64,000 nucleotides of DNA from Candidatus Scybalocola faecavium (GTDB lineage: Bacteria; Bacillota; Clostridia; Lachnospirales; Lachnospiraceae), in assembly GCA_018713145.1 (NCBI GenBank), contig DVFP01000019.1, positions 181,857 to 245,856 of the forward strand, read 5' to 3'. The number at the start of each line of letters is the position of its first letter. The stretch's first letter is position 1. The notes below the pieces were generated by a model. It was given only the letters and a program-made list of their open reading frames with translations, made no database searches and was not told where the DNA came from. Below, in pieces: positions 1 through 64,000 of the stretch. The position numbers and the translations under genes were made by a program.

Positions 1-2
1 TT

Positions 3-2000
3 ATGAAAAAGCTTCCTTTTATTTGTGTGATCCTGGCAGTTATAGCCATTGTCATGGAATTGTTTTTATTTAATTTCCGCACCTTTGAATCCATGACGTT
101 TCCCCCGGTATCCGGCTACACTCTGACTGATGAAAAAGGACAGGCCGTAAATACCGGCCAAACTCTTGCCGCTGATAAAAATGGCAATGTGACCTTTTTT
201 GTGGAAAATATCAATGCCACGGTCCAAAATCTTTATCTGGACGTTTTTGCCCCTTTATCAGACAGTTCCAGCCTGTCCATCCAGCTTTACGCCAGAGATG
301 AAGGAAACAACCAGTATTATGACCTGCCTCAGATCACACTTTCCACGGTAAGAGAATCCGGCAAATACATCCGGCTGAATTTAAGCGGTAAGGCAAAAAG
401 CCTTCAGATCATTTTAAAAGATGTACCTGACGATACCATTATCCTTAAGGACATAGGATTAAACTGCCGCCGGCCCCTGGACTTTTCACCGGCCCGTCTG
501 GCTGCAGTGTACATTCTTTTGCTGATCCTGTTTGCAATCCGTCCTGCCTCTTCCATTTACCGGATCAAATACAGGATCCGCAGACCTGTCCAGACGGCTG
601 TAATCACCGGTCTTATGCTGGCAGAACTGGCTATTGCCTCCGGCATTGCCATGGGAAATACAACCTACTGTGACCCGCCCTGGGCACACCATTATCAATA
701 TCACGAGCTGGCTGTTTCTCTTACAGAAGGACACTTTTACCTGGATATTGAACCCTCCCAAGCGCTGCTGGATATGGAAAATCCTTACGATAACGGCCAG
801 AGGTCCCAGGATCATGTGGAGGCCCAGTGGGATACGGCATTTTATAACGGCAAATACTACTGCTATTTCGGCATACTGCCTGTGCTGGTCTATTATCTGC
901 CCTGGTATCTTTTCACCGGCACCGCATTTCCCACCTTTGTGGGCATTATCATTAACACAGCAGTGATCATCGCCGGTATAACCTGCCTTTTGCACCGGTT
1001 CATAAAAAGATATTTTAATCATATATCCTTTGGCGTGTTTCTCCTGCTCCAGACTTCCATGGTTTTAGGGTGCGGCGTCCTTTTATGTGTCCACCCTCCT
1101 ACCTTCTACAATATGCCCGGCTCCATGGCCCTGGCTCTCACCCTTTGGGGACTTTACTGCTGGATACGCGCTTTGGAGGGCAGGCCGGAAAAGGGTCAGG
1201 ACATAGACAAAGCGCTGCCGGCCGTGTGTCAGCCGGATACGCGTTTTCTGGCAGGCGGGGCTCTTCTTATGGCTTTAGTAGCGGCCTGCCGGCCTCAAAT
1301 GCTGGTGGGAAGCTTTCTGATCCTGCCGTTTTTCTGGCAGTATGTAAAGGAAAGCTTTTCCCGATCCGGGGAGCGAAAAGCATTGTTTATAAGGATCTTC
1401 TGGACAGCCCTGCCTTATGTGATCGTTGCCGGGCTGCTGATGTATTATAACTGGGCCCGTTTTGGCTCCCCCTTTGATTTTGGAGCCAACTATAACCTGA
1501 CTACCAATGATATGACTCACCGGGGCTTTCATTTAGATCGGCTGCCTTTTGGCTTATTTATGTATCTGATCCAGCCGCCGGAATTTACAGGAACATTTCC
1601 TTTTATGACCCCATCCCATATTGACACTAATTACCAGGGCACAACCATTATGGAAACCATGTACGGAGGATTTTTCTGGTTTAATCTGATCACCGGCGCC
1701 GTGCTGTTTATCCGTCAGGCAAAAAACAGCCTGAAAGAAAAAGGCTTGTGGGGTATTACTGTTTTGTCCCTTGTCATGGCAGTAGTGGTGGTATGCGCCG
1801 ACATTCAGATGGCCGGCATCCTTCAGCGCTATGGCTGTGACTTTGGTATCTTTTTCATGATCCCATCTGTCCTGATCCTAATGGCCCTCTACAACCGGGC
1901 CTGGAAAAAGCCGGCATTGAAAAAAGCCTTAACAAAAATATTTTTCCTGGTTTTTATAGGTACGGTTGTTGTCAATTTCTTTTGGGTTTTGGCAAAGTAA
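3..2000 (+). CDS. Large polytopic membrane protein, possibly GT-C-like glycosyltransferase
   Basis: 665-aa ORF with N-terminal hydrophobic anchor, a soluble domain and many hydrophobic segments; family not certain. Confidence 0.75.
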   Translation: MKKLPFICVILAVIAIVMELFLFNFRTFESMTFPPVSGYTLTDEKGQAVNTGQTLAADKNGNVTFFVENINATVQNLYLDVFAPLSDSSSLSIQLYARDEGNNQYYDLPQITLSTVRESGKYIRLNLSGKAKSLQIILKDVPDDTIILKDIGLNCRRPLDFSPARLAAVYILLLILFAIRPASSIYRIKYRIRRPVQTAVITGLMLAELAIASGIAMGNTTYCDPPWAHHYQYHELAVSLTEGHFYLDIEPSQALLDMENPYDNGQRSQDHVEAQWDTAFYNGKYYCYFGILPVLVYYLPWYLFTGTAFPTFVGIIINTAVIIAGITCLLHRFIKRYFNHISFGVFLLLQTSMVLGCGVLLCVHPPTFYNMPGSMALALTLWGLYCWIRALEGRPEKGQDIDKALPAVCQPDTRFLAGGALLMALVAACRPQMLVGSFLILPFFWQYVKESFSRSGERKALFIRIFWTALPYVIVAGLLMYYNWARFGSPFDFGANYNLTTNDMTHRGFHLDRLPFGLFMYLIQPPEFTGTFPFMTPSHIDTNYQGTTIMETMYGGFFWFNLITGAVLFIRQAKNSLKEKGLWGITVLSLVMAVVVVCADIQMAGILQRYGCDFGIFFMIPSVLILMALYNRAWKKPALKKALTKIFFLVFIGTVVVNFFWVLAK

Positions 2001-2037
2001 GGGGGCGGCCATATGGCTGCCCCCTGTACTTTATTTT
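2000..2037 (+). terminator. Rho-independent terminator after the first membrane-protein gene
   Basis: GGGGGCGGCCATATGGCTGCCCCC hairpin followed by TGTACTTTATTTTTAT. Confidence 0.7.
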
Positions 2038-2062
2038 TATAAAATTCTGCTGCATTTTACCA

Positions 2063-3880
2063 TTATTCGCCCAGATCAAAATTTTCTGCAGAGGCTCTTG
2101 CCTCATCGTAAAGCTCCTGGATCTCTGCAGCTGCCTGGTCATAATTTTTATCCTTTAAAGATTCCATGGCTTCTTTCTTAGCTGCGTCAAACTCTTCCTG
2201 AGTCGCTGCCATAATACATTTTACTCCCTGGACATTCATATACTGGTCGCACTGAGAAAGGATATTTAATGTATCCGCGCTGGGCGACTGAACCAGTGTG
2301 GTATAAAGGATATATTTGTTAATGGAATTTACATCTCCATTTTGCCACATTTCATAGAGAGCCTCGCCTGGGAAGGAAATTTCTGTGCCTAACTGCTGAG
2401 TATAATACTCACAGTAAGATTTATCCACATCTGTAAGATTTTCTACCTTCTGTTCATTGGATTTTAACAGGTTAGCAGTCCCGCCGTCAGAGAGAATCTG
2501 AAGCTCGGAAAAACCGCAAAGCTTATTATAGATCGTCACGCCGGTTGTTGTTGTATAATTGGAATCGGTCTTTGACATTTGAACAAACTCTTCTGTAGGC
2601 TGAGGATTACCGTTTTCATCATATTCCCAATGGGTGCCTTCCACACCGCTGTAGATCAGCCGTGCGCCTTCCTCAGAATTAAGAAAATCCAAAAGCTGAA
2701 TGGCCTTTTCCGGATGCTCGCAGTTGGTGGTAATAGCATTAGCGTAGTCAATACCGCTGCCTAAAGGTGCATTTGGTGTTACAATGCCGGAAATATATTC
2801 ATATCCGTCATAAGGAAGCTTTTCAAATCCCCAATCCTCATGTCCGTTAGCAATAAAGGTATCATTGATCGGATCCGACTGCCAGCTGGCGTAAGTCATA
2901 AGAACCTGGCCATTACTGCATTTTTCCCAATACTGGTCATTTTTCATTGTAAAAGCTTCCGGATCCAGGATTCCCATGTTGTACGCCTTGTTATAAAATT
3001 CCAGAGATTCCCAGAAGGCTTCACTGTTGTACATCGACTCAATCGTATCTGTCTCTACATTCAAAAGAGTACCGTTCGTCAGATCATTGTATCCCATTTC
3101 CCGCACATTAGCTAAATACCAGGGCCACAGTCCCCAATCACTCCATCCACTGATGGCATAAATGGTTTTTCCGTCAGCAAGATCCTGCTCCCGGGCATAA
3201 TCCTGCATCTGCTTTAATACATTCAGGAAATCATCCGTTGTTTTAATCTCCGGACATCCGATAGCTTCATAAATATCCCAGCGTACCATAATGCCTACAT
3301 TAGCAATAGTATAGCTAATGTCCGGATTTTCCTCGTCTGCAACATAAGCATTAACCGGAAGAAAATAGATTTTATCTTCCCCATTGCTGGCAAACTGCCT
3401 GGAATACTCAAGGCGCTGAGGAAAATTTTTCTTAATATTTTCTCCATACTCCTCGATCAGATCATCCAGTGCCAGCAAATGACCGCCGCTGATAAGGGTA
3501 CTGGAATCAACCCCCTGCTGAGCCGGGTTTGTATAAATAATATCCGGCAGATCGCCCCCGGCTACAAGAAGGCTAAACTTCTGGGAATCCCCCTGGACAA
3601 TATCCATCTTGATCCCAAGCTTCTCTTCAATGGCTTTTGCCACATCATTATCCTGGATTCCCGGAGACATAACCTCCGAATTCCAAATCGTTAAAGTTAC
3701 CACCTCATCATCAGAAACGGCATCATTTCCGGCCGAACTTTCTCCGGAAGTATTTGTATCGGCTGCATCTGCAACACCGCTTTCCGAACCTTCGGAATTT
3801 CCGCATCCGGCCATGGATGCTGTAAGCAGCATCGTTAACCCCATTGTCAATGCTGTTGCCATGATCGTTCTTTTTTTCAT
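2063..3880 (-). CDS. Extracellular solute-binding lipoprotein of a carbohydrate ABC transporter
   Basis: Lipobox-like signal (LTASMAGCGNS), substrate-binding-protein-like sequence, followed downstream by two permease genes. Confidence 0.9.
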   Translation of the reverse strand: MKKRTIMATALTMGLTMLLTASMAGCGNSEGSESGVADAADTNTSGESSAGNDAVSDDEVVTLTIWNSEVMSPGIQDNDVAKAIEEKLGIKMDIVQGDSQKFSLLVAGGDLPDIIYTNPAQQGVDSSTLISGGHLLALDDLIEEYGENIKKNFPQRLEYSRQFASNGEDKIYFLPVNAYVADEENPDISYTIANVGIMVRWDIYEAIGCPEIKTTDDFLNVLKQMQDYAREQDLADGKTIYAISGWSDWGLWPWYLANVREMGYNDLTNGTLLNVETDTIESMYNSEAFWESLEFYNKAYNMGILDPEAFTMKNDQYWEKCSNGQVLMTYASWQSDPINDTFIANGHEDWGFEKLPYDGYEYISGIVTPNAPLGSGIDYANAITTNCEHPEKAIQLLDFLNSEEGARLIYSGVEGTHWEYDENGNPQPTEEFVQMSKTDSNYTTTTGVTIYNKLCGFSELQILSDGGTANLLKSNEQKVENLTDVDKSYCEYYTQQLGTEISFPGEALYEMWQNGDVNSINKYILYTTLVQSPSADTLNILSQCDQYMNVQGVKCIMAATQEEFDAAKKEAMESLKDKNYDQAAAEIQELYDEARASAENFDLGE

Positions 3881-3965
3881 ATCCTTCTCTCCTTTTTATT
3901 CTTATTTATGCTGTAACCTACAGTATAAAAGTCATCCCTTTTAGAACATTGTTTTTAAACACTCG

Positions 3966-5000
3966 TTATTTTTGAACATCAATCAAAACCTTCATCGTAG
4001 TTTCCCGATGATTGTCAATAAACTGATACGCTTCCAGATAATCTTTAAAAGCAAAATGTTTTGAGATCAGCGGAACAAGGTGTACCTTGCCTTCCGATGC
4101 CAGACGTATAGCATCATCATAATCATCGCTGCGGTACATCATAGAACTTTTTATATCCAGCTCATGGTCATTAACAACTGCCAGATCAACGGATGCCATC
4201 TCTGAAAATACAGCAACTAAAATAATCGTGCTTCCTTTTCGGGCATAGGCAATAGCCTGTCCCATAGACACATTATTTCCGGCGCAGTCATAGATCAGAT
4301 CCGCTTTATCCGGTCCGAAAAACCGGTCGACAGCCTGGCCAAAATCTGTATTTTTCGTATTCACGCACAGACCAATGCCACATTCTTCTGCCTTTTTTAA
4401 ACGCCAATCGCTCACATCCGTAATCATTACCTGAGATGCTCCCATACCAAGAGCGGTCTGAGCCACCAGATTTCCAATAGGGCCGGCCCCAATGACAATC
4501 ACCTTTTTCCCGGACACATCGCCTGCCTGTTTTACAGCATGGACGGCCACAGCCATAGGCTCGATCAAAGCCCCCTCATCATACGTCATCGTCTCAGGCA
4601 AAGGCGTCACCTTGGAAGCATCCACGGCAAAATATCCGGAAGCTGCACCAGTGGTCTGGAATCCCATAACTTTAAGCTCTTCACATAAATTATACTTTCC
4701 GTGACGGCAGGGCCAGCATTTTCCGCAAACTACCTGGGGTTGAATGGTCACCTTCTGTCCCACATGCAGATCTTTCACGCCTTCCCCCAAAGCGGTGATC
4801 TGCCCCGATACCTCATGCCCCTGAGTGACTGGGTATTTGGTAAACGGATGTTTTCCGTGATATACATGAATATCAGAGCCGCAGATGCCGATCTCCATAA
4901 TTTTTATCAGCACCTGTCCCTCTCCGGCCTCCGGAACAGGAACCTGATGGAACTCAATCTTTCCCGGCGCTGTCATTACCTGCAAAAGCATATCTTTCAC
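3966..5000 (-). CDS. Zinc-dependent medium-chain alcohol/sorbitol dehydrogenase family
   Basis: GHEVSGQITALGEGV, structural Zn cysteines (CGKCWPCRHGKYNLC), Rossmann VIGAGPIGN. Confidence 0.92.
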   Translation of the reverse strand: MKDMLLQVMTAPGKIEFHQVPVPEAGEGQVLIKIMEIGICGSDIHVYHGKHPFTKYPVTQGHEVSGQITALGEGVKDLHVGQKVTIQPQVVCGKCWPCRHGKYNLCEELKVMGFQTTGAASGYFAVDASKVTPLPETMTYDEGALIEPMAVAVHAVKQAGDVSGKKVIVIGAGPIGNLVAQTALGMGASQVMITDVSDWRLKKAEECGIGLCVNTKNTDFGQAVDRFFGPDKADLIYDCAGNNVSMGQAIAYARKGSTIILVAVFSEMASVDLAVVNDHELDIKSSMMYRSDDYDDAIRLASEGKVHLVPLISKHFAFKDYLEAYQFIDNHRETTMKVLIDVQK

Positions 5001-5012
5001 CTCCTGCTATTT

Positions 5013-5909
5013 TTAACCTTTCACCGCACCAAGCATAATGCCTTTAACAAAATATTTCTGTAAAAATGGATATACAAATAAAATCGGAATCACAACAACC
5101 ATGGTAATACACATTTTCACTGATGTAGGGGTAATAGAACTCATAACCGCCGAAGCGTCAATGGCCGAGCTGGTCATCCCCTGAAAACGGTTGGCCTGGT
5201 TCAGATAATTGTACAATACCATCTGAAGCGTCTGAAGCCTGGCATCCGATACAAGGAAATAATTATCTGTCCACTGATTCCACTGGCCCACTAAAGAATA
5301 TACCCCAATAGTAGCCACAATAGGTTTGGACAAAGGAAAAACGATCTTACTGAAAATGGTAAAAATCCCCGCTCCGTCAATTTTTGCGGATTCTTCCAGT
5401 TCCCTTGGAAGAGATTCCATATACGTTTTTAGCAGGATCACATAATAAGCCGTAACAATACCCGGAACAATATAAAGCAGGAAATTATTCTGAAGATGAT
5501 AGGCCTTCATGGTCATATACCATGGGATCAGGCCGGCGTTTAAGTACATGGTCAAAATCACAAAGCGGTAGATAAATTTCCTTCCATACATTTTATCGTT
5601 AGTCACCAGGTAAGCGAAGAAGGACGATCCTGCAATCGTCAGGATGGTGGCCAAAATAGTGCGGGCCACGGAAATCAGGAAAGCACTGGGAATATCATTA
5701 AGCATAAAGATTCCTTTATAAGTGTCCAGGCTAAAGCCTGCCGGAAGTAAAAACAGTCCCTTGGATGCCTCCTGTGGATCGCTGATGGAATAAATCAGCA
5801 CATAGTAAAACGGATAAATACAAACAATGGTCAGAAGCACGCATACAGCGTACATGATCACTGTAGACAGCCGATGGCCAAAGGAATGACGGGCCTTCTT
5901 TTTCTTCAT
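5013..5909 (-). CDS. Carbohydrate ABC transporter permease (LplC/YtcP-like)
   Basis: MalG-like EAA region (ELEESAKIDGAGIFTIFSKIVFPLSKP), about 6 TM segments. Confidence 0.92.
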   Translation of the reverse strand: MKKKKARHSFGHRLSTVIMYAVCVLLTIVCIYPFYYVLIYSISDPQEASKGLFLLPAGFSLDTYKGIFMLNDIPSAFLISVARTILATILTIAGSSFFAYLVTNDKMYGRKFIYRFVILTMYLNAGLIPWYMTMKAYHLQNNFLLYIVPGIVTAYYVILLKTYMESLPRELEESAKIDGAGIFTIFSKIVFPLSKPIVATIGVYSLVGQWNQWTDNYFLVSDARLQTLQMVLYNYLNQANRFQGMTSSAIDASAVMSSITPTSVKMCITMVVVIPILFVYPFLQKYFVKGIMLGAVKG

Positions 5910-5921
5910 AGCAAATCCCCC

Positions 5922-6902
5922 CTATACAATGGACTGTCCCCTCAGCCGTTTGGAAAATGTATTTGCTGAAAACAGCAGGATCACACTGATAATGGTCTTA
6001 AACATTCCAAGGGCCACAGACTGAGGATAGTCATTGGTCAATACACCGATCTTATAAACATAATAGTCCAGCACCTCCAGCTTATCTGCTGTAAGAGCGT
6101 TGTAAAATACAAAATACTGGTCAAAGCCATTGCTGAGCATATTGGAAATGGCTAAAAGAAGGAGCACAAAAAATGTAGAATACAATCCTGGAACCGTCAC
6201 ATGCAAAATCGTCTGGAGGCGATTTGCCCCATCTACATGGGCGGCATCGTAAAGCTCCGCATCAATACCGGCAATGGAAGCGATATAAATAATAGCGCTC
6301 CACCCTAAAGTTTTCCATGTTCCTAAAGCCCACATATAAGTCCATGCAATTTTATTGTTTCCCATAATATTTACAGTGACATCTACCCCCATCATACGGA
6401 ACAGGGAATTAAACATACCATCGCTAGAAAACATGGCAAATGCCAGTGTAAAAACAACGATCCAGCTAATAAAGTTGGGAAGGGTCGTCAGAGTCTGAAC
6501 GATCTTGCGAAATTTGGAATTTTTAATCTCATTTAAAATAATTGCAAAAATCACCGGAAGGGGTGAGGCTAACAATCCCATACCGCTTAAAACCAGGGTA
6601 TTTCTTAATACCCGGAACAGCTCATCCCGATTCTGCCAGATCTTTGCAAAAACGTCCAATCCTACAAACTGGCAGTCTGCCAGGGACAGCCCCGGACGGT
6701 AGTCAAAAAATGCATATCCCCATCCCCCCAATGGTACATAACTGAACATAAAAACAAAAATAACAAAGGGCAGTGCCAGCAAAAGAAGCTTTAAGCCTTC
6801 GCTCATTTTTCTCTTCTTTTTTTCTGCCATGGGCTTTACTGCGCCTGCCTGCGAGCTCATGCCAGCCATAAAAAAACCTCCTCCATAAATTTGTTGTGTC
6901 AT
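5922..6902 (-). CDS. Carbohydrate ABC transporter permease (LplB-like)
   Basis: EAA-like AELYDAAHVDGANRLQTILHVTVPGL, TM pattern, adjacent to second permease; the start may be the internal Met (MAGMSS). Confidence 0.9.
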   Translation of the reverse strand: MTQQIYGGGFFMAGMSSQAGAVKPMAEKKKRKMSEGLKLLLLALPFVIFVFMFSYVPLGGWGYAFFDYRPGLSLADCQFVGLDVFAKIWQNRDELFRVLRNTLVLSGMGLLASPLPVIFAIILNEIKNSKFRKIVQTLTTLPNFISWIVVFTLAFAMFSSDGMFNSLFRMMGVDVTVNIMGNNKIAWTYMWALGTWKTLGWSAIIYIASIAGIDAELYDAAHVDGANRLQTILHVTVPGLYSTFFVLLLLAISNMLSNGFDQYFVFYNALTADKLEVLDYYVYKIGVLTNDYPQSVALGMFKTIISVILLFSANTFSKRLRGQSIV

Positions 6903-7048
6903 TTATTAATGCTATTTTAAGAAAAAAAGTCATTTCTCACCATAAAAAATATTCTCTTTTTCTTTCCATAATTATGATAACAACTTTCCTTATGAAGGAG
7001 TTTTTATATTAAATTCATATTTCTTGTACTATTTTACGATGAAAGCGA

Positions 7049-8890
7049 TCATTTAATGATCTTAAGGAGCATTTCCAAGTGGGTCCCCTGGCCTTCCTGG
7101 CTGGTGATCCGGATACCGTAGTCCGGACCAAAATAAAGCTGCAGCCTCCGATGGACATTGACAATGCCAATATGACCTTTTTTCAGGGATTTATCCTTTT
7201 CACTATTTTTCAGATTTTTTTTCAGTTCTTCCAGTTTTTGGGGCGAAATCCCCTGGCCATTGTCTGAAATGTGGACTAAAAGATTCTCGCCGGACTGCTC
7301 TGCTTTCAGAGAAATGATCCCCATCCCCTCACTTTGCTCAAATCCGTGAGTGATGGCATTCTCAAGAAGGGGTTGCAGAACAAACTTTAATATTTGACAT
7401 TCCCGAAGTTCATCCGGAATATCATAGGTGACACGGATACCATTGCCAAAACGGTAATTCATGATCTTGATATAATTTTCCAGAAAATCTATTTCCTCTC
7501 CAATGGTCCAAAACTGACTGTCGCTGCGAAACATAGGTGCCAGCATATTTCCCAGGGCCGTCACAGCTTCGGTAATGGTCTGGGACTGAATGATCATGGC
7601 CATATATTTAATATTGCTCAAGGTATTAAAGAGAAAATGTGGATTGATCTGCATTTTTAAAGCTTCCAGCTCCATGGTCCGCTTTTCATTTTCCACGGTC
7701 TGGATCCTGTGAATCAGGTGGGAAATACTGTCAGACATTTTATTAAACTGTCTTCCTAAAAGCCCCAGCTCATTACGGCAGTTTTCATCCAGGTGCTCCC
7801 CTACCTCGCCTTTTTCCATCCGGTGCATAGCCTGACGGAGCGCATCCAGAGGACGCATCAAACGATACAGCCAGTAAAAAGATATGGATACGGCCGCAAT
7901 AATAGCAATAATGAAAATAATCAGGAACCAGTCTCTAAGCTGATTAATATCCTGATAAACGCTTTCTAAAGATACTTCTGAAATCATATACCAGCCCGGG
8001 GTGGACAGATAACTGAAATTCACCTGCATCCCGTCACGTATAAAATAATCGTTTTCTATATCTGGTGAAATATCTGAAAAAACCTGGGCCATCTGACCGA
8101 TCTGAGTCTCATCCTCATGAACCAGGATTTCTCCCTGGGTATTCACCAAATAACTTTTCCTTATATTTCTTTCATCAGACTTGGTAATCAGATCCGCCAG
8201 AGCGCTCTCTTCCACGTTAACGATCAAAGTGCCTCTATGTATTCCGCCGGAATTAAAGCTCCGTGCCGCAGTAATACACGGAACATCATAGACACCTTCC
8301 GGATCGTTAAGCTTTTCCACATAAAAATCCGATAAAAGGTATCCTCCCAGCCAGTGGGTCTTTGTAATGTCGGACCGGACCAATTCTTCAATTCCCATTG
8401 CATAGTAATCCAGCGTTTTCCCATCCCGGGCCTTTACATAATTTCCACGCTCGGTTACCCCTAAAGCCGTTCCATCACTGCCAAAATAAAAGACCGATAA
8501 AATCGCTTCATTATTGCTCATAATGGACGCAATATCATCAAACACTGCCCGGGCAGCCATAATGGATGTAAAGTCATTTTCCCAGCCGCCTCTGTTTATA
8601 TAATCCTGAATATCCCAGGTCAGAGTCAAAAGCTTTGCATCTTTATCCACATCATCCATAAAGGCTTCGATATTATATTCATTTTGGGCAAAATATTGGC
8701 TTGTAATATTTGCTGACTGTTCCTGCAAAAGTTTTTTTGCCTGCTGATAAGTTGTCAGGAAAACAAAGGCAAGAACACAGGAAATTGTCACGACAAACAC
8801 CAAGATCAACTGGTTCCGAAGCCTCGGCCCAAAGGATTGCATAGACTTTTTTAAGTTTTTTCTTTTCAAAAAACGGATCACTGGCCACAT
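7049..8890 (-). CDS. YesM-type sensor histidine kinase
   Basis: Extracytoplasmic sensor, HAMP, His-kinase motif LQINPHFLFNTLSNIKYMA and HATPase motif ISDNGQGISPQ. Confidence 0.93.
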   Translation of the reverse strand: MWPVIRFLKRKNLKKSMQSFGPRLRNQLILVFVVTISCVLAFVFLTTYQQAKKLLQEQSANITSQYFAQNEYNIEAFMDDVDKDAKLLTLTWDIQDYINRGGWENDFTSIMAARAVFDDIASIMSNNEAILSVFYFGSDGTALGVTERGNYVKARDGKTLDYYAMGIEELVRSDITKTHWLGGYLLSDFYVEKLNDPEGVYDVPCITAARSFNSGGIHRGTLIVNVEESALADLITKSDERNIRKSYLVNTQGEILVHEDETQIGQMAQVFSDISPDIENDYFIRDGMQVNFSYLSTPGWYMISEVSLESVYQDINQLRDWFLIIFIIAIIAAVSISFYWLYRLMRPLDALRQAMHRMEKGEVGEHLDENCRNELGLLGRQFNKMSDSISHLIHRIQTVENEKRTMELEALKMQINPHFLFNTLSNIKYMAMIIQSQTITEAVTALGNMLAPMFRSDSQFWTIGEEIDFLENYIKIMNYRFGNGIRVTYDIPDELRECQILKFVLQPLLENAITHGFEQSEGMGIISLKAEQSGENLLVHISDNGQGISPQKLEELKKNLKNSEKDKSLKKGHIGIVNVHRRLQLYFGPDYGIRITSQEGQGTHLEMLLKIIK

Positions 8891-9970
8891 CAGATCTCCT
8901 TTCTCTGGTCATGTCTGCGATATTCATTGGGAGACATGCCCATCATCTTTTTAAAGCACCGGCTAAAATAGCTTTCATCAGAAAAGCCTACTTTTTCCGC
9001 AATCTCATAGGATTTTAAATGGGTTGTGCGCATAAGCGAAGCCGCTTTTTGTATACGGAATTTCATAATATAATTCATCAGATTCATTCCCATTTCCCAC
9101 ATAAAACTTTATATCCAAAGCATTCCGGCACTTCAGATACATATCCGGCAGATGTTCAATGCCGTCATAAACGCCGCTGATCCCAAAAGATACAGAAGCT
9201 TTATAATATTGGGCAAGCCTGCGGCGAATTTTATCCAGCCGATCCGTAAACTGGAGGCGGGCGATATGAGAATGAACCTGGGATTTCCTTGAGGAAAGGA
9301 TGAGAAAACGTTTACCTTCCAAATAAATACACAATCCGCGGCCATCCTTTTCCAGCAATTCCCGAATGATGTTTAAAATAGCAGAAATCACCAAACTGCC
9401 ATGGCTATCCTCCAGATATTCGCATACTGCGTCAAAATTATCCAGCTCCATAACTGCCATGGCCAGATTTATATCATCTAAAGGCAGTTTGGAAAACTGC
9501 TGTCGGTCCAGTACATGATAAAACACATAGTTTTTAACGATCTTCTCCTGCCATGCATCAGACGTTTTCATTCCATTGGACGAAGGTTTTAGATCTTCCA
9601 GTTCCATTTTAACTCGCGAAAGAATATTTTCCATTTCCGCAGGCGTCATAGTCAGCTTTAAAATATAGTCTGATACGCCAAAAGAGATTGCCTGTTTAGC
9701 CAAAGCAAACTCTTCCAGTACGGTTAAAATAATGATTCTTGTCCGCTTATCCTTCTCCCGGATCTTTTGGATCAGCTCCATACCGTCCATAATGGGCATT
9801 TTTATATCCGTGATCACAATGTCCGGATGATACATCTCCCATGCCTCTAACGCCTGTTTCCCGTTGGCACAGTCTGCCACCACTTCCATGCCAAGCGCTT
9901 CCCAGTGTACCGACATTTTAACCCCCAGTCGGACAAACATTTCATCCTCCGCAATAATTACTTTATACAT
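8890..9970 (-). pseudogene. YesN-type AraC response regulator, apparently broken by an internal deletion/frameshift
   Basis: Receiver-domain ORF 9005..9970 ends out of frame; the C-terminal AraC helix-turn-helix (YEIAEKVGFSDESYFSRCFKKMMGMSPNEYRR) continues in ORF 8890..9102 in another frame; linker and first HTH are absent. Confidence 0.8.
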
Positions 9971-10107
9971 AAACTCACCCCATATTCTGTCTGTCTATTG
10001 TACCATGACTCCTCCACGCGCCACAAGGCTGTTTTGCACTGCAAAACAGCCTGGATTATATGCGCTTATCGCCTCCTGCGTCCTTTCAATAAAATAAGCG
10101 CTGTTTT

Positions 10108-11544
10108 TTATTTATTTTTCTCAATTTTCAGCACATATGCAAAATCACATGGCGGCTCAGAGGAAATATTTACCAGCAGGCCTTTTGACGTACATTCCCA
10201 CTGCACCGAAGCATCGCTTCCCACAAGAGACACACGCTTAATTTCCCCAGGATAGGTGCGGGCCAGGCTTGTGATCAACACATGCCCGTCTTTCGGCCAT
10301 GCCAAAAGTGTTGCATATAAAAAATTATCTCGGCAGGTAAATCGAATATCCTGAGCAGTATAGGCCATTTTTTCGCTTTCCGAAAACATCCCCCATGTTT
10401 TCATCTGTGTTGGCCCTTCCCCGTAAACCTCCCAGGGAACTGTATTATAAATAGCTTCTCCATTGATCTTAAGCCACTGTCCCATGGTCAAAAGAATTTC
10501 CTTTGCCTCTTCCGGAATGGACCCGTCCGGCCTGGGACCCACATTTAACAACAAATAACCATTTTTGCTAACATTATCAATAAGATAATGAACCACCTCC
10601 TGAGGCGATTTATAGCGGGCATCTTTTAAATATCCCCAGCCTTCCCCGTCATCTACTGTAGTGTCTGTCAGCCAGTCATGATAGGTCAGTGTATTAAAAC
10701 GGCCCTGCTCCAGATCAATAAGTCCTGTTCCCGGCGGAATATCATGGTATTTGTAAGTAAGAGCCACCTCCTGTCCCCGGTCCCGGGCCTGATTATAGTA
10801 ATAGGCGATCATTTCCTTTTTATAGCTTTCCGGCATAAAACCAAGGCCGAAGTCAAACCATAAAAGATCCGGGTGGAACTTATCAATAACCTCCCGACAT
10901 TTGGACAGCCAAAGATCACAAAATTCCTGATCCGGCAGGGTCTGGGCATACCATATAGGCCACTGACCTTCCGTTGGGATACCGTTTTTCCAGTCCAGGT
11001 CATGAGGACGGCCGTAAAAATCAAAGTACCGGGGATCTGACAGATCACATCCTTCCACCCAGTGAGGAAAGAAGCGCCAGTTTTCTGCGTGATGCATGGC
11101 AATCATATATTTCATGCCCCTGGCCCGAACCGCCTTTTCCAGCTCCCCGGCTACATCACGGCAAGGTCCCATATTTTTCGAGTTCCACCGGCTTAAAGTT
11201 GTATCCCACATAGAAAAGCCGTCATGGTGTTCACCTACCGGCCCGGCAAACTTTGCACCAGCCCTGGCAAACAAATCTGCCCATTCATCCGGATCAAAAT
11301 TTTCTCCAGTAAACATAGGGATGAAATCCTTGTATCCGAATTTTTCCGGCGGGCCATAAGTTTTTACATGATATTCATATTGGGGGGATCCTTTTTGATA
11401 CATATAAAAGCCATACCAGCTTCCATTTGGACGACAGGCGGGCACAGAATAAATCCCCCAATGGGTATAAATGCCAAACTTTGCATCTCGAAGCCACTTA
11501 GGCGTTGTATGCTCTCTTAGTGAATTCCAGCTTTTTGTATACAT
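10108..11544 (-). CDS. Alpha-L-fucosidase family (GH29), no obvious signal peptide
   Basis: WLRDAKFGIYTHWGIYSVPA, HHDGFSMWDTTLSRWNS, NGYLLLNVGPRPDGSIPEEAKEIL. Confidence 0.93.
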   Translation of the reverse strand: MYTKSWNSLREHTTPKWLRDAKFGIYTHWGIYSVPACRPNGSWYGFYMYQKGSPQYEYHVKTYGPPEKFGYKDFIPMFTGENFDPDEWADLFARAGAKFAGPVGEHHDGFSMWDTTLSRWNSKNMGPCRDVAGELEKAVRARGMKYMIAMHHAENWRFFPHWVEGCDLSDPRYFDFYGRPHDLDWKNGIPTEGQWPIWYAQTLPDQEFCDLWLSKCREVIDKFHPDLLWFDFGLGFMPESYKKEMIAYYYNQARDRGQEVALTYKYHDIPPGTGLIDLEQGRFNTLTYHDWLTDTTVDDGEGWGYLKDARYKSPQEVVHYLIDNVSKNGYLLLNVGPRPDGSIPEEAKEILLTMGQWLKINGEAIYNTVPWEVYGEGPTQMKTWGMFSESEKMAYTAQDIRFTCRDNFLYATLLAWPKDGHVLITSLARTYPGEIKRVSLVGSDASVQWECTSKGLLVNISSEPPCDFAYVLKIEKNK

Positions 11545-12704
11545 TATCTTCTCCTTACCATCATTTCATAAACCTGATCAATCTCCGCGATTTTAGGATT
11601 GTTTTTATAATCCCCCAGCACATGGGCGCAGTCCGCAATCTGGCGGATGTCTTTATCACTGACGCCAAGCTGCTTAAAGGTTGTCCACATACCAATCTTT
11701 TTAATAAATCCATCAATCTCATCGCAGCATCTGCGCGCCGCCTCTTCATCGGGCACCTGGTACAGCTCATGATTAAACATCCGGCCTACACGGGCAAACT
11801 CCGGTATTGCGCTGGTATAGGTAAACCGGGTAAACTCCGGATACATCACCGACAGAGATAAACCATGGGATACCTGGGGACAATGTCCGCTGATCTGCAT
11901 ACCAACACCATGGGGCAGGGTGACGCCGCCGGAAGAAATGGCCAGTCCTCCTAAAGTATCCGCCCATGCCATAAAACTGCGCTTGTCTGTATTTTCCAGG
12001 TCATCCAAGACCTGGGGCAGCCCATGGATGATCAGTTCCATACCTCTTAAGGCTAAGGCCTGCACATAGGCATTGGAGCCGGTAGATATATAAGCCTCAA
12101 AATTATGGGCAAAGGCGTCAAATCCCGTGGCTGCGGTTACATGTTTCGGCACACTGGTCATCAGCTGGGGATCCACAATAGCAATCTTCGGGAAAATATT
12201 TTCATTCCATATCGCTGATTTATCTTTTGTGGCTGTATGGGTGATCACTGCACACTGAGTCACCTGGGAGCCGGTACCGCTGGTAGTGCTCACGGCAATA
12301 ACAGGCAGAGTCGATTTTGTGGGCTGAGTCTTATAGTGAAGATAGTCCCAGGCAGTTCCCGGATGGGATGCTTCCACGGCAATAGCCTTGGCTGTATCCA
12401 TACTGGAACCTCCGCCAATACCGATAATGACCTGGGCATCCATAGCTTTAGCCATCTGAGCTCCCGCGGTAACGATTTCTGTTACCGGATTAGGCTTTAC
12501 CTGATCAAAATGCTGCCATGTAATCCCTTCCCGGTCTAAAATAGCTTTCGCCTTGTCATACACCCAGGACGTTTTCCCCTGATTTCCGGTAGTTACAAGA
12601 AGCACCCGCTTCCCATAGCGGCCTACGGCCTCCCCTAATTGTTCCAGACACCCTGCGCCAAAAATGATTTCCGTAGGGTGCTTCCAGGTAAAACTTTTTA
12701 ACAT
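11544..12704 (-). CDS. Iron-containing alcohol dehydrogenase
   Basis: IIGIGGGSSMDTAKAIA, Fe-ADH C-terminal motif; start taken at MLKSFTWKHP, which has a GGAGG RBS, rather than the longer ORF. Confidence 0.9.
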   Translation of the reverse strand: MLKSFTWKHPTEIIFGAGCLEQLGEAVGRYGKRVLLVTTGNQGKTSWVYDKAKAILDREGITWQHFDQVKPNPVTEIVTAGAQMAKAMDAQVIIGIGGGSSMDTAKAIAVEASHPGTAWDYLHYKTQPTKSTLPVIAVSTTSGTGSQVTQCAVITHTATKDKSAIWNENIFPKIAIVDPQLMTSVPKHVTAATGFDAFAHNFEAYISTGSNAYVQALALRGMELIIHGLPQVLDDLENTDKRSFMAWADTLGGLAISSGGVTLPHGVGMQISGHCPQVSHGLSLSVMYPEFTRFTYTSAIPEFARVGRMFNHELYQVPDEEAARRCCDEIDGFIKKIGMWTTFKQLGVSDKDIRQIADCAHVLGDYKNNPKIAEIDQVYEMMVRRR

Positions 12705-12751
12705 GATTCTTTTTCCTCCGTTCCATTCATTTTTCCATAAATTTCCTTCCT

Positions 12752-13774
12752 TTACCGGCACATTTCATCCAGCATCGCTTCAATATTTTCAAAAGGCGTA
12801 TCCGGCATGATTCCATTGCCTGCAGCCATGAGCATCCGTCCATGATGCTTTTTAAAAATGTCCTTCATCCGGCAAACTTCCCGGCGCACATCCTCTGTAG
12901 TTCCCTCCACGATCACATGCTGCACATCAAAACCTGCCAAAAATGCCATTTGGCTGCCATACTTTTCCACCGTTTCTTCCATGTCCATACATCCCTTTTG
13001 AATGGGATGAAACACATCTACGCCGGCCTTTGCAAGATCATCCATAAGCAGACTGTTATCTCCGCAGGAATGAAGGAAAAAGTCCATCCCCCGGCTGTGG
13101 ACATAATCAATAAATTCTTTATATAAAGGGTAATACAGCTCATGAAAAATTTCCGGGGACATCATGGGCCCGGTCTGATGTCCAAGATCATCTGAAGTAA
13201 ATATACCGTCATATCCCAAGGCTTTAAACCGATCCACAATCACTTTATAATACTCCAGCAGCCTTTTTCCCAGAAGCTTTAGCTCATCCATGGCATCATA
13301 ATAGTCAAACATAAGATTTTCCATTCCACGAATATTCCAAAAACGTTCATGAAGAAAATGCCACCAACACCCCAGCTTGTACACATCCTCTCCTGCTTCC
13401 TTGGCCGCCTTTGCAGCCCCGTCAAAAGTTCCCGGTTCGTTAGGGTCCGGAAAATCCGCCAAAAGTCTGTCCAGGTCCTCCCAGTCATCCAGCAAAACCT
13501 TCCGCTCTCCGATGCTGTGGCCCAAAACATCAGAATAGTCCATAAAGCCCCAGCGGTAATGAGGATTTTGTGTGTAGGAAACATCCTCTCCCGGAGGTGT
13601 GTAAAAAAATGCCATAATATCCTCCGGATATTTTTTTGCCATATCATCCAGGGCATGGCCGTATTTTTCCTCCAGCCCCATCCCCCACCATTTATGAAAA
13701 ACCAGAGGGATCCGGGAAATATCCTTCCCGTGGATCACATCCGTAACCTGCTGTTTTGTATAGTTTTTCCGCAT
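12752..13774 (-). CDS. Uroporphyrinogen decarboxylase family protein (methyltransferase-like)
   Basis: UroD/MtaA-like fold sequence with LHSCGDN Zn-ligand-like motif and DDLGHQTGPMMSPEIF. Confidence 0.85.
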   Translation of the reverse strand: MRKNYTKQQVTDVIHGKDISRIPLVFHKWWGMGLEEKYGHALDDMAKKYPEDIMAFFYTPPGEDVSYTQNPHYRWGFMDYSDVLGHSIGERKVLLDDWEDLDRLLADFPDPNEPGTFDGAAKAAKEAGEDVYKLGCWWHFLHERFWNIRGMENLMFDYYDAMDELKLLGKRLLEYYKVIVDRFKALGYDGIFTSDDLGHQTGPMMSPEIFHELYYPLYKEFIDYVHSRGMDFFLHSCGDNSLLMDDLAKAGVDVFHPIQKGCMDMEETVEKYGSQMAFLAGFDVQHVIVEGTTEDVRREVCRMKDIFKKHHGRMLMAAGNGIMPDTPFENIEAMLDEMCR

Positions 13775-13819
13775 AAAATCCTCCTCCTTTTACCTGAGCC
13801 GCATACAAAATCCGTTCCA

Positions 13820-14905
13820 TCATTCATGGGTCATGTGTTCTACCATCTTTACTACAAAATCCACCTCGTCTTTAGATGATGCAGAAACCTGAAGATACAG
13901 GCCTTTTGAGGACAAAACATCCATAGCCTTTTCAACCTCCCATGGACGGATCTGGAGAAGAAGGCATTTCTGCGCTTCCTGGATCTTTTTCAGCGCCGGA
14001 AGGAATTCCAAAGGAGAGGGCTGTCCTACAACATTGGTCCACTGGATCATTTTCAGTCCGGGAATAGACAAAATCGTATCCAGATGTCGGATCTGCTCCA
14101 TACCATCCAGATGATATAAGGGATAATCAAGGACCTGGCACTGGCGTGTCAGTTCCGGTCTGGCAAAGGTTTCGTATATTTCATTAGAAACCATTACGGA
14201 AATATCACACTGCAGCTGTCCATGAAACCCCGGCGCCCAGGTATTTAGCCATCCAATACAGCTCCCCCCGTCATTACAATCCTTTACAATGTCATAACAG
14301 TCTTTCATGGTCTTTTCCCATATGGCCTCAAGCTTATCTGCGCAGGCACGGATCACATCCTCATCTTCTGTGAGAAAATCCATTAAAAGATTGTCCGATC
14401 CCCGCACGTGAGCCAATGCATCCAGATTGCCCGACAGATCCGGCATGGATACATAATACTGTCCATTGGCCTGTTCGCATAAATAACGGGCCATTTCCAA
14501 AGTTTTTTTATAAAGGAAACTGTTTTCATCAAACGTAATTTTATCCGGGTCAAGCTCCTCTTCATCTAAGATAGGATCAAACCATATGGTATCCGGCATA
14601 TATCTGTGCCTAATCCCCTTTAAAAATCCTGCATGGCCGCTGGGGCCTAAGTTGACCCAGGTCAGAGGAAATGCGTCCCCTCCGTAATAAGTATTTTTAA
14701 ATACATCCATATTCCGCATAAGCACCCATTCCGGATCAGTCCAGTATCTCTCCTGATCCTCCGTATTTTTCGGAAAGCGGTGAATATCTTTTAGCCGACT
14801 TCCATCAGTCCAGGAAATACTTACACAGCACCGGTCAATAACCTCCCGTTCCCACAAAGCCTTAAAGCGTTCTTTTGTTTTATCAAAATCATCTCTGTTG
14901 ATCAT
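13820..14905 (-). CDS. Uroporphyrinogen decarboxylase-like protein
   Basis: YPLYHLDGMEQIRHLDTILSIPGLKMIQWTNVVGQPSPLEF resembles UroD-like proteins. Confidence 0.75.
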   Translation of the reverse strand: MINRDDFDKTKERFKALWEREVIDRCCVSISWTDGSRLKDIHRFPKNTEDQERYWTDPEWVLMRNMDVFKNTYYGGDAFPLTWVNLGPSGHAGFLKGIRHRYMPDTIWFDPILDEEELDPDKITFDENSFLYKKTLEMARYLCEQANGQYYVSMPDLSGNLDALAHVRGSDNLLMDFLTEDEDVIRACADKLEAIWEKTMKDCYDIVKDCNDGGSCIGWLNTWAPGFHGQLQCDISVMVSNEIYETFARPELTRQCQVLDYPLYHLDGMEQIRHLDTILSIPGLKMIQWTNVVGQPSPLEFLPALKKIQEAQKCLLLQIRPWEVEKAMDVLSSKGLYLQVSASSKDEVDFVVKMVEHMTHE

Positions 14906-15216
14906 CCTGCGCTCCTATCTGTCACCCATGGCTGTCACTCCATGGGGAACTTATACATATTCTGTATTTTATGCCGCCAGTATATCATTCCCGATTTGAA
15001 AAACCCATTGAAAATATTCCCATTTCTTGAAAGATTTTCATCTTCCGCCTGCCGGGAATATGCCTGACAACAAAGTCACATCCATCGTTTTGTGCCTGGA
15101 AACCGCCATAAATATATTAAAGCCGCTTCATCGGCGGAATATATTCCATAAAACAGGAACTATGTTCATCGGAAAAAAATTGGAGATTCCGTATAATAAC
15201 CGTAGAATACTACTGC

Positions 15217-16488
15217 ATGAAAGGAATGGATAAAATGAATATGATTTCTTCCCACGACCGTCAGAGGTTAAGAGAACTGGCCCGGCGCCAGATGGACAAT
15301 GCGATGAAACCATCCAATCAGGAAAAAATAAAATTATGGTATAAACACAATGACCTGAAAGGTGAACGCCCCATGTTCCACCTGGAAATGTGGACGTTTG
15401 CCCAGGAGATCATACCGCCTATGCTTACCTGTGAGGATTCATGGGCCAGAAATATTGAATATCAGTTTTTCCTGAATTTTCTTAACCAGGAACTTTTCGA
15501 CGATGATAAGGTCACTTTGCCCACATACGATGTCGGTTATGACACATGGTTTACCCTGTTTGACATTCCTGTCCACCAGACCTTCGGCAAGGATGCCAAT
15601 GGACAGGATACATTAGGGCAGCATTTTGAATCCGTAATCAATGATCTGGAAGAGGACTATCCCAAGCTGAAAAAAACCACCTATGGGACAAACATGGAAA
15701 AAGCTTTAAATCAGAAGGCTGTTCTTGAAGATATTTTCGGGGATATTCTCCCGGTAAGGCTGAAAATGGACGCCCTTTACAGCGTTCCGACACAAATGCT
15801 GATCCACATTATGAGCATGGAAAATATGATGTATGCCTTATATGATTATCCGGAACTTTTTAAAGAAATGATGGATCGGATCTCTGAGGATACACTGGAA
15901 TATTTTGATTTTCTGGAAAATAACCATCTGATCCTGCCTACTGTTTCAGGAGAAAACCTTGGTCAGGGCACCTGGTGCTTTAATCACACCCTTCCCGACA
16001 GCAATACCCCCCGGCCATTAAAAACAACAGATGTTTGGGGCTTTATGGATTCCCAGGAAACCGTAGGGCTTTCCCCGGATATGTTTGAGGAATTTATTTT
16101 TCCTTGTTATAAAAAAATATCCCAACGGTACGGACTTCTTTCCTACGGCTGCTGTGAACCGGTGGATCCCATATGGGACCGGTGCATTTCCACATTGAAA
16201 AACCTGCGCAAGGTTTCCATATCCCCATGGTGCAATGAGGAAATTATGAGTGAAAAGCTCCGCGGGAAAAATATTATTTACCATCGCAAGCCCAGCCCTA
16301 ATTTTCTGGGCGTCGGCACTGCTCTTGACGAGGAGGGGCTTCGGCAGCATATCCGTAAAAGCCTGACACTGGCCCGAGGCTGCAAAATGGAGATCACTCA
16401 GCGCGATGTGTACACGATTAACAACGATATTTCCAAAGCTCAAAGATATGTACAGATCATTAAACAGGAGATTGAGAATCTTTGGTAG
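15217..16488 (+). CDS. Uroporphyrinogen decarboxylase-like protein (third paralogue)
   Basis: YGLLSYGCCEPVDPIWDRCISTLKNLRKVSISPWCN resembles uncharacterised UroD-like proteins; actual start may be 15235 (AAGGA spaced to that ATG). Confidence 0.78.
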   Translation: MKGMDKMNMISSHDRQRLRELARRQMDNAMKPSNQEKIKLWYKHNDLKGERPMFHLEMWTFAQEIIPPMLTCEDSWARNIEYQFFLNFLNQELFDDDKVTLPTYDVGYDTWFTLFDIPVHQTFGKDANGQDTLGQHFESVINDLEEDYPKLKKTTYGTNMEKALNQKAVLEDIFGDILPVRLKMDALYSVPTQMLIHIMSMENMMYALYDYPELFKEMMDRISEDTLEYFDFLENNHLILPTVSGENLGQGTWCFNHTLPDSNTPRPLKTTDVWGFMDSQETVGLSPDMFEEFIFPCYKKISQRYGLLSYGCCEPVDPIWDRCISTLKNLRKVSISPWCNEEIMSEKLRGKNIIYHRKPSPNFLGVGTALDEEGLRQHIRKSLTLARGCKMEITQRDVYTINNDISKAQRYVQIIKQEIENLW

Positions 16489-16532
16489 ATTTGCTATAAT
16501 TAACCCAACGTAATAAAAAGGAGAAGATATTT

Positions 16533-17753
16533 ATGGATCTGTACAATTACTTACGCAAGTATCCGGATGACCGGGGCTATTTTGAACAGTACGGCGGAAG
16601 TTTTCTGGAAGAAAAACTGATTCCGGCCTTTGAAGAGATTACCCGGGCCTACCAGGCCATCTGCCATTCCTCCCAGTTTATTTCTGAGCTGCGGCGGATC
16701 CGGAAAGAATTTCAGGGGCGGCCCACCCCTGTCTATCACTGTGAAAAACTTTCTGCCAGCGTTGGGGACGGCACCTGCCAGATTTATCTGAAACGAGAAG
16801 ATTTAAACCACACAGGGGCTCATAAGCTGAACCATTGTATGGGTGAAGGTCTCCTGGCCAAATATATGGGGAAAAAGAAGCTCATTGCCGAAACCGGCGC
16901 CGGCCAGCACGGAGTGGCTCTGGCCACTGCAGCCGCTTATTTTGGCCTGGAATGTGAGATTCATATGGGCGAGGTGGATATTGCCAAACAGGCGCCAAAT
17001 GTAACCCGCATGAAGATCCTTGGAGCAAAGGTGGTTCCTGTAACTCATGGGAATAAGACGCTGAAGGAAGCCGTGGATTCTGCTTTTGAAGCCTATGCAA
17101 GAGATTATAAGGATGCGATCTACTGCATCGGCTCTGCTGTAGGGCCCCATCCATTTCCTATGATGGTGAGGGATTTTCAGATGTGTATCGGAGAGGAAGC
17201 AAAAGAACAGTTTATGGAAATGACCGGACTTCTCCCGGACGCTGTCATTGCCTGCGTTGGCGGCGGATCTAATTCGATCGGAACCTTTGTACCTTTTGTA
17301 GGGGATCCGGTGGATATTTACGGAGTAGAGCCTTTGGGCCGGGGGCCTGAGCTGGGCAATCATGCCGCATCCATGTCCTATGGGACAAAGGGTATCCTTC
17401 ACGGCTTTGAAAGTTATCTTCTCCAGGATGAAAATGGTGAGGCTGCTCCGGTATATTCCATTGCCAGCGGCCTGGATTACCCTGCCGTAGGACCGGAACA
17501 TGCCATGCTCCATGATATGGGACGTATCCAATATGTTTCAGTGACAGACGATGAGGCCATGGAAGCCTTCTTTAAATTGTCCCGTCTGGAAGGCATCATT
17601 CCTGCTATTGAAAGCGCCCATGCGGTTGCCTATGCCATGAAGCTGGCCGCGCAGCAAAAAAAAGGCGCTCTCCTTGTTACATTAAGCGGACGGGGAGATA
17701 AAGATATTGATTATGTTGTAGAACATTATGGCTATGGAGATCAGTATATGTGA
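16533..17753 (+). CDS. trpB: Tryptophan synthase beta chain (stand-alone)
   Basis: [15 protein letters not shown] (PLP lysine), [40 protein letters not shown]. Confidence 0.92.
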
Positions 17754-17773
17754 TCTTTAGTTATACTGGAAAG

Positions 17774-17843
17774 TTTTAAGGGCCGGTTCGTCCAACACAT
17801 GGTTTTTGTTGGACAGAGCCGGTCCTTAAATTCTACTCTTTTT
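17774..17843 (+). terminator. Terminator-like hairpin after trpB
   Basis: Long imperfect inverted repeat TTTAAGGGCCGGTTCGTCCAACA/TGTTGGACAGAGCCGGTCCTTAAA followed within 10 nt by CTTTTTT. Confidence 0.7.
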
Positions 17844-17886
17844 TATCCAGTATATCCTTCTTGACAAAACTTTTCCATCCTAACTA

Positions 17887-17951
17887 TTGACATTTCCCAT
17901 ATGATCTCTTATACTTAGCTTGTAAGTTAGTTAATCACTCGAGTAACTAAC
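17887..17951 (+). promoter_or_regulatory. Sigma-A-type promoter with inverted-repeat operator for the GntR-ABC operon
   Basis: TTGACA (17887-17892), 17-nt spacer, TATACT (17910-17915); inverted repeat GTTAGTTA (17926-17933)/TAACTAAC (17944-17951) over the expected start site. Confidence 0.75.
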
Positions 17952-18073
17952 CACTTAAGGAAATTCCACTGACAGCTTAACGTTTTCCCTGGCTTATGCC
18001 GCTGTCTCCATGGCAGCGCTGTCTGTCGCCGTTCCTATGGCTGAATTGTTACTTATAGCAAGGAGGTGATCCT

Positions 18074-18469
18074 ATGAATCTGGACTTCAACTCAGATAAA
18101 CCGATCTTTCTCCAGATCAGTGAAGGTCTGGCAGATGACATACTATCCGGTATTTTTCCGGAGGAGAGCCAGATTCCATCCATTACAGAGTTTTCCGTTA
18201 CCTACAAAATCAACCCTGCCACAGCCTTAAAAGGAATCAACCAACTGGTGGATCAGGGCATTATCTACAAAAAGAGAGGTATTGGCATGTTTGTCAGCAC
18301 AGGGGCCGTGGATCTGTTAAAACAGAGCCGTCGCCAGCAATTTTTTGACACCTACATTCTTCCCATGACCGATGAAGCACGTCGTCTGGGACTATCCGAA
18401 GAGGATATTGATGCGCTGATCCACCGGGGGTTTTCACACGATCCTAAAAATGGTGAATCTTCGTTATAA
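18074..18469 (+). CDS. GntR family transcriptional regulator, YtrA-like
   Basis: Winged-helix sequence (PIFLQISEGLADDILSGIFPEESQIPSITEFSVTYKINPATALKGINQLVDQGIIYKKRGIGMFV), short C-terminal domain, AGGAGG RBS. Confidence 0.92.
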   Translation: MNLDFNSDKPIFLQISEGLADDILSGIFPEESQIPSITEFSVTYKINPATALKGINQLVDQGIIYKKRGIGMFVSTGAVDLLKQSRRQQFFDTYILPMTDEARRLGLSEEDIDALIHRGFSHDPKNGESSL

Positions 18470-18484
18470 TAAAGGAGGGGGCTT

Positions 18485-19402
18485 ATGAATTGTGTATCTG
18501 AACATACTGGAATCTCGATAAAAAATGTTACCAAAACTTTTAGCCATATCCCGGCTCTGGAAAATGTCAGCCTGACCTTTGAACCGGGAAAAATTTACGG
18601 TCTTCTCGGTCAAAACGGAGCCGGAAAGTCCACATTGCTGAACCTGGTTACCAACCGGATTTTTCCCGACAGCGGCACCATTACCATTGATGGGGAAAAC
18701 AACCAGGAAAATGACCGGGCTTTAAATAAGCTTTATTTAATGAGTGAAAAAACCTGCTATCCGGAAGAAATGAAGATCAGCCAGGCCTTAAAATGGAGCC
18801 GGGTCTTTTATCCGGACTTTGATATGGATTATGCCGGGAACCTTTTAAAACAATTCCGGCTGGATCCTAAAAAACGGGTTAAAGCCCTGTCTACCGGATA
18901 TACATCTATTTTCAAACTGGTCATTGCCCTGTCTACCAATGCACCTTATATTTTTCTGGATGAACCGGTACTTGGTCTTGATGCCAGCTATAGAGAAACA
19001 TTTTACAAAATATTGCTGGAAAAATATATCGACCATCCCTGCACCATTATTATATCCACACACCTGATCGAGGAAATCTCCCATCTCATTGAAGGAACGG
19101 TGATCCTTAAAGAAGGGAAGGTCATTTCCACAGCCTCCAAAGATGAACTGCTGTCTATGGGCTACTGTGTTTCAGGAAAAGCCGCCGATGTGGATGCCTA
19201 TATCGTCCAGTGCCGCCAGGATCAAAAAAACGTTCTTGGCACAGACAACCTGGGCAATCTAAAAATTGCCTACATTCTCGGCGATAATTCCGGGGTGCCG
19301 GACAGCCTGGATGTATCTGGTATGAACCTGCAGAAATTATTTATTGAAATGACCCGGACAGACAATCCATCATCTTTAAACCGGGATAAAACAGAATTTT
19401 AA
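18485..19402 (+). CDS. ABC transporter ATP-binding protein
   Basis: Walker A GLLGQNGAGKSTLL, Walker B-like YIFLDEPVLGLDA, H-loop STHLIEE. Confidence 0.95.
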   Translation: MNCVSEHTGISIKNVTKTFSHIPALENVSLTFEPGKIYGLLGQNGAGKSTLLNLVTNRIFPDSGTITIDGENNQENDRALNKLYLMSEKTCYPEEMKISQALKWSRVFYPDFDMDYAGNLLKQFRLDPKKRVKALSTGYTSIFKLVIALSTNAPYIFLDEPVLGLDASYRETFYKILLEKYIDHPCTIIISTHLIEEISHLIEGTVILKEGKVISTASKDELLSMGYCVSGKAADVDAYIVQCRQDQKNVLGTDNLGNLKIAYILGDNSGVPDSLDVSGMNLQKLFIEMTRTDNPSSLNRDKTEF

Positions 19403-19418
19403 CGAGAGGGGGATCACA

Positions 19419-20183
19419 ATGAAGATCAAACAGGCATTTTCATTTGAATTTAGTGATGTTAAAAAGGGAATGTGTATTTTCTACAGCGTCCTTGGCCTGC
19501 TGCTTATTTTTTTCCTTGTCCTTTTTACCATTAACGGGACTCCGGATTCAGACTCCAGCTTTAACAGTTTTGAATTTTCTACCTACCTGTTTATGTTCCT
19601 TATGGGCTGTGTCATGTTCAATCAAAGCTTCCACATGACCATCCAAAACGGCGTTTCCCGGCGCACCATGTATTTCGCCAAACTGCTCAGCTTTGCCGCC
19701 GCAGCTGCCATTGCTACCGTAATCAATGTCGCATTGATTATCGGAGGAGCCTTTCTTCCCGACCATCTGACCAGTTTCCGGATGGTCACCCTCCTGGACG
19801 TAAGCTATGGACTGCGGATGGATTTCCTTTCCCCGGCTGGCAGCATATTCCTGACATTTATGACCTTCTTTTTGCTGATGCTTTTAGCTGCCATAGGCAA
19901 CTTTTTTGCCGCTTCATACTATAAGATGACCAAATCCACAGCGATTGTGGTTTCCATATGTGTCCCGGTGATCCTTTTCGCTGCCATCTCTTTGGATGTG
20001 CTGTTTCTCAATTCCCGGATTCTAACCAAGCTTTTGGAAGCATTTAATTTTATCAGCGGCCTTGGTCTGCTCCCAGGCACCGCTTTTGCTCCCTGGCGGG
20101 CGCCTGTATCCTGTCTGATCTTAAGCGGAATCTTTTTTGGGATAACCTGGCTGATCATACGAAGGATGGATATAAAAAAATAA
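19419..20183 (+). CDS. ABC-2-like transporter permease
   Basis: Hydrophobic multi-TM protein directly downstream of the ATPase. Confidence 0.85.
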   Translation: MKIKQAFSFEFSDVKKGMCIFYSVLGLLLIFFLVLFTINGTPDSDSSFNSFEFSTYLFMFLMGCVMFNQSFHMTIQNGVSRRTMYFAKLLSFAAAAAIATVINVALIIGGAFLPDHLTSFRMVTLLDVSYGLRMDFLSPAGSIFLTFMTFFLLMLLAAIGNFFAASYYKMTKSTAIVVSICVPVILFAAISLDVLFLNSRILTKLLEAFNFISGLGLLPGTAFAPWRAPVSCLILSGIFFGITWLIIRRMDIKK

Positions 20184-20244
20184 CCGGGAAGCTATAGCGG
20201 ATTCTGTCTTATATCCCTTTATAAGATCAAGGGCGAAGCGATCC

Positions 20245-20286
20245 GGGTATTGGGGATGGGGATTTTTATTTTTTTCCCCAATACCC
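20245..20286. terminator. Inverted repeat between convergent genes, probable bidirectional terminator
   Basis: GGGTATTGGGGA ... TCCCCAATACCC, 12-bp perfect arms. Confidence 0.55.
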
Positions 20287-20333
20287 CAGACTCCCCTTGT
20301 TTTTTAATTTCTCATGTTTATTAATCCGATCTT

Positions 20334-21665
20334 TTATAGATTCTGTTCCAAAGTATACATAACCATATCCACCCCGGGACCGGCCTCCACCGTTTGTTTC
20401 AGGTCGTAAACCCCGTTGGTGATCACATACTCGCCCTGATTCACATACACTTCAATCATATTTGCATCCACATAAACGTCAATGTGGAACCCGTCTTTTA
20501 AGTCCGGGGTGGAAAAGCTGCACCGGCACTCTGTATGATTTCTGTACACCCGGCTCCGATCTGTGCAGATTGTGCGGTCTTTTCTGAAAATCCGGTATCC
20601 TCCAATATTGATCCAGCCCTCTTCCGGAAGATCTGCGCTGATCTTATATCCGTCAGAAGATGCTTCCGCGGGAGACATGATCTTCCTTGCAAAAAGTTTA
20701 TCCACATCGGGATGGACCCTGAAATAAAAATGTCCACCAATCACCTCTGTTACTCTGGGAATACAAAACATACCGATCCACTCCCCATCTGGAGATTCGG
20801 GCATTCTCAGCCATGCCGCTTCGATCCGGCGTCCCTGGGCATCCGTGGTGCTTTGGGGCGCATACAGATCCATGCCGTAATCAAAAAACTGATAGTCTTT
20901 AGACAATGTGATCTCGCATTTTGCTTCATCAAAAGTCACAGGCATACAAATAGCATGATTCTCTCCCTTTCCATTGAAGCAAGCAATATCAATAGGTGAA
21001 AAAACAATGGCCTGTTCTCCGTTTACCTCATAGTAATCCGGACACTCCCACATAATTCCTAATGCGTCATCCCCCTGGACCATGTTGACAAATTCCCAAT
21101 GCTCCAGATCTGTGCTTGTATAAAATAAAAACCGTCCTGCCTTTAACTCCCAAGTGCTTCCAAGGATCATATACCAGGCGTCCTTTCCCCGCCACACCTT
21201 GGGATCGCGGGTATCTCTCAGATCCCCGATCTGCTTATCCTTAATAGGTTCAATAATTGTCCGCTTATCTTTCACATTGTCAAAATGTATGCCATCTTCG
21301 GATACGATCATCATCTGAGAGGCAGTAAGCTTCTGTTCCAAACCAAGGTTGGTATTTTCCGGATCCTGTTTATCGTAGCGGATCCCTGTATAATACAAAT
21401 ACAGCTTTCCGTTGTGTTCTACAGCGCTGCCGGAAAAGCATCCGTCAGCATCATTGTACTTACTGGGATACAGAGCAACGCCTACATGCTCCCAGTGAGC
21501 CAGATCATCGCTGACCGCATGGCCCCAATGCATCCGTCCCCACTGAGGGGCATATGGAAAATACTGATAAAATAAGTGATATTTTCCTTTGTAATAAATA
21601 AAACCATTGGGATCATTAATCCAGCCGCCAGGGCACTTTAAATGAATATTCTGCCTAACTGCCAT
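20334..21665 (-). CDS. Glycoside hydrolase family 32 (sucrose/fructan hydrolase)
   Basis: WINDPNGFIYYKGKYHLFYQYFP, RDPKVW, ECPDYYEV motifs. Confidence 0.95.
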   Translation of the reverse strand: MAVRQNIHLKCPGGWINDPNGFIYYKGKYHLFYQYFPYAPQWGRMHWGHAVSDDLAHWEHVGVALYPSKYNDADGCFSGSAVEHNGKLYLYYTGIRYDKQDPENTNLGLEQKLTASQMMIVSEDGIHFDNVKDKRTIIEPIKDKQIGDLRDTRDPKVWRGKDAWYMILGSTWELKAGRFLFYTSTDLEHWEFVNMVQGDDALGIMWECPDYYEVNGEQAIVFSPIDIACFNGKGENHAICMPVTFDEAKCEITLSKDYQFFDYGMDLYAPQSTTDAQGRRIEAAWLRMPESPDGEWIGMFCIPRVTEVIGGHFYFRVHPDVDKLFARKIMSPAEASSDGYKISADLPEEGWINIGGYRIFRKDRTICTDRSRVYRNHTECRCSFSTPDLKDGFHIDVYVDANMIEVYVNQGEYVITNGVYDLKQTVEAGPGVDMVMYTLEQNL

Positions 21666-21800
21666 TTTCCTTAACCTCCGCTTCCTATTTTTCTCCTATA
21701 AATAACGCTGTGGACCCGCGACGCCTTCCCGGTCCCGTCCAAAGCCAGACAAAGATCCTCTTCGGGAACACAGCAGGTTTTTCCGGGTATGTTAAAAAAA

Positions 21801-21829
21801 GCTGCTTTAAACTAAAGCAGCTTTTTTAT
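21801..21829 (-). terminator. Terminator of the tRNA cluster
   Basis: Minus strand AAGCTGCTTTAGTTTAAAGCAGCTTTTTTT. Confidence 0.8.
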
Positions 21830-21831
21830 AA

Positions 21832-21906
21832 GGTGGATACAGGGACTCGAACCCTGGGCCTCCAGAGCCACAATCTGGCGCGCTAACCAACTGCGCCATA
21901 CCCACC
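21832..21906 (-). tRNA. tRNA-His(GTG)
   Basis: Cloverleaf on minus strand; anticodon loop TTGTGGC; 5' end can be read as encoded G-1 opposite C73; CCA not encoded. Confidence 0.95.
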
Positions 21907-21928
21907 ATATCAATATTAAATTGATAAA

Positions 21929-22002
<74 letters not shown>

Positions 22003-22027
22003 ATCCAACATTCCTTTGCTCAAGGAA

Positions 22028-22098
22028 AGCGGGTGATGGGAATCGAACCCACGTATCTAGCTTGGAAGGCTAGTGTTCTACCATTGAACTACACCCGC
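22028..22098 (-). tRNA. tRNA-Gly(TCC)
   Basis: Cloverleaf; anticodon loop CTTCCAA; acceptor GCGGGTG/CACCCGC. Confidence 0.95.
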
Positions 22099-22130
22099 AA
22101 ATCATAAACAGATAATATATAGGTTGGACA

Positions 22131-22205
<75 letters not shown>

Positions 22206-22410
22206 GGGAAATCCTGCGTTTCAGTGGTTTTCCCGAACGCAAGATATACTTTACCATAGGTTCACCTATATGTCAACACTTTTTTTATATTATTTTTCAA
22301 TTTTTTGTAACAGGTCTTCCAGCCGGACTGTTACCACGTTTTCCAATTCCCCTCCATGGCCTGTTTTATAGGGTTTTAGGGCATATCTTCGGGAGCTTCA
22401 TTTCTTCCCG

Positions 22411-22929
22411 TCAACCCCATCCCATAGAATTTCCGGGACTGCCAGTCATATAATACACCGTAAATTCCGGCTTTTTCCCCGGTTCCACATTCATGATAAT
22501 ATAAGAAGGCTTCCGATTGGCCTGTCTTGGATAAGAAATACTTCCCGGATTCACTACAGTGATCCCCTGCTCTTCCTCTACTACAGGACAATGGGTATGA
22601 CCAAACATGGCCACTGAACACTGATGCTGAAGAGCTGCCTGGGCAAGGCGCTGCGTTCCGGCAGACACCCCGTAATTGTGACCGTGGCACATAAATACCC
22701 TGACGCCCCCTACATCAATAATCTTTTCCCTTGGATACAAAGAGAAAAAGTCATTATTTCCGCACACCATTTCCACCGGACACGGAGCAATAGCTTCAAG
22801 AAGATCTTCTCCCCCTTCCAGATCTCCCAGATGAATAATTAAATCCAGCGGACTTTCCTGTTCGATGACCAGCTCCATGCGACCGTTCCTACCATGAGAA
22901 TCACTGATTACTAATATTTTCATCTTCAA
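22411..22929 (-). CDS. YfcE/MJ0936-type metallophosphoesterase
   Basis: SDSHG, HLGD, GNND, GHTHCP, NPGS motifs. Confidence 0.93.
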   Translation of the reverse strand: MKMKILVISDSHGRNGRMELVIEQESPLDLIIHLGDLEGGEDLLEAIAPCPVEMVCGNNDFFSLYPREKIIDVGGVRVFMCHGHNYGVSAGTQRLAQAALQHQCSVAMFGHTHCPVVEEEQGITVVNPGSISYPRQANRKPSYIIMNVEPGKKPEFTVYYMTGSPGNSMGWG

Positions 22930-23011
22930 CCTCGACTATCCTTTATCCTTTGTTTTCATGTTCGCAGCCGTCTAAACGGCTGAAATGTTCCGGCAATCCA
23001 GTCCGAAAATA

Positions 23012-23629
23012 TTATGAAATATGCTCGCCGTTTTTTACCAAATATTCGCAGATGACCTTTTTCATGGCTTCCAGCGCCTTGCCTCTGTGACTGATCTTAT
23101 TTTTTACTTCCGGAGGAAGCTGGGCTGTAGAACAGCCATATTCAGGCACATAAAAAATAGGGTCATAACCAAAACCGTTTTCCCCTGCAGGCGCATAGCC
23201 GATCTGTCCCTCAATGGTTCCCCGGCACGTTTTTGTGGTCCCATCCGGAAATGCGGCGGCAATGACACATACAAATCGGGCGCTCCGGTCATTTCCCGAA
23301 ACATCCTTTAACTGATCGATAATGTACTGATTCTTCACATCATACGATGTATCCTCCCCTAAAAAACGGGCAGAATATACCCCCGGAGCCTTGTTCATAT
23401 AATCGACTTCCAATCCGGAATCATCTGCCAGTACAAGGTCTCCGGTCAGCTTATGAATCGTTGTTGCCTTGATCAGGGCATTTTCTTCAAAGGTTGTCCC
23501 GTCCTCTACAATATCCACATCCAAACCGGCTTCCTTCATGGAGACCACCTCCACCGGAAGATCCGCCAGGATCATACGGATTTCTTTCATCTTTCCCTCA
23601 TTGCCGGTTGCAAATATAATTTTTCTCAT
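23012..23629 (-). CDS. rdgB: XTP/dITP diphosphatase (RdgB/HAM1)
   Basis: IIFATGNEGKMKEI, LADDSGLEVDYMNKAPGVYSARF, GENGFGYDPIFYVPE. Confidence 0.95.
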   Translation of the reverse strand: MRKIIFATGNEGKMKEIRMILADLPVEVVSMKEAGLDVDIVEDGTTFEENALIKATTIHKLTGDLVLADDSGLEVDYMNKAPGVYSARFLGEDTSYDVKNQYIIDQLKDVSGNDRSARFVCVIAAAFPDGTTKTCRGTIEGQIGYAPAGENGFGYDPIFYVPEYGCSTAQLPPEVKNKISHRGKALEAMKKVICEYLVKNGEHIS

Positions 23630-25338
23630 TGATTTTCTCTCCTGTCTGTAAATACCTTTAAGCAGGCATTAGAATCGTAAACTGATTCAATATTTTCCCA
23701 GGTACGGCCATCATAACTGATATAGCCTTCCCCATCAGAAATATCCACGCTGCTGGTCCACTCTCCGGTTTCATATTCAATAGCCACCGGACGCAGGCTG
23801 TCTTGTGTGATCAAATGGACCACTACAGCAAAGCGCTGTCCTGCATCTACAGAAATATCTTTGGCAAAGTCTTCTGTATAATATCCGGCATCTGCAATAT
23901 AGCCGCTTTTGACATATTCCATTGTATCAAAGGAATGACTGTCTGTAAAATCCCTGACAACAAAAATATCAAAATAACTGGACGGACCTGTGGTATAAAA
24001 GGATGCGGCTTTGATGGTTTCATTTTCCCCGGCTGTGTATACATTAGAAAACCAGGCGCCTTCCTCCCCATAACCGATCGTACCGATCCAGCCCAAAAGA
24101 TCGCTCTGATAGATAAAGTCATAGTTATCGGTCCCGTCCACCCGGGTATATACCAGGTTATCCGTGCCAATATTGGTATCCTCATAGGAAATATAAAAAT
24201 ACCCGTCATCGCCAAACTGGCTTCCCCAGCTGTTTCGGCACAAAAATGCTCCGTCATTTTCCGGATAGACATTAAAATTTTCTTTTGGATAATCATCATC
24301 CCATCCCACAATGACAATATCATGATTTGCCGTATTTTTCCCGGGATAGTAATAAGAACAATTTCGTATATTGTAATAGCTGGAACTGCTGTTGGCAAAT
24401 TCCATATCCGAATAAAAGGAGCTTTGGACACCGCCCCACTGATAAATTGCCGCCTTGATCCCATCAAAATCCTTTGCCTCAATGCTGACAGCGTCCTGAA
24501 GATGGACTTTTGCCTGCAGGCTGTCATTCGTGGCGCCATCGCCATAGGGATCCTCACTTTCCAGGACAGGCCCTTTCCAGGAGGTCAGATAGGCCAGGGC
24601 CATATTAAAATCTCCCCCGTCCTGCTGGCTCATATTATAGCCGCACATAAAGCTCATATGATCCGGAGAAAATACATCTTCCTGTTCCGGCATAAGAGAG
24701 GATTCCAATGCTCCTAAGGAGGCAAACGCCCAGCATGTCCCCAGGGTTCCCTGATCCCTGACCGGGGTCAGCCGATGGTCCCGGCGCATATCATAAGCCC
24801 TCGGAAGTGAATCTGATCCGCCACTTACATCTGCATTGGTAACAATGCCCGTATTATTTTCCTCATTCCACACAAAGTTCCCGCCAAAGGCCCGGGCCAG
24901 CATGGCAGCAGACACATAAATCTGCCCGCTGCGTTGGATCACCGGCGTCTTATAATCCCATTGATCCCCATCAACCAGGCATCCGTCCTTTTCCGGAAAA
25001 ACGGTCACCTGATGACCATTAGCCATAAATTGTAAAGATCCGTCTTTTTCCACATCTGTAGTGCCGTAAAAAATCACGGGAACCTGAGTGACCGGGATCA
25101 TCACCTCCATAGACTGGGTCATATACGGCCGCTGCCGCCCTGTCAATTCCAGGCACTCGCCATCTCTTTGGATATTTATGCCGCTGCTGTTGACAGCATC
25201 CGCTTTTTTTACATTGTAATACATGGTCAAGGCCTGAGTGGCTTTTCCTACAACCTGTCCCGGAGAATAAAGCATAAATGCCGCAGCGCCTGCACCTGTT
25301 ACCAGCAAAACAGCCAAAAGCCGCTTAATATATTTCAA
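23626..25338 (-). CDS. Exported papain-like (C1) cysteine protease with N-terminal copper-amine-oxidase-like stalk
   Basis: DQGTLGTCWAFASLGALESSL (catalytic Cys), NHDIVIVGWDDDYP (His), CRNSWGSQFGDDGYFYISY (Asn); N-terminal signal/anchor. Confidence 0.9.
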   Translation of the reverse strand: MKYIKRLLAVLLVTGAGAAAFMLYSPGQVVGKATQALTMYYNVKKADAVNSSGINIQRDGECLELTGRQRPYMTQSMEVMIPVTQVPVIFYGTTDVEKDGSLQFMANGHQVTVFPEKDGCLVDGDQWDYKTPVIQRSGQIYVSAAMLARAFGGNFVWNEENNTGIVTNADVSGGSDSLPRAYDMRRDHRLTPVRDQGTLGTCWAFASLGALESSLMPEQEDVFSPDHMSFMCGYNMSQQDGGDFNMALAYLTSWKGPVLESEDPYGDGATNDSLQAKVHLQDAVSIEAKDFDGIKAAIYQWGGVQSSFYSDMEFANSSSSYYNIRNCSYYYPGKNTANHDIVIVGWDDDYPKENFNVYPENDGAFLCRNSWGSQFGDDGYFYISYEDTNIGTDNLVYTRVDGTDNYDFIYQSDLLGWIGTIGYGEEGAWFSNVYTAGENETIKAASFYTTGPSSYFDIFVVRDFTDSHSFDTMEYVKSGYIADAGYYTEDFAKDISVDAGQRFAVVVHLITQDSLRPVAIEYETGEWTSSVDISDGEGYISYDGRTWENIESVYDSNACLKVFTDRRENQ

Positions 25339-25403
25339 TACACGCCTCCTGTCCTGTTTTCAGACGCCTGCCCATCCCAGTGCCCTGATGCCTCACATCG
25401 TTT

Positions 25404-26570
25404 CTAAACATCGTTTCTTTGGGTAAATGTTCTTGGCGGTTTCGGGCCTGAAAACTGATAAAAATATGCCTGGAGCATACCATTATAGATCTTGCGGTTT
25501 TTATCCGCCTTTCTCCCAATATACTTCTGTGCATCTTCATAAGAGGTCAAAACGTATAGGGACCAGCTGTCCAGGCGTCTAAATGCCTCACCGATCTCCT
25601 GATACAGAGATGGAAGCTGGGATTTTTCCTCCAGCCGCTCTCCATAAGGGGGATTTGTAATAATGAATCCGTACTTTTTCGGATGGCTCAGAGCGCTGAC
25701 CGGCCTTTGCTGGAAATGGATCCTGTGGTCCACGCCGGCCTCCATGGCATTGGCCCGGGCAATACGGATCACATCTCCATCAATATCATAGCCCTGAATA
25801 TCCATGTCCGTATCATCTTGGATCAAATCATTGGCTTCCCTTACTGCATCATACCAAAGTTTTTTTGGCAGGAAATTTTTCCAGCCTTCTGCTGTAAATT
25901 CCCGATTCATCCCAGGGGCAATATTGGCGCCGATCATGGCTGCCTCAATGGGAAATGTCCCGCTGCCGCAAAAAGGATCCACAAGGATACGGTTTTTATT
26001 CCACGGCGTCAGCAGGATCAAAGCTGCCGCCAATGTTTCAGATACCGGAGCCTTTGCTGTCAGTCTCCGGTATCCCCGTTTGTGAAGGGATTCTCCTGTA
26101 GTATCCAGGGTAACAGACACTTCGTCCTTATGTATAAACACCCGAAGAGGGTAGGCATCGCCGGTCTCGGAAAACCAGGAAATATGGTACTTTTCTTTCA
26201 GGCGCTCCACCACAGCTTTTTTTACAATGGACTGAATGTCTGAGCTGCTGAATAATTTAGAATTTTTTGTTGTCGCTTTCGTCACCCAAAACCGAGCATC
26301 CTGGGGCAGGAAATCCTCCCAGGGAAGGGCTTTTGTCTTTTCAAACAGCTCATCAAAACTGTAGGCATTAAACCGGCCCACAACAAGCATGATCCGTTCT
26401 GTTGTCCTCAAAAAGATATTTCCCCGGCATATGGCGCCTAAGTCTCCCCGAAAGGTCACTCTTCCGTCACTCACTCGGACGATCTCATAGCCCAGGTCCA
26501 TGATCTCTCTTTTTAAAACAGCCTCAAGACCAAAATGGCATGGGGCATCAAATTCAAACTGTTGATTCAT
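25404..26570 (-). CDS. THUMP-domain class I SAM-dependent RNA methyltransferase (RlmL/YpsC-like)
   Basis: DPFCGSGTFPIEAAMI, ITNPPYGERL, N-terminal THUMP-like region; longer ORF to 26645 also possible. Confidence 0.9.
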   Translation of the reverse strand: MNQQFEFDAPCHFGLEAVLKREIMDLGYEIVRVSDGRVTFRGDLGAICRGNIFLRTTERIMLVVGRFNAYSFDELFEKTKALPWEDFLPQDARFWVTKATTKNSKLFSSSDIQSIVKKAVVERLKEKYHISWFSETGDAYPLRVFIHKDEVSVTLDTTGESLHKRGYRRLTAKAPVSETLAAALILLTPWNKNRILVDPFCGSGTFPIEAAMIGANIAPGMNREFTAEGWKNFLPKKLWYDAVREANDLIQDDTDMDIQGYDIDGDVIRIARANAMEAGVDHRIHFQQRPVSALSHPKKYGFIITNPPYGERLEEKSQLPSLYQEIGEAFRRLDSWSLYVLTSYEDAQKYIGRKADKNRKIYNGMLQAYFYQFSGPKPPRTFTQRNDV

Positions 26571-26760
26571 ATGTATCTTTGACAGTCCTTGCCTTTCGGC
26601 AAAGCCGCCTGCTCCTTCCTCAATAAGTCCCGGCCCGCCGCACACCTGTCCGGCCCCGGTATTCTTTATACACCCCTAGTATATACTTTTTCCATCACCC
26701 AATCAACTATCGAAAATCAGATTTTACGGCAAATTAACCGGTCTTCCGGCGTATTCATAC

Positions 26761-27684
26761 TTAATTTCCAATCCATTTTTTTATCAGCGCATCCAAAGTA
26801 CCATCTGCCTTCATGTCAGCAATGGCTTCATCAAAGTATCTAAGAAGCTCTGTATCCCCCTCCGGGACAAGGACAGCATAACCCTCAAGTCCATAGTCCT
26901 CCGAATAGGAACTTGAAAGGATACTGTTTACAAGATTCAAATCAGGGTTATCATTAACAAACTGAATGGCCTCAACAGCATCAAACATACATGCATCTAC
27001 AGTTCCGTTTTGAAGCCCTGCAAATGCATAGGCTTCCGAATCAAACTCTACAACCTCAATATTGCCATTATCGGCACAGATCTGAGCACATACAGTGCCA
27101 GAACATACCCCACAGGAATGACCCTCCAGGGCCTTTACATCGGAAAAGCCATCATCCGCATAGCTTAAAATTGAAATTCGGGGCATATAATATGGATCTG
27201 AAGCATCAACGACTTTATCCCGTTCTTCTGTGATCGGAGTACCAGATACAATCACATCACAACCGCCATCGGAAATCGATGTGAAAAGCTGGTCAAACGG
27301 CATATCACTGAATTCGTAAGTAAATCCCAGCCGTTTGGAAAATGCTTCCACAAGATCAATATCAAATCCTGCAAAGGTCGTATTTCCAGATTCATCTTCG
27401 CCTTCCACATATTCAAAAGGCGGAAAATCGGCGCTTAGGCCAAAAACAAGATGCTTTCCTTCTAAAGGAGCGCTGTGTTTTTCAGATTGATGGACCCGTG
27501 CGCCTCTGTTCCCAGACGGGGCTACTGTGTCTGAAATTGCTCCATAAGACTCTTTTCCTGATGTCTCACTTAAGGTATCCGGTGTTGATGGGACTGATTT
27601 TCTATCCCCTCCGGCAACGCATCCTGCCATAAAAAAATTTATCAGTGCTATGGTACATGCTAATGCCAAAAACTTTTTTTTCAC
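26761..27684 (-). CDS. Amino-acid-type substrate-binding lipoprotein with no adjacent permease or ATPase
   Basis: Lipobox (NFFMAGCVAGG), SBP_bac_3-like FGLSADFPPFEYV, AGFDIDLVEAFSKRLG. Confidence 0.9.
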   Translation of the reverse strand: MKKKFLALACTIALINFFMAGCVAGGDRKSVPSTPDTLSETSGKESYGAISDTVAPSGNRGARVHQSEKHSAPLEGKHLVFGLSADFPPFEYVEGEDESGNTTFAGFDIDLVEAFSKRLGFTYEFSDMPFDQLFTSISDGGCDVIVSGTPITEERDKVVDASDPYYMPRISILSYADDGFSDVKALEGHSCGVCSGTVCAQICADNGNIEVVEFDSEAYAFAGLQNGTVDACMFDAVEAIQFVNDNPDLNLVNSILSSSYSEDYGLEGYAVLVPEGDTELLRYFDEAIADMKADGTLDALIKKWIGN

Positions 27685-27835
27685 ATCTTATTCCCTCTTT
27701 CCATGTTGGCATCTATTAATGGTTACGAATATTATAAAACAACCTTCTTTAAAATACCAGTTTCCTATGAAAACCTCCACCCTTCAGATCTAAGCAGATG
27801 ACTAACTGTTTCTAAGTCCAAAAAGATCATAAAAT

Positions 27836-27895
27836 GAAAAAAGCAGTTCTCCGGGCAACGCTCATACCTTTGAGCCTTTGCCCGGAACTGCTTTA
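27836..27895 (-). terminator. Rho-independent terminator after rhodanese-like gene
   Basis: Minus strand AAAGCAGTTCCGGGCAAA...TTGCCCGGAGAACTGCTTTTTT. Confidence 0.75.
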
Positions 27896-27908
27896 ATCAC
27901 CGATCTAT

Positions 27909-28211
27909 TTAGCGGGCCAGAGGTCCCTGATAGGCGCCAAGGCCCCCAATAATACTTAACACATTGTAACCGGCTTCATGGAGCTTTCTGGCCGCTAAAA
28001 GACTGGTCGCTCCCCGGTCGCAATAAAGGACATAAGTTTTTCGCCGGTCCAATCCGGACATAGGAAAGACAATGCTCTCATAGGGAATATTTATCGCCCC
28101 TGGTATGTGTTCCTGCCAATACTGAGATGGCTGGCGTACATCCACAAGTACATACAGGGACCGGTCTGAATACTTTTTAAGATCCTTTGCAGGAATTGTA
28201 TCAAATCCCAT
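27909..28211 (-). CDS. Rhodanese-like domain protein
   Basis: VDVRQPSQYWQEHIPGAINIPY, active-site YCDRGATS. Confidence 0.92.
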   Translation of the reverse strand: MGFDTIPAKDLKKYSDRSLYVLVDVRQPSQYWQEHIPGAINIPYESIVFPMSGLDRRKTYVLYCDRGATSLLAARKLHEAGYNVLSIIGGLGAYQGPLAR

Positions 28212-28472
28212 TGTACCACCTTAATTCTGTCTTACAGCAGATCCTCAGGTCTCCTGCCTGTATAGGCTGTAAACATAGGCAGGAAAATCTGCCTAATATA
28301 AATTATTCCCGTAAGAGTGGCGCGGTTCCTTTTAAATTTAAGATTTATCCTTTTTAAAAGAAGATTCCTGCAGATGCAATATGCCGCCGATTTTAAAACC
28401 GGCGGCATACAGGCTTCATATGCGTATATGAAGTCTTGCTTTAAACAATTTAAAATTGTTTAAAAGAGGGGC

Positions 28473-28670
28473 TTATCTTCCGCAGTCGTAGGAAGAATCG
28501 GTCATATCCGATGCATCATAGGTGTTCTTGGCATTTTGGGAGGTGCTTGTGTAGGCGCTGTTCTTTGCAGTATTTTTGCTGCTGTTTTTTGCGCCGGTCT
28601 TAGCACTGTTTCTGCCGCAGTTTTTAGAAGCGTTGTTAGATGCACTGTTTTTTCCACGATTCTCTGCCAT
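28473..28670 (-). CDS. Small Asn/Lys/Ser/Ala-rich protein of low complexity
   Basis: 65-aa ORF (MAENRGKNSASNN...) with AGGAGG RBS; start preferred over the longer ORF to 28757. Confidence 0.6.
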   Translation of the reverse strand: MAENRGKNSASNNASKNCGRNSAKTGAKNSSKNTAKNSAYTSTSQNAKNTYDASDMTDSSYDCGR

Positions 28671-28673
28671 AAA

Positions 28674-28785
28674 ATTTCCTCCTTCTTGGCCTGCCTTTTG
28701 GCCATATAGGTATCCCTTTAGGGATTTCCTCCTTCTTGGCCTGTCTTTTAAGGCCATATGGGTATCCCTTTAGGGATTTCCTCCT
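28674..28785. repeat. About 50-bp tandem repeat carrying duplicated SD and start signals
   Basis: ATTTCCTCCTTCTTGGCCTG..GGCCATAT.GGTATCCCTTTAGGG at 28674 and 28724, partial third unit at 28776. Confidence 0.85.
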
Positions 28786-29010
28786 GTGATGGTGCAGTTT
28801 CAGACAGTTTTCTTAATGGATGTTTTTCATCTTTGTAAGAAACCTCCCTTTAACTGCTGCATCACACCATATAGTATAGCCACGGCGAAAAAAGATATTC
28901 TGGCAAATCATGGCGTTTCAAAAAGGAAGGGACCGGAAAACGCAAAATCCCTGCGTTTTCCGGTCCCCGGATCATTTAACACGCCATGCTCACTCTGTGA
29001 ACATAAACGT

Positions 29011-29550
29011 TTAATAGTCTCCCTTGGGAAGGAGCACTTTTTTTATATATTTAAATGTATAGACCTGGCCCCGTTTTGCCAGCATTTTTAAAAGCTTTTC
29101 CAAAAGAGCCCGTGTCTTTGGGTGGATCAGGATATAGTCCTTAGTCAGGTTAAAATATTCCAAGGGACACTGATCCGTATAGTTTTCTCCTTTATATACC
29201 CGGGAGGCTGCAATACGGTCCATGACCATTTCCACCACATAGTTTAAAGGCATTTTAACCCCTTTCAGGATCTTATCCGGGCCTACGTCATTCCAGTATT
29301 CATAATGATGCTTATTGCGTCCCTTATGATGGAGCCATGCGCCGGAATATCCGAAAAGCTCCCGCTCCTTAGCGTTAGGGCTGCGCTTTCCGCCCTGATA
29401 ATAACGCACGCCGGTAATAAATTCCGCCGGACTGTACTTGGACAGATCGTGTAAAAGCCCCTGCTTATACAGTCCGACTTTGAAACAGTAGTTCATTACA
29501 AGCCATTTATGGTATGTGATCGTTTTAAAATGCCCGATGAGTTTGTTCAT
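29011..29550 (-). CDS. Conserved hypothetical (DUF5662-like)
   Basis: HDLSKYSPAEFITGVRYY, HHKGRNKHHYEYW; RBS/overlap with galK. Confidence 0.8.
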   Translation of the reverse strand: MNKLIGHFKTITYHKWLVMNYCFKVGLYKQGLLHDLSKYSPAEFITGVRYYQGGKRSPNAKERELFGYSGAWLHHKGRNKHHYEYWNDVGPDKILKGVKMPLNYVVEMVMDRIAASRVYKGENYTDQCPLEYFNLTKDYILIHPKTRALLEKLLKMLAKRGQVYTFKYIKKVLLPKGDY

Positions 29551-30719
29551 AATTGCTTCGGTCCGTCTCCTATCTCTACAACATAAAAGTCTGCCGCGTA
29601 CCCGATGCGCTCCTTATAAACACGTCCCACATTTTCAATAAAAGCATCCACACAGTCTTCCCGCACAATGCTCACGCTGCATCCGCCAAATCCGGCGCCG
29701 GTCATTCTGGCTCCCAGGACACCCTCCTGCTGCCATGCAGTTTCCACCAGTGTATCCAATTCAATACCGGTCACCTCATAGTCATCTCTTAAAGAAACAT
29801 GAGAAGCATTCATTAACCGGCCAAAGGTAGTAAGATCCTTGTTTTGCAAAGCCTTGACCGCTCTCAGCGTTCTTTGGTTTTCGCTGACCGCATGACGGGC
29901 CCGGCGCACATTCACCGGATCCTTAATCGCATATGCTACCAGATCAAACTCGTCTAATGTAAGTTCTCCCAGCGCTTTAACAGGCATCAATGTCTGAATA
30001 TCCGCCAGGGCAGCCTCACACTGACTGCGGCGCTCATTATACTTTGAATCCTCCAGGCGGCGCACCTTATTGGTATTTCCAATAACGATACGGTAGCCGG
30101 CCAGATCAATGGGGGCATATTCATATTCTAAAGTGGCAGTATCCAGAAAAACCGCGTGTCCGGCCTTGCCCATGGCAATGGCAAACTGATCCATAATACC
30201 GCAGTTTACACCAACGAAATGATTTTCCGCATACTGGCCAAGCTTTGAGGCAAGTACGCCATCTACATCAAACTTAAATATATCAGCAATCACCTTGCAT
30301 GTCAATATTTCCAGTGACGCAGATGAGGACAGACCGGACTTATTTGGAATGTTTCCTACACAGGCAAAATCTATCCCCTGATCCAAAACCATCCCATGCT
30401 CTTTAAAAGCCCAAATCACGCCTTTGACATAATTGGCCCAATCATCCTCCTTTTTATAAGTCAGCTCATGAAGATCCGACTCGATCACGCCAAGCTCATC
30501 AAAATTTGCGGAATAAAAACGCAGCTTGGAATCTGTACGCTTCCGGGCTACCCCATAAGTTCCCACGGTGAGGGCGCATGGAAAAACATGGCCTCCATTA
30601 TAATCTGTATGCTCTCCGATTAGGTTCACGCGTCCTGGCGCAAAAAAGCATAAAATTTCTCCTCCAGGTCCCATTTTCTCTGTAAATGTCTTTTTTAAAT
30701 CTTCTAAAATCTGAATCAT
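29547..30719 (-). CDS. galK: Galactokinase
   Basis: APGRVNLIGEHTDYNGG, GNIPNKSGLSSSASLEI, ARMTGAGFGGCSVSI. Confidence 0.97.
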   Translation of the reverse strand: MIQILEDLKKTFTEKMGPGGEILCFFAPGRVNLIGEHTDYNGGHVFPCALTVGTYGVARKRTDSKLRFYSANFDELGVIESDLHELTYKKEDDWANYVKGVIWAFKEHGMVLDQGIDFACVGNIPNKSGLSSSASLEILTCKVIADIFKFDVDGVLASKLGQYAENHFVGVNCGIMDQFAIAMGKAGHAVFLDTATLEYEYAPIDLAGYRIVIGNTNKVRRLEDSKYNERRSQCEAALADIQTLMPVKALGELTLDEFDLVAYAIKDPVNVRRARHAVSENQRTLRAVKALQNKDLTTFGRLMNASHVSLRDDYEVTGIELDTLVETAWQQEGVLGARMTGAGFGGCSVSIVREDCVDAFIENVGRVYKERIGYAADFYVVEIGDGPKQL

Positions 30720-30775
30720 TTTATCCTCCTGATCCTTACGGCCTGAGCATTAAAGGCCCAGGCACAACGAAATAA

Positions 30776-32320
30776 TCACTGCCGGCTGACTGCTTCAATA
30801 AATCGGCTAAATGCCTGACGTCCGGCCTCATCTCTTTTGAATACGCCGCACTGTTCCAGGATTCCCGCATACACATAGCCGATCTCATCCTGAAGAATCC
30901 GGTCTGCATTTTCTTCATTAATATCTGCATATTTCTCTTTAATCATATCTGCCCAGTCTCCATGTTTTGCTACCATGTCATTTTGGCGGACATCCTTTCC
31001 GTTAAGGAGACAATCCTTTAAAACAGCCATTTCTTCCTTTAACCGGGCAGGAAGGACTGCCAGACCCATAACTTCAATCAGGCCGATATTTTCTTTTTTA
31101 ATATGGTGGTACTCCTGATGAGGGTGATACAGGCCATCCGGATATTCCGGTGTAGTAATATTGTTGCGCAATACAAGATCCAGCTCAAATCTGCCGTCCC
31201 GCATACGGGCAATAGGGGTAATGGTATTATGCATTTCTCCATCAGTCTCTGACAGGATCATGGCAGACTCATCTGTATATCCTCTCCAGCATTTTAAGAT
31301 CTTATCTGCCAGTTCTATCAGACGGCTGCTGTCTGTCCCGCTGATCCGTATTACAGACATAGGCCACTTAACGATGCCGGTATCTACGTCTTCAAAGCCC
31401 TTAAATACCACTTTAGTCTCCACCGGAGCCTTGGCCATAGCAAACTCATAATGGCCGCCCTGGAAATGATCGTGGGTCAAAATGGAACCGCCGACAATGG
31501 GCAAGTCTGCATTTGAGCCGATAAAGTAGTGAGGGAACATTTTTATAAAATCAAACAGCTTAATAAATGTGCTCCGGTCAATCTTCATGGGAACATGAGC
31601 GCCATTAAAAACAATACAGTGCTCATTATAATATACATAAGGTGAATACTGTAAATACCAGGGCTGTCCGTTCATCTTTAAAGGAATGACCCGGTGGTTC
31701 TGGCGGGCCGGATGATTCAGACGGCCTGCATAGCCTTCATTTTCCCTGCATAACAGACACTTAGGATAGCTGGATGCTTTCGCCTTTAAAGCAGCCGCAA
31801 TCGCCTTTGGATCCTTCTCCGGCTTTGACAAATTAATGGTCACATCCAAATCTCCGTACTGGGTCTTTGTCACCCACTTCAGATCCTTTTTCACTCGATA
31901 CGTGCGGATATAGTCTGTATCCTGGCTGAACCGGTAATAAAAGTCTGTTGCCTCCTGGGGATCCTGGCGGTATTTTTTCCAGAAAACATCAATCACCTGG
32001 GAAGGTCTTGGCACAAGACAGCCCATAAGCTTTGTATCAAAAAGATCCCGTCCCACAATACTGTCATCCTTTACAACCCCCCGACGGACAGCATCGTCTA
32101 CCAGATCATTTAAAATATCTTCCAGAGGAGACAAGATCACCGGCTCCGGATCATAATCATCCAGCTCCATGACCTCCAGGATGCGGTTTGTAGTATAAAC
32201 CTTATCTTCCTCCCGGATCAGCTTTTTCTCCACACCATAATTTACAAGCTGACAAATCCTTTGATCAACAGTCATGTTCAAATTACTCCTTCCCTTTAAA
32301 AACACCTGCTTATTTATCAA
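30776..32320 (-). CDS. galT: UDP-glucose-hexose-1-phosphate uridylyltransferase (Firmicutes-type GalT)
   Basis: CLLCRENEGYAGRLNHPARQNHRVIPL, YNEHCIVFNGAHVPMKI, GGSILTHDHFQGGHYEF; operon with galK. Confidence 0.96.
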   Translation of the reverse strand: MINKQVFLKGRSNLNMTVDQRICQLVNYGVEKKLIREEDKVYTTNRILEVMELDDYDPEPVILSPLEDILNDLVDDAVRRGVVKDDSIVGRDLFDTKLMGCLVPRPSQVIDVFWKKYRQDPQEATDFYYRFSQDTDYIRTYRVKKDLKWVTKTQYGDLDVTINLSKPEKDPKAIAAALKAKASSYPKCLLCRENEGYAGRLNHPARQNHRVIPLKMNGQPWYLQYSPYVYYNEHCIVFNGAHVPMKIDRSTFIKLFDFIKMFPHYFIGSNADLPIVGGSILTHDHFQGGHYEFAMAKAPVETKVVFKGFEDVDTGIVKWPMSVIRISGTDSSRLIELADKILKCWRGYTDESAMILSETDGEMHNTITPIARMRDGRFELDLVLRNNITTPEYPDGLYHPHQEYHHIKKENIGLIEVMGLAVLPARLKEEMAVLKDCLLNGKDVRQNDMVAKHGDWADMIKEKYADINEENADRILQDEIGYVYAGILEQCGVFKRDEAGRQAFSRFIEAVSRQ

Positions 32321-32467
32321 CGACTTTCAATGTACCCTCAGTTTAGCCTTTTTTTCTGACAGATACAATAAAGAAATGTCGTTTTTATATGTCATTTTGT
32401 TGCATGTATGTAAAATTTCCTTTATACTCATGTTAGGATGAGATAAGGTCAGGTAAGGGAGGAAATC

Positions 32468-33304
32468 ATGGAACGGATCAGCAGATTGCCATTTAAAGAC
32501 TCTTATAAAAATTCAGATAGAACATTTGTTGCATTGTCAGTATACAATACCGGGCGCCAGAAATGTACCCCCAGGTATCAGTGGGGCCCCGGTGTACGGG
32601 ATCATTATCTGATCCACTATGTTGTCACCGGACAGGGATATTATGAAGTAAACCAAACATGCTATGCCTTAAAGGCAGGCGATGTATTTCTGGCCTTTCC
32701 GGATACGCCCATGACCTACTATGCACATGAAACAGACCCTTGGGAATATTGCTGGGCCGGCTTTAACGGCAGCGATGCCCTGGCTATTGTTCTGGCTGCG
32801 GGTTTTACAAAAAAATCCCCTGTGATCTTTCAATTCTCACAGGGGGATCTTTTAGAAAAACGATTATCTCAGATTTATCAATGTCATGGAGCGGATCTGG
32901 CCCATGCCCTGGAAATGACCGGACGGCTTTACCACGCTCTTGCCCTTCTTGTGGATAACGCTCCACCATCTTCTGCCAGCCCGGGGGATATATATGTTCA
33001 AAAAGCCATGGGATATATTAACGGTCACTATGCCTATCCCATCTCCGTGGAAGAGATCGCCGTCTACACCGGCATCAGCCGCAGCCAGCTTTATCGGGCA
33101 TTTCAGCAGCAGATCCATATGTCTCCCAAGGAGTACCTGACCCGGTTCAGGATCCGTCAGGCCTGCCGGCTTTTAAAAAATACCGACCTGCCCATTACCA
33201 CCATCGCCGGCTCTGTAGGCTTTGACAACAGCCTTTACTTTTCCAGGGTATTCAGCAAGGCCATGGGGAAAAGTCCTAGTATGTACCGGGAATTATCCCG
33301 GTAA
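32468..33304 (+). CDS. AraC family transcriptional regulator
   Basis: Cupin-like N-terminus, double HTH (SVEEIAVYTGISRSQLYRAFQQQIHMSPKEYLTRFRIRQACRLL ... VGFDNSLYFSRVFSKAMGKSPSMYR). Confidence 0.95.
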   Translation: MERISRLPFKDSYKNSDRTFVALSVYNTGRQKCTPRYQWGPGVRDHYLIHYVVTGQGYYEVNQTCYALKAGDVFLAFPDTPMTYYAHETDPWEYCWAGFNGSDALAIVLAAGFTKKSPVIFQFSQGDLLEKRLSQIYQCHGADLAHALEMTGRLYHALALLVDNAPPSSASPGDIYVQKAMGYINGHYAYPISVEEIAVYTGISRSQLYRAFQQQIHMSPKEYLTRFRIRQACRLLKNTDLPITTIAGSVGFDNSLYFSRVFSKAMGKSPSMYRELSR

Positions 33305-33312
33305 GCCATTTC

Positions 33313-33756
33313 TTATTCCCAGGCTGCAACATTGCCTTTAATATCGTTATTAATGACATAATAAGCTTTATTTTCTTCAGCCTTTAAGTAGATCACCAGA
33401 TCCTTAAGATCCTTCATCAGATTTCCCTGAGCCTTCCACTCATTTTTAATGCGGGAAATGATCTCCTGCTGTTCTACCTGATGCTGGGAAAACTGATAGA
33501 AAATATTGATCTTTGCTGCGCCTTTGCTTTCTCCGGCCTCAGATGCCGCTGCCGCAGCTTTTGTCTTAGCCTTAGGCGCCTTTATCTCCTGAACCTTTTC
33601 CGGCATTTTTACGTCTGCCTGAACTTCTGTCCGGATCTGTACAGGAGCTTTATCCGCTGCTGCTTTACATGCTGCTGACTGTTTTTTCACTGCACATTCT
33701 GCCTGACGTTTCATCATTTTTTTCATCAAACGTTTTTTCACGTCACAAACCTCCAT
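33313..33756 (-). CDS. DUF6465-like conserved hypothetical
   Basis: Ala/Lys-rich N-terminus and conserved C-terminal block NIFYQFSQHQVEQQEI...YLKAEENKAYYVINND. Confidence 0.75.
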   Translation of the reverse strand: MEVCDVKKRLMKKMMKRQAECAVKKQSAACKAAADKAPVQIRTEVQADVKMPEKVQEIKAPKAKTKAAAAASEAGESKGAAKINIFYQFSQHQVEQQEIISRIKNEWKAQGNLMKDLKDLVIYLKAEENKAYYVINNDIKGNVAAWE

Positions 33757-33892
33757 TTCTTCTACGAGCTATTAATTATAGCGTTTTTCCCGGAAGTTGT
33801 CAAATATGAAGAGCCGTATGATCAAATATCGGGGACCAGTTCAGCCATCTGAACTGGTCCGTGCATTTACTTGCGCAGATCCGGCTGATAAG

Positions 33893-35248
33893 TTAGTCGC
33901 GGACAATGATGATCTTTTCTCCCCTGGACTGATCCAACTGATGACGGATCACAGGAATAAGTTCTTCTAACGGCTGAGTCACCTGATCGCCGGTGGACAT
34001 ATTTTTCAGCGTCACTTTCCCCTGGGCAATCTCATCTTCCCCGATAAATGCAGCAAAAGGAATGCCCAGTTTATCAGCATAGCCGATCTTATGTTTAAAC
34101 TTTTTCTGCTCAAAATAGATCTGGGTACGGATTCCTTCATGACGCATCGCCGTAGCAGTTCCGATCGCATAAGACAAATCCTGGGTCATAGGGATGACCA
34201 GGACATCTGCCCCTGCAGTAGTGTCGCTTAAATAGCCCATGGTACTTAAAATATAAAAAAGACGGGTCAATCCAATGGAAATACCTACCCCCGGCAGCTT
34301 TTTATCTGTATAATATTCTGCCAGATTATCGTAACGGCCGCCGGAACAGATCGAGCCGATCTCCGGATGCTTATTAAATGTTGTTTCATAAACCGTTCCG
34401 GTATAGTAATCCAAACCTCTGGCAATGCAAAGATCGATCTTATAATTTTTCTCTGGCACGCAAAAAGCTGCGATTCCCAAGACTACAGCTTCCAGTTCAT
34501 CCACACCTGCGTCAAAGGTCTCATTTTTCCCGCTGTATGACCGAAGCTGGCTGATAACATCCTTTGTAGTTCCGGAAATGCGGATAAACTTAAGGATCTC
34601 CTGACACTGCTCATGGGATGCTCCCAGATCCTCAAGCTCTTTAGCCACGGCATCGCTTCCGATCTTCTCCAGCTTATCCACGATCCGGAGAATATCTGTC
34701 ACATTTTCCGAAAGATCAAGAATTTCAAAAAATCCCGACAGCACCTTGCGGTTATTAATACGGATAGTAAAATCATCCAGGCCAAGGCTGGTGAAAATAT
34801 TATAAATAATGCTTGGGACCTCCGCGTCATTTACAATATCCAGCTTTGTATCTCCGATAATGTCAATATCCGCCTGATAAAACTCTCTGAAACGTCCTTT
34901 CTGTGCCCGCTCTCCCCGGTATACCTTTCCGATCTGATACCGCTTAAAGGGGAATGTGAGACTGCTGTAATTTTTGGCCACATACTTTGCCAAAGGCACG
35001 GTCAAGTCAAAACGCATCGCCAGATCCGTATCGCCTTTTTCAAAACGATAGATCTGCTTTTCCGTTTCACCGCCGCCTTTTGCCAGCAATACTTCAGCAG
35101 ATTCCAAAATCGGTGTGTCCAAAGGCAAAAAGCCGTAAGAACCGTACACATCTTGAAGTGTACGGACAATTTTATCAAATTTTAACTGTTCCTGGGGCAA
35201 TAATTCCATAAATCCGGACAATGTTCTCGGGGTCACTTTATTTCCCAT
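33893..35248 (-). CDS. hisS: Histidyl-tRNA synthetase, archaeal/eukaryotic-like type
   Basis: MRFDLTVPLAKYVAKN, FREFYQADIDIIG, CIARGLDYYTGTVYET, CSGGRYDNLAEYY. Confidence 0.92.
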   Translation of the reverse strand: MGNKVTPRTLSGFMELLPQEQLKFDKIVRTLQDVYGSYGFLPLDTPILESAEVLLAKGGGETEKQIYRFEKGDTDLAMRFDLTVPLAKYVAKNYSSLTFPFKRYQIGKVYRGERAQKGRFREFYQADIDIIGDTKLDIVNDAEVPSIIYNIFTSLGLDDFTIRINNRKVLSGFFEILDLSENVTDILRIVDKLEKIGSDAVAKELEDLGASHEQCQEILKFIRISGTTKDVISQLRSYSGKNETFDAGVDELEAVVLGIAAFCVPEKNYKIDLCIARGLDYYTGTVYETTFNKHPEIGSICSGGRYDNLAEYYTDKKLPGVGISIGLTRLFYILSTMGYLSDTTAGADVLVIPMTQDLSYAIGTATAMRHEGIRTQIYFEQKKFKHKIGYADKLGIPFAAFIGEDEIAQGKVTLKNMSTGDQVTQPLEELIPVIRHQLDQSRGEKIIIVRD

Positions 35249-35389
35249 AGGTATTCTCCTTCCAATCGTATATTCCTTTTAGGATTTATCTTACCATATG
35301 GCCCGAAGATTTTCAATAAGCGGGATGACCAACACCCGGACAAGAATCAAAACCGGACAGGGAGCGCTGCCCGGCCTGCCAAAGAACCG

Positions 35390-35848
35390 TCACCCGGGAA
35401 TGGGGATCTTCTCAACAGTCCATGTATGATCTTCCTCGTTAATTTCCATGACCGCCATAGACAGTCCGCCTCCAAAGCGGGGTCTGCCGCAGCTTCCGGG
35501 ATTCAGCCAAAGGCGTCCGTTGATCATTTCCTGGAAATACTTGTGTGTATGTCCAAAAATCACAACGTCTACTCCATCCAGATTTCCTGCCACATTTCTT
35601 CGGTCATGGGTCAGGAAAAAGCTGACACCGCCAATCTGAAACCGCAGAGTGTCTTTAAGATGCTTTGTCCACATGCGATCATTATTTCCCCGGACCACAT
35701 AAACGCTTCCTAAAGGCCGCAGGGCATCCAGGATACTTTCCCTGGTAAAATCCCCTGCATGGATAATCCCATCGCAGCTTTTAGCCACGGACACAACCTC
35801 CAGGCGCAAAATATCATGAGTATCAGATATGACTGCTATCTTTTTCAT
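35390..35848 (-). CDS. YfcE-type metallophosphoesterase (second copy)
   Basis: SDTHD, HAGD, GNND, GHTHKY, NPGS motifs. Confidence 0.93.
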   Translation of the reverse strand: MKKIAVISDTHDILRLEVVSVAKSCDGIIHAGDFTRESILDALRPLGSVYVVRGNNDRMWTKHLKDTLRFQIGGVSFFLTHDRRNVAGNLDGVDVVIFGHTHKYFQEMINGRLWLNPGSCGRPRFGGGLSMAVMEINEEDHTWTVEKIPIPG

Positions 35849-35967
35849 TTTGTCACCTCTTGTTTAATCCGCATAACAGTTCAGGACGGTGCAGCAGACA
35901 AAAAGCTGCACCGTCCTGAATCGCTACGCTCTTTTTAGCCATACATGCTATCGAAAAATACAGACCA

Positions 35968-37530
35968 TTAATGAAGCATGATCTCCTCTTCGTCCTCTCC
36001 ATCAAAGGGAGGCAGTCCCGGATTCGTTTCCATAAGCACCTTTAAAAGCTCATGGTCAAAATTATGGCGCACCTGGCAGGTCCGGTCAAAGATCATGGTT
36101 GCCTCATCTTCCGGTGTAGACGCCGGCCAGCAGGGCAGTCCCGGAATGTTTGGATTGCCATAGCGGGCAAAAGCAATCCAGGCGCCGCTCATGCGCTCTT
36201 CCAACCGGTCAGAAACACCGGGAATATTGCACACAGCCACCTTGTCTGTATTATGAAAGACAAAGGGGATCTCAGAGCAATGCCATGCCGGCTTACCGCC
36301 TTCAAAAGGAAATTCATAGGCAAAAATATAAGAATACACCGGCGCTTCTTTATGGGCGCTGCGCTTTAAAATATAGTCTGAAGAAGGCACACGGAACAGG
36401 GCGTCTAAAACAAGGAGATCGCACAGGTTTTTATCCGGATATGCTTTTTCAAACAACGGGATCAGCTTTTGCGCATGATCTCCATATTTTTTCTCCAGCA
36501 TTTCCCGGATCTTTTCCTTTGGAAGCTGATCTTTATCTTCCACCCCTGGTCCAAATGCAAATTCACCAAAAACAGTTCCCACAATCAGAGGAATCGTCTT
36601 TGCATGATCTCTAAAGCCTACTTCTCTGGGATCTCCCAGATAATAATCATCTGCCACAGGAGAAGTGCCTACATATTCCCCTGCTTTCTCCAGGGCAGGA
36701 GCCACTTTATTGTAGGCCTTTGCCAAATCCGCATAAGGGATAGTCTCCAGTTTTTCAATCTCGTCCGCTGTCAGTCCCAGTTCCTTTAAAAGCGCCTCAA
36801 CAACAGGCTTTGGATCCGTCTTTTCCGGATTACCGAACTTGTCCAGCACACCGCTTTCAATAATTCCTTTATGGAACAGGCCATCTGCTTCCGGAGTCTG
36901 CATAAGCACTGTAACCTTCATACCGCCGCCGGACTGGCCAAACAAGGTCACATTATCCGGATCTCCGCCAAACTGGGCAATATTATCCCGGATCCACCGG
37001 AGGGCTTCAACCATATCTGCCGTACCTGCATTGGCAGAGCGGGCATACTTTTCCCCATAACCGGACAGATTCAGGTATCCCAGGATGTTGAGACGATGAT
37101 TTAAAGAAACAACCACCACATCTCCGGTCTCACACAGATTTGTGCCGTCGTAGGCCACCTGCTCAATGGACGAACCGGCGAAAAATCCGCCCCCGTGAAG
37201 CCATACCATTACCGGCTTTTTCGCTTCCGGATCCAAAGCCTGGGTCCAAATATTCAGGTACTGGCAGTTTTCATCCATGGGCCAGTAGCGGTGAGGCACC
37301 ATCAGCTCACCATTAGGCACATCCTGGCGCATCAGCGGGCAGACATACCCGTAAGAAAGCGCGTCCTTGACACCATCCCAGGGTTTTACAGGCGTTGGGG
37401 CCTGGAACCGCTTTGCGTCAGCGTATTTGATCCCCTGAAAAATATAGGTGCCGTCCAGCATAAATCCTCTAAGCTTCCCGGCTTTTGTCTGTACAGTTGT
37501 TGATGCATCGCAAGCAAATTGTCTTGCCAT
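35968..37530 (-). CDS. Type-B carboxylesterase family protein
   Basis: VWLHGGGFFAGS, VTLFGQSGGGMKV nucleophile elbow; start at MARQFACD with GGGGAG RBS. Confidence 0.93.
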   Translation of the reverse strand: MARQFACDASTTVQTKAGKLRGFMLDGTYIFQGIKYADAKRFQAPTPVKPWDGVKDALSYGYVCPLMRQDVPNGELMVPHRYWPMDENCQYLNIWTQALDPEAKKPVMVWLHGGGFFAGSSIEQVAYDGTNLCETGDVVVVSLNHRLNILGYLNLSGYGEKYARSANAGTADMVEALRWIRDNIAQFGGDPDNVTLFGQSGGGMKVTVLMQTPEADGLFHKGIIESGVLDKFGNPEKTDPKPVVEALLKELGLTADEIEKLETIPYADLAKAYNKVAPALEKAGEYVGTSPVADDYYLGDPREVGFRDHAKTIPLIVGTVFGEFAFGPGVEDKDQLPKEKIREMLEKKYGDHAQKLIPLFEKAYPDKNLCDLLVLDALFRVPSSDYILKRSAHKEAPVYSYIFAYEFPFEGGKPAWHCSEIPFVFHNTDKVAVCNIPGVSDRLEERMSGAWIAFARYGNPNIPGLPCWPASTPEDEATMIFDRTCQVRHNFDHELLKVLMETNPGLPPFDGEDEEEIMLH

Positions 37531-37716
37531 AAGTAATCTCCCCTTTTTATCATTTTTACACTCCTGGATCATGGGTCTGCCCAGGAAATGGACAGGCCCG
37601 GATGAATAGTAATCCATTTACTTTTATTTTAACTGGATTTTTCCCTTATGTATATCCAAAATGATGACATATTTATAGCACAAATACTACTTTTGTCATC
37701 TTCTGATGCCAGACTT

Positions 37717-40700
37717 TTACCCTTCCTGCATCAGATCAAAAAGACTCATCTGCATTGCGCCGGAATTTTTCCGGCTGCCGCCGGACTCCTGGCGCAGGAC
37801 ATTTTCAGGCAGCTCTGAAAGAAAAATCGAAGGCTCTTTTGTCCAGGTAAGCACCAGTTCTTCCTTCGCTCTGGTGATCCCCACAAAAAGCAGCCGCCGC
37901 TCCTCTTCCACATCCGACGGATGCTTCTCGCTTTCATATGGAAGCATCCCTTTTTCCAAGCCATAGATCATGACTACAGGAAACTCCAAACCTTTAGACC
38001 CGTGAAGGGTCATCAGTGTCACTGCGTCTGCATTGTAATTTTTCCCGCCGCACCGGGCCAGGTCGCTTTCAATACCTAAATGGATGGCATCCATAAAGGT
38101 TTCCATATTTTTATAAAATCCGGTCATATGAGACAGCTTTTCCATCCCCTCATCCCGGGACAGATCCATGACCTTGATCCAGGCTTCCATAAATTTGTCC
38201 GGCTTTTTCTTAAATACCGGTTCAAACTGAGTTCTGTATTTTTCCAGAATTTCCCGGGATAAATCATTGTCCTCATAATCCCATAAAAGTTTCAGGCATG
38301 TTCTTGCCGCTATTTCATTTTCCGGATGGAGCATCCAGTCAAAAAATGCCAAACTTCCCCGCACATTTTTCTCATTTAGGAAATCGTCCCGTCCTGCCAC
38401 CACATAAGGGATGCCTTCACTTTGGAGACATTCTTCTAAAAGACGGGCCTGACGGTGAGTCCGGTACAGCACTGCAATATCGGAAAAGCTCCTCGTCCGT
38501 CCTGCCCCATCCTGCCATGCTTTTTCCTGGGCATCCAGCATATCAATGCCGCCAATATACCGATTGATCTCATGGGCAATATAAATAGCCATGGAACGTT
38601 CGCTTTTACTGTGGACCGCCTGCACCGGCTCACCCGGCTGACAGCATGCCTTTAAAATACGCTCCGGCCCGGGATTATTCCGAATCACAGACAAGGCGCT
38701 TTCCAGGATCTGAGGGGTGCAGCGGTAGTTTTGCGTCAGCCTAAGGAGACGTCTTTCAGGGAAATCCTGGGACAGCCGGTCAAAACAGGTATGGTCTGAC
38801 CCCCGGAACCCATAAATAGACTGGTCGGCGTCACCAATAACAAACAGCTCCTTGCCGTGTCGGTTCCAGTGACGGATCAGTTTGTACTGGACAGGATTTA
38901 TATCCTGAAACTCATCTACCAAAAGATAATCAAACTGAGGCCATTTCTGATCTTCCATGGCAAGGACCCGAAGGATCAGGTCGTCAAAATCCAAGGCGCC
39001 CATCTGATGGAGCCGGGTATTATAAGCAGCCACCGGATCTGACAGCAGGGAAGAAATTTCTTCTCCGCTTTTTGAAAGAGAAATCTGCTGCAAAAACTGG
39101 CCCGGTGTCAACTTCAGGCCATACTCCCGGATAATCTCTGCCGCCAGCTCCATGGTTTCACAAGAATCCGCCAGGGTAAAGGGCTGTCCCTGCTTTTTTA
39201 AAAGCTCCAGGCAAAGGGCGTGGAAAGTGCCTACATGGATCCTGCGGGCGCTGTTTTTGACAGCCGGATCTTTTGTGAGACGTTCTTTCAGTTCACCGGC
39301 GGCCTTGTTGGTAAAGGTCACTGCCGTAATATGTCCCGGCCGTATCCGCCGCACATTAAGCATATAAGCCAGCCGGGAAATAAGTGTTTTCGTCTTTCCT
39401 GTGCCTGGGCCTGCCACTACAGCCACACACCGGTCAAGGCAGGTCACTGCCTCCTGCTGTCCCGAATTAAGCCCCTCAAAGAGGCCGGAAGAACCTGATG
39501 GAAACTGTGCCGTGCCTGCCGACAGGTCCCCACCTTTCGAAAGCAGGGCCGCTGCCCCAAGATCCGGGGAAACTGCCGGCATATTCTCAGATGCCGCCGC
39601 TGCCCCCGCCAGGGCAGCAGATTTTTCACCTGTGCTGTGGTCTTTCAACGTCTCCCCACTGTGTTCCAAGGCGGCTTCCGGGGCGTCAAACACATCAAAA
39701 AAGCTGATCTGACCGTCTACATTATTTAACTCTTCCCTGGAAAAAAGCTGGATCTTTCCATACTCCCCGTCAAAGCCTGGGATCCGGGTCACTTCTCCCC
39801 GGCGCAGCCGGCCGATACCGGAAGCAATGGTGCCGCCAAAGCTTCGGCGTATATCCTCTTCCGGGACATTTCTTAAAATTTCAAATTCCGGCCCAAGGGT
39901 CCGGATCATTTCTTCATATTTGCGCACCACGTTGACGCTGGTGGAGGCCCGTCCAACAGCGGCCCCGATCACCTCCGGAAGGGGCATGAGACTTTCAAAA
40001 GGCCGGGCATTTTCCCCGGTGCTCCCTTCCGGCCGGTCACAAAGCTGGGCGATCCTGTGGGAAACGCCAACCGTAAGCTTCTTGCCGCATACCGGGCATT
40101 TTCCCTGATACTTCTCCGCCTCCTCAGGACTTAAGCACACATGGCACTTCCTGTGTCCGTCAAAATGATATTTTCCCTCTTCCGGGAAAAATTCGATCGT
40201 CCCATAAAGCCCCTCTCCGGTCTGAATAGCCCTATAAAGCCCCTCATAGGACAGTTCTGACTGAAACAGCGTGGCTTCCCGTCCAAGCTTTGCCGGAGAA
40301 TGGGCATCTGAATTCGAAATCAGCTGATATTGATCCAGAGCCGACACCCGCCAGTTCATAGGAGGGTCTGAGGACAGACCGGTTTCCACAGCATGGATAT
40401 GGGGCGCCATATCCTCAAAACATTCCTCCACTGTATTAAAGCCTGAAAATGCCCCGAACATAGAAAAATGAGGCGTCCATATGTGGGCAGGCACGTACAT
40501 GGCATCCGGGCACAAAGTCAAAAGGATCTCCGCCAGATCCCGGCAGTCCAGGCCTAAAATCGGCCTTCCGTCAGAATGGATATTTCCAATAGCTTCCAGC
40601 TTTTTTGAAATTGTCTCAGCAGCTTCCAGTCCCGGCAGAAGAATCAGGCTGTGGACCTTGCGCACCTTGTCCATTTTCTTGTAAATTGAACTGATCTCTC

Positions 40701-40962
40701 CAGTTACCACAAACCTGGGGACAAAATCCTCCGGAGCAATCCCATCCCGGATCCTGTACTCTTTTTTTAAAACATAAAGTCCATCCTCCGCCGGTTCCAG
40801 CTTTTCCTCCAGCTCCTTCCGCCAGGCAGGATGGGTAAAATCCCCTGTTCCTACGATATGGATTCCTTTCCTCCGGGCCCACAGCTCCAAGTGCTCCGGG
40901 GTTCCATCCTTGCTTGTAGCCCGGGAATATCTGGAATGAATATGCAGATCCCCTATATACAT
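37717..40962 (-). CDS. PHP phosphoesterase / Zn-ribbon / UvrD-like helicase fusion
   Basis: N-terminal DLHIHSRYSRAT and ISNSDAHS (PHP); CHVCLSPEEAEKYQGKCPVCGKKL (Zn ribbon); Walker A VVAGPGTGKTKTLISRLAY, LVDEFQDINPVQY, TLHGSKGLEFPVV. Confidence 0.95.
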   Translation of the reverse strand: MYIGDLHIHSRYSRATSKDGTPEHLELWARRKGIHIVGTGDFTHPAWRKELEEKLEPAEDGLYVLKKEYRIRDGIAPEDFVPRFVVTGEISSIYKKMDKVRKVHSLILLPGLEAAETISKKLEAIGNIHSDGRPILGLDCRDLAEILLTLCPDAMYVPAHIWTPHFSMFGAFSGFNTVEECFEDMAPHIHAVETGLSSDPPMNWRVSALDQYQLISNSDAHSPAKLGREATLFQSELSYEGLYRAIQTGEGLYGTIEFFPEEGKYHFDGHRKCHVCLSPEEAEKYQGKCPVCGKKLTVGVSHRIAQLCDRPEGSTGENARPFESLMPLPEVIGAAVGRASTSVNVVRKYEEMIRTLGPEFEILRNVPEEDIRRSFGGTIASGIGRLRRGEVTRIPGFDGEYGKIQLFSREELNNVDGQISFFDVFDAPEAALEHSGETLKDHSTGEKSAALAGAAAASENMPAVSPDLGAAALLSKGGDLSAGTAQFPSGSSGLFEGLNSGQQEAVTCLDRCVAVVAGPGTGKTKTLISRLAYMLNVRRIRPGHITAVTFTNKAAGELKERLTKDPAVKNSARRIHVGTFHALCLELLKKQGQPFTLADSCETMELAAEIIREYGLKLTPGQFLQQISLSKSGEEISSLLSDPVAAYNTRLHQMGALDFDDLILRVLAMEDQKWPQFDYLLVDEFQDINPVQYKLIRHWNRHGKELFVIGDADQSIYGFRGSDHTCFDRLSQDFPERRLLRLTQNYRCTPQILESALSVIRNNPGPERILKACCQPGEPVQAVHSKSERSMAIYIAHEINRYIGGIDMLDAQEKAWQDGAGRTRSFSDIAVLYRTHRQARLLEECLQSEGIPYVVAGRDDFLNEKNVRGSLAFFDWMLHPENEIAARTCLKLLWDYEDNDLSREILEKYRTQFEPVFKKKPDKFMEAWIKVMDLSRDEGMEKLSHMTGFYKNMETFMDAIHLGIESDLARCGGKNYNADAVTLMTLHGSKGLEFPVVMIYGLEKGMLPYESEKHPSDVEEERRLLFVGITRAKEELVLTWTKEPSIFLSELPENVLRQESGGSRKNSGAMQMSLFDLMQEG

Positions 40963-41365
40963 AAACTTTCTCTCCTGTTCTTTTGTAATTTAAAGTATAA
41001 CGCGCAAAACACTTTTGGCGCTTTTAGTTGAGACCAAATTAAAATCTGACCGCTTGACACCACAGATCACTCTGTGCTATCGCACCCTGGTATCTCATAA
41101 CATTTTACACCTTTTTCCCGGTTTTGTTTAGTCTGGCATTTCGTTTATTTTCAAAATTTCCAAACTCTGACCTGCACAGTAAATGCGCTGACCTGGCTGA
41201 ATAGTTCCAGATATTTGTCACTTATTTTTCTTTCAGGACAACGCAGCGCCTTGACTTTCCCTCCGGGGTGTTTCATACTGGAATCGTATGGATTCACAAA
41301 CCCGGGCCGAAATAAATGCCCACACTAAAAGCAAATATGCCCAAACCTTAAAGGAGGAACAATTT

Positions 41366-42136
41366 ATGACACATCCGGATATACAGACGCTGATCCGCCT
41401 GGTCCATGAGACCCGGCCGTTGATCACAGAAACAGAAAACGCAAAGAATATTACAGTCAAAGGCTATGCCGATTTTGTCACCAAGGTAGATACAAGTGTT
41501 CAGGATTTTTTAAGAAAAAAGCTGTTTGACCTTGCCCCCCAGGTACAGTTTATGGGGGAAGAAGAGCATATGGATCATATAGACACAACAAAGCCGTCAT
41601 GGATCCTGGATCCTATTGACGGCACGACAAATCTTATTTTTGATTATCACCACAGTGCAGTTTCCCTGGCCTATTACGACGGAAGCCGCATCCATATGGG
41701 TATTGTCTACAACCCATTTTCCCGGGAAACCTTTTATGCTGTACGAGGCGAAGGCGCCTGGCTTGACGGCCGCCCCATTCATGTAACCGACCATGAGCAC
41801 TTAGATCAAAGTCTGATCTCCATCGGCACCTCCCCTTATGACCGGGAACTGGCCAAGGATAATTTTAGGATTTTTCTAAATGTTTTTGAAAAAAGCCTGG
41901 ACATCCGCCGTAGCGGATCTGCCGCCCTGGATCTGTCCTATGTGGCCTGCGGACGTCTGGACGGATTTTTAGAAAAGAATCTAAAACCCTGGGACTTTGC
42001 CGCAGGATCAGTGATTCTTGAAGAGGCCGGCGGACAGATCACCGATTATGAAGGAAAACCTCTGGACTTTTGCAAAAACCAGAATATTGTATCTTCCAAC
42101 AGTTCCATCCACGCCAGCCTCCTTCAGTGCATTTAG
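41366..42136 (+). CDS. Inositol monophosphatase family protein
   Basis: GEEEHMD, WILDPIDGTTNLIFDYH, WDFAAGSVILEEAGG; start with AAAGGAGGA RBS. Confidence 0.93.
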   Translation: MTHPDIQTLIRLVHETRPLITETENAKNITVKGYADFVTKVDTSVQDFLRKKLFDLAPQVQFMGEEEHMDHIDTTKPSWILDPIDGTTNLIFDYHHSAVSLAYYDGSRIHMGIVYNPFSRETFYAVRGEGAWLDGRPIHVTDHEHLDQSLISIGTSPYDRELAKDNFRIFLNVFEKSLDIRRSGSAALDLSYVACGRLDGFLEKNLKPWDFAAGSVILEEAGGQITDYEGKPLDFCKNQNIVSSNSSIHASLLQCI

Positions 42137-43059
42137 AAAAACAACGCCTCTGATAAATACCGGTCCCCATTATCCGGAAGGATGACTACGATATTTTTCC
42201 CGGCATTTTCCTGACGGCCTGCCAAAGTCATGGCTGCCCAAAGGGCAGCCCCGGCAGAAATTCCTGCAAGAAGTCCCTCGGTATGGGCGATCTCCTTTGC
42301 CACAGCATAGGCATCATCATCAGATACAGCCAGGATCTCATCACAAACATCCCGGTCCAGGCACTCCGGCACAAAACCTGCGCCAATCCCCTGAAGCTTA
42401 TGGGGACCGCCATGCCCCTTGGTCAATACCGGTGATCCGGCAGGCTCCACACCGACCACCTGGATCTTCGGATCCTGTGCCTTTAAATAAGCGCCGGTAC
42501 CGGTAATAGTACCGCCAGTACCGATGCCGGCTACTAAAATATCCACTTTTCCGTCCATATCCGCCCAGATTTCCGGGCCTGTAGTCCGCTCATGGATCTT
42601 CGGATTGGCCGGATTGGAAAACTGGCCGGGGATAAAGCTGTCCGGTATAGAGTCAGCCAGCTCCTGAGCCTTTTTTATGGCCCCGGCCATGCCCTGACTG
42701 CCATCACTTAAAATCACCTGAGCCCCGTAAGCCTTCATCATGTTCTGACGCTCCACGCTCATCGTATCCGGCATAACGATCATCAAAGGATACCCTTTGG
42801 CCGCTGCCACACTGGCCAGTCCGATCCCTGTATTTCCGCTGGTAGGTTCAATAATTACGCTGCCGGGTTTTAACAGCCCCCGTTCCTGAGCGTCACTAAT
42901 CATCGCCAGGGCAGTTCGGTCTTTAATGCTCCCCCCTGGGTTCATCCCTTCAACCTTTCCGATAATACGGGCCAAAAGGCCATGATTTTTCTCAAAATGA
43001 CAAAACTCCACCATGGGGGTTTTTCCGATCATATCTGCTACAGATGTATAAAATGCCAT
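42133..43059 (-). CDS. cysK: Cysteine synthase (O-acetylserine sulfhydrylase)
   Basis: MNPGGSIKDRTALAMI (PLP Lys), EPTSGNTGIGLA, GIGTGGTITGTGAYLK. Confidence 0.95.
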   Translation of the reverse strand: MAFYTSVADMIGKTPMVEFCHFEKNHGLLARIIGKVEGMNPGGSIKDRTALAMISDAQERGLLKPGSVIIEPTSGNTGIGLASVAAAKGYPLMIVMPDTMSVERQNMMKAYGAQVILSDGSQGMAGAIKKAQELADSIPDSFIPGQFSNPANPKIHERTTGPEIWADMDGKVDILVAGIGTGGTITGTGAYLKAQDPKIQVVGVEPAGSPVLTKGHGGPHKLQGIGAGFVPECLDRDVCDEILAVSDDDAYAVAKEIAHTEGLLAGISAGAALWAAMTLAGRQENAGKNIVVILPDNGDRYLSEALFF

Positions 43060-43229
43060 GAAACTGCCTCCTCACATTGTAAAAAGCGCAACAGTTTTTC
43101 CAACTGGATGGTTATCAAAAAGCAACTTCATCATAGCACAGTATTAAAAAATACGCAAGTCATCCGGCGTCAGCGTAACAGTCCCCCTTCCCCGGTCTGC
43201 TGCGGCAAATTTTATTTTCGTCCCGGCAT

Positions 43230-43390
43230 TTTCTCTGTGCAATACTGGTAAAATTCATCCATAGGAATATAGTATCCTACGGAACGGACACACCGGATCA
43301 TTGTTCCCCAGTCCATTTGCCTGCGGATATATTTAATATGGGTGGCTACATGTGAATGTTTATTGATGTGATTGTGTTTCTCATATAAAA
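43230..43390 (-). pseudogene. Fragment of an OmpR/PhoB-type winged-helix DNA-binding domain
   Basis: Minus-strand reading NKHSHVATHIKYIRRQMDWGTMIRCVRSVGYYI matches the recognition-helix and wing pattern (HI..LR.K....I.TVRGVGY); no upstream part. Confidence 0.5.
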
Positions 43391-43432
43391 TAAAAATAAA
43401 TTTTATAAATAAAACATAAATTGCATATAGTA

Positions 43433-43460
43433 TTGCATTTCCCACACAGCGTGCTATAAT
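43433..43460 (+). promoter_or_regulatory. Putative sigma-A promoter of folT
   Basis: TTGCAT, 16-nt spacer, TATAAT. Confidence 0.6.
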
Positions 43461-43469
43461 AGTCAAAAA

Positions 43470-43612
43470 GCAGAGTAGGATCCTGCGCGTTTACCTTTAG
43501 GGTATCCAGTGCCTGGCGAACGGGGAGTTGTCGCCGGGACGAACAGGAAGTCTTTTGCAAAAAATTTGAGCAAAAGCTTTCCGGCGGTGCCGGATCCGCA
43601 TCCCGTTGCTAC
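43470..43612 (+). ncRNA. THF (folate) riboswitch, folT type
   Basis: GAGTAGG..GCGTTTA, GGGGAGTTGTCGCCGGGACGAAC, CGGTGCCGGATCCGCATCCCG conserved blocks immediately upstream of folT. Confidence 0.8.
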
Positions 43613-43683
43613 ATAACCAGATGGAATAAGTCCGTTTTATTACCTCTTTTTATGTATACTCGCAAGAAAAAGGAGGTTTTTTT

Positions 43684-44259
43684 ATGACCAAAACTGTACA
43701 AAAGATTACTATTTTGGGCATGTTGGTTGCCGCTCAGGTGATTGCAGGGCGGTTTATTTCCATTTCCCTGCCTATTGTCACCATCGGCTTTGTCTTTCTG
43801 CCTGTGGCTGTTACAGGCATCCTTTTCGGTCCCCTTTGGGGCGGGATCGCAGCATTTCTCGGCGATCTTATTACAGCCCTGCTTGGTCCTTACGGATACT
43901 TTCTGCCCATGGGCCTGTCTGCATTTTTAACCGGGGCCATCTATGGTATTTTCCTTCACCGAAAACCGGCCGGCATCTGGCGGATCCTTGCGTGTGTACT
44001 CACGGAAAGTATCCTGATCAGTGTATTTTTACAAACATTCTGGCTGACCCTTCTCACCGGAAAAGCTTATCTTGTGCTGCTCCCCGCAAGAATCATCCAA
44101 AACCTTATTACTATTCCTGTCAGCGTCATCTGCATACGGCTTGTGGCTTACCGTGTGGTCCGTTTTATGCCCAAGGACTTCCGAATCCCTCTGCCTGAAA
44201 AAAACGATTCTTTCCAGGCTTTGTTCCACCGGCTTAAAGCCACCAGGAAAAACCGTTAG
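43684..44259 (+). CDS. folT: Folate ECF transporter substrate-specific component
   Basis: ECF S-component-like TM pattern (FLPVAVTGILFGPLWGGIAAFLGDLI, GPYGYFLPMGLSAFLTGAIYGIFL) downstream of a THF-riboswitch-like leader. Confidence 0.88.
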   Translation: MTKTVQKITILGMLVAAQVIAGRFISISLPIVTIGFVFLPVAVTGILFGPLWGGIAAFLGDLITALLGPYGYFLPMGLSAFLTGAIYGIFLHRKPAGIWRILACVLTESILISVFLQTFWLTLLTGKAYLVLLPARIIQNLITIPVSVICIRLVAYRVVRFMPKDFRIPLPEKNDSFQALFHRLKATRKNR

Positions 44260-44274
44260 AAAGGCGGCAGACCG

Positions 44275-45486
44275 ATGGCATTAGAAGATTTTCGCCGGGC
44301 ATTTGCCCAAACCACACAAAAAGGCATCTTTTTTGACAATGCTTCCATGGGGCCGGTCATACCGGATGTTACCCGGGCCATGACCCACTGTATGGAACTG
44401 CGCCAGTCCATGCCTATGAAATACTATAAATATGCCCAGGAGCTTTTTCCCGCCTGCCGGACACGGCTGGCTGCTATCATCGGCGCCGAGCCTCAGGACA
44501 TTGCTTTTACGGAAAATGTAGCCTACGGCATTAACTGTGCCGCCGGAGCCATTCCATTCCAGCCTGGGGATAATATGATCCTATGCGACCGGGAATTTGC
44601 TTCAAACGTTTACCCATGGATGCTTTTAGAACGGACCAAAGGCGTTCAGGTACGGATGGTTCCTTCAGGGCTGCCCCGGGACCAGGAAGCAGGGGCGCCC
44701 GGTCCCGGAGTACCGGGCAGCGGCGGCCTTACCCTTGCTCTTTTAGAACAATATGCCGATGAACATACCCGGGCTGTGGCCCTAAGCAGCGTGGAATTTT
44801 CCGACGGCTATGCCGCTGATCTTCAAGCTATTGGCCAATGGTGCCATGAACGTGGGATTTTCCTTGTTGTGGATGGGGCCCAATCTTTAGGGGTTATGCC
44901 AATGGATGTAAAAAAATATCACATTGACTTTCTCGCCGGCCTGTCCTCAAAATGGCTCCTTGGACCATTTTCCACAGGATTTTTATATGTGCGCCGGGAA
45001 CGGATCTCTCAGCTCATCCCGCCTTTTGCAGGGGCAGACAGTGTGAAAGGGGATGTAGATTCCCTAAGCTACAGACTGGATTTTAAAGAGGATGCTTCCC
45101 GTTTTGAAACCGGGCTGCCTAATGCTCCCGGCATTGCCGGATTAAATGCATCCCTAAAATTTATGGAAGAGATCGGGCCGGAAAAAATTTATCAGGAAGC
45201 CTGGAAGGTCAGCAAAACCCTGATCCAGGTATTGAAAGATTTAAACTTTCACCTGGCGCCCTGCGCCATGTCAGAAAAGACCCGGTCGCCGATCGTCTCT
45301 TTTTACGCGGGAAATGACCCGATCCAGTATAATCAGGCCACCAGTGATCTTTACCGGTATCTTCGTGAAATGAACGTGGCCTGCTCACTGCGGTGCGGCT
45401 ATATCCGCATGGGCATCCATGGCTATAATACAGAAGAAGAGGTTTATAAAACTGCCGAAATTTTAAAAAAAAGTCAGTGGATTTGA
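44275..45486 (+). CDS. Aminotransferase class V-fold PLP enzyme (NifS/Csd-like)
   Basis: FFDNASMGPV, FLVVDGAQSLGVMPMDVKKYHIDFLAGLSSKWLLGPFSTGFLYV (PLP Lys). Confidence 0.92.
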   Translation: MALEDFRRAFAQTTQKGIFFDNASMGPVIPDVTRAMTHCMELRQSMPMKYYKYAQELFPACRTRLAAIIGAEPQDIAFTENVAYGINCAAGAIPFQPGDNMILCDREFASNVYPWMLLERTKGVQVRMVPSGLPRDQEAGAPGPGVPGSGGLTLALLEQYADEHTRAVALSSVEFSDGYAADLQAIGQWCHERGIFLVVDGAQSLGVMPMDVKKYHIDFLAGLSSKWLLGPFSTGFLYVRRERISQLIPPFAGADSVKGDVDSLSYRLDFKEDASRFETGLPNAPGIAGLNASLKFMEEIGPEKIYQEAWKVSKTLIQVLKDLNFHLAPCAMSEKTRSPIVSFYAGNDPIQYNQATSDLYRYLREMNVACSLRCGYIRMGIHGYNTEEEVYKTAEILKKSQWI

Positions 45487-45508
45487 TCCTGAGCCGTATA
45501 GAAAGAAA

Positions 45509-45554
45509 ATAAAAATCCATACTTATCATTGAGGTGATAGGTATGGATTTTTAT
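45509..45554 (+). promoter_or_regulatory. 20-bp hairpin enclosing RBS and start codon of the downstream small ORF
   Basis: ATAAAAATCCATACTTATCA / TTGAGG / TGATAGGTATGGATTTTTAT, one G.U pair, no mismatches otherwise. Confidence 0.85.
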
Positions 45555-45728
45555 AATGATAATTATTTTATTCCTTTAGGCATGGCTATGGCCATGATGG
45601 ACGACGCCCTGGATTATGACAAGATCCGGAACATGACAGAAGCTCAAAGGGAAGATCTTTTATACCGGGCCAAAGACCAGGGGGATATGGAAAAGATCCA
45701 AATGATCTTATCCGACGAAAAATCGTAA
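45543..45728 (+). CDS. Small hypothetical protein
   Basis: 61-aa ORF MDFYNDNYFIPLGMAMAMMDDALDYDKIRNMTEAQREDLLYRAKDQGDMEKIQMILSDEKS with GAGGTGAT RBS. Confidence 0.65.
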   Translation: MDFYNDNYFIPLGMAMAMMDDALDYDKIRNMTEAQREDLLYRAKDQGDMEKIQMILSDEKS

Positions 45729-45740
45729 TCGTTCACCCGT

Positions 45741-45788
45741 TTTAAGCACATGCTGCTGTTCATGGCCAAGCCGCAGCATGTGCTTAAA
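45741..45788. terminator. 16-bp perfect inverted repeat between convergent genes
   Basis: TTTAAGCACATGCTGC ... GCAGCATGTGCTTAAA; no T-tract on either side. Confidence 0.5.
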
Positions 45789-45845
45789 CTATGTAATGTA
45801 CTGAAACTAAAAAACCGTTTCAGACTTTAAGATATAAAAAGCGTT

Positions 45846-47534
45846 TCAGGGAAGAAAAGCGATTTCCTTTAAGGTAATGTTTCCGGATTCCGCACAAATT
45901 TTTAAATGACCTGTAACGGCATCCTCCGGAATCTCAAAGGACAAAGCGCTGATAATATCCTTTTCTTCACTGTCCGCGATTCCCAGATACAGGCACTTTT
46001 CCTGAAAAGTTACGGAAATTCTTGCCTGATGGGCATTGCGGTAAAGGATCATAAAGCTGTTTCCTGCCTTACATTCCCGAAAAGTATAGGACACATTATC
46101 TCCGTCAGAAAGGGCCAGCTCATAGTGCTCCCAGTCCCCGGATAAATCCTGGGGGCCAATAATACCCAGCTTAGAAATGTATCCCGGTTCTCCAACAATA
46201 TGCGTCCCATCGCCCAGACGGCAGCCAAAGGCATTTCCCCAGGGCCAGCTTCCCTTAAATGCACATTTTCCCCCATCATCCACTGCGTCATAGGCCACTG
46301 CCGGCACCACACAGCCGGGGGTACGCATAATAAATGGAATCTCTCTGCTGCTTATATGACAATTTTCAAAGCGGATATTCTCCAAATATTCATCAAAGAT
46401 CTTCATTCCGTGGTCATAGGAGGGCCTTGCCCCTCCGTCCCTGGCATAGGCGATGACCATGGGCCATTCCTTTGGAAGATCATAGCTGGCAAACCACCGC
46501 TCTGAGTTTTCCCCGGCCGCAGTTTTATAACACCAAATATTAAAGCCAATATGGTGCTCCACAGCCAGCTCATACACAGCCGTCATCCATCGTCCGCTGC
46601 CGCCGCTCTCGCCAAGCCATACGGGAATGTCCAGCTCTGCTCTTTTCGATAATGCCTCCGCAAACATGGCCATATCCGGCATGGCCCCGTAATTATGGAT
46701 GGAAATGCCCCAGTTATGGCACCAAGGATCAAAGTCCTGATCAAAAATATCCAGTCTGGACGAAAAAATATGTCCGTTAAGGAGCAGCAAATGATTTTTA
46801 TCAAAACGGCGCATACGCTCCACCAGCTCAAGATAAAAGCTTCGGAGACGGTCTGTATATTCCTCCCACAGCGGCCCGGATAAAGGCTCATTGATCAGAT
46901 CATAGGCACCCACGATAGTGCGGCGGCTGTACCTGCGGGCCAGTTCTTCGCATAAAATCATCGTCCGCTCCCAGCTTTCCTCATCGTAAAAAAGATGGGG
47001 CATCCCGTCCACACCGTCATCACAAGGCAAGGCAGACTGGCCGCCCACTGCCCCGTGAAGATCCAAAACCGCATAGAGATGGTACTTTTCACACCAATCC
47101 AGCACCTGATCCAACACGTTAAAGGTATCCTCATTAAAAGTAATTCCCGGCTCCTCATAAAGCAGTGTCCGGGCAGACAGGGGCAGGCGCACCGAGTTAA
47201 AGCCCCATTGGTCCATCTGAGCCAGATCTCCTTCTCCCAGGTGATTGGCAAACCATTGTGGCCAAAATGCTTCCCCGTACTTTGTGCCGCACAGCTCCCG
47301 GATCAGCCAGTCAAAAGTCCGTCCCCGGTCCATACGTCCGGCAGGGATATTTTTCTTTTCTTCAGGGACCTTAAAATCGGAAAATGCCCCGATCATAAAT
47401 CCTTCCGGATTATTCCAGTTTCCTGCACCCAGTCCCCGAAGGATCACTTCATCTCCATCCTCATTGACCATGACCGGTCCTTTAGCTTTTAAAAATCCCT
47501 TAACACGGGACAAATCAAATACTTCTGTTTTCAT
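45846..47534 (-). CDS. Glycoside hydrolase family 5 (cellulase-like), cytoplasmic
   Basis: YDLINEPLSG acid/base Glu, VWLGESGGSG nucleophile Glu; start at MKTEVFD with AAAGGAG RBS. Confidence 0.9.
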   Translation of the reverse strand: MKTEVFDLSRVKGFLKAKGPVMVNEDGDEVILRGLGAGNWNNPEGFMIGAFSDFKVPEEKKNIPAGRMDRGRTFDWLIRELCGTKYGEAFWPQWFANHLGEGDLAQMDQWGFNSVRLPLSARTLLYEEPGITFNEDTFNVLDQVLDWCEKYHLYAVLDLHGAVGGQSALPCDDGVDGMPHLFYDEESWERTMILCEELARRYSRRTIVGAYDLINEPLSGPLWEEYTDRLRSFYLELVERMRRFDKNHLLLLNGHIFSSRLDIFDQDFDPWCHNWGISIHNYGAMPDMAMFAEALSKRAELDIPVWLGESGGSGRWMTAVYELAVEHHIGFNIWCYKTAAGENSERWFASYDLPKEWPMVIAYARDGGARPSYDHGMKIFDEYLENIRFENCHISSREIPFIMRTPGCVVPAVAYDAVDDGGKCAFKGSWPWGNAFGCRLGDGTHIVGEPGYISKLGIIGPQDLSGDWEHYELALSDGDNVSYTFRECKAGNSFMILYRNAHQARISVTFQEKCLYLGIADSEEKDIISALSFEIPEDAVTGHLKICAESGNITLKEIAFLP

Positions 47535-47582
47535 ATCCTTCTCCTTTAATATGTATCTATTTCTGATCTTTAGTGTATCATA

Positions 47583-47630
47583 GAAAAAAAAGTACCGGAA
47601 ACTCTGATTTTCAGAAGCTTCCGGTACTTT
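47583..47630 (-). terminator. Terminator of tRNA-Pro(GGG)
   Basis: Minus strand AAAGTACCGGAA...TTCCGGTACTTTTTTTT. Confidence 0.8.
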
Positions 47631-47647
47631 CGCGATTAAAGAAATCA

Positions 47648-47721
47648 TCGGAGTGACAAGATTCGAACTTGCGACCTCTTGAACCCCATTCAAGCGCACT
47701 ACCAAACTGTGCTACACCCCG
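47648..47721 (-). tRNA. tRNA-Pro(GGG)
   Basis: Cloverleaf; anticodon stem-loop CTTGA-ATGGGGT-TCAAG; acceptor CGGGGTG/CACTCCG. Confidence 0.95.
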
Positions 47722-47783
47722 GCGACCTATTTATAATATCAAAAGGTGAGGGGCTTGTCAAGGGGGAAAATCGTATTTTTCTT

Positions 47784-49160
47784 TTACACATCCGCCTGCA
47801 TCCGGCCAATGATCCGCATTTCCAGAGAAATCATGATCACTGTAGTAATAAACGCCATGGTGTCTGCAATAGGTCCCGCATACATAACCCCGTCAATTCC
47901 CATAAACAGCGGCAGGATCAGGATCAAAGGGATCAGGAAAAACACCTGGCGGGTCAAGGACAGGATCATTCCCTTTAAAGGCTTCCCAATGGCTGAGAAA
48001 AAGTTTGAAGAAATCAGCTGTACCCCATTAGCAATGACCATAAACAGAAAAATCCGCATAAATTTTACCGAAAATTCAAAATATGTCTCATCACCAGTAC
48101 CAAAGACGGATATAATCTGCCTTGGAAAAAACTGGAACAGGATAAAGCCCACTGCGGAAACAATAAGATTACATGCAATAGCCAGCTTGTATGTAGACTT
48201 TACCCGGTCATATTGCTTTGCTCCGTAATTAAAACCGACAATAGGCTGCGAGCCCTGGGAAATACCAATGATCACTGCTAAAAGGATGGCATTGGTCTTC
48301 ATAACAATACCGCAGGCGGCCAGAGGAATCTCCTGTCCGTAAGGGGAAAGGGCGCCATAGTGAGTGAGGGAATTATTCATAACGATCTGCACCACAGTAA
48401 GTGCAAGCTGATTTAAACTGTTGCTCATGCCAAGAGACGCCGTAGTCAGGCAAAGACGGGGATCCAAACGAAAATGCTCCCGTTTTAATTCTATGGATTT
48501 AAATTTTTTCAAATAGCGCAGGGCAAACAGGAAGGAAAAAAACTGTCCGATCACAGTTGCCCATGCAGCTCCTGCAACACCAAGATGGAACACAAAAATA
48601 AATACAGGATCCAGAATGGTATTAATAATAGCGCCAATAAGCATACAGGTCATAGAATATTTGGGGCTTCCGTCTGCCCGGGCCAGATTGCTCATAGCAT
48701 TGGTCACGATCAGCAGTGGCATACCAATGGCTGTGATCCGGGTATAGCTTTCCGCATAGGGAAATACATCCGGGGTGGAGCCGAAAGCGGTAAGCATGGG
48801 CACAAGAAAAATTTCAATTAAAACCGCGTAAATAATACCAAAAACAAACATCATGCACACGGCATTTCCCGTAACTTTTGCCGCCTTTTCCTTATCTCCC
48901 GCACCTAAGGAAAGGGAAAAATTGGATGCGCTGCCGATACCGATCAAAAGGGCAATGGCCAGACAAATCGTTGTCAGGGGGTAGGATACATTAGTCGCCG
49001 CATTTCCCAAATACCCTACGCCCTGGCCGATAAAGATCTGATCCACAATGTTATACAGGGAACTGACCAGCATGGCAATAATACTTGGTATGGCAAAGCC
49101 CCGCAAAAGCTTGGGGATTTTTTCATATCCCAGGGGATTTTTGGTCATCCTTTGTTCCAT
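47784..49160 (-). CDS. MATE family efflux transporter
   Basis: 12-TM-like protein with MATE-like IPSIIAMLVSSLYNIVDQIFIGQGVG and GISQGSQPIVGFNYGAKQY. Confidence 0.95.
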   Translation of the reverse strand: MEQRMTKNPLGYEKIPKLLRGFAIPSIIAMLVSSLYNIVDQIFIGQGVGYLGNAATNVSYPLTTICLAIALLIGIGSASNFSLSLGAGDKEKAAKVTGNAVCMMFVFGIIYAVLIEIFLVPMLTAFGSTPDVFPYAESYTRITAIGMPLLIVTNAMSNLARADGSPKYSMTCMLIGAIINTILDPVFIFVFHLGVAGAAWATVIGQFFSFLFALRYLKKFKSIELKREHFRLDPRLCLTTASLGMSNSLNQLALTVVQIVMNNSLTHYGALSPYGQEIPLAACGIVMKTNAILLAVIIGISQGSQPIVGFNYGAKQYDRVKSTYKLAIACNLIVSAVGFILFQFFPRQIISVFGTGDETYFEFSVKFMRIFLFMVIANGVQLISSNFFSAIGKPLKGMILSLTRQVFFLIPLILILPLFMGIDGVMYAGPIADTMAFITTVIMISLEMRIIGRMQADV

Positions 49161-49273
49161 AAATTTTCTCTCCTCTATTTCTTCGTTTTTAAATCATTTA
49201 CTTATAAAGTATATCAATATCTTCCCCTGGGTGCAAGTAGTTCCATTGTAACAATCTCATCCAAACGGTTGCG

Positions 49274-50944
49274 TTACATTTCCTCTAACAGTCCTAAAAT
49301 CTGGGCTGCATCCTTTTTCCCGAAATAGATTTTGTCATTATTTATGATCATGCATGGAACGCTCATGATCTGATATTTCTCTTTCAACTTTGGATACCTG
49401 GCCAGATCAAAAACCTCCGCCCGGATCTTTGGATTTTCTAACGCGATTTTCTGAGCCGCCATTACCAGCTCCGGGCACATCGTACAGGACAAAGACACGG
49501 CAATCTTTATCTGTGCCGGATCTGAAAGTCTTTGGATCCGATTTTTAATGAATGGTTCCAAAGGCTGTCCGGGTCCGGAAGCATTATACAAAGCAATAAT
49601 AAAAGAATTAAATTCATGACCGCCGGGGACAGCGTGAAATACAGCTCCCAGATCCCGGCCGTCCCGGTCGCAGATCACCAGTGCCGGCAGTATATAGCCA
49701 TCGTCCCGGTCACGGATCTGATCATAATGAACTTTGGGACTTAACGGCTCCATTTCTGAAATAAAACCTTCCAGTTCTCTGGAAAAATCCGAATCATCCA
49801 GATAGGCCCGGACAAGGATCTCCTTTTCAAAACGGGCAAACACCGGAGCCAGAGCCGCCTTCATATCCTCTGTAAGAAATCCATCGCCGGAGCCATCTCC
49901 GACGACCTTTCCCGGTTCACCATGAACACCGGACATACGATCAGGGTCTGAAGCCTTTTCAGCCCCGGTTTTAGGGCTTTTAGGTTTTTCCCGGACAATA
50001 CCAAGCTTTTGATACATGGCAAACAGATACTTTTCCATAGATGTGGCAGCCACAGCCCCATCGGAAACGGCAGTGACCACCTGGCGCAGCTGTTTTTCAC
50101 ACACATCTCCGGCTCCGTAAATGCCATCCTTGGAAGTTTTCTGGTCCCGGTCAGTCACCAGATAACCGTCCGGTGTAAGCTGGAGCTGATCTTTAAACAG
50201 GTCTGTCGCCGGTGCATAGCCGGCAAAAACAAACACCCCGAAATTATTTCCTTCTCCGGCCTCATACTGGTACTCTTCTCCGGTAATATTGTTAAAAAAT
50301 ACCCCGTAATTAAGCAATCCCCGGCCGCCAACCTCACGGATCTGAGTATTAAAGCGCACTTCAATCTCCGGCGTGGACATAACCTGCTCCGCAATGGAAT
50401 CCGCACAGGAAAATTTTTCTTCCCTTACAAGAATCGTCACTTTTTTGGCATACCTGGTCAGAAAGATCCCTTCCTCCGCAGCGGCAAAACCGCCGCCTAC
50501 TACAAACACATCTTTTCCTGTAAAAAATTCCCCGTCGCAGGTCGCACAGTAAGCCACGCCCCGTCCGCGAAATTCCTCTTCGCCTTTAAACCCGGCCCGC
50601 CGGGGGCTTGCGCCGGTTGCCAAAACCATGCCAAAACACTGGATCTTTCCTTTATCTGTATGGACAGTCTTTTTGTCTCCGTCCATATCCAGAGCCGAAA
50701 CATTGGCCAGCAAAAACTCCGCGCCAAAGCTTTCTGCCTGACGGCGCATTTCCCCGGTCAGACGGTTTCCGTCTGTGGAAAATACACCGGGATAGTTGAC
50801 TACCTGTGAGGTAATAGTGATCTGTCCGCCGATTTTTTCTTTCTCCACCACAAGAACACTGTACTGTGCCCGGGCCAGATAAATGGCAGCGGACAGCCCG
50901 GCCGGGCCGCCGCCAACAATAACTGCATCATAAAAATCTTTCAT
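49274..50944 (-). CDS. FAD-dependent thioredoxin-reductase-like protein with C-terminal AhpF-type CxxC domain
   Basis: GGGPAGLSAAIYLARA, CATCDGEFF redox centre, C-terminal SLSCTMCPELVMAAQKIALENP and SVPCMIINN. Confidence 0.93.
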   Translation of the reverse strand: MKDFYDAVIVGGGPAGLSAAIYLARAQYSVLVVEKEKIGGQITITSQVVNYPGVFSTDGNRLTGEMRRQAESFGAEFLLANVSALDMDGDKKTVHTDKGKIQCFGMVLATGASPRRAGFKGEEEFRGRGVAYCATCDGEFFTGKDVFVVGGGFAAAEEGIFLTRYAKKVTILVREEKFSCADSIAEQVMSTPEIEVRFNTQIREVGGRGLLNYGVFFNNITGEEYQYEAGEGNNFGVFVFAGYAPATDLFKDQLQLTPDGYLVTDRDQKTSKDGIYGAGDVCEKQLRQVVTAVSDGAVAATSMEKYLFAMYQKLGIVREKPKSPKTGAEKASDPDRMSGVHGEPGKVVGDGSGDGFLTEDMKAALAPVFARFEKEILVRAYLDDSDFSRELEGFISEMEPLSPKVHYDQIRDRDDGYILPALVICDRDGRDLGAVFHAVPGGHEFNSFIIALYNASGPGQPLEPFIKNRIQRLSDPAQIKIAVSLSCTMCPELVMAAQKIALENPKIRAEVFDLARYPKLKEKYQIMSVPCMIINNDKIYFGKKDAAQILGLLEEM

Positions 50945-51543
50945 AACAAACCTACCAGATCAAGGCTTGGCTTTAAGGTTTCTGCTCCAGGCTGCCATTT
51001 TGCCGGGCAAACCTCATCTCCATGCTGGGCCACAAACTGGGACGCCTGAACCCTGCGGAAGATCTCATCTGCATTACGGCCTACATTTCCTGCGGTCACC
51101 TCATAGGCAACGATCACTCCGTCGGGATTTACGATAAAATCCCCCCGTTCTGCCAATCCGTCCGCTTCGATCATCACATCAAAATCTCTGGCCAGTTTAC
51201 CGGTAGGATCTGCCAGCATAGGATACCGGATCTTTTTGATCCGGTCTGAAGTATCATGCCATGCCTTATGAACATAATGGGTATCGCAGGATACAGAATA
51301 AATATCACAGCCGATCTTCTGGAAATCCTCATATTTATCGGCCAGATCCTCCAGCTCTGTAGGGCACACAAAGGTAAAATCTGCCGGATAGAAGAAAAAT
51401 ACGCTCCATCTTCCCTTCACATCCTCAAGGGTCACTTCCTTAAACTTTCCATCAACATAAGCCTGTACTTTAAAATCACTGACTTTCTTTCCAATTAACG
51501 ACATCACACATTCTCCTTTCTTTATGAGTGCCGTGCCTCCCAC
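50941..51543 (-). CDS. ahpC: Peroxiredoxin (AhpC type)
   Basis: FFFYPADFTFVCPTELEDLAD, DEVCPAKWQPG. Confidence 0.96.
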   Translation of the reverse strand: MGGTALIKKGECVMSLIGKKVSDFKVQAYVDGKFKEVTLEDVKGRWSVFFFYPADFTFVCPTELEDLADKYEDFQKIGCDIYSVSCDTHYVHKAWHDTSDRIKKIRYPMLADPTGKLARDFDVMIEADGLAERGDFIVNPDGVIVAYEVTAGNVGRNADEIFRRVQASQFVAQHGDEVCPAKWQPGAETLKPSLDLVGLL

Positions 51544-51561
51544 GGCATAAGGGTATCCCGG

Positions 51562-52872
<1,311 letters not shown>

Positions 52873-52966
52873 TTACACTCCTTTCATCATTTTGGGATTT
52901 CTTTATTATTGCCGTACAATGCCCAGCATAAGGTTATCCTCTTGCCGGGTTTTATCTTCCGTTCTT

Positions 52967-53019
52967 AGTTAGTTATTACTAACTAACTGGATATTAGCAT
53001 CCTTCCATTATTTTGTCAA
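52967..53019 (-). promoter_or_regulatory. eno promoter with inverted-repeat operator
   Basis: Minus strand TTGACA (53014-53019), 17-nt spacer, TAATAT (52991-52996), then AGTTAGTTA-GTAA-TAACTAACT (52967-52988). Confidence 0.75.
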
Positions 53020-53093
53020 CAAATTCCCCAAAAAATTCAGCAAATGATTGTTTTTATCATTCTCTAACAGTGGATGACTGACATTTTTCCATA

Positions 53094-53142
53094 AAAAAAC
53101 GCCCTAAAAGACAAATCTTATTGCCTTTTAGGACGTTTACTT
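53094..53142 (-). terminator. Terminator of the GGDEF gene
   Basis: Minus strand CGTCCTAAAAG...CTTTTAGGGCGTTTTTTT. Confidence 0.75.
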
Positions 53143-53159
53143 CTTTTAGGGCTTTTACT

Positions 53160-55064
53160 TCAGCGTCTTTGACGCCTTCGGTCATATTTTTCATTTTCAT
53201 AGAATTTGCGTTTTGCTTCATACATCTTATGCTCTGCATCCTTGATCAGAACATTAATGTCATCCACCTGCTCCTGCCAGGCCAGACCGGAAGAAACATG
53301 AATATCTTCCTGTTCCAGAGCCTCCTGGACCGCCCGGATCCGGTTTGCCACCTCTTCCTCCGGCACATCTGCCGCAAAAACAACAAACTCATCTCCGCCG
53401 ATCCGGTAGGTGCAGTCCTCGCTGAACCAGCTCCGCAGCTTATCTGCTACTGACCGGATCATCCGGTCACCGGCTTCGTGCCCCTGTGTATTATTCATTT
53501 CATGGAGCCCGTTAAGATCCATATAGATGCAAGCCAAAGAGACTTTGCACCGGGCAGGGTATCCTGAAAGATCTGCCTCGTACCGATTCCGGTTATTCAG
53601 TCCGGAAAGCGCATCCCGCTCTCCCCGTTCCCGGATCGCGTCATAGGACTTCATATTGCGCAAAAGCATACTAAAGCTAAAGCTGACACTCTTTAACAAT
53701 GCCTGGCTTACATGCCTGACAGAAATATTATAGGCAAATAAAATACCGCAAATACTTCCGTCCAACCGCTCCAAAGGCACTGCCGCAAAATTTTTGATGC
53801 CTCCATCCCAGCGAAGAAAGGTCTGCAGTTCATCCCTGCGGTAGCTTTCAAAAAAATCGCTCCCATTTTGAAAGTATTTCATGAGAAAATACATACTTTC
53901 CTCATGTCCCCGGAGAGCATCTCGCCCATCCGAATCCCATATAAAAGATACATCTCCCTGTCTGGGTTTTTGAAACCACAGCCCCGCAGTATGTGCTCCC
54001 GATGCATGAGCCAAACTCTCCAAGGCCGCGGTTATATTCTCCTGCTTTTCATGGGCATTAAACAGAAGCTTTTCAATCTGATAAATATCGTTTAAAGCTT
54101 CCAGCTGCCGCTGTTTCTTTCCGGTTTCCCTGACCACATAATAAATCATCCAGGCAAAATAAACAACAAAACAGCCTACTTCAAAAATAAGGAACAGGTT
54201 CATGATCCTGCGGGTTGCATAGGCATCTGCAAAGACTACATCTTCAGGAACAGATAAGGCCACCCGCCAGTCGTTAATATTTACCGGCTCATAATAAAAA
54301 TAAAGATACTGCCCCACAGTTTGTGATACAAAAACCACATATCCTGTTTTCCCATCGATCAAGCCCTGCTTCAGCTGTTCATGATCGTATCCCTCAGCCA
54401 TGGGCCGCTCTCCCAGATCCCAAATATTTCCCACGGTTTCATGCCATGTATCCATAATAAAATTTCCGGATTCTCCTTCTACAATATACATGGCCGCTTC
54501 ACCGCCGTAAGCCTGAACGGGAATTTCTTCAGGCAGTTCTCCAAGCTCGATCACGCCGCACAGCATGGCAGAGATTTCTCCGTCATCGTATACCGGCACA
54601 TAATGCCGAAGAACGTAGGCCCCCTCCTTTGACAAATCCGCCTCCCGGTTGGTAATATGAGCCCCTGCTTCCATCTCTTCTTTAAAGGAAAGGCTTCCGG
54701 AAACATTGACAATGCTACCGGGTCCGGTTAAAAGTGTATCATCGGGAAGGAGAAATTCCAGCCGGGAGATAAAGCCGTCCGATGTATATTGATCCAGGAC
54801 CTGCCATAACTGAGGGGATGACAGATCATCATAGCCCGAAGCAATAAAAGCCATCAACTGAAACTGCCGCCGGTCGGTTTGGACCTGAGCTTCAAGGCTT
54901 TGCCCCAGTCTCCTGGTTTCTTCATGAAGCGTTTCAAAACTTTTTTCTTCTTCCATCCGGTCTACCTGGCGAGCACCTATAAAGGAGCCGCTGACCATCA
55001 GGCAGATAATGACCAGCGTGATCCACATGGATCGCTGCCAATGAATGGCCTGAAGTTTTTTCAT
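53160..55064 (-). CDS. Membrane-bound sensor diguanylate cyclase (GGDEF)
   Basis: Periplasmic sensor between TMs, GAF-like region, GRID RIGGDEFVVF. Confidence 0.9.
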   Translation of the reverse strand: MKKLQAIHWQRSMWITLVIICLMVSGSFIGARQVDRMEEEKSFETLHEETRRLGQSLEAQVQTDRRQFQLMAFIASGYDDLSSPQLWQVLDQYTSDGFISRLEFLLPDDTLLTGPGSIVNVSGSLSFKEEMEAGAHITNREADLSKEGAYVLRHYVPVYDDGEISAMLCGVIELGELPEEIPVQAYGGEAAMYIVEGESGNFIMDTWHETVGNIWDLGERPMAEGYDHEQLKQGLIDGKTGYVVFVSQTVGQYLYFYYEPVNINDWRVALSVPEDVVFADAYATRRIMNLFLIFEVGCFVVYFAWMIYYVVRETGKKQRQLEALNDIYQIEKLLFNAHEKQENITAALESLAHASGAHTAGLWFQKPRQGDVSFIWDSDGRDALRGHEESMYFLMKYFQNGSDFFESYRRDELQTFLRWDGGIKNFAAVPLERLDGSICGILFAYNISVRHVSQALLKSVSFSFSMLLRNMKSYDAIRERGERDALSGLNNRNRYEADLSGYPARCKVSLACIYMDLNGLHEMNNTQGHEAGDRMIRSVADKLRSWFSEDCTYRIGGDEFVVFAADVPEEEVANRIRAVQEALEQEDIHVSSGLAWQEQVDDINVLIKDAEHKMYEAKRKFYENEKYDRRRQRR

Positions 55065-55116
55065 TCCATTTCCTCCAACCTGCCTGTGCGCGGCTCTTAA
55101 ATTAAAGGCTTGCGAT

Positions 55117-56427
55117 TTAAAGAATATCGATATATTCTCCGGCCAATGCCTTATTCATACTGCGCACGGCACAAAATTTCCCACACATACTGCATGTATC
55201 ACTGTGATCATCCTCCGGGCTGCGGCTGTCACGAATCGCCTTGGCGGTTTCCGGATCCAGAGCACAGGCAAACTGACCATCCCAATCCAGATTTCTCCTG
55301 GCATCTGCCATTTTATCATCAATATCTCTTGCCCCGGGGATGCCTTTGGCAATATCTGCCGCATGGGCCGCGATTTTAGAAGCAATAATTCCCTGCTTTA
55401 CATCCTCCACATTGGGAAGGGCCAAATGTTCCGCAGGTGTTACATAGCACAAAAACGCAGCGCCGCTCATGGCTGCCACTGCACCTCCGATGGCTGCGGT
55501 AATATGGTCGTAGCCGGGAGCTATGTCTGTCACTAATGGCCCAAGGACATAAAAAGGCGCACCCATACAAATGCTCTTTTGGACTTCCATATTGGCAGCA
55601 ACCTGATTTAAAGGCACATGTCCGGGACCTTCTACCATAACCTGAACGTTATGGTCCCAGGCCCGTTTCGTCAGTTCTCCCAAACGGACAAGTTCTTCAA
55701 TCTGGCATACATCTGTAGCATCTGCCAGACATCCGGGACGGCAGGCATCCCCCAGAGAAATGGTCACATCATATTGTTCACAAATATCCAAAATTTCATC
55801 AAAATATTCATAGAAAGGATTTTCCTCTCCAGTCATGCTCATCCAGGCAAACACCAGGCTTCCTCCGCGGCTGACAATATTCATCTTGCGTTTATGCTTT
55901 TTGATCTGCTCAATGGTCTTGCGGGTAATGCCGCAGTGAAGGGTTACAAAATCCACGCCATCTTCCGCATGAAGCCGAATGACATCAATAAAGTCTTTGG
56001 CCGTCAATGTTGCTAAGTCTCTCTGATAATGAATGACACTGTCATATACCGGAACGGTTCCGATCATTACCGGACACTCATGAGTCAGCTTTTGACGGAA
56101 AGGCTGGGTATTTCCGTGGCTGGACAGATCCATAATAGCCTCTGCGCCAAGATTTACAGCACTCATAACCTTCTGCATCTCAATGTCATAATCCTTGCAA
56201 TCCCTGGAAACTCCAAGGTTTACATTGATCTTTGTGCGCAGCATACTGCCGATCCCTTCCGGATCCAGACAGGTATGTTTTTTATTGGCGCATATAGCTA
56301 CTTTTCCTTCTGCGACCAGCTTCATTAATTTGTCCACAGGCATATTTTCCTTTTTCGCTACGATCTCCATCTGGGGTGTAACGATCCCTTTACGGGCTGC
56401 ATCCATTTGAGTTGTGTAATTGCTCAT
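55117..56427 (-). CDS. thiC: Phosphomethylpyrimidine synthase
   Basis: ThiC sequence ([41 protein letters not shown] [4Fe-4S] ligands); start MSNYTTQ with AGGAGG. Confidence 0.97.
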
Positions 56428-56450
56428 ATTATCCTCCTTGTATTTCAAAC

Positions 56451-56542
56451 CGGCGCCTGACGGCTTGGCCTCGCCAAGGGTCGGGATGTGCGTTCGCACT
56501 AAGCTTAAGCTGCGCCTGACGGCTTGCTTTCGCTAAGTGCTC
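56451..56542. repeat. 92-bp exact direct repeat, copy 1
   Basis: CGGCGCCTGACGGCTTGGCC...CGCTAAGTGCTC identical to 56575-56666. Confidence 0.95.
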
Positions 56543-56574
56543 TTTTCGGGTAACATCCCTCCACTAGGCTCGCC

Positions 56575-56666
56575 CGGCGCCTGACGGCTTGGCCTCGCCA
56601 AGGGTCGGGATGTGCGTTCGCACTAAGCTTAAGCTGCGCCTGACGGCTTGCTTTCGCTAAGTGCTC
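56575..56666. repeat. 92-bp exact direct repeat, copy 2
   Basis: Identical to 56451-56542, separated by 32 bp. Confidence 0.95.
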
Positions 56667-56670
56667 ACAG

Positions 56671-56700
56671 CAAAAAAGAGTTCCGCTAGGGAACTCCTTT
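56671..56700 (-). terminator. Terminator of the TPP riboswitch
   Basis: Minus strand AAAGGAGTTCCCTAGCGGAACTCTTTTTT. Confidence 0.85.
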
Positions 56701-56711
56701 GTTTTGTCTGT

Positions 56712-56796
56712 GTCATCCCTACGTTGGCATTATCCAAATCAGGTTTTGGGTCGAAGCTGCTTGCTTCCTCTCAGCCGGCCGTACCAGCTCCCCGTT
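56712..56796 (-). ncRNA. TPP riboswitch
   Basis: Minus strand GGGGAGCTGGTACGGCCGGCTGAGAGGAAGC...GACCCAAAACCTGATTTGGATAATGCCAACGTAGGGATGA. Confidence 0.93.
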
Positions 56797-56862
56797 TTTT
56801 TCCAGTTATAGGATTATTATACTTCCCTCATATGGATTTTTCAATATATTTTTATGCTTTCA

Positions 56863-58722
56863 TTACGGTTCACTCTGTAAATGATAGCCCTTTATCGCCT
56901 GTAAAAAGACATCCCCGTATTTTTTAAATTTCATCTCCCCTACGCCGGAGACCTTCAGCATTTCTTCTTTATCTGAAGGACGCAGCAAACACATATGTAC
57001 CAGAGTTTTATCAGAAAAAACAATATATGGCGGTATTTTTTCCTTTCGGGCAATATCCATACGCAATGTACGGAGCTTTTCAAACAGAACGTCATCCACC
57101 GGACCGTCTGCAGCCTTCACTGTGGATTTCTTCCTGTCTGTGGAAGCAGCGCCTGAGGCTTTCGGCCGCTCTTTCGCGGCCTTCATGATCACCGGAATAC
57201 TGCCGTCCAACACATCCTGAGCCTTTTTAGTCAGCCCCACTACCGGATAGGCATCCTCTGTTAAAAAAAGGAACCCATTCAGCACCAAATGATTTAAAAT
57301 CTGGCGGAGCTGATATATGGGAATATCTCCGCACGTATTATAATAAGGATTTTCATCCATATGGCACCGGGTGATCTTTGCGTTTTTGCTCCCGCGGACT
57401 GTATCCGCGATCATAGTCATGCCATATGCCCTGGGGCTTTCCCGGACACAGCCGATAAGGCATCGGGCCGTTTCTGTTACATCCTTTTCCTCAAACTGGG
57501 TCAGGCAATTGGAACAATTACCGCAGTAATTCGGGCCGTATTCCCCAAAATACCTTAAAATATAGTCTCTGAGACATTCATTGGTCAGACAGTAAAACGT
57601 CATTTTTTTCAGCCGTTCCCGCTCCCTCTCCCGGATCAGCTCCCGGGTAGGTTCGTCCATCTGTTCCGTACCGTTCATCTGGTCAATGAAAAACTGATTT
57701 GTCACTACATCCTGCCCGGAATAGTACAAAATACATTCCGAAGGCAGGCCGTCCCTTCCGGCCCTGCCGGCTTCCTGATAATAGCTTTCTATATTTTTCG
57801 GCATATTATAATGGATCACATAGCGCACATCCGATTTATCAATCCCCATGCCAAAAGCATTTGTTGCCACCATGATCCGGCACCGGTCATAAATAAAGTC
57901 ATCCTGGTTCTTTTTCCGTTCCTCGTCAGACAGGCCGGCATGATAGCGGGTGGCATTATATCCCTCCCGGATCAGGCGGGCACACACCTCTTCCACCAGC
58001 TTTCGGGTAATGCAGTAAATGATGCCGCAATCCTGGCGATGCGCAGCCACGTAATCCATGACCGCCTTCATCTTATCCCTGGGACGCTCTACCTCAAACC
58101 GAAGATTTTTCCGGTCAAATCCTGTTGTCAAGATCACCGGATCCTTAAGCTCTAAGAGGGCGAGAATATCTTCCCGCACTTCCTTTGTTGCTGTTGCAGT
58201 AAAAGCTCCTACGACAGGGCGCTGGCCAAGCTGGTGGATAAAATCAGAAATTCGGACATAACTCGGCCTGAAATCCTGGCCCCACTGAGAAATACAGTGC
58301 GCTTCATCCACACTGACCATGGACACGCCGATCCCACGGACAGCCTGTAGAAAACGGTCTGTCATCAGCCGTTCCGGAGCCACATAGACGATCTTATAAA
58401 TTCCTCTGACCATATTATCCAGAGCTTTTGTATACTGCCCCGGCGTCAAAGAGCTGTTTAAATATGCGGCATGGATCCCTGCCTGGTTTAGGGCGGACAC
58501 CTGATCTTTCATCAGCGAGATCAGGGGAGACACTACCAGGGTGATCCCGGGCATTAACAAAGCCGGCACCTGATAACACAAAGACTTTCCGGCTCCCGTA
58601 GGCATGATTCCCAGCACATCCCGACCGGACAAAAGGGCATCTGTTAACATTTCCTGTCCTTCCCTGAATGTATCATAGCCGAAATATTTTTTCAGGACAT
58701 CATATTTTGTCATTTCAGCCAC
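56863..58722 (-). CDS. recQ: ATP-dependent DNA helicase RecQ
   Basis: GIMPTGAGKSLCYQ, VDEAHCISQWGQDFRPSY, RQC Zn-binding Cys cluster, HRDC-like C-terminus. Confidence 0.96.
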   Translation of the reverse strand: MAEMTKYDVLKKYFGYDTFREGQEMLTDALLSGRDVLGIMPTGAGKSLCYQVPALLMPGITLVVSPLISLMKDQVSALNQAGIHAAYLNSSLTPGQYTKALDNMVRGIYKIVYVAPERLMTDRFLQAVRGIGVSMVSVDEAHCISQWGQDFRPSYVRISDFIHQLGQRPVVGAFTATATKEVREDILALLELKDPVILTTGFDRKNLRFEVERPRDKMKAVMDYVAAHRQDCGIIYCITRKLVEEVCARLIREGYNATRYHAGLSDEERKKNQDDFIYDRCRIMVATNAFGMGIDKSDVRYVIHYNMPKNIESYYQEAGRAGRDGLPSECILYYSGQDVVTNQFFIDQMNGTEQMDEPTRELIRERERERLKKMTFYCLTNECLRDYILRYFGEYGPNYCGNCSNCLTQFEEKDVTETARCLIGCVRESPRAYGMTMIADTVRGSKNAKITRCHMDENPYYNTCGDIPIYQLRQILNHLVLNGFLFLTEDAYPVVGLTKKAQDVLDGSIPVIMKAAKERPKASGAASTDRKKSTVKAADGPVDDVLFEKLRTLRMDIARKEKIPPYIVFSDKTLVHMCLLRPSDKEEMLKVSGVGEMKFKKYGDVFLQAIKGYHLQSEP

Positions 58723-61084
58723 TTACGCAACCTCCTTTTTCCAGATATTCCTTTTGAAATTCCCCGGCAGAAATAGGACGGCTGTAATAATAACCCTGGC
58801 CCCATACTGTGCCGATACAGGAAATAAATTCCTCATTGTCCCGGCTTTCCACACCTTCTACCACAGTATCAATATGAAGTTCCTCCGCCAGGCGGATAAT
58901 ATTCTTCATAAGGACTTTCAGCTTATCATTTTTCATATACTGATCACCTGCCAAAAATCCCCGATCCAGTTTAACCTCGTCAATATCCAGACGAGCCAGC
59001 AGATTCAGGGAGGAATAGCCGCTTCCAAAATCATCCAGGGAAATCTTGAAGCCCTTCTCATGGAGCACGGAAATATTTTTATTTAATTCCTCTATGCTTT
59101 CCGCAGCCAGACCTTCCAAAATCTCAAGGACAATATACTGCCTTGGAATATGGTATTTATCTGTGATCTGGCATAACTTCTGTACATAATCCGACCGATA
59201 AAACAAAAGCTTGGACTGATTTACAGAAATGGTAATCGGCTCATAACCTTCATCCATCCACCGGCGCAGCTGACGGCACACCTGCTCCACCATATAAAGA
59301 TCCAGTTCTGCACAAAAACCATTTTTCTCAAAAATCGGAATAAACTGATCCGGATAGATCATAGTGCCGTCCTCACGGATCCATCGCACCAGTGCCTCTC
59401 CGGAATGGATCTTTCCGTTCCTCAGATCCTTTTTCGGCTGCAAATACAATTTAAACTCCCCTTGATCCAGAGCGCTTTTCATAGTGCTTTCAATCTGGTT
59501 TTGGAGATTTTCCGCCTGATAAATGCTCTCATCATAAAACACGACTGTATTTTCCTGACCTGCATGAGCATGTTTTAGAGCAAACTCCGCCCGGTGGATC
59601 AAAGTATCTGACGTTTTTTCCACCAGAGACTCGTCAGCATTTTTCGGTAAAGGATCCGGGTTTACAGCAATGCCTGAATAAAGAACGATCGGATAGGTCC
59701 GGTTCATATTTTCCGAAAGCCGTCCCACGGCTTCCATGATGGACATTACCCGAATCCTGGCCTGCTGAGGATCATCCGTATTTAAAAAGACATAAAATTC
59801 ATCCGCCATATAGCGGCAATACCGCTCATTTTCGTGGACGGTATTTTTTAGGATATGGGCAATAGAACATAAAATACCATCTGCCTGATCCTTTCCAAAA
59901 ATCTCATTCATATATCGAAAATGGCGGATATTCAAAATAGCAATACTGTATCCACTGTCCATGCTTAACAATTCCCGCACCTCCTGACGGAACCTGTGGA
60001 GGTTAAAAGAGCCGGTAAGAGGATCATAATAAGCCAGACCGATCAGCTGGCGATTATTTTTTCTAAGGAAACGTCCGCCGTACAAAATAGAAAAAATACT
60101 AAGAGTAATGATGACCAAAAATGTAATTATAACGATAACAAAGCGGAAATACACCGGGCTTCGAATCTCGCTGGTTTTATCTGTACATACCAGATACCAT
60201 CCATTTCGGTCCAAAGGCTCAAAATATAAAGGATATGTCTTTCCTTCCCGCTCAAACTCTGTGGTATAAGCCTCTCCGGAAGCCATTTTTTCTCGGATCA
60301 CATCTTTTTCCTCCTGGGAAAAAATACGGGTATTAAAAATATTTCCCATGGATTCTTTAATAAAGCTTCCGCTGGACCATGTAATATATTCCCCGCTTTG
60401 GTTTACCCAGTCCACATCAATGGAAATTTGAGACAGAGTAGTCCGGTTAAGGATCTCTTCAAAAGTATCCAGACTTTTTATCCCTAATAAACTTCCTTCT
60501 ACCTGACCGTTATTGTATACAGGCACTCCATAGGCAATTACATTCTCTCCCAAAGTCTCGTCCATAAATTTAAAAGACGTAGATGCCTTCCCTTCCCAGG
60601 CCTCCCGTACAACATTCTGCACCTGGATATTTTGCTGGGAAAGACGTTCATCCTCTCCCATATTTTTAGACAGGCTGATCTTTAGTTCATCACTGTCCTT
60701 CTCACAATAGCCAAGACGGTAAAACATATCCTGGCCGCTGTTTGCCCGGATCCCCTCATCCAGGTTATCCAGAGAAAGGATCCTGCTGTCGGATATAAAA
60801 CCGGCCAATGTTTCCAGTGCTCCAATATCCGAATCAAACTGCCGCTCAATATTAATCTTGTATTCATTAATAAAAGCCTGCATCTGGGCCTGGTAGGAGG
60901 TCCGCTCAGCTGTGGTCATATAATAAATCAGAACACAGGAGCAAAACACCAGGAGAGAGCTCACGGCTGCTGTTAAAATAGTAATCTTTAGAATGCGTCT
61001 TTGTAGCTTTTTCTCATTCACCCGGCCATCTGCCTCCCTTTCACTGGTCACATATTTTACTTGTCCACACCGTTTTTCGCACAC
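58715..61084 (-). CDS. Cache-like sensor with degenerate GGDEF and EAL phosphodiesterase domain
   Basis: Two N-terminal TMs; degenerate GGDEF region (MADEFYVFLN); EAL motifs SGEALVRW, ISVNQS, LDDFGSGYSSLNLL, EGVES. Confidence 0.9.
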   Translation of the reverse strand: MCEKRCGQVKYVTSEREADGRVNEKKLQRRILKITILTAAVSSLLVFCSCVLIYYMTTAERTSYQAQMQAFINEYKINIERQFDSDIGALETLAGFISDSRILSLDNLDEGIRANSGQDMFYRLGYCEKDSDELKISLSKNMGEDERLSQQNIQVQNVVREAWEGKASTSFKFMDETLGENVIAYGVPVYNNGQVEGSLLGIKSLDTFEEILNRTTLSQISIDVDWVNQSGEYITWSSGSFIKESMGNIFNTRIFSQEEKDVIREKMASGEAYTTEFEREGKTYPLYFEPLDRNGWYLVCTDKTSEIRSPVYFRFVIVIITFLVIITLSIFSILYGGRFLRKNNRQLIGLAYYDPLTGSFNLHRFRQEVRELLSMDSGYSIAILNIRHFRYMNEIFGKDQADGILCSIAHILKNTVHENERYCRYMADEFYVFLNTDDPQQARIRVMSIMEAVGRLSENMNRTYPIVLYSGIAVNPDPLPKNADESLVEKTSDTLIHRAEFALKHAHAGQENTVVFYDESIYQAENLQNQIESTMKSALDQGEFKLYLQPKKDLRNGKIHSGEALVRWIREDGTMIYPDQFIPIFEKNGFCAELDLYMVEQVCRQLRRWMDEGYEPITISVNQSKLLFYRSDYVQKLCQITDKYHIPRQYIVLEILEGLAAESIEELNKNISVLHEKGFKISLDDFGSGYSSLNLLARLDIDEVKLDRGFLAGDQYMKNDKLKVLMKNIIRLAEELHIDTVVEGVESRDNEEFISCIGTVWGQGYYYSRPISAGEFQKEYLEKGGCVSG

Positions 61085-61722
61085 AGATCATTCAGACAGC
61101 ATTTTTCGCAGTATGGCTTTGTCCGTGCCGTACATACATCCCGGCCATGATACACCAGACGATGACAAAAATCACTCCCTTCCTCCGGAGGGATGATCTT
61201 CCACAAAGCCATTTCCACTTTCTTTGGTTCCTTAATGCCGTCCACCAGGCCGATCCGGTTGACCAGACGGATACAATGGGTATCCGTTACAATAGCCGGC
61301 TTGCCAAACACATCTCCCATGATCAAATTGGCGCTTTTTCTTCCCACTCCGGGCAGCTTTAAAAGCTTATCAAAATCATCCGGCACCTGGCCATTGTACT
61401 CGTCCCGAAGGATCTTCATACAGGCACTTATATCCCTGGCCTTGCTCTTTCCAAGACCGCAGGGGCGCACGATCTCCTCAATGCTTTCCACAGGAGCATC
61501 TGCCAGCGCGTTTACATCCGGATATTTCTCATACAGTTTTTCCACTACCACATTTACCCGGGCATCTGTACACTGGGCAGCTAAACGCACACTTACCAAA
61601 AGCTTCCACGCCTCATTGTAATCCAAAGTGCAGCCTGCGTCCGGATACTCCTCCTTTAAACGCCGGATCACTTCCAAAGCCAGCTTTTGTTTCTCCTCCT
61701 GAGTCAATTTCTCTTTTGTCAT
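61057..61722 (-). CDS. nth: Endonuclease III
   Basis: HhH LPGVGRKSANLIMGDVFG, VDTHCIRL-like region, C-terminal [4Fe-4S] Cys cluster; start at MTKEKLTQ. Confidence 0.95.
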   Translation of the reverse strand: MTKEKLTQEEKQKLALEVIRRLKEEYPDAGCTLDYNEAWKLLVSVRLAAQCTDARVNVVVEKLYEKYPDVNALADAPVESIEEIVRPCGLGKSKARDISACMKILRDEYNGQVPDDFDKLLKLPGVGRKSANLIMGDVFGKPAIVTDTHCIRLVNRIGLVDGIKEPKKVEMALWKIIPPEEGSDFCHRLVYHGRDVCTARTKPYCEKCCLNDLCAKNGVDK

Positions 61723-61759
61723 AAAAGATCCCTTTCTATTATTATTACCGCTTATCATT

Positions 61760-61876
61760 AAGCCATGCCAGCTCAGGCTTCGCCTTCGCTGTGGCTTGCG
61801 CCACATACATTCATGTAATCCTGACAACTGGTGCGCAAGCTCCCCGTCTGTCGGATTACATGATTGTGCATGGCTT
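61760..61876. repeat. 117-bp structured repeat element, copy 1
   Basis: Terminal inverted repeat AAGCCATGC...GCATGGCTT; second copy follows after 11 bp. Confidence 0.9.
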
Positions 61877-61887
61877 CTCTATTAATT

Positions 61888-62004
61888 AAGCCATGCCAGC
61901 TCAGGCTTCGCCTTCGCTGTGGCTTGCGCCACATACATTCATGTAATCCCGACAACTGGTGCGCAAGCTCCCCATCTGTCGGATTACATGATTGTGCATG
62001 GCTT
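61888..62004. repeat. 117-bp structured repeat element, copy 2
   Basis: Same element, differing at 2 positions by eye; terminal inverted repeat extends to AATTAAGCCATGC/GCATGGCTTAATT. Confidence 0.9.
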
Positions 62005-62382
62005 AATTGTATCACAATCTTTTTGTTTTTGCGACTGGTTCTGGGAAATTGGATGAGGATACCACGGTGTTTATTTAGTTCGGCTGCGATATTCTGAAAC
62101 TTTTTCCCAGTTTCTCTACCTGCTAATGTTTTGATGATTTTGGGCATAAATCTTCAAAGTTTGATATGGTTTTTTAATAGCTCCGCTTTATCTGTCTAAA
62201 GGGAATCCTTCGAAAACTCAATCCATAAGAAAATTGACTTTTAAAATGAATTTGATATACTAAAGAAAAGATGATTGTTTACATGATAAACAGTAATAAA
62301 AAGCACTCTAAGATAAAGATTTCCATATTAAAATACTAAAGATAAGGATAATGAACAAAGAATATGGGAGGAATGTATTATC

Positions 62383-63462
62383 TTGGAAACTGAAAACACC
62401 TTATCGAAAAGTATTTCTGCTGCAGGGGATAAGGCAGCTTATGACGCGGCATGTAAACGGCTTCTTGCGAATAAGATTATATTAGCCTGGATCATGAAAA
62501 GCTGCCTTGAGGAATTTCGGAATATTTCTGTGGAGGATATTGCAGAAAAATATATCGAAGGCCAGCCCAGGATCGCCCAGATGGGGGTGTATCCCGATGA
62601 AAAAGATCCTGGCGATGGGGAATTGATCCAGGGGAGCCCGACGGAAGACAGTTCTATGACAGAGGGGACGGTTACTTTTGATATTCGTTTCAAGGCTATT
62701 GCCCCAGGCGCCGGGAATGAATATATCACACTGATCATTAATGTGGAAGCCCAGAATGATTTTTATCCCGGTTATCCGATAATTAAACGGGGAATTTATT
62801 ACTGCAGCCGGATGATCTCATCTCAATACGGAGTGGAATTTACCAAATCACATTTTGAAAAGATCAAAAAAGTTTATTCCATATGGATATGTACCAATCC
62901 GCCCAAGTATTGTCAAAACACCATTAACCGGTACCGGATCTGTGAAGAACATCTTGTAGGTGAATCCAGAGAAGCAAAAGAAAATTATAACCTTCTCACA
63001 GCCATTGTTATCGCTTTAGGAAAACCGGGAGATGGGAACTATACTGGGATTTTAAAGTTGTTGGAGGTACTGCTGTCATCAAATCGCGCTGCGGAAGAAA
63101 AAAAGCGGATCCTACAGAAAGACTTCCAGATAAAAATGACTTATGAATTAGAAAGTGAGGTGCAGACAATGTGCAATTTAAGTAAAGGAATCGAGGAGAG
63201 AGCCCTATACCAGGGAGTGGCTAAAGGTTTTGTTCAGGGAATACAGCAAGGTATACAAGAAGGTATGCAGCAGGGAATACAGCAAGGTATACAGCAAGGT
63301 ATACAAGAAGGTGTACAAGAAGGTATGCAGCAGGCAACCCTGTCATCGATCCGCAATCTGATGATTTCCCTAAATATGACGGAAGATCAGGCAATGGCTG
63401 CCCTGCAGCTTTCAGATGCGGATAAAGAAAAATATCGAAAACTGCTGCATCAGACGCAGTAA
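62383..63462 (+). CDS. Rpn family recombination-promoting nuclease/putative transposase (PD-(D/E)XK)
   Basis: FDIRFKA...ITLIINVEAQNDFYPGYPIIKRGIYYCSRMI pattern; Gln/Gly-rich repeat before C-terminus; TTG start with GGGAGG RBS. Confidence 0.85.
   Translation: METENTLSKSISAAGDKAAYDAACKRLLANKIILAWIMKSCLEEFRNISVEDIAEKYIEGQPRIAQMGVYPDEKDPGDGELIQGSPTEDSSMTEGTVTFDIRFKAIAPGAGNEYITLIINVEAQNDFYPGYPIIKRGIYYCSRMISSQYGVEFTKSHFEKIKKVYSIWICTNPPKYCQNTINRYRICEEHLVGESREAKENYNLLTAIVIALGKPGDGNYTGILKLLEVLLSSNRAAEEKKRILQKDFQIKMTYELESEVQTMCNLSKGIEERALYQGVAKGFVQGIQQGIQEGMQQGIQQGIQQGIQEGVQEGMQQATLSSIRNLMISLNMTEDQAMAALQLSDADKEKYRKLLHQTQ
63238..63334 (+). repeat. 12-bp tandem repeats inside the Rpn-like gene
   Basis: GGTATACAGCAA/GGTATACAAGAA/GGTATGCAGCAG variants encoding (GIQQ/GIQE/GMQQ)n. 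Confidence 0.9.
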
Positions 63463-63731
63463 ATGCTCCGTCAAAACCAGAAAACTTTCACTTAAGTTTC
63501 TACAAAAAATTATAAAAAACAGATATGTATTCCCAAAGTACCAATCGTTTAAATTCCCGGAGATTTAGAAGGACAGTTTCAAGAAGGACTGTATCTTTAT
63601 CATCCCCGCTGAATCCGGGCTTTGGGAAACATATTGGTTCATAATACATATTGGTTCATATTAAGGGGATTGGATGAACACTGTAGTAACATCTAAAGGG
63701 GAAATCAATGTTCACACAAAGGAGGACGTCT

Positions 63732-63866
63732 ATGAAGGTCAAACGAAACACCCTGCTGCTTTTAGCCTGTCTTGTATGGAGCGCAGCGGGTATTAATATT
63801 CTTCGCATCGGATTAATAACTTATCCGTCCATTTATAAAAGGCCTGCTGCCGGATTATTTTCTTAG
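63732..63866 (+). pseudogene. Truncated small membrane protein gene next to an IS left end
   Basis: MKVKRNTLLLLACLVWSAAGINILRIGLITYPS... stops after 44 aa just before the IS-like sequence. Confidence 0.5.
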
Positions 63867-63870
63867 AAAA

Positions 63871-64000
63871 GAGGGTAGTGTAAAAAACTTTGTGGCTTTG
63901 GTAAAAAATGGCTCCTTTTTGGTAAGAATTACAGATATGACAATTCTTATCGAAAAGGAGTTTATTTATGGCAGTAGCAAAAGACCAAATCCGACAGATT
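63871..64000 (+). mobile_element. Left end of an IS256-family insertion sequence (continues beyond the window)
   Basis: GAGGGTAGTGTAAAAAACTTTGTG end-like sequence followed by transposase start MAVAKDQIRQI at 63968. Confidence 0.75.

Follow-up and report, generated by a model that had tools for sequence, protein, structure and literature searches.

A start-region hairpin with a predicted forespore-type promoter in its left arm may protect a small spore-linked gene from read-through translation in Candidatus Scybalocola faecavium

The stretch of DNA analysed here, 64,000 nt from Candidatus Scybalocola faecavium (Lachnospiraceae; contig DVFP01000019.1), is referred to as the window. It contains a THF riboswitch followed by folT and an aminotransferase gene, and then a co-directional small gene whose ATG lies 56 nt beyond the end of the aminotransferase gene (Table 1). 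A candidate promoter, TTGCAT-N16-TATAAT, was located by eye upstream of the riboswitch at 43433-43460. We compared four members of the genus, namely the window (L001) and the loci L002, L003 and L004; two of the three other members are Candidatus Scybalocola faecigallinarum and Catenibacillus scindens. In all four, the aminotransferase is the upstream neighbour of the small gene. Terminator calling between the two genes in L001-L003 found no terminator besides a hairpin that covers the start region of the small gene. Since no obvious terminator stands ahead of the small gene, RNA polymerase could run on into it, and since no other terminator separates the two genes we assume read-through, which is likely to come from the folT-aminotransferase operon in growing cells. 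Elsewhere in the window we observe a TPP riboswitch at 56699-56804 on the minus strand, and an inverted-repeat unit at 61800-61874 that recurs with the same arms at 61928-62002, a distance of 128 bp.

Table 1. Features of the locus, in window coordinates.
Feature	Position	Strand	Basis
THF riboswitch aptamer, head of upstream operon	43469-43610	+	Rfam RF01831, 62.6 bits, E 8.9e-12
folT, folate ECF transporter S component	43684-44259	+	TIGR04518, E 3e-34, above cut-off
Class-V aminotransferase (cysteine desulfurase-like), likely source of read-through transcription	44275-45486	+	PF00266, E 2.8e-47
-35 element GTATA, putative forespore (sigma-F/G type) promoter	45496-45500	+	G[TCA]ATA at same spacing in four species
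Hairpin left arm	45509-45528	+	Inverted-repeat search, RNA folding, genus comparison
-10 element CATACT	45518-45523	+	Within hairpin left arm; four-species alignment
Approximate predicted 5' end of the small gene's own mRNA	45528-45532	+	Inferred, ~5-7 nt 3' of -10 box
Shine-Dalgarno GAGGTGAT	45531-45538	+	Sequence; half loop, half right arm
Hairpin right arm	45535-45554	+	Holds part of SD, start codon, codons 2-4
61-aa ORF, spore-linked small protein of unnamed family	45543-45728	+	Homologues, SASP co-occurrence
Perfect 16-bp inverted repeat 3' of ORF, possible transcription-unit end	45741-45788	.	No U-tract on either side

Homologues of 61, 47 and 37% identity lie 3' of the same aminotransferase in each of the three other genus members with their start codons aligned, which marks the 61-aa ORF as a real gene. 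An initial contig scan with the single 61-aa protein sequence gave no match; a profile of 20 members gave matches in 93 of 397 Lachnospiraceae genomes, and the protein family is also present in several other families of the class. Its members share the motifs IP.G..MALA ... M(T/S)E.EKEE ... SKEEM (window 45543-45728, loci L002-L172). The family is tied to sporulation, since SASP genes occur in 92 of the 93 family-positive Lachnospiraceae genomes versus 168 of the 304 others (Fisher p = 7e-19). Among relatives, Catenibacillus decagia forms endospores and C. scindens has not been observed to do so (PMC11170127). No model of Pfam or NCBIfam covers the 61-aa family, and an identity as an alpha/beta-type SASP (PF00269) was rejected, the protein having no Pfam family at all. 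Four of the 20 family members gave weak OmdA matches (E about 0.003). AlphaFold predicts a helical protein, at a modest pLDDT of 70; comparison of the predicted fold with the PDB returned no match, and neither did a phage search.

An initial sequence-only reading had described a 20-bp hairpin that contains both the ribosome-binding site and the start codon of the 61-aa ORF, and our analysis bears out this geometry. The arms are 6 nt apart and 95% complementary, the sole deviation being a G-U pair, and the hairpin begins 22 nt beyond the aminotransferase gene, as first noted, because the stop codon of the latter ends at 45486. The SD is split between the loop and the right arm, and the ATG is fully paired. 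The SD is conserved as GAGGTGA in L002 and L003. Upon folding, the stem extends to 21 bp by one extra U-G pair, leaving a loop of 4 nt. RNA spanning 45480-45600 has a folding energy of -37 kcal/mol compared to a shuffle mean of -22 (z = -4.2; 0 of 200 shuffles equally stable), and none of 5000 dinucleotide shuffles formed 21 gapless pairs across the start region, the longest stem among them having 13. At the homologous sites, the 12 pairs of L002 were matched by 1 of 3000 shuffles and the 14 pairs of L003 by 3 of 3000; the stem of L004, with 6 pairs, is ordinary (1052 of 3000). The stems of the window, L002 and L003 thus greatly exceed the chance level, and we count this in favor of a role in insulating the small gene.

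Conservation of the pairing in homologues, which had been proposed as a check, was found within the genus; across the wider protein family it is not the rule. Three of the four genus members retain the pairing, in part through compensatory changes. In the alignment of the window, L002 and L003, 35 of 36 cells of the inner 12 pairs are intact and two inner pairs are altered on both strands (A-U to G-C; A-U to U-A or U-G); when the partners are shifted by 1-3 columns as a control, 33-47% pair. Covariation taken alone is weak, being equaled by 57 of 500 and 25 of 500 shuffles in a control that is itself weak because it holds only three sequences. This counts against insulation, as do the small size of the genus sample, four species in all, and the absence of the hairpin from L004. 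The intergenic stretch of L004 is longer (125 nt) and has a G-C-rich 12-bp hairpin, so that L004 may have swapped one insulator for another; this is only suggestive, because that hairpin is called terminator-like on the minus strand only. We also considered a hairpin shared by the entire family and rejected it, as the start-region pairing p-values are near uniform over 94 members with few loci excepted (4 at p <= 0.01).

The left arm of the hairpin also carries a putative promoter element. In an alignment of upstream regions, G[TCA]ATA-N17-CATNCT precedes the gene at identical spacing in all four genus members, with G[T/C/A/C]ATA as the -35 variants and CATACT, CATACT, CATGCT and CATTCT as the -10 boxes, 25-27 nt 5' of the start codon. 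We take this motif to be a form of the forespore sigma-F/G promoter. The pairing of a -35 with a -10 at fixed spacing in four species is accompanied by enrichment across the family. With sites picked by CATNNT alone, [GTA][ACT]ATA lies 17 or 18 nt 5' of it in 23 of 44 sites, and the other offsets have 0-4. Of the strict promoter matches, 13 fall in the bin from 20 to 29 nt 5' of the start; the number expected over the last 100 nt is 0.54, and the reverse strand has 2 altogether. GTATA-N18-CATGAT precedes sigG in each of the four genus genomes, and the consensus elements of C. difficile and B. subtilis are very similar (PMC3789822). In the genus, CATNCT is followed by T or G at a position where sigma-G prefers A, which counts against insulation of a forespore gene. 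Upstream regions of SASP genes gave a mixed sigma-G calibration, with -10-like CATAATA or GATAATA present and the starts further away, and were for these reasons little used. One SASP-gene leader (L160) has the inverted repeat CAGACATAAATATGTCTG, with a close variant in L161.

We then computed the cost of opening positions -13 to +9 around the start codon in a read-through RNA and in a promoter-initiated RNA. At 37 C this cost is 21.5 versus 4.8 kcal/mol in the window, 14.3 versus 3.8 in L002 and 18.2 versus 3.3 in L003, and there is hardly any difference in L004, which is without the hairpin (9.1 versus 8.5). The long RNA of the window thus has a stable hairpin of 21 bp that occludes both the SD and the AUG. 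A thermosensor had been suggested as one way of gating translation; the opening cost of the read-through RNA falls from 25.1 to 21.5, 19.2 and 15.8 kcal/mol at 25, 37, 45 and 55 C, so that opening the start region remains costly even at the two highest temperatures, and the hairpin does not have the marginal stability of an RNA thermometer that opens at physiological temperature. Across the family, the accessibility difference is not significantly larger in members with a co-directional upstream neighbor (Mann-Whitney p = 0.32), which counts against insulation.

In our view the hairpin is best explained as protecting a forespore gene from read-through translation, and we regard this as fairly probable. 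Besides the length of the stem, we count in its favor the promoter motif at fixed spacing, the accessibility difference, the retained inner pairs, the sporulation link of the protein, and the YtvI-like loci and precedents described below; that read-through is assumed from the missing terminator counts against it. In growing cells, RNA polymerase would run on from the THF-riboswitch-folT-aminotransferase operon into the small gene, and the long read-through RNA, having both arms, would fold and make the small gene's SD and AUG inaccessible. In sporulating cells, RNA polymerase with sigma-F or sigma-G would start at the promoter that has its -10 box in the left arm. Because of this position of the -10 box, the gene's own mRNA is expected to begin past the left arm; it would begin in the loop, without most of the left arm, with a leader of ~11-15 nt and a free SD, and would be translated. 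The hairpin, its conservation in three species and the conserved promoter motif are read directly from the sequences, and the accessibility difference is computed; we infer that the promoter is used, where its RNA starts, that transcription reads through and that translation is blocked. The strong gating of translation first proposed is therefore plausible on the read-through RNA only, as the gene's own mRNA is predicted to escape it. An mRNA start inside the left arm had been named as an outcome that would speak against gating; such a start is predicted for the own mRNA, and it changes the mechanism without abolishing gating. Control by an sRNA or antisense RNA, also suggested at first, is not supported.

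The main alternative is that the hairpin mainly serves the folT-aminotransferase operon as an intrinsic terminator, with the Asp-Phe-Tyr codons as its U-tract and the occlusion of the ribosome-binding site as a by-product. As in intrinsic terminators, a stem is combined with a T-rich sequence in two of the three species, the stem ending in or being followed by TTTTTAT in the window and L003; the L003 hairpin (14 pairs, 5 of them G-C) is called terminator-like, and no other terminator was found in this interval in L001-L003. However, L002 retains the stem and has GGATATATAC in place of a U-tract, and is not called. In the window, which is not called either, the TTTTTAT tail falls within the stem itself. 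The stem is G-C-poor, the T-rich stretch is coding, and in the window, L002 and L003 alike the right arm covers the SD and AUG, features which set the hairpin apart from intrinsic terminators. We judge a mainly terminating role unlikely, though termination may coexist with occlusion of the ribosome-binding site.

Three further explanations are less likely than termination. The palindrome could be an operator, bound as DNA across the -10 box by a dimeric regulator of forespore or vegetative type, and covariation would also be expected of a DNA palindrome that overlaps the box as this one does. Its 20-bp arms with a 6-nt center are nevertheless longer than those of usual operators, the arm sequence varies while pairing is kept (CATAC/GTATG to CATGC/GCATG; TTA/TAG to TTT/AAA), and unrelated genes have the same layout with different outer arms, making an operator very improbable. 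Still less probable is a functionless complementarity made up of promoter and start-codon constraints plus chance. The sigma-F/G -10 sequence CATAC is naturally antisense to GT-ATG, with which it pairs here, and most family members lack a strong hairpin; against this, shuffles never reach the 20-21 pairs of the window stem, and the core pairs still form in three species despite substitutions. Least likely of all is that the gene's own mRNA is controlled by a thermometer or by a switch that an sRNA opens. Such control would account for an SD and AUG within a stem, but the stem is too stable for growth temperature (19 kcal/mol at 45 C) and the own mRNA is predicted to be without the left arm.

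Returning to protection from read-through translation, we searched for the same arrangement at other loci. The pattern CATACT..AGGTG..GTATG had 15 matches in the same 397 genomes versus about 20 in a backward control; there is thus no excess, which counts against insulation. Several matches are individually convincing, with the same layout at sporulation genes. Two YtvI-like genes (TIGR02872, below cut-off) have a forespore-type -10 CATACT in the left arm and the SD and ATG in the right arm. At L185 (ATG at 1503, minus strand), the hairpin is CATACTATC-AAAAG-GTGATAGTATG, the opening cost is 20.2 versus 3.9 kcal/mol, and the stop codon of the upstream gene overlaps the -35; at L181 (ATG at 1523), the cost is 15.9 versus 0.9 kcal/mol. 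We also note a 48-aa protein (...NSVTQKVK.ENQNQ.HN.R.EA....RQ) behind CATACT..GAGGTG..GTATG at L177, L180 and L184 (ATG at 1524-1525), where the spacing between promoter and start is the same. It is possibly another spore protein, and the two copies tested had no match in Pfam or NCBIfam. It is conceivable, although doubtful, that these cases reflect a recurrent sporulation design in Clostridia, in which the -10 CATAC complements a GT-ATG ~25 nt away to form the core of an insulating hairpin, and that different spore genes (the 61-aa family, YtvI-like genes, the 48-aa protein) have independently built on this core to silence read-through translation.

If the proposed mechanism is correct, the locus would be a case in gut Clostridia of a developmental protein being kept off during growth without a terminator, in a way that is rarely noted: the developmental promoter would be built into an arm of a hairpin that is present only in the read-through RNA. 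The analysis also connects an uncharacterised family of small proteins with sporulation and provides a simple sequence signature for finding further such genes.

A hairpin that hides the ribosome-binding site in read-through RNA and has the gene's own promoter in its 5' arm is of a kind already known, and we predict that this locus is a further instance. In B. subtilis, a large hairpin of 20+ bp in the spoIIGA-sigE read-through RNA has been proposed to block translation of sigG (PMC5942855, its refs 9, 52). That hairpin cannot form in RNA from the forespore promoter of sigG itself, and the same is predicted here. In contrast to sigG, the gene at our locus encodes an unnamed 61-aa spore-linked protein, the upstream unit is a folate-uptake operon with a THF riboswitch at its head, and the start codon has its pairing partner in the -10 box itself. 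For sigG of the window's own genome (L039), we observe opening costs of 15.9 kcal/mol in the long RNA versus 8.0 in the promoter RNA, and of 12.3 versus 6.0 at L041; sigG at L038 and L040 has little or no such difference. The leader of B. subtilis sigG also has a small hairpin that likewise occludes the ribosome-binding site of a sporulation gene (PMC5942855); however, it has 5 bp, lies in the own mRNA of sigG and dampens expression 2-4-fold, whereas the own mRNA of the small gene would lack the left arm. In phage T4, RNA structure hides the ribosome-binding sites of e, soc, 49 and I-TevI in long early transcripts (PMC3014915, PMC2988022). For e and I-TevI, a late promoter is reported to lie in the 5' strand, and late RNAs are without that strand and are translated; a reduction of about 100-fold has been reported for e (PMC3014915, PMC2988022). 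The T4 promoters depend on the phage late sigma gp55 and the mechanism was demonstrated experimentally, whereas at our locus a sporulation sigma factor would take this part and the same logic is predicted.
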